37,581 nucleotides of DNA from Actinomycetota bacterium (GTDB lineage: Bacteria > Actinomycetota > Acidimicrobiia > Acidimicrobiales > Ilumatobacteraceae). Of the stretch, positions 1 to 37,581 are shown piece by piece. Within the stretch, counting starts at the first letter, position 1, and every line of letters starts with the position of its first letter. The position numbers and the translations under genes were made by a program. The notes beneath the pieces are model-generated. The model searched no databases. It was not told where the DNA came from and was given only the letters and a program-made list of their open reading frames with translations. The stretch covers positions 1 through 37,581 of the forward strand of contig VFZC01000022.1 in assembly GCA_016871355.1 (NCBI GenBank), read 5' to 3'.

Positions 1-340
1 GGCCACCACCACGAAGAAGACGCCAGCCCCCAAGAAGCCCGCTGCGAAGAAAGCCGCGCCCAAGAAGCCGGCGCCCAAGAAGCCGGCACCCAAGAAGGCC
101 GCACCCAAGAAGGCCGCACCCAAGAAGGCCGCACCCAAGAAGCCGACTCCCAAGAAGGCAGTGCCCAAGAAGCCGGCTCCCAAGAAGGCCGCACCCAAGA
201 AGCCCGTTGCGAAGAAAGCCGTGCCGAAGAAGCCGGAACCCAAGAAAGCCGCACCCAAGAAGCCGACTCCCAAGAAGCCCGTTGCGAAGAAAGCGGCGCC
301 GAAGAAGCCGGAACCCAAGAAAGCCGCGCCGAGCAAAGTC
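1..340 (+). repeat. Low-complexity repeat coding for PKKxA units, with a 75-bp tandem duplication
   Basis: The DNA is built from 12-15-bp variants of cccaagaagccg and cccaagaaggccgca. Inside it a 75-bp (25-codon) unit starting with cccgttgcgaagaaagc at 203 recurs at 278 and runs nearly intact to about 337. The period is a multiple of three, so copy-number change keeps the frame and would alter only tail length. Confidence 0.85.
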
Positions 341-877
341 GCACTCAGCAAAATCGCACCCCAGGCCATCGCACCGAAGAAGGTCGTGGCCGCTCCGGCA
401 CCCAAGCCGCCCAAGGCCCCGCCCAAGCCGCCGGCACCCAAACCCTTCGTGAAGCCGCCGGTACCGGGCAAGCGGCCGATCTCCAAGGACGGCATCGTCT
501 CCAACAAGGATTTCGACCTCGCGTTCCTGCGGGCGCAACGGCAGTTGCTCGTGGCCAAGCGAGCCGAGTACCTCGGCCAAGCCGAACAACTCGAGTTCGA
601 GCGCAACCTCCTCATCGAAGCCGCTGGCATGGGTGACGATCAGTTCGACGAAGAAGGTGGCGACGGCGACACGCTCGCAGTCGAGCGTGAGCGCGCCAAG
701 GTGCTGTCCGATCAAGACCGTCAGATCGTCATCGAGATCGACGCCGCCCTCGCGCGCATCGAATCGGGCGACTACGGATACAGCGTCGTCTCCACCAAGC
801 CCATCCCGCGTGAGCGCCTCGAAGCGATTCCGTGGGCCACCGAACTGGTATCCGAGAGGGTCGGCGGCATCCGATGA
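2..877 (+). CDS. DksA/TraR-like protein with Lys/Ala/Pro-rich tail (5' end cut off)
   Basis: The reading frame is open from the left edge, so the true start lies outside; 291 residues are visible. The first ~140 are a low-complexity run of Pro-Lys-Lys and Ala-Ala-Pro units like a histone H1 tail, likely to bind nucleic acid. The last ~120 residues resemble the coiled coil and C-terminus of DksA/TraR RNA-polymerase-binding proteins, with the recognisable stretch SGDYGY then KPIPRERLEAIPWA. The Cys pairs that normally hold zinc are absent: Ser stands in the first CxxC and no second pair exists, so the finger is degenerate. A similar Lys-rich DksA-like gene lies upstream of lspA in other actinobacteria. 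It ends in an ATGA overlap with lspA, so the two are probably co-transcribed. The family is fairly sure, the function is not. Confidence 0.75.
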   Translation, partial: ATTTKKTPAPKKPAAKKAAPKKPAPKKPAPKKAAPKKAAPKKAAPKKPTPKKAVPKKPAPKKAAPKKPVAKKAVPKKPEPKKAAPKKPTPKKPVAKKAAPKKPEPKKAAPSKVALSKIAPQAIAPKKVVAAPAPKPPKAPPKPPAPKPFVKPPVPGKRPISKDGIVSNKDFDLAFLRAQRQLLVAKRAEYLGQAEQLEFERNLLIEAAGMGDDQFDEEGGDGDTLAVERERAKVLSDQDRQIVIEIDAALARIESGDYGYSVVSTKPIPRERLEAIPWATELVSERVGGIR

Positions 878-1371
878 GTCATCCAGCCGCGGGCCGTCGG
901 GCGCTCGCGGTCTCGTTGGCCATCGTGGCCGTCGTCGTCGCCCTCGATCAGGGAACCAAACAGTGGGCGTTGTCGTCTCTCGACGACCGGATCATCGAGG
1001 TCGTCTGGACCTTGCAGTTCAACCTGGCGTTCAACTCCGGCATGGCGTTCGGTCGGGGCCAGGGTTGGGGTCCGGTCATCGGAGTCGTGGCCACCATCGT
1101 GGTGGTGGGTCTCTTGGTGTCGTTGCGCAACGAAAACAGCCGACTGTCCACCGTTGCGACCGGTCTGATCGTCGGCGGTGCGCTCGGCAACATCCTCGAT
1201 CGACTGTTCCGCGGTGACGGAATCCTGCACGGCTCGGTCGTCGACTTCATCGACTTCCAGTGGTTTCCGATCTTCAACGTGGCCGACATCGCCATCAACG
1301 TCGGCGGTGGTCTCATGATCCTCGGCTTCGTGCTCGCGTCTCGGCGAACCAACGACGGAGTCGACGAATGA
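874..1371 (+). CDS. lspA: Lipoprotein signal peptidase (signal peptidase II)
   Basis: LspA is the inner-membrane aspartyl protease that removes the signal peptide of prolipoproteins after lipid is added at the lipobox Cys. The 165-residue product has the normal length and four hydrophobic segments (about 10-24, 66-84, 93-108, 136-155). The catalytic pair is visible as Asp124 in VVDFIDF and Asp138 in FNVADIA; the family motifs DQGTK (25-29) and GNILDR (105-110) are present. I chose the ATG at 874 because it makes the ATGA overlap with the preceding stop and gives the standard N-terminus; the longer in-frame start at 832 would add 14 polar residues. A probable substrate type, a lipoprotein with a lipobox, is encoded at 26645-27409. 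Confidence 0.95.
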   Translation: MSHPAAGRRALAVSLAIVAVVVALDQGTKQWALSSLDDRIIEVVWTLQFNLAFNSGMAFGRGQGWGPVIGVVATIVVVGLLVSLRNENSRLSTVATGLIVGGALGNILDRLFRGDGILHGSVVDFIDFQWFPIFNVADIAINVGGGLMILGFVLASRRTNDGVDE

Positions 1372-2288
1372 GCGACGAGTTCGACGAGATCATTCCGGCC
1401 GCTCTGGCCGGCGAGCGGCTCGACCGCATCGTGTCCTTGGTGGCCGAGATCAGCCGATCGGAAGCCAGCCACGCCGTCGAGAGTGGAGGAGTCACCGTCG
1501 ACGGTGCGGTGGTCACCTCGGGCAAGGTCCGCTTGAGCGAGGGTCAACGCGTCACGGTCGACACCTCGTCCATTCCGGTCGAAGAGCTTCCCCGGGCCGA
1601 CTCGTCCGTGGCGGTACGAGTGATTCATGTCGACGATCATGTGATCGTCGTGAACAAGGCACCCGGAGTCGTGGTGCATCCGGCTCCCGGCCATCGCGAG
1701 GGCACGCTCGTGAACGGTTTGCTCGCACTGTTTCCCGAAATCGCCTCGGTTGGCAACCCCACTCGACCGGGCATCGTGCATCGACTCGACGTCGGAACCT
1801 CGGGCCTGCTCGTGGTCGCGCGTTCCGACGAGGCGTACCACGCCTTGGTGGAAGCGTTGTCCGATCACGACGTCGATCGGCATTACACGGCACTCGCGTG
1901 GGGACACTTCGCGGCGCCGCGCGGAACCATCGACGCCGCCATCGGGCGAGATCCACGCGATCCATTGCGCATGGCCGTGGTGGCCAACGGCAAACCGGCA
2001 CGGACGCACTACGAAGTGATCGGCGAGTTCACCGAACCCGAGGTGTCGCTGGTGGCCTGCCAACTCGAAACCGGTCGTACGCACCAGATCCGCGTCCACT
2101 TGGCCGCGGCCGGCCATCCGGTCGTGGGCGATTCGGCCTACGGAGGCCATCGCGTCTCGATGGCCATGAACCGGCCGTTCCTGCACGCGGGGTCGTTGTC
2201 GTTCGCCCACCCCGTCACCGGCGAGATCCTGGCCTTCACCGTCGAACTTCCCGACGACTTGCAAGAAATCCTCGCGCGCTGCCACTGA
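1368..2288 (+). CDS. rluD: RluD-family 23S rRNA pseudouridine synthase
   Basis: The 306-residue protein has an N-terminal S4 RNA-binding domain (about 17-64) and a RluA/RluD-type catalytic domain. The catalytic Asp141 lies in [14 protein letters not shown], and the conserved [13 protein letters not shown] block follows near residue 245. RluD-type enzymes convert uridines of 23S rRNA helix 69 to pseudouridine. Substrate position cannot be read from sequence, so the name RluD rests on domain order and on its usual place next to lspA. The start is the ATG at 1368, in a 4-bp ATGA overlap with lspA. No promoter is visible between the two genes. Confidence 0.88.
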
Positions 2289-2302
2289 CCCGCTGGCACC
2301 AC

Positions 2303-2311
2303 TGCTAGTTT
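2303..2311 (+). promoter_or_regulatory. Possible extended -10 promoter for the pyr operon
   Basis: TGC followed by TAGTTT (2306-2311) lies just after rluD. A transcript starting near 2318 would have a leader of about 40 bases holding the PyrR-type hairpin. No good -35 is visible, so this is tentative. Confidence 0.35.
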
Positions 2312-2330
2312 CCATGTGGCCGTCAAACGA

Positions 2331-2355
2331 GTCCGGTGAGGCTCGAACGGAGGAC
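2331..2355 (+). promoter_or_regulatory. Putative PyrR-binding RNA hairpin covering the pyrR ribosome binding site
   Basis: GTCC (2331-2334) pairs with GGAC (2352-2355). The segment between begins GGTGAGGCTCG, fitting the conserved core of PyrR-binding loops as I recall it (UCC-N-G-N-GAGG-YU-N-G). The 3' half contains the GGAGG Shine-Dalgarno (2349-2353) five bases before the pyrR ATG. A PyrR-UMP complex stabilising the hairpin would hide the ribosome site, the translational repression mode reported for mycobacterial pyr operons. There is no terminator hairpin, so classical Bacillus-type attenuation is unlikely. Motif and pairing are seen; function is inferred. Confidence 0.7.
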
Positions 2356-2358
2356 AAC

Positions 2359-2913
2359 ATGGAAGCAACGCCGGCCGCGGCCGGGGCCACAACCGAGCCT
2401 GCCCACGTCCTCCGATCCGACGACATTTCCCGAGCGGTCACTCGCATCGCGCACGAGATCCTCGAACGCAATCGCGGTACCGAGGGCGTCGTCATCGTCG
2501 GCCTGCAGCGCGGTGGCGTGTGGTTGGCCGAACGAATCGCCGATGCCATTCAACGCATCGACGGCCAACCCATTCCTCTCGGCCGACTCGACGTGTCGTT
2601 GTTCCGCGATGATCTGGCCCTGAGGCCGGTCACGCCGGTGTCGGTGAGCGACATCCCCGTCGATCTGAGTGGTTCGCGCGTGGTGCTGGTCGACGACGTT
2701 CTCTTCACTGGTCGAACGGTGCGCGCCGCCCTCGACGCGCTGAATCAGTACGGTCGCCCGGCGTCGGTGCAGTTGGCCGTGATGGTCGACCGCGGCCATC
2801 GTGAGTTGCCGATCCGACCCGACTACGTGGGCAAGAACATTCCCACCAGCCGCGACGAAGACATCCAGGTCACGCCCGAGGCCGTCGTGCTGAAGAAGGT
2901 CGCGCCGCGATGA
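2359..2913 (+). CDS. pyrR: PyrR: pyrimidine operon regulator / uracil phosphoribosyltransferase
   Basis: PyrR binds UMP and a hairpin in pyr mRNA to lower expression of pyrimidine genes; many members also make UMP from uracil and PRPP. The 184-residue product matches the usual size. The PRPP-binding motif [13 protein letters not shown] is at 108-120, and the VGLQRGG loop near 47-53 is typical. I place the start at the ATG at 2359, five bases after GGAGG; the upstream in-frame ATG at 2314 would put 15 extra residues across the apparent PyrR RNA element and lacks a ribosome site. It is the first gene of the pyr operon and overlaps pyrB by ATGA. Confidence 0.95.
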
Positions 2914-3848
2914 AGCACGTGCGCAGTATCGACGAGCTCGGTGTGGACGGAATCGTCCGCGTCTTGAAAGTGGCCGAGCACATGGCCGAGGTGAATCGCC
3001 GACCGGTACCCAAGGTTCCGGCCTTGGTCGGCAAGACCGTGGTCAGTCTGTTCTTCGAGGACTCCACGCGCACGCGCATCTCGTTCGAGACGGCGGCCCG
3101 ACGACTGTCGGCCGACACCATGACGTTCAGTGTGTCGACGTCGAGTGTGAACAAGGGTGAGAGTCTGCGTGACACGGTCGAGACCGTGAGTGCGATGGGA
3201 GTCGCAGCCTTCGTCGTCAGACACAAGTCGAGTGGTGTTCCGTGGCAGATGGAGAACTGGACCGACGCCTCGATCGTCAACGCGGGCGATGGTTGGCACC
3301 AACACCCCACGCAGGCTCTGCTCGACTGCCACTCGATCACCGGCGCGTTCGGCATCGAGCCGGCACCCCAGTGTCTGCGCGGTCTCGCCATCACGATCGT
3401 GGGCGACGTTCGCCACAGTCGGGTTGCGCGCAGCGACATCGAAGCGTTCACGGCCCTCGGCGCCACGGTACGACTGGTCGGTCCGCGCACGTTGATGCCG
3501 CCCGACGCTTCACCGTGGGGAGTCGAGATCACCGACGACCTCGATTCGGTCATTGGCGATTCCGACGTGCTCTACATGCTGCGTATGCAACGGGAGCGCA
3601 TGAACGAGGCATTGGTCCCGCACCTCGGTGAGTATTCGACTCGATTCGGACTCGATGCCGTTCGAGCCGCCCGCATGAAGGACGGGGCCGTGGTCATGCA
3701 CCCGGGTCCGATGAACAGGGGAGTGGAGATGATGATCGACCCGTCCGAGTTGCCGCGCAGTCTCGTGACCAATCAGGTCGCGAGCGGAGTCTCGGTGCGC
3801 ATGGCGGTGCTGTTCGACGTGCTCGGTGGTCAGGAGGTCGCATCGTGA
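2910..3848 (+). CDS. pyrB: Aspartate carbamoyltransferase catalytic subunit
   Basis: PyrB joins carbamoyl phosphate to aspartate, the committed step of UMP synthesis. At 312 residues it is of normal length. The carbamoyl-phosphate loop [13 protein letters not shown] contains STRTR at 52-56; HPTQALLD and [10 protein letters not shown] are the other family motifs. No PyrI regulatory subunit gene is adjacent, as is usual for actinobacteria, so control probably comes through PyrR. The ATG at 2910 overlaps the pyrR stop and the end overlaps pyrC by GTGA, which implies translational coupling. Confidence 0.96.
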
Positions 3849-5140
3849 GCCTGTTGATACGCGGTGGTCGCATCATCGATTCCACGTCCACCGATGACCA
3901 AGGCCGTACGGCCGACGTTCTGATCGACGGCGATCGCATCGTCCAGGTGGTCGAAACGGGCCGCGAGGTGCGCGCCGACGAGGTGCTCGACGCCGCGGGA
4001 TGCGTGGTGAGTCCTGGTTTCGTCGACCTCCACGTGCATTTGCGCGAACCGGGTCGAGAAGAGTCCGAGACGATCGAAACCGGAAGTCGCGCTGCGGCCC
4101 GCGGAGGTTTCACCGCGGTCGTCGCGATGCCCAACACCGAACCTCCGCACGACTCGCGGGTGGTCGTCGACTTCGTTCGCGACCAAGGACGGCGAGCCGG
4201 TCTGTGCGAGGTGGTGCCGGCGGGATGCATCACCGTCGGCCGGGCCGGGCAGATGCTCGCACCGTTCGCCGAACTGTGTGAGGCCGGAGTTCGTTTCTTC
4301 ACCGATGACGGCAATGGTGTCCAAGACGCGCAACTGATGCGCCGAGCACTCGAGTACGCCGGTCAACTCGGACTCACTCTCGCTCAGCACTGCGAGGTGT
4401 CGAGCCTCACCCATGGTGCCGTGATGCACGAAGGAGCCTGCTGCAGTCGCCTCGGGCTCCCGGGATGGCCGTCGTTGGCCGAAGAACTCATGGTTCATCG
4501 CGACATCGAGTTGTGTCGTCTGACCGGTTCGCCCGTGCACTTCCTGCATCTGTCCACCGCACGAAGTGTCGACATGGTGCGCGCGGCCAAGGCCGAGGGT
4601 TTGCCCATCACCGCCGAAGCGGCTCCGCATCACTTCACGCTCACCGACGAAGCGCTCAGTGGATTCGACCCGGCGTTCAAGGTGAATCCCCCCTTGCGCA
4701 CACCGGCCGACATCGCGGCGCTGAAGAGCGGCCTGGCCGACGGAACCATCGATGCCATCGCGACCGATCACGCTCCGCACGCACCTCATCTCAAGGATCA
4801 GCCACTCGATCAAGCGCCACCGGGCATGCTCGGGCTCGAGACCGCATTGGCCCTCGCCCTCACCGAATTGGCGATGCCGTTGCGTGACGTGGTGGCGGCC
4901 CTCAGTTGGAAGCCGGCCGCCATCGCCCATCTGGCCGATCGCCATGGTCGACCGGTCGCGGCTGGTGAGCCGGCCAACCTGACGGTGTTCGACCCGACTG
5001 CCACCTGGACCATCGATCGTGGACAGTTGGCCAGCCGCAGTCGCAACACGCCCTATCACGGCCGAACCGTGCGGGGCCGGGTGCAGCACACCGTGTTCGG
5101 TGGCCGGGCCGTGGTGGTCGACGGAACGGCGACCAGGTGA
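3845..5140 (+). CDS. pyrC: Dihydroorotase, class I
   Basis: PyrC closes N-carbamoyl-aspartate to dihydroorotate in the third step of pyrimidine synthesis. The 431-residue length and the motif DLHVHLREPG (His63 and His65 as metal ligands) mark a class I amidohydrolase-fold enzyme. MPNTEPP follows near residue 98 and the metal-binding TDHAPH lies near residue 307. The start is GTG at 3845 in a 4-bp overlap with the pyrB stop. The metal ligands are present, so it is probably the active enzyme rather than a structural pseudo-dihydroorotase. It is followed by a 51-base AT-rich gap holding a promoter and operator. Confidence 0.95.
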   Translation: MSLLIRGGRIIDSTSTDDQGRTADVLIDGDRIVQVVETGREVRADEVLDAAGCVVSPGFVDLHVHLREPGREESETIETGSRAAARGGFTAVVAMPNTEPPHDSRVVVDFVRDQGRRAGLCEVVPAGCITVGRAGQMLAPFAELCEAGVRFFTDDGNGVQDAQLMRRALEYAGQLGLTLAQHCEVSSLTHGAVMHEGACCSRLGLPGWPSLAEELMVHRDIELCRLTGSPVHFLHLSTARSVDMVRAAKAEGLPITAEAAPHHFTLTDEALSGFDPAFKVNPPLRTPADIAALKSGLADGTIDAIATDHAPHAPHLKDQPLDQAPPGMLGLETALALALTELAMPLRDVVAALSWKPAAIAHLADRHGRPVAAGEPANLTVFDPTATWTIDRGQLASRSRNTPYHGRTVRGRVQHTVFGGRAVVVDGTATR

Positions 5141-5145
5141 CGATG

Positions 5146-5174
5146 TTTTATAATTATGCGCGAGACCGTATGAT
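5146..5174 (+). promoter_or_regulatory. Internal promoter for carAB
   Basis: A -10 hexamer TATGAT (5169-5174) sits 17 bases after TTTTAT (5146-5151) in the only AT-rich gap of the pyr operon. Transcription would start near 5181, about 10 bases before the carA ATG. The same TATGAT with 17-base spacing is found before argC. Confidence 0.65.
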
Positions 5175-5183
5175 CATTCATAC
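5155..5183 (+). promoter_or_regulatory. Probable ArgR operator (ARG box) overlapping the carAB promoter
   Basis: Perfect inverted arms GTATGA (5168-5173) and TCATAC (5178-5183) flank a 4-base centre and cover the -10. The 23 bases at 5155-5177 agree at 19 positions with 28122-28144 before argC: both are TATGC, six bases, then CCGTATGATCAT. ArgR is encoded in this window and controls carAB together with arg genes in several bacteria. Bound arginine-ArgR would block the promoter. Confidence 0.75.
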
Positions 5184-5191
5184 TCGAGGGG

Positions 5192-6277
5192 ATGACCGTG
5201 GCGATTCGTGAGGCGGCCCTCGTTCTGGCCGATGGCAGCGTGTTCGAAGGGGAGGCGATCGGAGCCGAGTCGACGATCGCGACTGGTGAAGTGGTGTTCA
5301 ACACCGTGCTGTCGGGCTACCAAGAAGTGATCACCGATCCGAGTTACGCCGGTCAGATCATCGCGTTCACGTATCCGCACATCGGCAACTACGGAACCGC
5401 GCCCATCGACGACGAGGCGTCGCGGCCGCACTGTCGCGGAGTCATCGTCCGCGACCTGGCTCGCCGCCACAGCAATCACCGCGCCGAAACGAGCCTCGAC
5501 GCGATGCTGGCCGCGCGCGGAGTCCCCGGCATCGCTGGCATCGACACGCGGCGTCTCACTCGCGTGCTGCGCGACACCGGCGCCATGCCCGGCGCGTTCG
5601 GTACGGCATCCGAGTCGGAGTTGCTGGCGGCGGCGCGCGCCGAGCGCGGCACCGATGGGATCGATCTCGTCGCCACCGTCACGACCGCTCGGCCTTACTC
5701 GTTCGGATCTGGTCGCCATCGCGTGGTCGCCTACGACTTCGGCATCAAGACCACGATCCTGCGTTGTCTGGCCGAGATCGCGACGGTGGACGTGGTGCCG
5801 GCGTCCACGTCGGCGGCCGACGTTCTCGCCCGTCGACCCGACGGTGTCTTCTTGTCGAACGGTCCCGGCGATCCGGCGGCCGTGCCGTACGCCGTCGACG
5901 CGATCCAGCAACTGCTCGGCGAGGTGCCGGTGTTCGGGATTTGTCTCGGCCACCAATTGCTCGGTCGTGCGCTGGGTGGCACCACGTTCAAGTTGCCGTT
6001 CGGGCACCACGGTGGCAACCACCCGGTACGTCACGAAGCCAGTGGACACGTGGAGATCACCAGTCAGAACCACAACTTCTGTCTCGACCCCGAGAGCCTG
6101 GCCGGAAAAGCCAGCGTCACACACCTCAACCTGAACGATCTCACCAACGAAGGAATGCGCGTTCTGAACGCACCGGCATTCAGTGTGCAGTACCACCCGG
6201 AGGCCGGGCCCGGCCCTCACGACAGTCGCTATCTCTTTGATCAGTTCGATCGATTGATGCAGGACGGGAGCTTCTGA
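5192..6277 (+). CDS. carA: Carbamoyl-phosphate synthase small (glutaminase) subunit
   Basis: CarA frees ammonia from glutamine and feeds it through a tunnel to CarB. The 361-residue protein has the CarA N-terminal domain ([26 protein letters not shown]) and a class I glutamine amidotransferase domain with nucleophile Cys251 in FGICLGHQ and the His-Glu pair in YHPEAG near 335. Two starts are possible: ATG at 5192, only one base after GAGGGG, or GTG at 5198, seven bases after it; the second fits the ribosome site better. Its own ArgR-type promoter lets it be expressed apart from pyrRBC. The product serves both pyrimidine and arginine synthesis. Confidence 0.95.
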
Positions 6278-6278
6278 C

Positions 6279-9200
6279 ATGCCCAAGCGCACCGACCTCT
6301 CGTCGATCCTGATCATCGGTTCGGGCCCGATCGTCATCGGCCAAGCCTGCGAGTTCGATTACTCGGGCACTCAGGCCTGTCGCGTCCTGAAGGACGAGGG
6401 CTATCGCGTGATCCTCGCCAACTCGAACCCGGCGACGATCATGACCGACCCCGACTTCGCGCACCGCACGTACATCGAACCGCTCACGTGGGAAGTGGTG
6501 TCGCGAATCATCGATCGCGAGAAGCCCGATGCGGTTCTACCCACACTCGGTGGACAGACCGGCCTCAACATCGCCATGGAGTTGTTCGAACGCGGTCTGG
6601 TCGGGGTGCCCGGAACACCCGAATTGATCGGCGCCAACGCCGAGGCCATTTCCACCGCCGAAGATCGCGAGAAGTTCAAGAAGGCCATGATCGAGATCGG
6701 CCTGTCGGTTCCGGCGTCGGGCGTGGCGCACGCGCTCGACGAAGCGATGTCGGTGGTCGAACAGATCGGATTGCCCGTGATCGTTCGCCCCGCGTACATC
6801 CTTGGTGGCCGCGGCACCGGAATCGCTTCCACGACCGAGCAGTTTCGGGCCATCGCGAGCAACGGCCTCGACGCCAGCCCGATTCGCGAGATCCTCATCG
6901 AGAAGAGCATCGCGGGGTGGAAGGAATACGAACTCGAAGTCATGCGCGATCGTGCCGACAATTGCGTGATCATCTGCTCGATCGAGAACGTCGATCCGAT
7001 GGGTGTGCACACCGGGGACTCGATCACGGTGGCGCCGGCTCAGACTCTTTCCGATGTCGAATACCAGATCATGCGCGATTCGGCTCTGGCCTGTATTCGC
7101 CGAGTCGGCGTCGAGACCGGTGGGTCGAACGTGCAGTTCGCGGTCGATCCGGCCACGGGTCAGCAGGTCGTCATCGAAATGAATCCGCGCGTGTCACGGT
7201 CGAGCGCACTCGCGTCGAAGGCCACCGGATTCCCGATCGCCAAGATCGCGGCCAAGTTGGCGGTCGGCTACACGCTCGACGAGATTCCCAACGACATCAC
7301 CCGGATGACGCCGGCGTCGTTCGAACCCACCATCGACTACGTGGTCACCAAGATTCCGCGTTGGGCGTTCGAGAAGTTGCCGGGCACGTCAGGGGAGCTC
7401 GGAACCCAGATGCAGAGCGTGGGTGAAGTGATGGCCATCGGTCGCACGTTCCCGGAGAGCCTGCAAAAGGCGCTGCGTTCGCTCGAACAGGGTCGACTCG
7501 GATTCAACTGCGATCCGGCCGAGAAGCAGTACGCCGAGATGTCGGACGACGAGTTGTTGGCCGTGGTCGCGGTGGCGACACCCGAGCGCTTGCTCCAGGT
7601 GGGCGACTTGCTCCGTCGCGGTGTCTCGATCGATCGCATTCACGACGCGTGTCGCATCGATCCGTGGTTCCTCGATCAGATGGCGATGATCGTCGAAGAG
7701 CGCCACGCGTTGTCGTCGGCGTCGGCCGCGACGTTGACGCCGCGCGCGTGGAAGCGGGCCAAGCGCCTCGGTTTCTCCGATGCGCAGTTGGCCTACTTGT
7801 GGGGCACGACCGAGCTCGACGTACGCGCGGCCCGCGAGCAGGCCGGAGTCGTGCCCACGTACAAGACGGTCGACACCTGCTCGGCCGAGTTCGCGGCCTC
7901 GACGCCGTACCACTACTCCACCTACGAGGACGAGAACGAGGTCCGAGCGTCCGACAAACCGCGGGTCGTGATTCTCGGTTCGGGTCCCAATCGGATCGGT
8001 CAGGGCATCGAGTTCGACTACTGCTGTGTTCACGCCTCGTTCGCGTTGCGCGACGCCGGTTTCGAAACCGTGATGGTCAACTGCAACCCCGAAACGGTCT
8101 CCACCGACTACGACACGTCCGATCGTCTCTATTTCGAGCCACTCACACGTGAAGACGTCATGAACGTGATCGCGGTCGAAACCGCCGCGGCCGGGGGAGT
8201 GGCGCCCAAGGTCATCGTGTCGCTCGGTGGTCAGACACCGCTCAAGTTGTCGGGTCAGTTGCCCGTCGAGTTGGTGGCCGGCACATCACCGTCGTCGATC
8301 GACTTGGCCGAGGACCGTGAGAAGTGGAACGCGTTGTGCCACGACCTCAACATTCCGCAACCTCCGGGCGGTACGGCGGTCACGCTGGCCGAGGCCGAAG
8401 CGATCGTGGCCGATGTGGGCTTCCCGGTTCTGGTGCGTCCGAGTTACGTGCTCGGCGGTCGCGCCATGCAGATCGTGCACGATCGCGAACACCTGGCTCG
8501 GGCGATGGCCGAACTCACCGGATTCGGCAGCCTCGGCAAAGAAGGTGGTCTGTCGGCCGAACGTCCGGTTCTCGTCGATCGATTCCTCGAGGATGCGACC
8601 GAAGTCGACGTGGACGCGATTCGCGACCACACCGGTGACGTGCTCATCGGCGGGGTGATGGAGCACGTCGAAGAAGCCGGTGTGCACTCGGGCGACTCGG
8701 CTTGTGCGATTCCACCGCAGAACTTGCCGTCGTGGGTCGTCGAAGTGATCACCACCTACACCGCATCGATCGCCGAAGCGCTCGACGTGCGCGGACTCAT
8801 CAACGTGCAGTTCGCAGTGGCCGGCACGAGCGTGTACGTGATCGAGGCCAACCCGCGCGCCAGTCGAACGGTTCCGTTCGTGGCCAAGGCCACGGGTGTT
8901 CCGCTGGCCAAGGTGGCCACTCGTGTGATGCTCGGTGCGACTCTCGCCGAACTGCGAACCGAGGGTTTGTTGATCGACTCGGTGCTCGCGTCGGGTGCGG
9001 TGGCCGTGAAGGAAGCGGTGCTTCCCTTCAATCGTTTCCCCGAAGTCGACACCGCACTCGGACCCGAGATGCGCTCGACCGGTGAAGTGATGGGTTTCGA
9101 CGTCACCTTCGGCAAAGCGTTCTACAAGGCCGAACTGGCAGCCGGAACGGTGCTCCCCACCGAGGGCATGGTGTTCTTGTCGCTCGCCGACGCCGACAAG

Positions 9201-9566
9201 CCGGCCGGACTGGTGGTGGCCAAGCGACTGCGACGACTCGGATTCGGAATCGCCGCGACCACCGGCACCGCGAAGTATCTCTCGCGTTTCGGGCTGGCCA
9301 TCGATCAAGTGGTGGGCAAGGTGAGTGAGGGTGCGGGCAACACCGCGGTCGATCTCATCGCGAGCGGTGACATCTGCTTCGTCATCAACACTCCGCAAGG
9401 TCGTGGTGGTCGTACCGATGGCGAGGCCATTCGCAAAGCGGCCAACGTGCATCGGGTGAGTTCGGTGACCACGGTCGAAGCCGCTCTCGCCGCGGTCCAA
9501 GGCATGGCCGAGCAGTTCGGACGACCATTGGAAGTTCGTTCACTCCAGGAGCACCATGGCCGCTGA
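6279..9566 (+). CDS. carB: Carbamoyl-phosphate synthase large subunit
   Basis: CarB makes carbamoyl phosphate from bicarbonate, ammonia and two ATP. Its 1095 residues show the expected duplication: two ATP-grasp halves, each opened by a nucleotide-binding motif ([17 protein letters not shown] near 13 and [16 protein letters not shown] near 567), and a C-terminal MGS-like allosteric domain from about 950 where UMP or ornithine act in other bacteria. The metal and ATP-binding ends [18 protein letters not shown] and [18 protein letters not shown] are both intact. It begins one base after the carA stop and overlaps pyrD by 11 bp. Confidence 0.97.
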
Positions 9567-10551
9567 TCGGGCGGTCGACACGCGCGTGCGCGTCGGTTCG
9601 GTCGAACTGGCGCACGCCGTGATGACGGCCGCCGGCACGTCGGGTCACGGGGCCGAACTCGCGCGGTATTGCGATCTGTCCGGTTTGGGTGCGGTGGTCG
9701 TGAAGTCGCTGTCGGTCATGCCGTGGCCGGGCAATCCGGCACCACGACTGCACCCGTTGCCCGACGGCATGATCAATTCGGTCGGACTCCAGGGTCCGGG
9801 GGTGGCCGGGTGGTTCGACGAGTTCTTCCCCGAACTGGTCACGAGCCGGTGTCGCGTGGTGATCAGCCTGTGGGGTCGATCGCTCGACGAGTATCGCCAG
9901 GCCGCGCTGGCCGTGGCTGACGGACTTCGCCGGGCTGGTCGAGCCGCCGATGGTGTGGTGGCAGTCGAGGTGAACTTGTCGTGTCCGAACCTGGAAGGTC
10001 GACGGGGGATCTTCGCGCACGATGCCGAATTGTCGGCAGCCGTGATCGACGCGTCGGTCGCGGCGATGTCTGGTGCAACTCGGCCGGTGTGGGCCAAGTT
10101 GAGCCCCAACACCGATCGTCTGGTGGAGATCGCCGGCGCCGTACGTGGTGCGGGCGCCGAGGCCGTGACCTTGGTGAACACCGTGCTCGGCCTGGTCCTC
10201 GACCCCGAAACCGGTCGGGCGGTGCTGGGCAACGGTGGGGGTGGTGTGTCGGGTCGGATCATTCACCCGGTGGCCCAGCGGGCCGTCTTCGACGTGGCCA
10301 GTGCCCACCCCGATCTGCCGATCGTCGGGGTGGGCGGAGTGTCCTCGGCCGCCGAGGCGGTGGCGCTGCTCCAGGCCGGAGCCTCGGCGGTGCAGGTGGG
10401 GACCGCCACGTTCGCCGACCCGCGCGCCCCGGCGACCGTGGCCCGCGACCTCGTGACCTGGGCCGCGGCCCACGGCATCACTCGTCTGTCCGACCTCACC
10501 GGAGTCGCCCACCGTGGCGGTATCCACCCACTTCCCCCTGCTCAGGGGTAG
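9556..10551 (+). CDS. pyrD: Dihydroorotate dehydrogenase, class 1 (Cys-type)
   Basis: PyrD oxidises dihydroorotate to orotate with FMN. The 331-residue protein is of the class 1 type: the catalytic base is Cys143 in [12 protein letters not shown], where the membrane-bound class 2 enzyme common in other actinobacteria has Ser. FMN and substrate residues appear in [24 protein letters not shown] and [12 protein letters not shown]. Class 1B enzymes need PyrK to pass electrons to NAD; no pyrK is next to it, so the electron acceptor is open. The start ATG follows AGGAG with a 4-base gap and overlaps carB by 11 bp. pyrF, often beside it, is absent. Confidence 0.9.
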
Positions 10552-10554
10552 GGT
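10549..10554 (+). promoter_or_regulatory. Possible -10 for leaderless mihF transcription
   Basis: TAGGGT ends six bases before the mihF ATG and includes the pyrD stop codon. No Shine-Dalgarno is seen, and the placement matches that before rpoZ, def and argC. No convincing -35 is visible. Confidence 0.4.
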
Positions 10555-10560
10555 TCGTGC

Positions 10561-10872
10561 ATGGCAACACCTCCGCAACTCACTCCGGAACAGCGCGCTG
10601 CCGCGCTCGCCAAAGCGGCTGAAGCCCGGGCGGCTCGTGCCGAAATCAAGGTCAAGCTGAAGCAGGGGACCCTGACCGTCGCCGACGCTCTCATTTCATC
10701 CGACCCCAACGTCGGGAAGTTGAAGGTCGTGTCGTTGCTCGAGAGCCTTCCCGGCCTCGGCAAGGTGAAGGCGCGCAAGATCATGGAGGAAGTCGGCATC
10801 GCCGACAACCGCAAGATCCAGGGCCTGGGCGCACAGCAGAAGAAGGCCTTGCTCGAGCATCTCGCCAAGTGA
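10561..10872 (+). CDS. mihF: Integration host factor, actinobacterial type (mIHF)
   Basis: mIHF is a small actinobacterial nucleoid protein that binds and bends DNA; it was found as a host factor for mycobacteriophage L5 integration and is unrelated to the IHF of E. coli. The 103 residues show an Ala/Lys-rich N-terminal helix (10-35) and a helix-two-turn-helix part with LLESLPGLGKVKARKIMEEVGI (about 59-80) and a C-terminal GLGAQQKKALLEHL. It lies in the conserved order pyrD-mihF-gmk-rpoZ. The ATG at 10561 is preceded by a -10-like hexamer rather than a ribosome site. It overlaps gmk by GTGA. Confidence 0.92.
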   Translation: MATPPQLTPEQRAAALAKAAEARAARAEIKVKLKQGTLTVADALISSDPNVGKLKVVSLLESLPGLGKVKARKIMEEVGIADNRKIQGLGAQQKKALLEHLAK

Positions 10873-11450
10873 GTGGGCGGGTCACCCCCGCCCGTTCTCC
10901 ACTCATCATCATCGTGTCCGGACCCGGTGGGGTCGGTAAAGGAACGATCGTCGACGCACTGGTGAAACGCGATCCATCGCTGTTGCTCAGCCGTTCCTGG
11001 ACGACGCGCCAACGACGGCCCGTTGAACGCGAGGATGCGTACGTGTACGTCACACGACACGATTTCGAAGCGCATCGCGATCGTGGCGGCTTTCTCGAAT
11101 GGACCGAGTTTCTCGGCAACTACTACGGATCGCCCGTGCCCGACGCCACCAGCGACCGAGACATCGTGCTCGAAATCGAAGTCGACGGCGCTCAGCAGGT
11201 GAAAGCCGTTCACCCGGAGGCCACCTTGATCTTCGTGCTGCCGCCGTCGCGTGACGAGCAACGTCGTCGCCTCATCGGTCGTGGGGACCCCGACGACAAG
11301 GTTCAGCAGCGCCTGCGAAAGGCCGAGGAAGAAGAGCCGATCGGCCGGGCCCTGGCCGACGTGGTGGTGGTCAACGACGACCTCGACCAGACGGTGGGCG
11401 AGATGATGGACATCATCGCCGCCCGACGAAAAGCGGCCGGGTCGCCCTAG
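10869..11450 (+). CDS. gmk: Guanylate kinase
   Basis: Gmk phosphorylates GMP to GDP with ATP. The 193-residue protein has the P-loop GPGGVGKGT (18-26; Gly where many homologues have Ser) and the GMP-binding part SRSWTTRQRRPVEREDAYVYV near 42-62. EWTEFLGNYYGSP (about 77-89) and LEIEVDGAQQVK (near 100) are further kinase signatures. The start is GTG at 10869, overlapping the mihF stop by four bases; there is no downstream ATG before the P-loop. The lid region near 130 (IGRGDPDDKVQQRL) is normal. The gene ends with TAG inside the -10-like element of rpoZ. Confidence 0.95.
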   Translation: MSGRVTPARSPLIIIVSGPGGVGKGTIVDALVKRDPSLLLSRSWTTRQRRPVEREDAYVYVTRHDFEAHRDRGGFLEWTEFLGNYYGSPVPDATSDRDIVLEIEVDGAQQVKAVHPEATLIFVLPPSRDEQRRRLIGRGDPDDKVQQRLRKAEEEEPIGRALADVVVVNDDLDQTVGEMMDIIAARRKAAGSP

Positions 11451-11453
11451 CCT
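11448..11453 (+). promoter_or_regulatory. Possible -10 for leaderless rpoZ transcription
   Basis: TAGCCT includes the gmk stop and ends eight bases before the rpoZ ATG. No ribosome site is present. An identical TAGCCT lies seven bases before def. Confidence 0.4.
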
Positions 11454-11461
11454 GGGCGTCC

Positions 11462-11794
11462 ATGCCCGCCAACGACGATTCGATGACCAGCCCGCAGCTC
11501 GAACTGCTGCTCTCCAAGGTCGACTCCAAGTTCAGCCTCGTTACGTTGGCCGCGTCGCGTTCGCGTCAACTCCAGGACTACTACCGCCCCGAAGGTGCGG
11601 TGTCGCAGAAGCTGATTCCGCCGCAGGTTCCGTCGTTGCGCAAGCTCCTCAGCCTGTCGTTCGAAGAAATCGCGGCCGGCAAGATCGTGCGTATCTCGGG
11701 TGACGAAGTGCGCGAGCGCGAAGCCGCCGAAGCCGCTGCTGCCGCCGACGCGGCCGCCGCGCTGCTCGGTGAGGGCGACTCGGCCGACGAGTGA
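11462..11794 (+). CDS. rpoZ: RNA polymerase omega subunit
   Basis: Omega helps fold beta-prime and assemble RNA polymerase. The 110-residue protein has the omega core from about 10 to 85: KFSLVTLAASRSRQLQDYY corresponds to the conserved segment that clamps the beta-prime C-terminus, and SLSFEEIAAGKI follows. The last ~30 residues are an Ala/Glu-rich tail. Its place between gmk and coaBC is conserved in actinobacteria. The ATG has a -10-like hexamer but no Shine-Dalgarno just before it. Confidence 0.93.
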   Translation: MPANDDSMTSPQLELLLSKVDSKFSLVTLAASRSRQLQDYYRPEGAVSQKLIPPQVPSLRKLLSLSFEEIAAGKIVRISGDEVREREAAEAAAAADAAAALLGEGDSADE

Positions 11795-11804
11795 CGAGTT
11801 CCGA

Positions 11805-13007
11805 GTGACGACGTCCTCGGCGCCTCTCGCGGGCAAGACCATCGTCCTCGGTGTGTGCGGTGGTATCGCCGCGTACAAAGCAGTCGAAGTGTGTCGTCGC
11901 TTGGTCGACCTCGGTGCGCACGTCGCTCCGGTCATGACCGACGGCGCCGAACGTTTCGTCGGACGCACCACGCTCTCGGCACTCGCCAGCCAACCGGTGC
12001 AGACGTCGTTGTGGGACGAAGAGTCGCCCATTCCGCACACCCGCCTCGGTCAGGGTGCCGATCTCGTTCTCGTCGCGCCGGCAACCGCTCGTCTGTTGTC
12101 GGCGTATGCACACGGTTTGGCGCACGATCTGCTCACCAACGTCCTCATCGCCACGCGCGCACCCGTGGTGGTGTGCCCGGCCATGCACACCGAGATGTGG
12201 GAGCACCAAGCGGTTCAGGCCAACGTGCGCACTCTGCGCGAGCGCGGTGTTCATGTGGTCGACCCCGAAGACGGCCGACTGGCCGGAGGTGACTCGGGCA
12301 AGGGTCGTCTGGCCGCTCCCGATGCGATCGTCGCCGAAGTGTCGTCGGTTCTCGGCCAACGTGACCTCGCCGGCGCTCATGTGGTGGTCAGTGCGGGCGG
12401 AACGCGCGAGCCCATCGACGCGGTGCGTGTGATCGCCAATCGTTCGAGTGGCAAACAGGGTTACGCCGTGGCCGACGAGGCTCGTCGTCGCGGTGCGCGC
12501 GTCACGCTCGTCACGACGGTCGATCGACCGGCACCCATCGGTGTCGAAACGGTGTGCGTCGAAACGGCCGCTCAGATGAAAGCCGTCCTCGACGGTTTGG
12601 CCGCGACGGCCGACGTGGTCGTGATGGCGGCCGCCGTGGCCGACTTCCGTCCGGTGTCGTGTACATCGGGCAAGATCAAGAAGTCGGGTGGCGTTCCCGA
12701 GATCGTTCTCGAGCCCACCCCCGACATCCTGGCCGGTCTCGGCGCGGCCAAGCGTCCCGGCCAGATCCTCGTCGGTTTCGCGGCCGAAACCGGTGATCTG
12801 GTGGCCCAGGCGCAGTCGAAACTCGAACGCAAGAACCTCGATCTCGTGGTGGCCAACGACGTGAGCCAGCCCGGTGTGGGCTTTCAGCACGACACCAATG
12901 CGGTCACGTTCGTGCGACCCGGTGGCGAATTAGAGTCGCATCCGTTGAGCGACAAGCGGGACATCGCCCGCGCGCTGCTCGACATCGTGGTCGGCCTGCG
13001 GGCCTGA
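11805..13007 (+). CDS. coaBC: Bifunctional phosphopantothenoylcysteine decarboxylase / phosphopantothenate-cysteine ligase
   Basis: CoaBC performs two steps of coenzyme A synthesis: the CoaB half links cysteine to phosphopantothenate and the CoaC half decarboxylates the product. In the 400-residue protein the N-terminal flavin-binding CoaC domain starts with [15 protein letters not shown] and has PAMHTEMW at 125-132, the actinobacterial form of the PxMNxxMW motif. The CoaB domain begins near 190 ([13 protein letters not shown]) and has NRSSGKQG for nucleotide and dimer contacts. I place the start at GTG 11805, ten bases after rpoZ; the earlier in-frame start at 11700 would overlap rpoZ by 95 bases. 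Confidence 0.94.
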
Positions 13008-13030
13008 CCCCAGCCGATTCAGGAGCACCG

Positions 13031-14224
13031 ATGAGCCGACAGTGGACGTTCACATCCGAGAGCGTGACCGAAGGTCACCCCGACAAGATGGCCGATCAGA
13101 TTTCCGATGCGGTGCTCGATGCGATCCTCGCCAAGGACCCGCACGCGCGTGTGGCCTGCGAAACGTTGGTGACCACCGGACTGTGCCTGGTGTCGGGCGA
13201 GATCTCCACGGGCGAGTACGTCGAGATTCCCGAGATCGCGCGCGAGGTCATCAAGAGCATCGGTTACGACAACGCCGAGTACGGCTTCGACGGCAAGACG
13301 TGCGGTGTTCTCGTCGCTCTCGATGCGCAGAGCCCCGACATCGCCCAAGGCGTCGATCGCAGCGAAGAAGTTCGTTCGCGCTCCGGCAGCGACGATCTCG
13401 ATCTGCAGGGTGCCGGCGACCAGGGAATGATGTTCGGCTACGCGTGCAACGAAACGCCCACGCTCATGCCGTTGCCCATCGACTTGGCTCATCGTTTGGC
13501 CGAGCGCCTCACCGACGCCCGCAAGTCCGGACAAATTCCGTACCTGCGCCCCGACGGCAAGACCCAGGTGACGTTCGACTACGAAGACGGCAAACCCGTT
13601 CGTCTGCGCACGGTGCTCGTGTCCACCCAGCACCACGATGGTGTCGATCGCGACACGGTCATCCGCCCCGACCTCATCGAGCAGGTCATCCGTCCGGTCA
13701 TCCCGGCGCAGTTCGCCCAGGACGATTACGCGGTGTTCGTGAATCCCACCGGCAAGTTCGTGCTCGGTGGTCCGCACGCCGACACCGGATTGACCGGTCG
13801 CAAGATCATCGTCGACACCTACGGCGGCATGGGCCGTCACGGTGGCGGCGCGTTCAGCGGTAAGGATCCGAGCAAGGTCGATCGCTCGGCCGCGTACGCC
13901 GCGCGTTGGGTGGCCAAGCACGTGGTGGCCGCGGGTGCGGCCGACCGCTGTGAAGTGCAGGTGGCCTACGCGATCGGCATGGCGCATCCGGTGAGCATCC
14001 TCGTCGAGACCTTCGGAACCGAGAAAGTTTCGTCGACCAAGATCGAAGGAGCGGTACGCGCCGTGTTCGATTTGCGTCCGGCCGCCATCGTGCGTGATCT
14101 CAAACTCAAGCGCCCGATCTATCGCAAGACCGCGGCCTACGGTCACTTCGGTCGCGAACTGCCCGAGTTCGAGTGGGAAAAGTTGTCGCGCCTCTCCGAC
14201 TTCTCGTCGGCTCTCGGACTCTGA
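13031..14224 (+). CDS. metK: S-adenosylmethionine synthetase
   Basis: MetK makes S-adenosylmethionine from methionine and ATP. The 397-residue length and motifs are standard: SEGHPDK-type ATP site ([14 protein letters not shown], 13-26), the hexapeptide loop GAGDQG with MMFGYA, and [21 protein letters not shown] followed by [16 protein letters not shown], the phosphate-binding loop. AGGAG at 13021-13025 gives a proper ribosome site five bases before the ATG. There is room for neither a SAM riboswitch nor a separate promoter in the 23-base gap, so it is probably expressed with coaBC. Methyltransferases that use its product are encoded nearby (15944-16537, 17991-19094, 22415-23173). Confidence 0.97.
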
Positions 14225-14231
14225 GACGACT

Positions 14232-15947
14232 CTGACTCGAGTCGTTCGCGTCGCCCCCGACGTCACCGGGATCGATCGCGTCTTCGACTACGTCGTGCCC
14301 GACGACTTCGCGACGTCGGTCGGCCTCGGGTCTCGTGTTCGTGTCTCGCTGCACGGCCGTCGTGTCGGCGGTTGGGTCGTGGAAGACGATGTGGTGAGCG
14401 ACGTCACCGCGACCCTCAAGCCGATCGCGAAATCGAGTGGCCTCGGCCCCGACGCCGACGTGCTCGCACTCTGCGAGTGGGCGGCCCATCGCTGGTGCGC
14501 CGGTCGCTTGCGCCCTCTCCTCGTCACCGCATCACCGCCCGTCGTGGTGCATCGCGCCGGAACTCCGCGACGCACCACCGTGGTGGCCGAGCCGTCGTCT
14601 CCGGCAACCACGTCGCTCATCGAGCGGGGTGGCGGTGTGTTGCGCCTTCCGCCCACCGCCGATCAGTTGCCGGCGATCCTGTCGGCCGCGCGCGTGGGCC
14701 CGGCTCTGGTGGTGTGTCCGTCGGTCGAAGGAGCGCGTGCCTTGGCCGCACGGCTGCGGCGCACCGCGGTGTCGGTCGCATTGGTCCCCGACGATTGGGC
14801 GCAGGCCCGCGGCGGAGTCGACGTGGTGATCGGTGCGCGACAGGCCGCGTTCGCTCCCTGTCCTGGTTTGGCGGTTGCGTTGTTACTCGACGAACACGAC
14901 GAGGCGTTACAAGAAGAACGGACTCCCACGTGGCACGCGCGTGACGTCCTCGTCGAGCGAGCCCGTCGCGCCGGGGCGGTGTTTGTGGCGGTGTCGCCCA
15001 CGCCGAGCGCGATGGTGCGCCACGAACGGTTCGTGTTGGCGCCGCCCGTCGATCGTGAATCGGCGGCCTGGCCCGAAGTGTCGATCGTCGATCGTCGCTC
15101 GGTCGAGCCGTGGAAACGTTCGCTGGTGTCGGACGAGCTGATCGCCGAGCTGCGTGATCATGGGCGACGGGTGGCCTGCGTGGTCAACACCAAGGGGCAG
15201 GCGCGATTGGTGGCCTGTCGCCAGTGTCGCGAGTTGGCGCGCTGCGAGTCGTGTGGTGCGTCGGTGGCCGAGATCGACGAGGGAACCTTGACCTGTGCGT
15301 CGTGTTCGACCTCGCGGGCCACGCTCTGCGCGTCGTGTGGCTCGACGGCCATGGCCCGCGTGAAACCTGGTACGACGCGTTTGCGCGCCGAGATCGAAGC
15401 GGCGGCCCACCGCTCGGTGATGGAAGTGACGGGTTCGTCGACGTTCGACGACACGAGTTGTGACGTGTTCGTGGGCACGGAGGCGGTTCTGCATCGAGTA
15501 CGGCGCATCGACACCGTGGTGTTCCTCGACTTCGACGCCGAGTTGTTGGCTCCGCGTTATCGCGCGGCCGAACAAGCGATGTCGCTGCTCGTGCGGGCCG
15601 GACGCTTGGTGGGACCGCGAGGACGCGGCGGCCACGTGTTGGTGCAGACGACGCTCGTCGACCACGACGTGATCACGAGTGCCGTGACCGGTGATCCGGG
15701 GGTGGCGGCCGAGCGAGAGACCGCTCGCCGTCGCGACCTCGCGTTGCCGCCTTTTTCTGCGCTGGCACTCGTGGAGGGTGACGACGCCGAGTCGTTCACG
15801 ATGCGCTTGGGGACCGACGTGATGGTGGCGCGACACGGCGACGAGTTCTTGGTGCGCGCGCCATCACCCGATCTCTTGGCCGATGCGGTGGCCCGGGCCG
15901 ATCGACCAGCCGGCGTTCGTATCGAAGTCGATCCGCCGCGTGTCTAG
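14232..15947 (+). CDS. priA: PriA-like primosomal protein N', ATPase-degenerate actinobacterial type
   Basis: The N-terminal 3'-DNA-binding domain (VVRVAPDVTGIDRVFDYVVPD, then GSRVRVSLHGRRVGGWV) and the paired zinc-binding cysteines (CRQCRELARCESC, CASCS, CASCGS, about residues 325-375) identify PriA. The helicase Walker A is missing and the DEEH box reads LLDEHDE, so ATP-driven unwinding is unlikely, as known for many actinobacterial PriA proteins. The start is a problem: homology must begin by about 14241, yet the only canonical in-frame starts are GTG 14094, 131 bases inside metK, and GTG 14295, which cuts off conserved sequence. I give CTG 14232 as the best guess. The stop is interlocked with the convergent methyltransferase gene. 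Confidence 0.8.
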   Translation: MTRVVRVAPDVTGIDRVFDYVVPDDFATSVGLGSRVRVSLHGRRVGGWVVEDDVVSDVTATLKPIAKSSGLGPDADVLALCEWAAHRWCAGRLRPLLVTASPPVVVHRAGTPRRTTVVAEPSSPATTSLIERGGGVLRLPPTADQLPAILSAARVGPALVVCPSVEGARALAARLRRTAVSVALVPDDWAQARGGVDVVIGARQAAFAPCPGLAVALLLDEHDEALQEERTPTWHARDVLVERARRAGAVFVAVSPTPSAMVRHERFVLAPPVDRESAAWPEVSIVDRRSVEPWKRSLVSDELIAELRDHGRRVACVVNTKGQARLVACRQCRELARCESCGASVAEIDEGTLTCASCSTSRATLCASCGSTAMARVKPGTTRLRAEIEAAAHRSVMEVTGSSTFDDTSCDVFVGTEAVLHRVRRIDTVVFLDFDAELLAPRYRAAEQAMSLLVRAGRLVGPRGRGGHVLVQTTLVDHDVITSAVTGDPGVAAERETARRRDLALPPFSALALVEGDDAESFTMRLGTDVMVARHGDEFLVRAPSPDLLADAVARADRPAGVRIEVDPPRV

Positions 15948-16537
15948 GCGCGCCACACGTCGAGCAGGCGATAGCCACGACGCGAACCGAGGCGTTCGAC
16001 TTCGTAGCCCTCGGTGCCGAGCCAGCGCGCGAGCGAGTCGCTACCGAGGTTCTTGTTGACCACGAGAATCGCATGGCCGTTGGGGGCCAGTCGCGCGAGC
16101 CAGCGCGTGAGCATGCGGTGCAGAAGGTCCTTGCCGACCTTGATCGGGGGATTGCTCCAGATCAGATCGAAAACGACGTCGTCGGGCACGTCGTCGGGCG
16201 CGCCGACTTTCACGTTCGTGAGGTGGAGGCGTTCGGCGTTCGATCGTGTGAGGTCGAGTGCGCGCTGGTTGACATCGATGGCCCACACCGTGGCCGTCGG
16301 CGATCGTCGAGCCAGCGCCAACGTGATGGGTCCGGCCCCGCAGCCGAGATCGAGAAAGGTTCCCGTGGGTGGTGGAGTGGGTGCATCCGACAACAAGATC
16401 TTGGTTCCGGCATCGAGTTGGCCATGTGAGAAGACCCCGGCATCCGACACGTAGTCGAACGCATCACCGGGAAGGAGTACCTCGACGATCTCGGGATGTG
16501 ATGCCGCGCTCGGGGAGTTGTCGAAGTAGTGCGACAT
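15944..16537 (-). CDS. RsmC-like class I SAM methyltransferase (16S rRNA guanine-N2 type)
   Basis: The 197-residue protein has a Rossmann methyltransferase core: motif I FLDLGCGAGPITLALA (about 63-78), an acidic end of strand 2 in AIDVNQRAL, and motif IV SNPPIKVGK (near 130), the NPP form of amino-group methyltransferases such as RsmC, which methylates G1207 of 16S rRNA. It matches only the catalytic half of E. coli RsmC, which is normal for the short actinobacterial relatives. The exact target is not proven. The start is the ATG at 16537; the longer upstream frame runs antisense through def and is not credible. It faces priA tail to tail and def head to head with a 21-base gap. Confidence 0.82.
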   Translation of the reverse strand: MSHYFDNSPSAASHPEIVEVLLPGDAFDYVSDAGVFSHGQLDAGTKILLSDAPTPPPTGTFLDLGCGAGPITLALARRSPTATVWAIDVNQRALDLTRSNAERLHLTNVKVGAPDDVPDDVVFDLIWSNPPIKVGKDLLHRMLTRWLARLAPNGHAILVVNKNLGSDSLARWLGTEGYEVERLGSRRGYRLLDVWRA

Positions 16538-16545
16538 GTCGGAAG

Positions 16546-16551
16546 TAGCCT
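16546..16551 (+). promoter_or_regulatory. Possible -10 for leaderless def transcription
   Basis: TAGCCT lies seven bases before the def ATG inside the 21-base gap to the divergent methyltransferase gene. With no ribosome site visible, a leaderless mRNA fits best. Confidence 0.45.
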
Positions 16552-16558
16552 CGCAGAC

Positions 16559-17086
16559 ATGGCCTATCAGATCCGGACATACGGAGACCCGGTACTGGCG
16601 TCGAAGGCTGCCACGGTGACCGACATCGACGCCAAGGTGGTCCGGATCGTCGACGAGATGTTCTCCACGCTGTATCGCAGCGACTCCGGTATCGGATTGG
16701 CGGCCCCTCAAGTGGGCATCCAGCGGCAGATCTTCGTCTGGGACATGGGCGACGACCCATTGGTCGTGATCAACCCCGAGATCGTCGAGTCCGATGGCGA
16801 ATGGGTGTACGACGAGGGTTGCTTGAGCATTCCCGGTTTGTACGTGCAGATGACTCGTCCGAAGACCGTGTTGTTGCGCGGACGCGACCTCGACGGCAAC
16901 GAGTTCGAACTCGAAGCCGACGAACTCGAAGCGCGTCTGTTCCAGCACGAACTCGATCACCTCAACGGCATTCTCATGTTCGACCGCATGCAGCCCGAGC
17001 AGCGCAAAGAAGCACTGGCCGAGTACAAGCGCATCCTCGACGGCGACACCGACGCCAAGCCGCTGCGCCGCCTGCGGGCCCAATGA
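16559..17086 (+). CDS. def: Peptide deformylase
   Basis: Def removes the N-formyl group from new proteins at the ribosome using a metal ion. All three family motifs are present in the 175 residues: GIGLAAPQVG (43-52), EGCLSIPG (with the Cys ligand, about 88-95) and QHELDHLNG, the HExxH-type metal site (about 130-138). I chose ATG 16559 because it starts the standard sequence AYQIRTYGDPVL and has a -10-like element upstream; ATG 16529 would extend into the divergent gene. It pairs with fmt, which adds the formyl group that Def removes, and overlaps it by ATGA. Confidence 0.96.
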   Translation: MAYQIRTYGDPVLASKAATVTDIDAKVVRIVDEMFSTLYRSDSGIGLAAPQVGIQRQIFVWDMGDDPLVVINPEIVESDGEWVYDEGCLSIPGLYVQMTRPKTVLLRGRDLDGNEFELEADELEARLFQHELDHLNGILMFDRMQPEQRKEALAEYKRILDGDTDAKPLRRLRAQ

Positions 17087-17994
17087 CCGATCGGGCGCCG
17101 CTTCCGAGCGGGCCGATTCGTCGCGTCGTCTTTCTCGGCACACCAGCCATGGCGGTGCCGCCACTGCGAGCCCTCGTCGATGCCGGTATCGACGTCGTCC
17201 ACGTGGTGACCCGCGCCGACAAGCGTCGTGGTCGGGGGAGTGATCTCTCACCGAGCCCGGTGAAGCAGGCTGCACTCGAATTGGGGCTGACGGTGTCGCA
17301 TGCGGTCGACGACGTGCTCACGGTTCCGTGCGATCTCGGAATCGTGGTGGCGTACGGTGCGCTCATCAAGCCACATGTGTTGGCCCACGTCCCCATGGTG
17401 AATCTTCACTTCTCGTTGCTGCCGCGTTGGCGCGGGGCCGCACCGGTCGAGCGCGCTTTGCTCGCCGGCGACACCGAAACCGGTGTGTGTCTCATGCGCG
17501 TCGACGTCGGACTCGACACCGGGGGAGTGCTCGATCGCCGCACCATGACGATCGACGACACGACGACCGCCGATCATGTGCGCGCTCGTCTGGTGGCCGA
17601 TGGAACCGAGATGTTGCTGGCGGCCTGCCGTGGGGGTCTGCCGATCGAAGTGCCGCAGAGCGGCGACGCCGACTATGCCGTCTATGCCGACAAGATCACC
17701 CCGGACGATCTGCGCATCGACTGGAACGCGCCGGCGTCGCGTGCCGTGCGCCAGGTCCGCGTGGGCGGGGCCTGGACCACCTGGAACGACAAGCGTTTCA
17801 AGATCCACGATGCACGCGCCGTGAACACGGTGACCAGCGCGCCGGGAACCTGTCGAGTGATCGACGGCCGGGTGTCGGTGGGCACCGGCTCCGACAGCCT
17901 CGAACTGCTGTCGGTGCAACCCGAAGGCAAAGCGGCGATGAGTGCGTCGGCCTGGGCCAACGGAGCGCGCCCCGACGGATCAACGTTCGTATGA
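17083..17994 (+). CDS. fmt: Methionyl-tRNA formyltransferase
   Basis: Fmt formylates initiator Met-tRNA using 10-formyl-tetrahydrofolate. The 303-residue protein has the N-terminal formyltransferase domain beginning VVFLGTPAMAVPPLRAL, the RGRGSDLSPSPVKQAA loop and the catalytic signature NLHFSLLPRWRGAAPVERALLAGDTETG (about 107-134) with Asn, His and Asp of the active site. The C-terminal OB-like domain that binds tRNA begins near 205 (DLRIDWNAPASRAVRQVRV). The ATG at 17083 overlaps the def stop; the end overlaps rsmB by ATGA. The def-fmt-rsmB order is widely conserved. Confidence 0.96.
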   Translation: MTDRAPLPSGPIRRVVFLGTPAMAVPPLRALVDAGIDVVHVVTRADKRRGRGSDLSPSPVKQAALELGLTVSHAVDDVLTVPCDLGIVVAYGALIKPHVLAHVPMVNLHFSLLPRWRGAAPVERALLAGDTETGVCLMRVDVGLDTGGVLDRRTMTIDDTTTADHVRARLVADGTEMLLAACRGGLPIEVPQSGDADYAVYADKITPDDLRIDWNAPASRAVRQVRVGGAWTTWNDKRFKIHDARAVNTVTSAPGTCRVIDGRVSVGTGSDSLELLSVQPEGKAAMSASAWANGARPDGSTFV

Positions 17995-19094
17995 CGTCGG
18001 CCCGTCGACTGGCCGTCGAAGCCCTGGCCCGAATCGAAGACGGTGGTGCGTACGCCAACTTGGTCCTTCCGTCGATGTTGCGGACGTCGTCGTTGTCCGA
18101 TGCCGACCGTCGCTTCGCCACCGAACTCGTCTACGGGACCACCCGGATGCGGCGTGCCTGTGACGCGGTGGTCGATCGGTTCGTCACCAAGGAGCCCGAT
18201 GCCGTCACGCGACGAGTCCTTCGACTCGGTGCGTATCAACTCGTGTTCGCGGGAGTGCCCGACCACGCCGCGGTGTCGGCCTCGGTCGATCTGGCACCCA
18301 AATCCACCCGATCGTTCGTGAACGCCGTGTTGCGACGCGTGGCGCGTACTCCCATGGTGTGGCCCGATGAGGCGATCCGTCTGTCGTATCCCGACTGGAT
18401 CATCGACGTGTTCGAGCGCGAGGTTCCGGGTGAAGCCACGCGGGCGCTCGAGCACATGAACACCGCGCCGCCGGTCACGCGACGCGACGACGGCTACGTG
18501 CAGGATCGTGCGAGTCAGATGGTGGTCGACGTCGCGGCCGCGCAACCACACGAGCGTGTTCTCGATGTCTGCGCCGGACCCGGTGGCAAATCCACTGGTT
18601 TGGCCGCATCGGGCGCGCACGTGATTGGGGCCGACGTGAGCGTCACGCGGTCCGCCTTGGTCGCGCGCAACGCCAAACAACTCGGCCAGAACGTTCCGGT
18701 GTTGGTGGCCGACGGTCGTCGACCACCTTTCGCGCGCGGCGCGTTCGATTGCGTCCTGGTCGATGCTCCGTGCTCGGGTCTCGGTGCGTTGCGCCGTCGC
18801 CCCGATGCGCGTTGGCGCATCACTCCCGACGACGTGAACGACTTGGTGTCGCTCCAGCGAGAGATCCTCGCCGCGTCGGCCGAACTGGTCGCTGCGGGCG
18901 GGCGATTGGTGTACAGCGTGTGCACCATCACGGCCGGTGAGTCGATCGACCATCGCACACCCGACGGGTTCGAGATCGACGACTCCGAACTACCCGAACC
19001 ATGGCAACGATTCGGATCCGGCCATCGTCTGCTACCGCACGTGTCCGACACCGACGGCATGGTGGTCGTCCGATACCGTCGAGTTCATGGCTGA
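17991..19094 (+). CDS. rsmB: 16S rRNA (cytosine-C5) methyltransferase RsmB family
   Basis: RsmB (Fmu/Sun) methylates C967 of 16S rRNA. The 367-residue protein has an N-terminal NusB-like RNA-binding domain (about 1-130: ARRLAVEALARIEDGGAYANLVL, then FATELVYGTTRMRRACD) and a C-terminal SAM domain with motif I VLDVCAGPGGKSTGLAA (near 190-206). Both catalytic Cys motifs of m5C enzymes are present: DAPCSGLGALRRRPD and YSVCTI. It is shorter than the ~430 residues of E. coli RsmB, mostly in linker regions, with no motif lost. The start ATG 17991 overlaps the fmt stop. The end overlaps the next gene by eight bases. Confidence 0.93.
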   Translation: MTSARRLAVEALARIEDGGAYANLVLPSMLRTSSLSDADRRFATELVYGTTRMRRACDAVVDRFVTKEPDAVTRRVLRLGAYQLVFAGVPDHAAVSASVDLAPKSTRSFVNAVLRRVARTPMVWPDEAIRLSYPDWIIDVFEREVPGEATRALEHMNTAPPVTRRDDGYVQDRASQMVVDVAAAQPHERVLDVCAGPGGKSTGLAASGAHVIGADVSVTRSALVARNAKQLGQNVPVLVADGRRPPFARGAFDCVLVDAPCSGLGALRRRPDARWRITPDDVNDLVSLQREILAASAELVAAGGRLVYSVCTITAGESIDHRTPDGFEIDDSELPEPWQRFGSGHRLLPHVSDTDGMVVVRYRRVHG

Positions 19095-19560
19095 TCTGCT
19101 CGCCAAGGTGCTCACCGTGAGCGACGGTGTGGTTCACGGTACGCGCGACGATCTGTCGGGAGCCGCTCTCGCCGATGCGCTCACCGCGGCCGGTTTCACG
19201 GTGGTCGAGCGAGCTCTCACCGCCGACGGTGCCGACGAAGTGGCCCGCGCTCTCCTGGGTCTGTGCGACGGCTTCGCCGGTCTGGTGGTCACCACCGGCG
19301 GTACCGGATTCGCACCGCGCGACCAGACGCCCGAAGGAACACGCCGTGTGATCGAACGCGAGGCCCCCGGTCTGGCCGAGGCCATGCGACTCGTGAGTCC
19401 ATTGGGTCGACTGTCGCGGGGGATCGCCGGTGTGCGCGGTCAGTCCATCGTGTGCAACACACCGGGTTCGCCCAAGGGTTGTGTCGAACAGATCAATGCC
19501 ATCGTCGACGTGCTGCCGCACGCGCTGCGCCTCCTGGCCGAAACTCCCACGAATCACTGA
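19087..19560 (+). CDS. MoaB/MogA-family molybdopterin-binding protein
   Basis: The 157-residue protein is a single MoCF-binding domain. The pterin-binding motif VVTTGGTGFAPRDQTPEGTRRVIEREAPGLAEAMR is complete (TTGGTG near 73-78 and DxTPE near 83-87), and the C-terminal CNTPGSPKGCVEQINAI matches the family. Such proteins adenylate molybdopterin (MogA) or are close relatives of that enzyme (MoaB), and I cannot decide between them. No other molybdenum cofactor genes are in the window, so its presence beside rsmB is probably a matter of transcription rather than pathway. ATG 19087 overlaps the rsmB stop by eight bases. Confidence 0.85.
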   Translation: MADLLAKVLTVSDGVVHGTRDDLSGAALADALTAAGFTVVERALTADGADEVARALLGLCDGFAGLVVTTGGTGFAPRDQTPEGTRRVIEREAPGLAEAMRLVSPLGRLSRGIAGVRGQSIVCNTPGSPKGCVEQINAIVDVLPHALRLLAETPTNH

Positions 19561-19572
19561 AGGCCGGCCCGA

Positions 19573-19578
19573 TAGCGT
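19573..19578 (+). promoter_or_regulatory. Possible -10 for leaderless hisG transcription
   Basis: TAGCGT lies eight bases before GTG 19587 in the 26-base gap after the MoaB-like gene. No ribosome site is visible. The spacing favours GTG 19587 over GTG 19581 as the start. Confidence 0.4.
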
Positions 19579-19586
19579 TCGTGGTC

Positions 19587-20459
19587 GTGTTACGGCTCGT
19601 CGTTCCCAAGGGTTCTTTGGAGAAGGCCACCTTCGATTTGTTCGAGGCGGCCGATCTGCCCATTCGTCGTTCGTCGAGCGTCGACTACAAGGCCAGCATC
19701 GACGATCCGCGCATCGCCGAGGTTCGCATCCTGCGCCCGCAGGAAATCCCGCAGTACGTGGCCGAGGGACTCTTCGACGTCGGAATCACCGGTCGCGACT
19801 GGGTGGAAGAGACCCAGAGCGACGTGCAGAGTCTGGGCGAGTTGAAGTACTCGAAGGCCACGTCCGATCCGGTGAAGGTCGTGGTGGCGGTGGCGGGCGA
19901 CTCGACGGCGTCGTCGGTGGCCGATCTTCCGCAAGGTGTGCGCGTGAGCACCGAATACCCGGGTCTCACCAAGCGCTTCTTCGCGTCGCGCGGAATCGAT
20001 GCCGACGTGCGCCTGTCGTACGGCGCCTCCGAAGCCAAGATTCCCGACATCGCCGACTGCATCGTCGACATCACCGAGACGGGTCGTGCGTTGCGTGCGG
20101 CCGGCCTGCGCGTGGTCGACACCATGCTCGTGTCGTACACCGAGATGATCGCCAATCCCGTGGCCTACGCCGATCCGGCCAAGCGCCACGCGATGGGTCA
20201 ACTCATGACGTTGTTGCTCGGCACACTCGATGCGCGCGGCAAGGTGTTGGTGAAGTTGAACGTGGGGGCCGACGATCTCGCCAAGGTGTTGGCGGTGTTG
20301 CCATCGGCCAAGTCGCCCACCATCAGCGAGTTGGCCGGGGGCGGATACGCCGTCGAGTCGGTGGTCGAGAAGTTTTCGATCAACACGCTCATTCCGGCGC
20401 TCAAGGACGCGGGCGCGTCCGACCTGCTCGAGATCCCGATCGCCAAGATCGTCGCCTGA
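19587..20459 (+). CDS. hisG: ATP phosphoribosyltransferase, long form
   Basis: HisG joins ATP and PRPP in the first, feedback-inhibited step of histidine synthesis. The product is 290 residues, the long hexameric form, which works without HisZ and carries a C-terminal ACT-like regulatory domain (about 205-290: LVKLNVGADDLAKVLAVLPSAKSPTISEL) for histidine inhibition. The N-terminus LRLVVPKGSLEKATFDLFEAA and the PRPP-loop-like IVDITETGRALRAAGLRV are typical. The start is GTG 19587 (or 19581); longer in-frame starts run back through the preceding gene. hisE, which often precedes hisG in actinobacteria, is not here. Confidence 0.95.
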   Translation: MLRLVVPKGSLEKATFDLFEAADLPIRRSSSVDYKASIDDPRIAEVRILRPQEIPQYVAEGLFDVGITGRDWVEETQSDVQSLGELKYSKATSDPVKVVVAVAGDSTASSVADLPQGVRVSTEYPGLTKRFFASRGIDADVRLSYGASEAKIPDIADCIVDITETGRALRAAGLRVVDTMLVSYTEMIANPVAYADPAKRHAMGQLMTLLLGTLDARGKVLVKLNVGADDLAKVLAVLPSAKSPTISELAGGGYAVESVVEKFSINTLIPALKDAGASDLLEIPIAKIVA

Positions 20460-20460
20460 C

Positions 20461-20670
20461 ATGACCGCGCGGTCGTCACGCCGGCGCGGTGTCGTGGTCG
20501 AGTTCGACGCGCACATCGGACTCGGAGTGGTCGAGAGCCAAGGCGAACGATTCGCGTTCCACTGTGTGGAGATCGCCGAGGGGTCACGCGAGGTGGCGGT
20601 GGGGGAGTCGGTCGAATTCGAGGTTCGCGAGAAGTTCGCCCGCCCCGAAGCGTTCGGCCTGCGCCGCTAG
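20461..20670 (+). CDS. Small cold-shock-domain-like protein
   Basis: The 69-residue product resembles a cold-shock OB fold: RRGVVVEFDAHIGLGVV corresponds to the first strands (usual GTVKWFNxxKGFG) and FAFHCVEIAEGSREVAVGESVEFEV to the FVHxSAI-like second half with its G..V.FEV end. The aromatic RNP residues are mostly replaced, with Phe-Ala-Phe-His remaining of RNP2, so nucleic-acid binding is likely but altered. It starts one base after the hisG stop and is probably co-transcribed with it. Its TAG stop shares CTAG with the convergent gene. Its role is unknown. Confidence 0.72.
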   Translation: MTARSSRRRGVVVEFDAHIGLGVVESQGERFAFHCVEIAEGSREVAVGESVEFEVREKFARPEAFGLRR

Positions 20671-20996
20671 CCCGTGATCTGCACGAAAGCCAAGCGAATG
20701 TTGCTCAGCGCATCGCCGAGAACGGCCGCATCGGGGCCCAGGCGATCGCCCAGACCGTCCACCAAACAGGCCAACGCGTCGATGGAGAGCGCGGCCGCCC
20801 CGAGATCGGGGGGTGTGGCCGTCAGGTGGATGGCGGCCAACTCGTAGAGCCCCATCGCGTGGTTCACGACCACGACTTCGGCGGGCACTTCGGCCAGGCG
20901 ACGGCGGGCCTCGGCCAGGGCTTCCATCGACTCCTCGAGCTGCGATTCGTCGGGTTCGGGTTCGGTCGAGAAGGGGTGGGAATCGGCGGTCGTCAT
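20667..20996 (-). CDS. DUF1844-like small conserved protein
   Basis: The 109-residue product has an acidic, charged N-terminus (1-35) and a helical, Ala/Leu-rich part (about 40-105: VVVNHAMGLYELAAIHL, AALSIDALACLVDGLGDRLG, LGDALSNIRLAFVQI). That pattern, ending in a helix with LxxIRLAFVQ, resembles DUF1844, a small family found upstream of infC in actinobacteria. The position here, divergent from infC, fits. No catalytic motif or membrane segment is visible. The function is unknown; proximity to translation genes is the only hint. The ATG at 20996 is the only good start. Confidence 0.7.
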   Translation of the reverse strand: MTTADSHPFSTEPEPDESQLEESMEALAEARRRLAEVPAEVVVVNHAMGLYELAAIHLTATPPDLGAAALSIDALACLVDGLGDRLGPDAAVLGDALSNIRLAFVQITG

Positions 20997-21001
20997 GGGT
21001 T

Positions 21002-21029
21002 TTGCCTCGTCGGGCGGTTACCCTACAAG
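21002..21029 (+). promoter_or_regulatory. Possible promoter for infC-rpmI-rplT, overlapping a divergent -10
   Basis: TTGCCT (21002-21007) and TACAAG (21024-21029) are 16 bases apart; TACCCT (21019-21024) is an alternative -10. On the minus strand TAGGGT (21025-21020) could serve the DUF1844-like gene. The two directions would compete. Assignment is tentative. Confidence 0.35.
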
Positions 21030-21046
21030 GCCACAACTCAAGCGAA

Positions 21047-21139
21047 GTGGGGTTCGCCCCCACCTGGCCACGACCAGCGTGCGTCAGGTCAGTCTGAGCG
21101 AGCGCTGCTCGCCTCCGATCGGCTTCGCGTCGTCCGATC
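21047..21139 (+). promoter_or_regulatory. Structured 5' leader of the infC operon
   Basis: Three hairpins can form in the ~145-base leader: GTGGGG (21047-21052) with CCCCAC (21058-21063); GCGAG (21098-21102) with CTCGC (21108-21112); GATCGG (21117-21122) with CCGATC (21134-21139). Leaders of infC-rpmI-rplT are autoregulated by IF3 or L20 in other bacteria. Whether one of these is an L20 site or attenuator cannot be told here. Confidence 0.45.
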
Positions 21140-21175
21140 TAGGGAGGCAAACCCTTTGCACAAGAGAGAGCAGCC

Positions 21176-21805
21176 ATAGCACCGCCGCAGAACGAACCTC
21201 GCTACAACGAACGCATTCGTGCTCGTGACGTGAGGGTGATCGGCCCCGACGGAGCCCAGTTCGGTATCAAGCCTCTGCCCGAGGCGCTGAGCCTGGCTCG
21301 TGAACTCGACCTCGATTTGGTCGAAGTGGCCCCCACGGCCACACCGCCGGTGTGTCGCATCATGGACTACGGCAAGTTCCGCTACGAGGAGAGCCAGCGT
21401 CTGCGCGAAGCGCGCAAGAAGGCGTCGCACGTGACGGTGAAGGAAGTCAAGTTCCGACCCAAGATCGGAAAGGGTGACTTCGACACCAAGGTTCGTCACG
21501 TGCAGGAGTTCCTCGAAGACGGCCACAAGGTGAAAGTGACGTTGCAGTTCCGTGGCCGCGAGATGGCTCACCCCGAACTCGGCAGCCGGATCCTGGATGG
21601 TGTGCTCGAACAAGTCGGTTCCATCGCCAAGGTGGAAACGCAGGCGCGACTCGAAGGTCGCAACATGACTCTCGTGCTCATTCCCGACAAGAAGCCCGCA
21701 ACGAAGAAGACCTCCAAGTCCGTTGGTCCGGCTTCAACGACCGATACAGCCTCTGAGACAGTCACCGAGACAGTCACCGAATCAGCCCCACAACCAACAG
21801 AGTGA
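21176..21805 (+). CDS. infC: Translation initiation factor IF-3, apparently starting at ATA
   Basis: IF3 keeps 30S subunits free and rejects wrong start codons. The core is clear: PRYNERIRARDVRVIGPDGAQFGIKPLPEAL, then LDLVEVAPTATPPVCRIMDYGK, and a C-domain with VKEVKFRPKIGKGDFDTKVRHVQEFLEDGHKVKV. From the upstream stop at 21140 to GTG 21230 the frame holds no ATG, GTG or TTG, yet PRYNERIRARDV, strongly conserved, lies in between. ATA 21176, after AAGAGAGAG, gives 209 residues with a normal N-terminus. infC of E. coli starts with AUU, which IF3 uses for autoregulation. The C-terminal ~35 residues are a Lys-rich then Thr/Glu-rich tail with a repeated ETVTE. Confidence 0.9.
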   Translation: MAPPQNEPRYNERIRARDVRVIGPDGAQFGIKPLPEALSLARELDLDLVEVAPTATPPVCRIMDYGKFRYEESQRLREARKKASHVTVKEVKFRPKIGKGDFDTKVRHVQEFLEDGHKVKVTLQFRGREMAHPELGSRILDGVLEQVGSIAKVETQARLEGRNMTLVLIPDKKPATKKTSKSVGPASTTDTASETVTETVTESAPQPTE

Positions 21806-21812
21806 GGAAGCA

Positions 21813-22010
21813 ATGCCCAAGATGAAGACCAGCAAGACGGCCGCCAAGCGGTTCCGCAAGACCGGAACCGGCAAACTGCGCCGCCTCCAGCAGAACCGCC
21901 AGCACCTCTTCGAGAAGAAGCCGTCCACCCGCACCCGTCGCCTCGACGGCATGGTCGACGTTCACTCGGGTGACGAGAAGAAGATCAAGCGTCTTCTCGC
22001 CGAGCGCTGA
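21813..22010 (+). CDS. rpmI: 50S ribosomal protein L35
   Basis: The 65-residue, very basic protein has the L35 signature PKMKTSKTAAKRFRKTGTGKLRR at its start and KPSTRTRRLDG in the middle. L35 is a late-assembly protein of the large ribosomal subunit. GAGGAAG gives a ribosome site just upstream of the ATG, and the gene follows infC by seven bases in the universal infC-rpmI-rplT order. I place the start at ATG 21813; the earlier in-frame start at 21723 lies inside infC. Confidence 0.97.
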   Translation: MPKMKTSKTAAKRFRKTGTGKLRRLQQNRQHLFEKKPSTRTRRLDGMVDVHSGDEKKIKRLLAER

Positions 22011-22054
22011 GCAGTTCCGTCCCGTCGTCCCCCACTGAGTAAAGGAAAGTCGAA

Positions 22055-22411
22055 ATGGCCAGAGTCAAGCGTTCGGTCAACGCCAAGAAGAAGCGCCGCC
22101 AGATCCTCGAGCGCGCCAAGGGCTACTACGGCAACAAGAGCCGTTCGGTCCGCGCCGCCAACGAGCAGGTGATGAAGTCGGGGCAGTACGCGTTCCGCGA
22201 CCGCCGCGCCAAGAAGGGTGAGTTTCGTCGTCTGTGGATCCAGCGCATCAACGCTGCCTGCCGTCTGAACGACATCAGCTACTCGCGTTTCATCGCCGGC
22301 CTCAATGCCGCCGGCATCGAAGTCGACCGCAAGATCCTCGCCGATCTCGCCGTCACCGATGCGGCCGCCTTCTCCAAGTTGGTGGCCACCGCCAAGGCTG
22401 CCCTTGGCTGA
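22055..22411 (+). CDS. rplT: 50S ribosomal protein L20
   Basis: L20 binds 23S rRNA early in large-subunit assembly and represses its own operon in several bacteria. The 118 residues show the typical [29 protein letters not shown] start and [25 protein letters not shown] (about 60-84). The ATG is preceded by AAAGGAAAG. A 44-base spacer separates it from rpmI. It is the last gene before the SpoU-type methyltransferase, which begins three bases after its stop. Confidence 0.97.
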
Positions 22412-22414
22412 CGT

Positions 22415-23173
22415 GTGAGTACCGGTCTCGGTCTCACCAACCAGCACGTTCAACGACTGCGGCGCCTGATCGGGCGTCGCAATTCGCGTATCGAGGAGAA
22501 CGCGCTCGTGATCGACGGGCCCGTGCTCGTGGCCGAGGCGGTCGCGGCTGGCCTCGACTTCGAAGCACAGTTCCTCGCACCGGACGCATCACCCATCGCA
22601 GGTGCGGGCACCGTGCATCGCCTCGCTGACGGAGTGCTCGACAAGGTGGCCGACACCGAGTCGCCCAACGGCATCGTGGCCATCGCTCGCCGTCGGGCCG
22701 TGGCGCCCGATGCACTCGCGTCGGCCACCTTCGTGGTGGTGGCCGACGGTGTGTCCGATCCGGGCAACCTCGGAACCATCCTGCGTTCGGCCGAAGCCGC
22801 CGGTGTGCACGCGGTGGTAGTCACCGCCGGGACCGTCGACCCCACCAATCCGAAGTGTGTGCGCGCCTCGGCCGGTTCGTTGTTCCGTCTGCCCGTCATC
22901 GAAGTCGAATCGCTCGCCGCACTCGGTTCCGATCTGGTTCTGGTGGGCACCTCGTCGCATGCCGGCACCGACATGTGGTCGTTCGACTTCACGCGCCCGA
23001 TCGCCATCGTGCTGGGTCACGAGGCTCATGGCATGAGTTCCGATGCGCCCGTTCACGAGTGGGTGTCCATTCCTCACGTGGGTCGAACCGAGAGCCTGAA
23101 CGTGGCCATGGCCGCCACGGTGCTGTGCTTCGAAGTTGCTCGTCAGCGACGCGGCCGAAACGGTACGGTTTGA
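22415..23173 (+). CDS. SpoU/TrmH-family rRNA 2'-O-methyltransferase
   Basis: The 252-residue protein has an N-terminal substrate-binding domain (LRRLIGRRNSRIEENALVIDGPVLVAEA) and a C-terminal SPOUT knot. The three SpoU motifs are clear: GVSDPGNLGTILRSAEAAGV (motif 1, near 112-131), VLGHEAHGMSSD (motif 2, near 196-207) and SIPHVGRTESLNVAMAATVLCFE (motif 3, near 213-235). Such enzymes methylate a ribose in 23S rRNA; actinobacterial members between rplT and pheS include relatives of the thiostrepton-resistance enzyme. The exact nucleotide is not known. The start is GTG 22415, just after rplT. Confidence 0.9.
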   Translation: MSTGLGLTNQHVQRLRRLIGRRNSRIEENALVIDGPVLVAEAVAAGLDFEAQFLAPDASPIAGAGTVHRLADGVLDKVADTESPNGIVAIARRRAVAPDALASATFVVVADGVSDPGNLGTILRSAEAAGVHAVVVTAGTVDPTNPKCVRASAGSLFRLPVIEVESLAALGSDLVLVGTSSHAGTDMWSFDFTRPIAIVLGHEAHGMSSDAPVHEWVSIPHVGRTESLNVAMAATVLCFEVARQRRGRNGTV

Positions 23174-23180
23174 TCTACTC

Positions 23181-24182
23181 ATGATCGCCGACATCGACGC
23201 CGCCCGAGCCGCCGCCGTGGCCAGTATCGCGAGTGCGGCGACGGTCGACGATCTGCGTCGTCTCGACGCCGATCTGCTCGGCAAGAAGGGTCCGCTCGCA
23301 CAGTTGAAGGCCGGACTCGGCAAGTTGGCCACGGTCGACGAGAAGAAGGCCATGGGTGCCGCGCTGAACGATGCGATGACTGCGGTGCAATCGGCGCTCG
23401 ACGAACGGCGTGCGGTGTTGGCCCGAGCCGAGCGTGACGTGCAGTTGGCGGCCGAGGCGCTCGATCTCACCGAGTTCGTGAAGTCACCCACGCGGGGTCG
23501 GGCCCACTTGGTGACTCAGGCCTGGGAGCGTCTCGAAGACGTGTTCGTGGGTCTCGGATTCCAGATCGCCGAAGGGCCCGAAGTGGAGACCGATTGGTAC
23601 AACTTCGAGGCGCTCAACATGCCGCCGTCGCACCCGGCGCGCAGTATGCACGACACGTTCTACGTCGACCACGGTGCGCCTGGAAGCACGGTGTTGCGCA
23701 CGCACACCTCGCCGGTTCAGATCCGCGTGATGCAGGCCATCCAGCCGCCCATCTACATGGTGATGCCGGGTCGAGTGTTCCGCAACGAGACCACCGACGC
23801 CACGCACCTCGCCGTGTTCCATCAGATCGAAGGTCTGGTGATCGATCGCGGTATCACGCTGGCCGATCTGGCCGGCACCATCGACGCGTTCACGAAGGCC
23901 TTCTTCGGCACCGAGTTCGGCAGCCGTCTGCGGCCCTCGTACTTCCCGTTCACCGAGCCGTCGGCCGAGTTCGACATCCGCACGCCCCAGGGTGACTGGC
24001 TCGAACTCGGTGGTTGCGGCATGGTGCACCCCAACGTGCTGCGCGCCGGCGGTCTCGATCCCGAGGAGTGGAGCGGTTTCGCGTTCGGCTTCGGAATCGA
24101 TCGCATGGCCAAGGAGCGCCACGGCGTGGGCGACGTGCGCGAGATGTACACCAACGACATCCGGTTCATCGAGCAGTTCTGA
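23181..24182 (+). CDS. pheS: Phenylalanyl-tRNA synthetase alpha subunit
   Basis: PheS carries the class II catalytic core of the PheST tetramer. In the 333-residue protein the N-terminal coiled coil (about 1-85) binds tRNA. Motif 1 is near GRAHLVTQAWERLEDVFVGLGF, motif 2 is RVFRNETTDATHLAVFHQIEGLV, and motif 3 is FGFGIDRMAKERHGV close to the C-terminus. FEALNMPPSHPARSMHDTFY is the family's adenylate-site segment. I place the start at ATG 23181, seven bases after the SpoU gene. The short gap rules out a T-box leader. Confidence 0.96.
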   Translation: MIADIDAARAAAVASIASAATVDDLRRLDADLLGKKGPLAQLKAGLGKLATVDEKKAMGAALNDAMTAVQSALDERRAVLARAERDVQLAAEALDLTEFVKSPTRGRAHLVTQAWERLEDVFVGLGFQIAEGPEVETDWYNFEALNMPPSHPARSMHDTFYVDHGAPGSTVLRTHTSPVQIRVMQAIQPPIYMVMPGRVFRNETTDATHLAVFHQIEGLVIDRGITLADLAGTIDAFTKAFFGTEFGSRLRPSYFPFTEPSAEFDIRTPQGDWLELGGCGMVHPNVLRAGGLDPEEWSGFAFGFGIDRMAKERHGVGDVREMYTNDIRFIEQF

Positions 24183-24183
24183 C

Positions 24184-26529
24184 ATGAAGATCGTCCATTC
24201 CTGGCTGCGCGAACTGGCACCACTGCCCGACGACGTCGACGCGATCGCCCACACGTTGTCCGACGTCGGCCTGGCGGTCGAGAGTGTCGATCGCGTGGGG
24301 GCCACGGTCGCGGGCGTCATCACCGCGCGCGTCATTCGCACCGAACGACATCCCGATGCGGCCAAGGTGCACCGGGTGTTCCTCGACATCGGCGACGGCA
24401 CCGAACACCACGTGTGGTGCGGTGCGTTCAACATGCAGTCGGGTGACGTGATCCCGTGGGCCACTCCGGGTACGGCCATGCCCGATGGGCGACTCATCGA
24501 AACCAAGCCGATCGTCGGCATTCCGAGCGAGGGGATGTGCTGCTCGTCGCGCGAGTTGGGCCTCGGTGACGATCACAGCGGCATCCTCATCCTCGATCCG
24601 AAGACACCCCTCGGCGTTCCGTACGGTCAGGCTCTCGGTCTGGCCGAAGAGATCGTGTACGACCTCGACGTGTTGCGCAATCGGCCCGATGCGTACGGGC
24701 ACGTGGGTGTCGCGCGCGACCTGGCGGCACGGTTCGGCGTTGCGCTCACGGCGCCGCGCGGTGCGATCGTGGCCAGTGGTGCGAGCAAGTCGGCGTCGGT
24801 CGACATCGTGGCCGGCGATCGTTGTCCGCGCTTCACCACCATCATCATCTCGGGCATTCGCGTGGCCGAGTCACCCGACTGGATGAAGAGTCGTTTGGCC
24901 GCGGCCGGTATGCGCCCCATCAACAACGTGGTCGACGTGAGCAACTACGTGATGCTCGAGACCAACCAGCCCAACCACGCGTACGACTTCGACACGCTGG
25001 GTGGGGGAGGATTCCGTATTCGTGTGGCGCACGACGGCGAGTCGATGATCACCCTCGACGGTGTCGAGCGCACCCTCACTGCCGACGATCTCTTGATCTG
25101 CGATGCGACCGATCGCCCCATTGGTATCGCGGGCATCATGGGTGGCCAGAACACCGAGATCAGCGACGGCACCACCACGGTCGCGCTCGAGACCGCGTAC
25201 TTCGAGGTGCCCGGCATCATGAAGACGGTCCAGCGGCTCGGACTCCGCAGCGAAGCCTCGGCTCGGTTCGAACGCGGCGTCGACCCGCTCGGTATCGAGA
25301 CGTCGATCGCGCGCTTCGTCGAGTTGTTGCGCCTCACCTGTCCCGACCTCGTTGTGCACGACGGCTTCGTCGACGCCTGCACGCCGTCGATGCCGGCCGC
25401 GGTCACCATCACGGTGCGACCCGAACGCGTGAGTGCGCTGCTGGGTCGGCCGTTCAGTGCGGTCGAGATCAGTTCGTTGATCGAGCCCATCGGCTTCGCC
25501 TGCCGGGCTGAGGGTTCGGCGCTCGCGGTGTCGGTTCCGTCGTGGCGTCCCGATTGCACCCTCGAGATCGACATCGTCGAAGAAGTGGCCCGTATGTTCG
25601 GCTACGACAAGCTCGGCAAGACCGTTGCGAAGTCGACTCTCGCCGGCGGGCTCTCACCCGTGCAACATCGCCGTCGTCGTGTGCGCGACGTTCTGCTCGG
25701 TCTGGGTCTCGACGAGGCCATGCCGCATCCGTTTCTCACCGACGGCGATCTGTCGCGGGCCGGTCTGTCGGCTGACGCCGTTCGCCTCGTCAATCCGTTG
25801 GTTATGGGTGACGACGTGCTGCGTACGTCGCTGCGCCCCGGACTGTTGAAGGCCGTTGCGTTCAACGAGTCGCATCGCCGTCACGGTGTGGGGTTCTTCG
25901 AGATCGGCCACGTGTATCCCCCGAGCGATGCCGAACTGCCGGCCGAGTACGAGGCCCTGTGTGTTCTCGTGGCCGGGGCCGAGGCGCCGCGGGCGGTGGC
26001 GGTGTGGCGTGAATTGGTGTCGGCCATGGGTTGGGGCGCGCGTCTCGATCAGATGAAGGTTCCCGCCGGTCTGCACCCCACGCGCTCGGCCACGCTGTCG
26101 GCCGGTCGTGACGTGGTGGGTGCGGTGGGGGAGATCCACCCCGACGTGCTCGATGCGTACGAGGTGAGCGAGCGAGTGGCGGTGCTCGAGTTGAATCTGT
26201 CGGTGCTGTTGGCGGGCGAGCCGAAAGTGCCGCAGTGGAAGGCCACGTCGAAGTTCCCGTCGACCGATTTCGATCTGGCGTTCAACGTTCCGGCCGATGT
26301 GAGTGCCGACAAGATCGACAAGGCATTGCGTCAGGCGGCGGGTTCGCTACTGGTGTCGCTCGACTTGTTCGACGTGTATCGATCGGGTGGACCGAGTGAG
26401 GGACGGAGCCTGGCGTTCCGTTTGCGGTTGCAGGCGAGCGATCGCACGTTGACGGATGCCGATGTGGCGAGCGTTCGCGAGAAGTGCGTGGCCGCCGCCT
26501 CCAAACTCAACGCCCACCTCCGCACCTAA
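24184..26529 (+). CDS. pheT: Phenylalanyl-tRNA synthetase beta subunit
   Basis: PheT provides tRNA binding and editing for PheST. The 781 residues show the expected order: N-terminal tRNA-binding OB domain (about 40-150, VITARVIRTERHPDAAKVHRV), B3/B4 editing domain (about 210-390, with RPINNVVDVSNYVMLETNQPNHAYDFD), B5 domain (about 400-470), the inactive catalytic-like core (DEAMPHPFL) and the C-terminal FDX-ACB anticodon-binding domain (from about 690, KFPSTDFDLAFNV). The start ATG 24184 is one base after the pheS stop. It ends in TAA, two bases before a long perfect hairpin. Confidence 0.96.
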   Translation: MKIVHSWLRELAPLPDDVDAIAHTLSDVGLAVESVDRVGATVAGVITARVIRTERHPDAAKVHRVFLDIGDGTEHHVWCGAFNMQSGDVIPWATPGTAMPDGRLIETKPIVGIPSEGMCCSSRELGLGDDHSGILILDPKTPLGVPYGQALGLAEEIVYDLDVLRNRPDAYGHVGVARDLAARFGVALTAPRGAIVASGASKSASVDIVAGDRCPRFTTIIISGIRVAESPDWMKSRLAAAGMRPINNVVDVSNYVMLETNQPNHAYDFDTLGGGGFRIRVAHDGESMITLDGVERTLTADDLLICDATDRPIGIAGIMGGQNTEISDGTTTVALETAYFEVPGIMKTVQRLGLRSEASARFERGVDPLGIETSIARFVELLRLTCPDLVVHDGFVDACTPSMPAAVTITVRPERVSALLGRPFSAVEISSLIEPIGFACRAEGSALAVSVPSWRPDCTLEIDIVEEVARMFGYDKLGKTVAKSTLAGGLSPVQHRRRRVRDVLLGLGLDEAMPHPFLTDGDLSRAGLSADAVRLVNPLVMGDDVLRTSLRPGLLKAVAFNESHRRHGVGFFEIGHVYPPSDAELPAEYEALCVLVAGAEAPRAVAVWRELVSAMGWGARLDQMKVPAGLHPTRSATLSAGRDVVGAVGEIHPDVLDAYEVSERVAVLELNLSVLLAGEPKVPQWKATSKFPSTDFDLAFNVPADVSADKIDKALRQAAGSLLVSLDLFDVYRSGGPSEGRSLAFRLRLQASDRTLTDADVASVREKCVAAASKLNAHLRT

Positions 26530-26530
26530 T

Positions 26531-26589
26531 CCGGTGTTCTGGTGACGTTTCTTCACCCATAGGGTGAAGAAACGTCACCAGAACACCGG
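26531..26589. repeat. Perfect 28-bp inverted repeat with 3-base loop; probable bidirectional terminator
   Basis: Positions 26531-26558 are exactly complementary to 26562-26589 around the loop ATA. The arm runs from ccggtgttctgg to tttcttcaccc. Each arm also contains GGTGA and TCACC (or their mirror) seven bases apart, so it could fold as two small hairpins as well. It lies between the convergent pheT and lipoprotein genes, which suits a terminator working in both directions, though no T-run follows either arm. Perfection over 28 bp is longer than most terminators and could mark a dispersed repeat. Confidence 0.85.
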
Positions 26590-26601
26590 GGTCAGCCAGC
26601 T

Positions 26602-26621
26602 TCTCGCTACGTCTCGCTACG
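26602..26621 (+). repeat. 10-bp tandem repeat, two copies
   Basis: TCTCGCTACG occurs at 26602-26611 and again at 26612-26621, with a partial third copy (TCTCG). It lies in the 115-base intergenic region after pheT, next to the long inverted repeat. No gene is visible there. Confidence 0.7.
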
Positions 26622-26644
26622 TCTCGAGGAGGCCGTGACACCGG

Positions 26645-27409
26645 TCAATCGATCAAGGAGTAACTGTTGAGCAGTTCGTCCTGAAGAACCTGCGCTGGCT
26701 GCGCCGACGCTCCAACGATGAGATCGGCCGTCAACGTGACGGCCTCGTACGTCCAGCCCGTCGGGAGTTGAAGACGACCGCCGAGATCGACCAGATCGGC
26801 CTCGCTCAACGCCGCATCGACTTGCTGACTCCATGACTGCATGACGAACTGTCGGCCATCGTCGGCGGTGAGTCGAAAGATCGTCTGGCCCGATCGAAAG
26901 ATGAACGTCGACTTTCGATCCACGGTTTGTGGCGTATAACTCCGACCGATCGACGTCGTATCGGTGATCGCGACCGTCGCGTAGCGGTTCATCTCGATCC
27001 GTCCGAACATCGCCGAGATCACGTCGGATGAACCACGCTTCACGGCGTCCATCAGCCAATAGCGGGGACCGTTCAACAGGGCGAGAGCCGCACCCTGTTC
27101 GACAGCGATCGCTTCCCCGTCCAGCTCGCGCCAGAGTTCGTCCGGGCAGTCGCCCATCGGGAACGAGTTGAACACCGTGGCCTCGATTCCGGTTGCGGTC
27201 GGGCCGAGAAGGAGCACTTCGCAATACCGCTTACCGCGCATCGAGTCGGAGGGAGCCTCGGTGGAGGTGTCGAGCGGCGGCGTGCTCGTGTCCGGGGCAA
27301 CACTCGATGAGACCGCTGGTTCGGTCACATCGGTCGGCGTCGTGTCGTCGGCGCTCCCGCATCCCGTCATCACGACCGCGCTGATGGTTGCCACGACGAC
27401 CCACTTCAT
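26645..27409 (-). CDS. Predicted lipoprotein of unknown function
   Basis: The 254-residue product begins MKWVVVATISAVVMTGCGS: a short positive start, a hydrophobic helix and a lipobox VMTGC, so LspA would cleave before Cys17 and anchor it outside the membrane. Residues 20-55 are a Thr/Ser/Pro/Asp-rich linker typical of exported lipoproteins. The rest (about 60-254) is a soluble domain with two Cys (in RYCEVLL and GDCPDELW) that could form a disulphide. I recognise no family. The start is ATG 27409, seven bases after a -10-like TACCGT; an upstream GTG at 27433 would add eight residues. With yqgE it separates pheT from argC. Confidence 0.8.
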   Translation of the reverse strand: MKWVVVATISAVVMTGCGSADDTTPTDVTEPAVSSSVAPDTSTPPLDTSTEAPSDSMRGKRYCEVLLLGPTATGIEATVFNSFPMGDCPDELWRELDGEAIAVEQGAALALLNGPRYWLMDAVKRGSSDVISAMFGRIEMNRYATVAITDTTSIGRSYTPQTVDRKSTFIFRSGQTIFRLTADDGRQFVMQSWSQQVDAALSEADLVDLGGRLQLPTGWTYEAVTLTADLIVGASAQPAQVLQDELLNSYSLID

Positions 27410-27416
27410 TCGAAGC

Positions 27417-27422
27417 ACGGTA
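27417..27422 (-). promoter_or_regulatory. Possible -10 for leaderless transcription of the lipoprotein gene
   Basis: On the minus strand TACCGT ends seven bases before the lipoprotein ATG, with no ribosome site. This supports the start at 27409, and hence the short signal peptide. Confidence 0.45.
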
Positions 27423-27515
27423 ACCGAGGGCACGTCGGAGGCATCGATGGATGGGGATCAGGGCGCTCGTGTTCGAGTGGTCGCCGCAGCCGCGAACTGC
27501 AAGCACCCGGGTCGG

Positions 27516-28067
27516 TCAGTTCGTGGAGAGGTCGGTGGGGGCGGAGGCCAGCCACGACACACGCCCGGGCTGACGCTTCAACACCTCGGCCCACAACTCC
27601 TCGGGGTTCTCGGTGAACACGTCGTCCACCTTCGACGGCACCACGATCCACGCACCTAACTCCAACTCGCCATCCAGTTGTTGCGCGCTCCACCCCGAAT
27701 ACCCGTGGAAGATTCGCATCATGGTCGGCCTCGGATCGAGGAACGCCGGGTCCATCTCCAGATCGACCGGCTCGACACTCACCTCGCCAGATGGCAAGCG
27801 CACCTTGCCCAACGCGATCAGGGCGTTGGCCTCCACGGGCCCGCCCGTGAACAACTCACGCGGGGGCGCCACCAGTTCGGCCCACGTATCGAGTTCCACG
27901 TCGAGATCGTCCGAGCGCCGATTCAGCACCACGCCGATCGCCCCACCCTCGTTGTGCTCGAGCATGAACACCACGGTCCGGTCGAAGTTGGGGTCGCCCA
28001 GCGGCGGAGCGGCCACCAGCAAGCGACCCTTGGTGCTCGGAAGCGGGAAACCGGAGGCCTGGGCCAT
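27516..28067 (-). CDS. yqgE: YqgE/AlgH family protein (DUF179)
   Basis: The 183-residue product carries the family hallmarks: KGRLLVAAPPLGDPNFDRTVVFMLEHNEGGAIGVVLNRRSD (about 12-52), ELFTGGPVE (near 71-79) and RIFHGYSGWSAQQLDGEL (near 116-133). YqgE proteins are widespread, cytosolic and of undetermined biochemical role. I chose ATG 28067 because the conserved part starts soon after; the longer frame to 28157 would run through the argC promoter and operator. It is divergent from argC with 82 bases between, so ArgR bound there might also affect it, although the operator sits close to argC. Confidence 0.9.
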   Translation of the reverse strand: MAQASGFPLPSTKGRLLVAAPPLGDPNFDRTVVFMLEHNEGGAIGVVLNRRSDDLDVELDTWAELVAPPRELFTGGPVEANALIALGKVRLPSGEVSVEPVDLEMDPAFLDPRPTMMRIFHGYSGWSAQQLDGELELGAWIVVPSKVDDVFTENPEELWAEVLKRQPGRVSWLASAPTDLSTN

Positions 28068-28112
28068 GCCCCATGTTCGCAGGGTCGCTCGCCCCACCCC
28101 CGCCACCAATTG

Positions 28113-28141
28113 TTGTATCTCTATGCAGAAGTCCGTATGAT
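28113..28141 (+). promoter_or_regulatory. Promoter of the arg operon, probably giving leaderless mRNA
   Basis: TTGTAT (28113-28118), 17 bases, then TATGAT (28136-28141). A start site 7-9 bases later falls at 28148-28150, that is, on the argC GTG itself. No ribosome binding site exists upstream of that GTG. Confidence 0.7.
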
Positions 28142-28147
28142 CATACG
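28122..28147 (+). promoter_or_regulatory. Probable ArgR operator (ARG box) on the argC promoter
   Basis: CGTATGATCATACG (28134-28147) is a perfect 14-bp palindrome covering the -10. With the TATGC 12 bases before TATGATCAT it repeats the carA arrangement at 19 of 23 positions. ArgR binding here would shut off the operon that encodes ArgR itself. Confidence 0.8.
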
Positions 28148-28149
28148 TC

Positions 28150-29184
28150 GTGACCACGACACCCCGTACCGCCGCGATCCTCGGCGCCTCCGGCTACACC
28201 GGGGCCGAACTCATGCGCCTCTTGGCCGGCCACCCCGACCTGCGCCTCGTGCTCGCCACCGGCGACTCCCAGGCTGGCACGCCGGCCGCCTCGATCTACC
28301 CGAGCCTGGCCGGGCGTTACCCGGATCTCGTGTTCGCCGAGAACGATCCGGCCGCCTGCCACGGCGTCGACGTGGTGTTCTTGGGGCTACCGCACGAAGC
28401 CAGTCTCGAACTCGTCCCGCAACTCGTCGGCAAAGTCGGTTGCGTCGTCGATCTCTCGGCGGCCTATCGCTTGAAGGACGCGTCGTCGTACCCGACGTTT
28501 TACGGCTTCACTCACGACCAGCCGTCCTTGCTGGCCGATGCCGTGTACGGACTTCCCGAACGCCACCGTTCCGCTCTGGCGGGTGCGACATTGGTGGCCA
28601 CGCCTGGTTGCTATGTCACGGCGGCCACGCTCGCCATGGCCCCACTCGTCGATGCCGGGCTGGTCGACACGTCGTCGATCATCGTCGACGCCGCGAGCGG
28701 AGTCTCGGGTGCCGGTCGTGCGCCCAAGCACACGAACTCTTTCTGCACGGTCGATGAGGACGTGAACGCTTACGGTCTGCTCGATCATCGCCACACACCC
28801 GAGATGCAAGAACAAATCGGCGCCACGGTTCTCTTCACGCCTCACCTCGTACCCATGAATCGGGGCATTCTCGCCACCTGCTACGCGCGGCCAGCTGCGG
28901 GCCGATCGCTGTCCACCGATTCGCTGCTCGACGCCTTGACGTCGGCCTACGCCAATGAACCATTCGTGGTCGTGCGGAAGGACTCGCCGTCCACCAAGGC
29001 CACGCTCGGCTCGAACGCCGTGCACATCACGGCTCGCTTCGACCAACGCACCGGACACGCGATCGTGATCAGCGCGCTCGACAACCTCTGCAAGGGCGCG
29101 TCAGGCGGGGCGATCCAGGCGGCCAACGTGGCTCTCGGTCTCGACGAGACCGCCGGCCTCTCTGCAGTGGGGGTGTATCCGTGA
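28150..29184 (+). CDS. argC: N-acetyl-gamma-glutamyl-phosphate reductase
   Basis: ArgC reduces N-acetylglutamyl phosphate to the semialdehyde with NADPH. The 344-residue protein starts its Rossmann fold with AILGASGYTGAELMRLLAGHP and has the catalytic Cys154 in ATPGCYVTAA; HRHTPEMQEQ (near 216) supplies the partner His, and SGVSGAGRAPK is typical. GTG 28150 is the only reasonable start and lies three bases after the operator. First gene of the arg operon; overlaps argB by GTGA. ArgJ, usually next, is absent. Confidence 0.96.
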   Translation: MTTTPRTAAILGASGYTGAELMRLLAGHPDLRLVLATGDSQAGTPAASIYPSLAGRYPDLVFAENDPAACHGVDVVFLGLPHEASLELVPQLVGKVGCVVDLSAAYRLKDASSYPTFYGFTHDQPSLLADAVYGLPERHRSALAGATLVATPGCYVTAATLAMAPLVDAGLVDTSSIIVDAASGVSGAGRAPKHTNSFCTVDEDVNAYGLLDHRHTPEMQEQIGATVLFTPHLVPMNRGILATCYARPAAGRSLSTDSLLDALTSAYANEPFVVVRKDSPSTKATLGSNAVHITARFDQRTGHAIVISALDNLCKGASGGAIQAANVALGLDETAGLSAVGVYP

Positions 29185-30074
29185 GCACAGTCGACGATCA
29201 ATTGCGCGCCGAAGTCCTCATCGAGGCTCTTCCGTACATCCGGCGCTTCGCCGACAAGATCGTGGTGGTGAAGTACGGCGGCAACGCCTTGGCCGGCGCC
29301 ACCGACGACGATGCCTTGGCCCTCTTCGCCCAGGACATCGTCCTCATGCGTCTCGTCGGGCTCAAGCCCGTGGTCGTGCACGGTGGCGGTCCGCAGATCA
29401 GCGATCTCATGAAGCGGCTCGGCAAGACCACCGAATTCAAGGACGGACTGCGCGTCACCGACGCCGAAACCGTCGACATCGCCCGTATGGTCCTCATCGG
29501 TCAGGTCAATCCGCAGATCGTCTCGGCCATCAACGTGTACGGCGATTACGCCGTCGGCGTGAGTGGTGAGGACGCATCGCTCATCACCGCGTCACCTCGC
29601 GATCCCGAACTCGGTTTCGTCGGTGACGTCACGGCCATCAACCCGGGCATCATCCATCGCTTGCTCGCCGACGAGTTCATTCCGGTGATCGCCACCATCG
29701 GAACCGATGCCCACGGTCAGGCGTACAACATCAACGCCGACACCGTGGCCGGAGCCATCGCCGAATCACTCGGTGCCGAGAAGCTCGTGTACCTCACCGA
29801 CATCGAAGGTTTGCGGCGTCAGGTCGACGATGCCAGCAGCCTCATTCGCCAAACCACGCCCGACGAACTCGACGCGCTCATGGCCGACGGCACCATCGCC
29901 GGCGGCATGATCCCGAAGGTCGAGAGTTGCGTTCACGCCGTGCGTAACGGTGTGAAGCGCGCGCACATCCTCGACGGCCGAGTCGCCCATGTTCTTCTGC
30001 TCGAACTTTTCACCGACGCCGGAATCGGCACGATGGTCGAGCGCACCCGTCATCTCAGCGGAGGTCAGTCATGA
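29181..30074 (+). CDS. argB: Acetylglutamate kinase
   Basis: ArgB phosphorylates N-acetylglutamate and is often the arginine-inhibited step. The 297-residue protein is an amino-acid kinase with VVVKYGGNAL (phosphate-binding Lys31), VVVHGGGPQISDLMKRLG and INADTVAGAIAESLGAEKLVYLTDIEG; the end has GGMIPKVESCVHAVRNGVKRAHILDGR. The N-terminal helix (QLRAEVLIEALPYIRRFADK) is the extension of arginine-sensitive hexameric forms, so feedback inhibition is likely. GTG 29181 overlaps the argC stop by four bases. Confidence 0.97.
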   Translation: MSTVDDQLRAEVLIEALPYIRRFADKIVVVKYGGNALAGATDDDALALFAQDIVLMRLVGLKPVVVHGGGPQISDLMKRLGKTTEFKDGLRVTDAETVDIARMVLIGQVNPQIVSAINVYGDYAVGVSGEDASLITASPRDPELGFVGDVTAINPGIIHRLLADEFIPVIATIGTDAHGQAYNINADTVAGAIAESLGAEKLVYLTDIEGLRRQVDDASSLIRQTTPDELDALMADGTIAGGMIPKVESCVHAVRNGVKRAHILDGRVAHVLLLELFTDAGIGTMVERTRHLSGGQS

Positions 30075-31273
30075 GCGCCCACGCCTTCTCCACCGCCGGA
30101 GCCGACTACTGCCCGTTCATGCCGGTGTTCGGTGCACCGAGTGTGATGTTCGAGCGCGGATCGGGGACCGAACTCTGGGACGTCACGGGCAAGCGTTATC
30201 TCGACTTCCTGTCGGGCATCGCGGTGGTGTCGCTCGGTCACTGCAATCCGGCGGTGTCGGACGCCGTGACCAAGCAGATCAACACCTTGTCGCACGTGAG
30301 CAACTTCTTCGCCAACCCGGCCGCCACCAAGGCGGCTACCGACATCAACCAGTTGTTGCACGAAACCAGTGGCCAGTGGGGTCAGGTGTTCTTGTGCAAC
30401 AGCGGAGCCGAAGCCAACGAAGTGGCCATCAAGTTGGCGCGCAAGTTCGGCGGGCGTGGTCGCTACGGCGTCGTGAGCGCGCTCGGCAGCTTCCACGGAC
30501 GCACCCTCGCTGCTCTCGCCGCCACCGGTCAACCAGCCAAGCACGAACCGTTCCAGCCGATGCCCGAGGGTTTTCGCCACGTGCCGTACGGCGATCTCGG
30601 TGCGCTCGAAGCGTCGATCGATCCGTCGGTCGCGGCGGTGCTCATCGAAACCGTGCAGGGTGAAGGTGGCGTGATCCCGGCGACCACCGAGTATCTGCGG
30701 GGCATTCGTCGTCTGTGCGACGAGCGCGGTCTGCTCATGATGATCGACGAAGTGCAAACCGGATTCGCACGCACCGGTGAGTGGTTCGGATTCCAACACG
30801 CTGGCATCGCTCCCGACGTCGTCACGATGGCCAAGGGCATCGGCAACGGCTTCCCAGTGGGGGCGGCCTGGGCTCGGCGTGACGTGGCCGCGGTGTTCCA
30901 ACCGGGCGATCACGGATCCACCTACAGCGGAACCGCCATCGCCGGTGCCGCCGTGTCGGCCGTCATCGCCGAGATGCGTCGGATCGACGCACCCACGTTG
31001 GCGCGGGAGAAGGGCGAGTATTTCGCGCAGAAGTTGGTTCAGATCGACGGTGTGGAGGCGGTTCGCGGTCAGGGTCTCCTGCGCGCGGCCGAGCTCGGTC
31101 CCGGTCGCGATGCCAAGGCCGTGTTCACGGCTCTGCTCGAGCGCGGACTCGTCACCAACGCCGTCAACGCCACGTCGCTGCGGTTGGCACCGCCCATCAC
31201 GACACCACTCGAGCAGTTCGACGAAGCGGTCGACCTCATCGCCGGTGTGCTGGCCGAAGGAGTCGGACTGTGA
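30071..31273 (+). CDS. argD: Acetylornithine aminotransferase
   Basis: ArgD is a class III PLP aminotransferase converting N-acetylglutamate semialdehyde to N-acetylornithine. In 400 residues, the PLP Lys255 is in VVTMAKGIGNGFPVGA; YLDFLSGIAVVSLGHCNP, FFANPAATKAA, NSGAEANEVAIKLAR and LLMMIDEVQTGFARTGEWFGFQH are family motifs. Related enzymes also act on succinyl-diaminopimelate, but the operon context points to arginine. ATG 30071 overlaps the argB stop and the end overlaps argF by GTGA. Confidence 0.96.
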   Translation: MSAHAFSTAGADYCPFMPVFGAPSVMFERGSGTELWDVTGKRYLDFLSGIAVVSLGHCNPAVSDAVTKQINTLSHVSNFFANPAATKAATDINQLLHETSGQWGQVFLCNSGAEANEVAIKLARKFGGRGRYGVVSALGSFHGRTLAALAATGQPAKHEPFQPMPEGFRHVPYGDLGALEASIDPSVAAVLIETVQGEGGVIPATTEYLRGIRRLCDERGLLMMIDEVQTGFARTGEWFGFQHAGIAPDVVTMAKGIGNGFPVGAAWARRDVAAVFQPGDHGSTYSGTAIAGAAVSAVIAEMRRIDAPTLAREKGEYFAQKLVQIDGVEAVRGQGLLRAAELGPGRDAKAVFTALLERGLVTNAVNATSLRLAPPITTPLEQFDEAVDLIAGVLAEGVGL

Positions 31274-32166
31274 ACTTGTTGAACATCACCGACCTCGGTC
31301 CCGACGGCGTACTCAAGGTGCTCAAACTCTCGCGTCGTCCCATCAAGAAATTGGCCAAGCCGCTCAAGGGCCAGGGCGTCGCTCTCATCTTCGAGAAACC
31401 GTCCAATCGCACCCGCCACAGCGTGGAAGTCGCCGTGGTGCAACTGGGTGGTCACCCCGTCTACACCCGCGGCGAAGAAGTCGGGTTCGACGTGCGTGAG
31501 CCGGTGGAAGACATCGGCCGCATCATGGCCGGATACCACGCGATCATCGCCGCTCGTGTGTTCAAGCATTCGGTGTGTGACCGTTTGGCGGCGGTTTCGT
31601 CGGTTCCAGTCATCAACATGTTGTCCGATCACTCGCACCCGTTGCAGGGCCTGGCCGACGCGCTCACGATGGTCGACGAGTTCGGCAGCCTCGACGATCG
31701 CACCGTGGCCTGGGTGGGCGACTACAACAACGTCGCGCGTTCGCTCGGCGAAGTGTGCGCCTACCTCGGCGCGCATCTCAGGTTCGGCTGCCCGGCTGGA
31801 TACGACGTACCCGCCGACGAACTCGCACGCTTCGAAGCACTCGGTGCGAAGTCAGTGGTTCAAACGAGCGACCCGAAGGCGGCGGTCGATGGCGCGCACG
31901 CCGTCCACACCGACACGTGGGTCTCGATGGGGCAGGAGGCCGAGAAGGCCGAACGGTTGCAGATCTTCGGTGCGTACGGAGTCACCACCGAACTCATGGC
32001 GCGGGCCGATTCCGAGGCGATCTTCATGCACTGCCTGCCGGCCTATCGTGGCTACGAAGTGGCGGTCGATGTGATCGACGGTGCGGCCAGCCGGGTCATC
32101 GAACAGGGTCACAATCGTCTGCATTCCGCGCGCGGTGCCCTGGCCTATCTGATGGGGGTGCGGTGA
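31270..32166 (+). CDS. argF: Ornithine carbamoyltransferase
   Basis: ArgF transfers the carbamoyl group from CarAB's product to ornithine. The 298-residue protein has the carbamoyl-phosphate motif FEKPSNRTRHS (SNRTR at 45-49), DHSHPLQGLADALT (about 118-131), the ornithine-closing loop DTWVSMGQEAE and the Cys site HCLPAYRG (His254). The SMG loop and HCLP favour ornithine over N-acetylornithine as substrate, although the missing argJ makes the alternative worth noting. GTG 31270 overlaps argD; the stop shares one base with the argR ATG. Confidence 0.94.
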   Translation: MNLLNITDLGPDGVLKVLKLSRRPIKKLAKPLKGQGVALIFEKPSNRTRHSVEVAVVQLGGHPVYTRGEEVGFDVREPVEDIGRIMAGYHAIIAARVFKHSVCDRLAAVSSVPVINMLSDHSHPLQGLADALTMVDEFGSLDDRTVAWVGDYNNVARSLGEVCAYLGAHLRFGCPAGYDVPADELARFEALGAKSVVQTSDPKAAVDGAHAVHTDTWVSMGQEAEKAERLQIFGAYGVTTELMARADSEAIFMHCLPAYRGYEVAVDVIDGAASRVIEQGHNRLHSARGALAYLMGVR

Positions 32167-32642
32167 TGGCGGCCAAGACGCAGCGTCAACAGAAGATCGC
32201 CGAATTGATCGGAAAGCACTCGGTGGTCAACCAACCACAGCTCGTCGAGTTGTTGCGCAAGACGGGCATCGTCGCCACGCAAGCCACGGTGTCACGCGAT
32301 CTCGAAGATCTCGGCGCGGTGAAAGTGCGTGTTCCCGGCGGCGACTCGGTGTACGCGATCCCCGATTTCGCGCCGGCCCGCGTCGCTCCCGAAGATCAGT
32401 TGCGTCGCGTGATGGGCGAGTGGGTCGCCGAAGTTCATGCGTCGGGTTCGATGGTCGTCGTGCGGACACCACCCGGCTGTGCGCACGTGGTGGCCTCGGC
32501 ACTCGATCGCAGTGGAATGAAGGGCCTGCTCGGAACGGTGGCCGGTGACGACACCATCTTCTGCGTCGCCGAAGAATCGCTCGGAGCGAAAAAGTTGGCG
32601 GCGATCCTGCGCGACTTGGCCGGTATCGGAGGACGGAAATGA
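32166..32642 (+). CDS. argR: Arginine repressor ArgR
   Basis: ArgR is a hexameric, arginine-binding repressor of arginine genes. The 158-residue protein has an N-terminal winged helix (about 1-70; recognition part VATQATVSRDLEDLGAVKV) and a C-terminal oligomerisation and arginine-binding domain (about 80-150) with the GTVAGDDTIF signature, Asp128-Asp129 being the arginine contacts. ATG 32166 overlaps the argF stop by one base; GTG 32163, one codon earlier, would give the 4-bp overlap common here. Its likely operators are at 28122-28147, before its own operon, and at 5155-5183 before carA. Confidence 0.96.
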   Translation: MAAKTQRQQKIAELIGKHSVVNQPQLVELLRKTGIVATQATVSRDLEDLGAVKVRVPGGDSVYAIPDFAPARVAPEDQLRRVMGEWVAEVHASGSMVVVRTPPGCAHVVASALDRSGMKGLLGTVAGDDTIFCVAEESLGAKKLAAILRDLAGIGGRK

Positions 32643-34024
32643 GCGATTCGGGAAAGACCCTCTGGCACGGCCGTTTCGCCGCCGGCCCGGCCGACGAACT
32701 CATGGCGTACACCGTGAGCCTTCCGTTCGATCGACGGTTGTGGCGCGACGACATCGCCTGTTCGCGTGCACACGTCACCGGTCTCGCGCACGTCGGAATT
32801 CTCACCGCGACCGAGCGTGATGCCGTACTCGCGGCCCTGGCCTCGGTCGAAGCCGAAATGGAGTCCGGTTCGTTCGTGTTCGCGCCTTCCGACGAAGACA
32901 TTCACACCGCGGTCGAACGGCGGGTGACCGAACTCTGCGGTCCTCCGGGCGCCAAGTTGCACACCGGCCGCAGCCGGAACGATCAAGTGGCCACCGGTTT
33001 GCGTTTGTGGTGCAAGCGAGAAGTGCCCAACATCGTCGCGCACATCGTGGCGCTGCAAGAAGCGTTGATCGCTCGGGCCGATTCGGCTGACGGCGTGTAC
33101 CTGCCCGGCTACACCCACGTGCAGCGAGCGCAGCCCGTTCTGTTGGCACATCACCTCATGGCCCATTGCTGGGCCCTCGGCCGCGACATCGATCGACTGC
33201 ACGATGCCCTCGACCGTCTCGACGTGTCGTCGCTCGGTGCCGGAGCATTGGCAGGTTCGTCGCTGCCCCTCGACCCGGCTTTCACCGCTCGGCAACTCGG
33301 TTTCGCCGACGTGTTCACCAACTCGCTCGACGCCGTGAGCGATCGCGACTTCGTGGCCGAGATCTTGTTCGCGTTGTCGATGGTCGCGGTCCACCTGTCG
33401 CGACTCGGCGAGGAGTGGGTTCTCTGGACGAGCGAGGAGTTCGGTTTCGCGGTTCTCGATGATGCCTACGCCACGGGATCGTCGATGTTGCCGCAGAAGA
33501 AGAACGCCGACATCGCCGAGTTGGCCCGCGGCAAGGCCGGTCGCGTGATCGGAGATCTCACCGGACTCCTGGTCACCCTCAAGGGATTGCCGCTCGCGTA
33601 CAACCGCGACCTCCAAGAAGACAAAGAACCGCTCTTCGACGCGGTCGATCAAGTGTCGCTGGCGCTGTCGGCCCTATCCGGCATGATCGGCACCGCACGA
33701 TTCGTTCCCGAGAAGATGCAGGCGGCAGCCGATTCGCCCACCATGGCAGCCACCGATCTGGCCGAGCATCTCGTGCGGGCGGGGACTCCATTCCGCGACG
33801 CGCACGCGATCGTCGGCGCTCTCGTTCGGCGTTCGCTCGCCGGCGACGGTGCACTCGTCGATCTCGTGCGCACCGAGCTCGGCGACGAGGCCGCGGCGTT
33901 GGTCGCTCCGGGCGTCGGTGTCACCATGCGCACCACTCCCGGCGGAGCTGGTCCGAAGCCGGTGGCCGAACAACGTGTCCTCCTCGGACGCGCCATGGCG
34001 GCGTGGAAGAATCGTCGACCGTGA
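32639..34024 (+). CDS. argH: Argininosuccinate lyase
   Basis: ArgH splits argininosuccinate into arginine and fumarate. The 461-residue protein belongs to the fumarase/aspartase superfamily: the signature GSSMLPQKKNADIAE (from Gly280) holds the catalytic Ser, and TGRSRNDQVATGLRLW and PGYTHVQRAQPVLLAHH are the ArgH-specific motifs. ATG 32639 overlaps argR by ATGA. argG, which makes its substrate and commonly lies between argR and argH in actinobacteria, is absent and must be elsewhere. Confidence 0.97.
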   Translation: MSDSGKTLWHGRFAAGPADELMAYTVSLPFDRRLWRDDIACSRAHVTGLAHVGILTATERDAVLAALASVEAEMESGSFVFAPSDEDIHTAVERRVTELCGPPGAKLHTGRSRNDQVATGLRLWCKREVPNIVAHIVALQEALIARADSADGVYLPGYTHVQRAQPVLLAHHLMAHCWALGRDIDRLHDALDRLDVSSLGAGALAGSSLPLDPAFTARQLGFADVFTNSLDAVSDRDFVAEILFALSMVAVHLSRLGEEWVLWTSEEFGFAVLDDAYATGSSMLPQKKNADIAELARGKAGRVIGDLTGLLVTLKGLPLAYNRDLQEDKEPLFDAVDQVSLALSALSGMIGTARFVPEKMQAAADSPTMAATDLAEHLVRAGTPFRDAHAIVGALVRRSLAGDGALVDLVRTELGDEAAALVAPGVGVTMRTTPGGAGPKPVAEQRVLLGRAMAAWKNRRP

Positions 34025-34650
34025 GCATGCGACTGTTCGGTGAGGTCTTGGTGACGATGCTCGTCATCGTCGACCCACCGGGCAACGTCCCGATCTTCCT
34101 CGCGGTCACACGTCAGTTGACCGCCAAGGAGCGTCACCGCGCCGCGTACCTGGCCATCGCCACCGCGTTCCTGATCATCATCTTGTTCGCCGTCGGCGGC
34201 CAGACGATTCTCGACTATCTGCACGTCTCGGTACCGGCCATGCAAGTGGCCGGTGGGCTGTTGCTCTTGCTGGTGGCACTTCAACTGCTGTACGGGAAAG
34301 GTGGCGACGACGGTTACGTCGAGGCCACACCCGAGCAGCGACTCTCCATCGCCATGGTTCCGCTCGGCACACCGCTGCTGGCCGGCCCGGGTGCCATCGT
34401 CGCCACGATCGTCTTCTTCCGTCAGACCGACAGTGCGGGCGAGTGGTTCACCGTCATGCTCGGCACGTTCACGGCCCTCTTCATCTCGATGATCGCGCTG
34501 CGCTTCAGCGGTCTGGTGCAAAGGATCGTGCGACCCACCGGCGTGATTCTTCTGGCGCGGGTGGCCGGCATGATCCTGGCCGCGGTGGCGGTGCAGATGA
34601 TCGCCAACGGAGTGACCGAACTCGTGCACACCGGGATCGACAAGACCTGA
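34021..34650 (+). CDS. MarC-family integral membrane protein
   Basis: The 209-residue product has about six hydrophobic segments and the MarC motifs VIVDPPGNVPIFLAVT near the start, LGTPLLAGPGAIVATIVFF (about 118-136) and VAVQMIANGV near the end. MarC proteins are inner-membrane proteins of unclear function; the old link to multidrug resistance has not held up. Starts at ATG 34003, GTG 34021 and ATG 34027 are possible; GTG 34021 makes the same 4-bp overlap seen between the arg genes. It is probably co-transcribed with the arg operon, but no functional link is evident. Confidence 0.9.
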   Translation: MSMRLFGEVLVTMLVIVDPPGNVPIFLAVTRQLTAKERHRAAYLAIATAFLIIILFAVGGQTILDYLHVSVPAMQVAGGLLLLLVALQLLYGKGGDDGYVEATPEQRLSIAMVPLGTPLLAGPGAIVATIVFFRQTDSAGEWFTVMLGTFTALFISMIALRFSGLVQRIVRPTGVILLARVAGMILAAVAVQMIANGVTELVHTGIDKT

Positions 34651-34661
34651 CCGGAGACGAC

Positions 34662-35075
34662 GTGGCCTACGTACACACCATTCGCGTCCGTTACGGCGAG
34701 TGCGACATGCAACGCATCGTGTTCAACGCCAACTACTTCGCCTACTGCGACGACGCCGTCGACTCCTGGATGCGCCACGCCCTGGCCGACCAGTTGAAGG
34801 CGGCCGGCACCGCCACCAATCTCCATGCCCTGGGTTTCGATTTCATGTTGAAGACCACCTCGCTCACGTGGCACGCGCCGTTGCGCTTCGGCGACACGGC
34901 TCGACTCCACTGTTCGGTGGCCCGTTGGGGAAACAGCAGCTTCGACGTTCTGGTGTCCGGACGAGTCGACGACGATCAGCGATTCGACTGCACCATCACC
35001 TACGTGAGCATCGACCCCGAGTCGCAGCGGCCGGCGCCGATCCCCGACTTCGTGAAGGCCGCTCTTAGTCGCTGA
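34662..35075 (+). CDS. Hotdog-fold acyl-CoA thioesterase (4HBT/YbgC-like)
   Basis: The 137-residue protein fits a 4-hydroxybenzoyl-CoA thioesterase-type hotdog: VRYGECDMQRIVFNANYFAYCDDAVDSWM (about 8-36) with the catalytic Asp14, and LTWHAPLRFGDTARLHCSVARWGNSSFDV in the second half. Family members hydrolyse acyl-CoA esters; substrate is unknown. GTG 34662 follows GGAG (34652-34655) by six bases. It lies 11 bases after marC and overlaps the convergent DUF2332 gene by 11 bases at its end. Confidence 0.88.
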   Translation: MAYVHTIRVRYGECDMQRIVFNANYFAYCDDAVDSWMRHALADQLKAAGTATNLHALGFDFMLKTTSLTWHAPLRFGDTARLHCSVARWGNSSFDVLVSGRVDDDQRFDCTITYVSIDPESQRPAPIPDFVKAALSR

Positions 35076-36117
35076 GAGGTCGTTCGAACCAGTCGAAGTT
35101 CTGCCCGTGATATCCCACGTCGGCCAGGTGATGGCGAGACACGGTTCCGTTCGACCACACGTCGGCGCGCAGGTCGGCCTTCTCCCCGGCGGGTTCCATG
35201 CGGGCCCAGACCAGACGTCGACCCCGCGAGCCCGCCGTTACCAGCGAGTCACGGAAGCGCGCTCGAACCTCGGGGGCCATGTACTGCCACACGATCGAGT
35301 GGAACACCACCGCGGGCCGATCGAACGAATCAGATGAATCGGATGAATCGGCCAGACGTTCGGCAATCCATTCATCGGCGCTGGCCCGGTCGACGCGATG
35401 GTGCAGCGGACGCGTGATCGCGATGGCCGCGAGCAGTCGGGCCCGTCGCTCGACCTGATCGGGCCACACGAACGACTCGAGCCGAACCGAATCGCGCTCG
35501 AGATCGACCGGATCGGGGTCGCAGCCGAGTCGGTCGATGCAACGGGCCGGTTCGCTCACGCGCGGGGGAGCGGCGAACATCGAAGGTGGGAACGTGAGTG
35601 ACGAACCCTCGTGTCCGAGGATCCCGTGTCCGGTGTCGGCGGCGTAGCGGTCGAACGAGAGGTTGAGACCGGCACTGGCGCCGACCTCCCACCAATCGAA
35701 TTCGTCGATCCCGAGCGACGGCAGCCAGTTGGCCACGGCGAGGTGACACAGACTGCGCCCCACTTCGTTGGTCTGCACTCCGCGGCCGAGTGCATCGTCC
35801 ACGAACGAGCCGAGTCGCGCGATCGTGTCGTAGACGGTGGTGAGCGAAATGGTGCCACCGTCGCCGTCGCACGACGGAAACCGGGCCGCCAGTTCGGGTG
35901 CACGTCCGTCGAGAGCGGCGTGGTGCACCGCACCCAGGAGGCGCAAGGGGAGAGCATCGTGCACCGGGCGATCGGTTCGACCCGCGAGCAAGGTCGAGAT
36001 GGGTCCGCCCCGGTCGTGATCGAGCACCATGGCATCGAGCAGATCGGCGTACTGCACCGATCCGAGTCGACGACACGCGACGGCCTGAATCTCCAACGAC
36101 TCGCGCACGTCCGACAC
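35065..36117 (-). CDS. DUF2332 family protein
   Basis: The 350-residue product matches the length and pattern of DUF2332, a mainly actinobacterial family of unknown function: ESLEIQAVACRRLGSVQYADLLDAM at the start, NEVGRSLCHLAVANWLPSL, the strong segment FDWWEVGASAGLNLSFDRYAADTG, GCDPDPVDLERDSVRLESFVWPDQVERRARLLAAI, and VVFHSIVWQYMAPEVRARF. The middle reads somewhat like a methyltransferase fold (VGASAGLNL as a motif I-like turn), but that is a guess. I start it at GTG 36117, with TATGGT six bases upstream; ATG 36171 is in frame but overlaps the tyrS start codon. A Ser/Asp repeat (DSSDSSDSFD) is near residue 260. Confidence 0.8.
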   Translation of the reverse strand: MSDVRESLEIQAVACRRLGSVQYADLLDAMVLDHDRGGPISTLLAGRTDRPVHDALPLRLLGAVHHAALDGRAPELAARFPSCDGDGGTISLTTVYDTIARLGSFVDDALGRGVQTNEVGRSLCHLAVANWLPSLGIDEFDWWEVGASAGLNLSFDRYAADTGHGILGHEGSSLTFPPSMFAAPPRVSEPARCIDRLGCDPDPVDLERDSVRLESFVWPDQVERRARLLAAIAITRPLHHRVDRASADEWIAERLADSSDSSDSFDRPAVVFHSIVWQYMAPEVRARFRDSLVTAGSRGRRLVWARMEPAGEKADLRADVWSNGTVSRHHLADVGYHGQNFDWFERPLSD

Positions 36118-36123
36118 GTGGTC

Positions 36124-36129
36124 ACCATA
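36124..36129 (-). promoter_or_regulatory. Possible -10 for leaderless DUF2332 transcription
   Basis: On the minus strand TATGGT ends six bases before GTG 36117. It supports that start over ATG 36171. Confidence 0.4.
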
Positions 36130-36157
36130 ATCCCCGTGGTCGGACGGTTCGAGATGC

Positions 36158-36163
36158 GAGAAT
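36158..36163 (+). promoter_or_regulatory. Possible -10 for tyrS
   Basis: GAGAAT, preceded by TGC, ends six bases before the tyrS ATG. The whole divergent region to DUF2332 is 52 bases. No ribosome site and no room for a T-box leader are seen. Confidence 0.4.
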
Positions 36164-36169
36164 GTAGCC

Positions 36170-37432
36170 ATGTCGTTGTTGACCGATCTCGACGCCCGCG
36201 GTCTGCTGCACGACACGACCGATCGCACGGCTCTCGAAGCGCGACTGTCGGCGGGGCCGATCGGCGTGTACGTGGGCTTCGACCCCACAGCGGATTCGCT
36301 GCACGTCGGCAACCTGCTCGGACAGGTGATGTTGCGCCGATTCCAGTTGGCCGGACACCGACCCGTGGTGCTGGCCGGTGGCGCCACCGGCATGGTCGGC
36401 GATCCGGGCGGACGCAGTGAAGAGCGCAACCTGCTCGATCGCGAGACACTCGCGCACAACGTGGCCTGTGTGAAGAAACAACTCGAGCGCATCCTCGATT
36501 TCGACGGCTCGTCCGCGGCGCGTCTGGTCGACAACGCCGACTGGACCGCGCCGATGAGCGCTCTCGACTTCCTGCGCGACGTCGGCAAACACTTCACCGT
36601 CAACCAGATGGTCGCCAAGGAATCGGTGCGTGCGCGCATGGAGAGCGAACACGGCATCTCCTACACCGAGTTCTCGTACATGCTCTTGCAAGCCAACGAC
36701 TTCCGTCATCTCTGCGAACACGACGGTGTCGAGATGCAGATGGGTGGATCCGATCAGTGGGGCAACATCACCGCGGGTATCGAACTCATTCGTCGCCGCA
36801 CCGGCAAGCACGCGTTCGGGCTCACGTGGCCGCTGCTCACGCGAAGCGAAGGCGCCAAGATGGGCAAGTCGGTGCACGGCGCGCTGTGGCTCGATCCCGA
36901 CAAGACGAGCCCGTATCAATTCCGGCAGTACTGGATCCAGTTGCCCGATGACGACGTCGAACGTTTTCTGTTGCAACTCACGTTGCGGTCGGTCGACGAC
37001 GTCGCGGCGATCGTCGCCGAACATCGTGCGGCTCCCGAGAAGCGCATCGGCCAACGCGCACTCGCCACCGACGTCACGGCGCTCGTTCATGGTGCCGATG
37101 CCGAGCGCGCCGCGGCCGAAGCGGCTGACGTGTTGTTCGGCGGCGACCCGACCCGCGCGTCACGCGCTGCGCTCGACGCGGTGGCCCGTGAAGTTCCGAG
37201 TACCACCATGTCGCGTGCACAACTCGGTGATCTCGTGACAGTGTTGACCGCGACGCAACTCGCGCAATCGAACAGTGATGCACGGCGCACTCTCGGTCAA
37301 AAGGGTTTCCGCGCGAACGGTCAGACGATCGCCGACGACACCGACTTGTCGACCGTGTCGTTACTCGCAGGGGAGTACCTGCTGTTGCGCCGGGGCAAGA
37401 CCCAGCACCACCTGGTCCGGGTCGCCGGCTGA
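36170..37432 (+). CDS. tyrS: Tyrosyl-tRNA synthetase
   Basis: TyrS charges tRNA-Tyr. The 420-residue class I enzyme has YVGFDPTADSLHVGNLLG with the HIGH-type HVGN at 45-48, the tyrosine-site QANDFRHLCE, QMGGSDQWGNI, and the KMSKS loop as KMGKS at 230-234. A C-terminal S4 domain (about 352-418: ARRTLGQKGFRANGQTIADDTDL) binds the tRNA. ATG 36170 is the only sensible start. The stop TGA lies within a hairpin. Confidence 0.96.
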   Translation: MSLLTDLDARGLLHDTTDRTALEARLSAGPIGVYVGFDPTADSLHVGNLLGQVMLRRFQLAGHRPVVLAGGATGMVGDPGGRSEERNLLDRETLAHNVACVKKQLERILDFDGSSAARLVDNADWTAPMSALDFLRDVGKHFTVNQMVAKESVRARMESEHGISYTEFSYMLLQANDFRHLCEHDGVEMQMGGSDQWGNITAGIELIRRRTGKHAFGLTWPLLTRSEGAKMGKSVHGALWLDPDKTSPYQFRQYWIQLPDDDVERFLLQLTLRSVDDVAAIVAEHRAAPEKRIGQRALATDVTALVHGADAERAAAEAADVLFGGDPTRASRAALDAVAREVPSTTMSRAQLGDLVTVLTATQLAQSNSDARRTLGQKGFRANGQTIADDTDLSTVSLLAGEYLLLRRGKTQHHLVRVAG

Positions 37433-37458
37433 GCCTGGCCCGACGGCTTGGCCCGGCT
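37430..37458 (+). terminator. Possible hairpin terminator of tyrS
   Basis: GAGCC (37430-37434) pairs with GGCTC (37454-37458), and inside it GGCC (37436-37439) with GGCC (37449-37452). It includes the end of the tyrS stop codon. No T-run follows. Confidence 0.4.
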
Positions 37459-37500
37459 CATCGCCCCAGGAAAACCCGGAAATATTCCAGTCCGGTTAGG

Positions 37501-37529
37501 TTGACGCTTCCGAACCCCGTCGCTAGATT
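37501..37529 (+). promoter_or_regulatory. Strong sigma-70-type promoter, probably of an rRNA operon beyond the edge
   Basis: TTGACG (37501-37506) and TAGATT (37524-37529) are separated by exactly 17 bases, and an AT-rich stretch with AAATATT lies just upstream. No open reading frame follows in the remaining 52 bases. Such a promoter with a structured leader suits an rRNA operon, but the 16S gene is not in view. Confidence 0.65.
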
Positions 37530-37544
37530 TGAGGTTCGCCCTGG

Positions 37545-37562
37545 AAAGCCGTTCGCGGCTTT
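37545..37562 (+). promoter_or_regulatory. Leader hairpin with TTCG loop downstream of the strong promoter
   Basis: AAAGCCG (37545-37551) pairs with CGGCTTT (37556-37562) around TTCG; a T follows. It could be a processing or antitermination element of an rRNA leader, or an early terminator. Confidence 0.55.
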
Positions 37563-37581
37563 TGGGGCTGGCACCAACGGA

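Follow-up and report, generated by a model that had tools for sequence, protein, structure and literature searches.

Carbamoyl phosphate is common to two pathways, and Escherichia coli is the classic case of one synthase being balanced between the two demands. How might this balance be struck where the synthase genes, carAB, stand inside a pyrimidine operon? The question is raised by a stretch of 37,581 nucleotides (contig VFZC01000022.1, assembly GCA_016871355.1) from an uncultured actinobacterium of the Ilumatobacteraceae, a freshwater group that is little studied; the whole of this stretch is called the window here. Its pyrimidine genes are pyrR, pyrB, pyrC, carA, carB and one of pyrD type; argC, argB, argD, argF, argR and argH follow further along. 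The ArgR, PyrR, PyrB, PyrC, CarA, ArgC and PyrD families were tested with profiles, and the remaining names (carB, argB, argD, argF and argH) are presumed from the sequences and from gene order. The carAB genes lie directly 3′ of pyrC and in the same direction, across a gap of 51 nt (5141-5191). The features on which the argument turns are the following:

2330-2343, + strand: PyrR-type loop AGTCCGGTGAGGCT in the pyrR leader, beginning 29 nt before the ATG (2359)
2359-2913, + strand: pyrR (NF003549, 221.9 bits, cut-off 138; profile run on 2314-2913)
2910-3848, + strand: pyrB (family profile match)
3845-5140, + strand: pyrC (family profile match)
5145-5162, + strand: ARG box 1 before carA, GTTTTATAATTATGCGCG (matrix score 14.5, third-best single plus-strand site of the window)
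5165-5182, + strand: ARG box 2 before carA, ACCGTATGATCATTCATA (matrix score 20.2, best single site of the window)
5169-5174, + strand: putative -10 TATGAT of a carA promoter, inside box 2 (promoter scan; register of argC box 2)
5192-6277, + strand: carA (TIGR01368, 446.3 bits; start ATG 5192, or GTG 5198 after GAGGGG)
6279-9566, + strand: carB (ORF of 1095 amino acids immediately 3′ of carA; named by position and sequence)
28112-28149, + strand: paired ARG boxes before argC, GTTGTATCTCTATGCAGA and TCCGTATGATCATACGTC (tandem score 34.1; argC GTG at 28150)
32166-32642, + strand: argR, arginine repressor of 158 amino acids (TIGR01529, PF01316, PF02863)

Outside this set, positions 1-480 of the window hold long lysine-, alanine- and proline-rich repeats, on the N-terminal side of an ORF that ends at 877 and is presumably DksA/TraR-like.

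The gap between pyrC and carA contains GTTTTATAATTATGCGCG-AG-ACCGTATGATCATTCATA (5145-5182), that is, two 18-bp boxes with centres 20 bp apart, and the 2 bp between them fall within the 2-3 bp that place a pair on the same side of the helix. Under a matrix from other genera (14.5 and 20.2) both conform to the 18-bp palindrome with a TGNAT-N4-ATNCA core. Each agrees with the classic ARG box at 11/16 positions, which is degenerate yet clearly over background; in box 1 the left half is degenerate and the right half is ATGC. The region upstream of argC reads GTTGTATCTCTATGCAGA-AG-TCCGTATGATCATACGTC and abuts the argC start codon. The scoring matrix was trained on the argC sites of the family with the window's own genus left out, and the window was scored on both strands. 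Tandem scores are 34.8 at carA, 34.1 at argC and 5.6 at the best other place. The spacing profile peaks at 20 bp for both genes, the runner-up at carA being 17.6 at 23 bp. Dinucleotide shuffles of the carA region give a mean of -16.3 (sd 6.7, maximum 19.3), and 0/5000 reach 34.8. When the same matrix was applied as a control to the 1 kb upstream of E. coli carA, the top pair scored 25.3 at 23-bp spacing and the second, which has one box in common with it, 15.1 at 21 bp; this second-ranked pair is presumably the documented one, judging by the account in PMC6245113.

The first-pass annotation had drawn attention to this 51-base gap for a match to the argC control region at 19 of 23 positions, CCGTATGATCAT included. 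The match was confirmed (5155-5177 against 28122-28144), and in 1000 shuffles of both 51-nt gaps the best 23-mer identity is 16. What had been read as a second AT-rich half-site is in fact the core of a complete second box (5145-5162), and the paired ARG boxes suggested from it do exist. The same reading placed TATGAT under an inverted repeat. Both elements are present, the repeat being GTATGA/TCATAC at 5168-5183. It is centred on 5175.5, however, and the ARG box on 5173.5; the outermost pair of the repeat is missing in the nearest relative (G022), and the ARG-box register is the conserved part. The repeat was rejected as the operator, the conserved centre lying 2 bp upstream.

The presumed regulator is encoded in the same window, 27 kb from the carA boxes, as had been noted at first reading. 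The protein matches TIGR01529 with 135.8 bits (cut-off 130.45) and has both ArgR domains, PF01316 and PF02863. Its nearest solved structure is 3ere (also 3laj and 3lap; E 7.3e-32), and residues 4-150 align with the sequence of these entries, TQATVSRDLE and GTVAGDDTI included. At argC, the GTG stands 8 nt after the putative -10 (28136-28150), and the argC mRNA is probably leaderless for that reason; box 2 lies at most 20 nt from the aligned ArgC start in 45/57 family genomes. The arg cluster of the window (28150-34024) shows neither argJ nor argG, the latter being located elsewhere in the genome. A wider ArgR regulon in this genome was considered and rejected: the argG locus has no ARG pair (best tandem -4.1, one strand scanned), argJ was not found in the genome, which is 85.8% complete, and the exact core GTATGATCATNC occurs genome-wide only before carA and argC, with one-mismatch copies at six other places. 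That whole-genome scan covered one short pattern only, and weaker sites may exist elsewhere. Since argJ was not found at this level of completeness, the acetylation step is left unexplained.

The arrangement recurs in the family. The argC training set comprised 57 of the 61 family genomes (G005, G009, G047 and G056, with argC only partly matched, were omitted); its seed pattern was picked after viewing the argC regions and was not fitted to carA. All 57 argC pairs select 20 bp among spacings of 18-23. For carA, upstream sequence was taken from 58 of the 61 genomes (carA is cut by contig ends in G044, G046 and G049), and a pair was called at a score of at least 14.9 within 170 nt, each genome's own genus being excluded from training. 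None of 11600 mono-shuffled carA upstreams attains 14.9; 22 of the 58 real ones pass, and 21 of those 22 prefer 20 bp among spacings of 15-29. A scan of all fetched carA upstream sequence, for which the matrix left out the window's genus only, adds G017, G036 and G052 (142-151 nt away) and G019, where the pair lies 694 nt before carA, behind pyrC. The total, G019 counted, is 26/58 family genomes and 15/27 genera; in the other 32 no carA pair was found, the best score being 8.2. Three of the pairs (G011, G024 and G056, the last from the window's genus) consist of one strong box and a weak partner. Named loci were scored in 78 of 80 cases, two having too little upstream sequence, and 10/78 reach 14.9 before carA, some of them duplicating genomes already counted. 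Directly upstream of carA, pyrC is found in 19 of the 26 pair-bearing genomes and not in the other seven. Among the 31 family genomes with pyrC upstream and without a pair, the gap is shorter than 40 nt in 24, and seven are roomy yet pairless. ArgR was found in 54/61 family genomes and in 22/26 of those with a carA pair; the four in which it was not found (G014, G024, G037 and G052) are perhaps broken assemblies. What separates the ARG boxes from carA in G019 is almost 700 nt of repetitive sequence (L146, about 810-1500).

The other input to be considered is PyrR, for which the loop sequence and a translational mechanism are known in mycobacteria. AGTCCGGTGAGGCT, taken here to be a PyrR loop on the strength of its sequence, is the only match in the window, on either strand, to the PyrR loop pattern (A/G)(A/G)UCCNGNGAGG, and at 2330 it sits on a hairpin predicted by local folding. 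A survey of the 200 nt upstream of the aligned pyrR start in 30 family genomes found TCCNGNGAGG in 26/30, on paired stems that differ in sequence (CGAG/CTCG, CGGG/CCCG, TGAG/CTCA, TCGG/CCGA and TGG/CCA). The loop is present in 17/21 pyrR leaders of genomes with a carA pair; G015, which is among those without it, offers no more than 30 nt of sequence at this place. With a stricter pattern it is found at 13/78 named loci, most of the others having G at the first place or too little sequence. PyrR-binding leader RNA corresponds to Rfam family RF00515 (PMC3766115). The window's leader resembles such RNA in its loop sequence and in a hairpin placed before pyrR beside the ribosome site; it differs in that RF00515 is not matched anywhere in the window at the gathering score, nor in 2200-2500 up to E 1. 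The leader is called only PyrR-type because of this, and PyrR would be its ligand by analogy.

Taken together, these elements suggest that an ArgR operator and a promoter are superimposed in the pyrC-carA gap, with read-through from the pyr genes as a second supply, a reading to which we give a probability of roughly 0.9. Arginine-bound ArgR would occupy both carA boxes, cover the -10 TATGAT and close the carA promoter when arginine is plentiful. Transcripts from upstream of pyrR would be gated by PyrR at the hairpin of the pyrR leader and would probably run on into carAB, so that pyrimidine demand would still be met. As in E. coli, carAB would then have a pyrimidine-sensitive supply upstream and an arginine-sensitive supply downstream. 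The claim made at the outset, that carAB has its own ArgR-type promoter, gains support from the argC sites of other genera, the carA pairs in 15/27 genera, the 20-bp spacing, the -10 register within box 2 and the encoded ArgR. Its corollary, split control of carAB and pyrRBC, fares less well: an ArgR arm at carAB is indeed predicted, but a clean division, with carAB set by arginine alone and pyrRBC by PyrR alone, is unlikely. Such a division would agree with the position of the window's only PyrR-type loop, before pyrR, and with the 51-nt gap by which pyrC avoids overlapping carA. Against it, no terminator-like site was found before carA in 4900-5400, carAB is co-directional with pyrC and directly behind it, and the carA product is needed for pyrimidines too. 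Because no such terminator was seen, read-through and dual rather than split control are expected, and carAB probably receives both PyrR-governed pyr transcripts and those of its own ArgR-repressed promoter.

The promoter itself is less sharply defined than the operator. A scan gave 9/12 for TTTATA at 5147 with TATGAT at 5169-5174 (promoter-like site 5147-5174). The candidate -35 (TTTATA) is poor; TATGAT in box 2 is the likely -10, with transcription expected to start near 5181, and TATAAT at 5149-5154 in box 1 could be an alternative -10. At argC, positions 5-10 of box 2 read TANNNT in 57/57 genomes and those of box 1 in 2/57; the left half is GTAT in box 2 in 57/57 and GCAT in box 1 in 35/57. 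Since TANNNT is fixed in argC box 2 and not in box 1, the -10 seems to be built into box 2 of argC-type pairs, and the TATGAT of the window's carA box 2 stands in the same register. The 26 carA pairs of the family have TANNNT in the box-2 register in six cases, at one other fixed place across the spacer in 11 and in neither in nine; the promoter part is more variable among them than the operator part. It might be argued that argC and carA have nothing more in common than a strong AT-rich -10 region, ArgR having no role. TATGAT would serve well as a -10, the sites stand out by their AT content in a GC-rich sequence (GC 0.342, against 0.651), and TANNNT is invariant in argC box 2. However, a promoter has no need of paired palindromes with GNAT/ATNC half-sites at a constant 20 bp, and 20/26 carA pairs retain the palindrome without TANNNT at that place in box 2, which makes this account very improbable.

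The distribution of the pair is consistent with a trait of some lineages. On a tree of 30 CarA proteins it needs four changes, against a mean of 10.1 in shuffles, of which 0/500 are as low; the window's genus joins a clade of small pairless genomes (98/96; midpoint root). That the carA boxes are a decaying relic, with carAB not controlled by arginine here, would fit the degenerate left half of box 1 and the related small genomes without a pair, but is highly improbable, for the carA pair scores as high as that of argC and pairs are found in all four searched genomes of the genus (34.8, 32.7, 25.8 and 19.5), as well as in L198 (36.5) and L199 (20.8), two named relatives. Outside the family, scores were obtained for 65 of 108 genomes with a carA match: G133 gives 21.0, G159 gives 12.2 and the rest -1.3 or less, that is, one of 65 carA regions passes the 14.9 threshold and a second is weaker. 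Other-family argC regions pick 20 bp among spacings of 18-23 in 25/26 cases, several with low scores (lowest 2.4). Because nearly all of these argC regions and few carA regions outside the family have the pair, argC seems to have come under ArgR long ago, and ArgR control of carA seems to be mainly a feature of Ilumatobacteraceae.

In five genomes the two inputs meet in another way. G008 (L030), G015 (L021), G018 (L020), G037 (L025) and G053 (L015), from three genera and with three of the five in one genus, have carAB elsewhere than behind pyrC, and carry a PyrR-type loop and a ribosome site 127-179 nt before the aligned carA start. The ARG boxes lie between loop and carA, inside a short ORF of 35, 35, 38, 41 and 38 codons, respectively; judged by the distances, its stop overlaps the carA start as ATGA in four genomes and by 14 nt in G008. 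Local folds of 36 nt give a PyrR-type hairpin in all five leaders; in 85-nt folds of G008 and G015 the hairpin is not the best structure. Such a leader, in which the two inputs are combined, is possibly a new variant. We tentatively propose, as a possibility with somewhat less than even odds, that the carAB leader of the family is modular and two-input and has been rebuilt by lineages, with a PyrR RNA hairpin upstream and an ArgR-over-promoter DNA input next to carA. In the genera with a PyrR-type hairpin before an ORF of 35-41 codons and pyrC absent in front (g9, g16 and g19), the ORF would relay PyrR repression by coupled translation and transcripts from the ArgR promoter would escape it; in the window, pyrC would replace the relay. 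In addition, a PyrR-type loop without ARG boxes precedes carA in G033 (L014) and L202, and G010, which shares its genus label with G033, shows ARG boxes and lacks the loop within the searched stretch.

Comparison with better known systems shows what is shared and what is not. In E. coli, carAB has tandem promoters P1 and P2, and arginine-bound ArgR represses the downstream one at two 18-bp ARG boxes, one hexamer sitting on both (PMC6245113). The predicted arrangement is alike in having a downstream ArgR-repressed promoter, two 18-bp ARG boxes and a pyrimidine-sensitive supply upstream. It differs in several respects: PepA, PurR, RutR and IHF govern P1 in E. coli, where the boxes, separated by 3 bp, overlap the -35 (PMC6245113), whereas in the window they are 2 bp apart, over the putative -10 and inside the pyr operon, and the upstream arm would be PyrR. 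In Streptomyces coelicolor, ArgR acts on arginine and pyrimidine genes (PMC3293853, PMC5839063). The likeness there is an actinobacterial ArgR and adjacent arcB and argG boxes that are 20 bp apart by coordinates. Boxes are named at pyrR, pyrB, pyrA (carB) and pyrD, those of pyrR, pyrB and pyrA being single and of 5.6-9.3 bits; unlike in the window, none is given before carA in the parts of these accounts that were covered (PMC3293853, PMC5839063). Among the literature matches listed there was no paper on ArgR at carAB in Ilumatobacteraceae, a weak indication, as subscription papers were mostly beyond reach. ArgR repression of carAB is already known from E. coli; what is new is that the same control is predicted in the little-studied Ilumatobacteraceae.

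For the family, this means that control of the same design, assembled from different components, is predicted in Ilumatobacteraceae, and in some lineages only. The patchy occurrence of the carA pair provides a ready-made comparison of how control of this kind arises and is lost.
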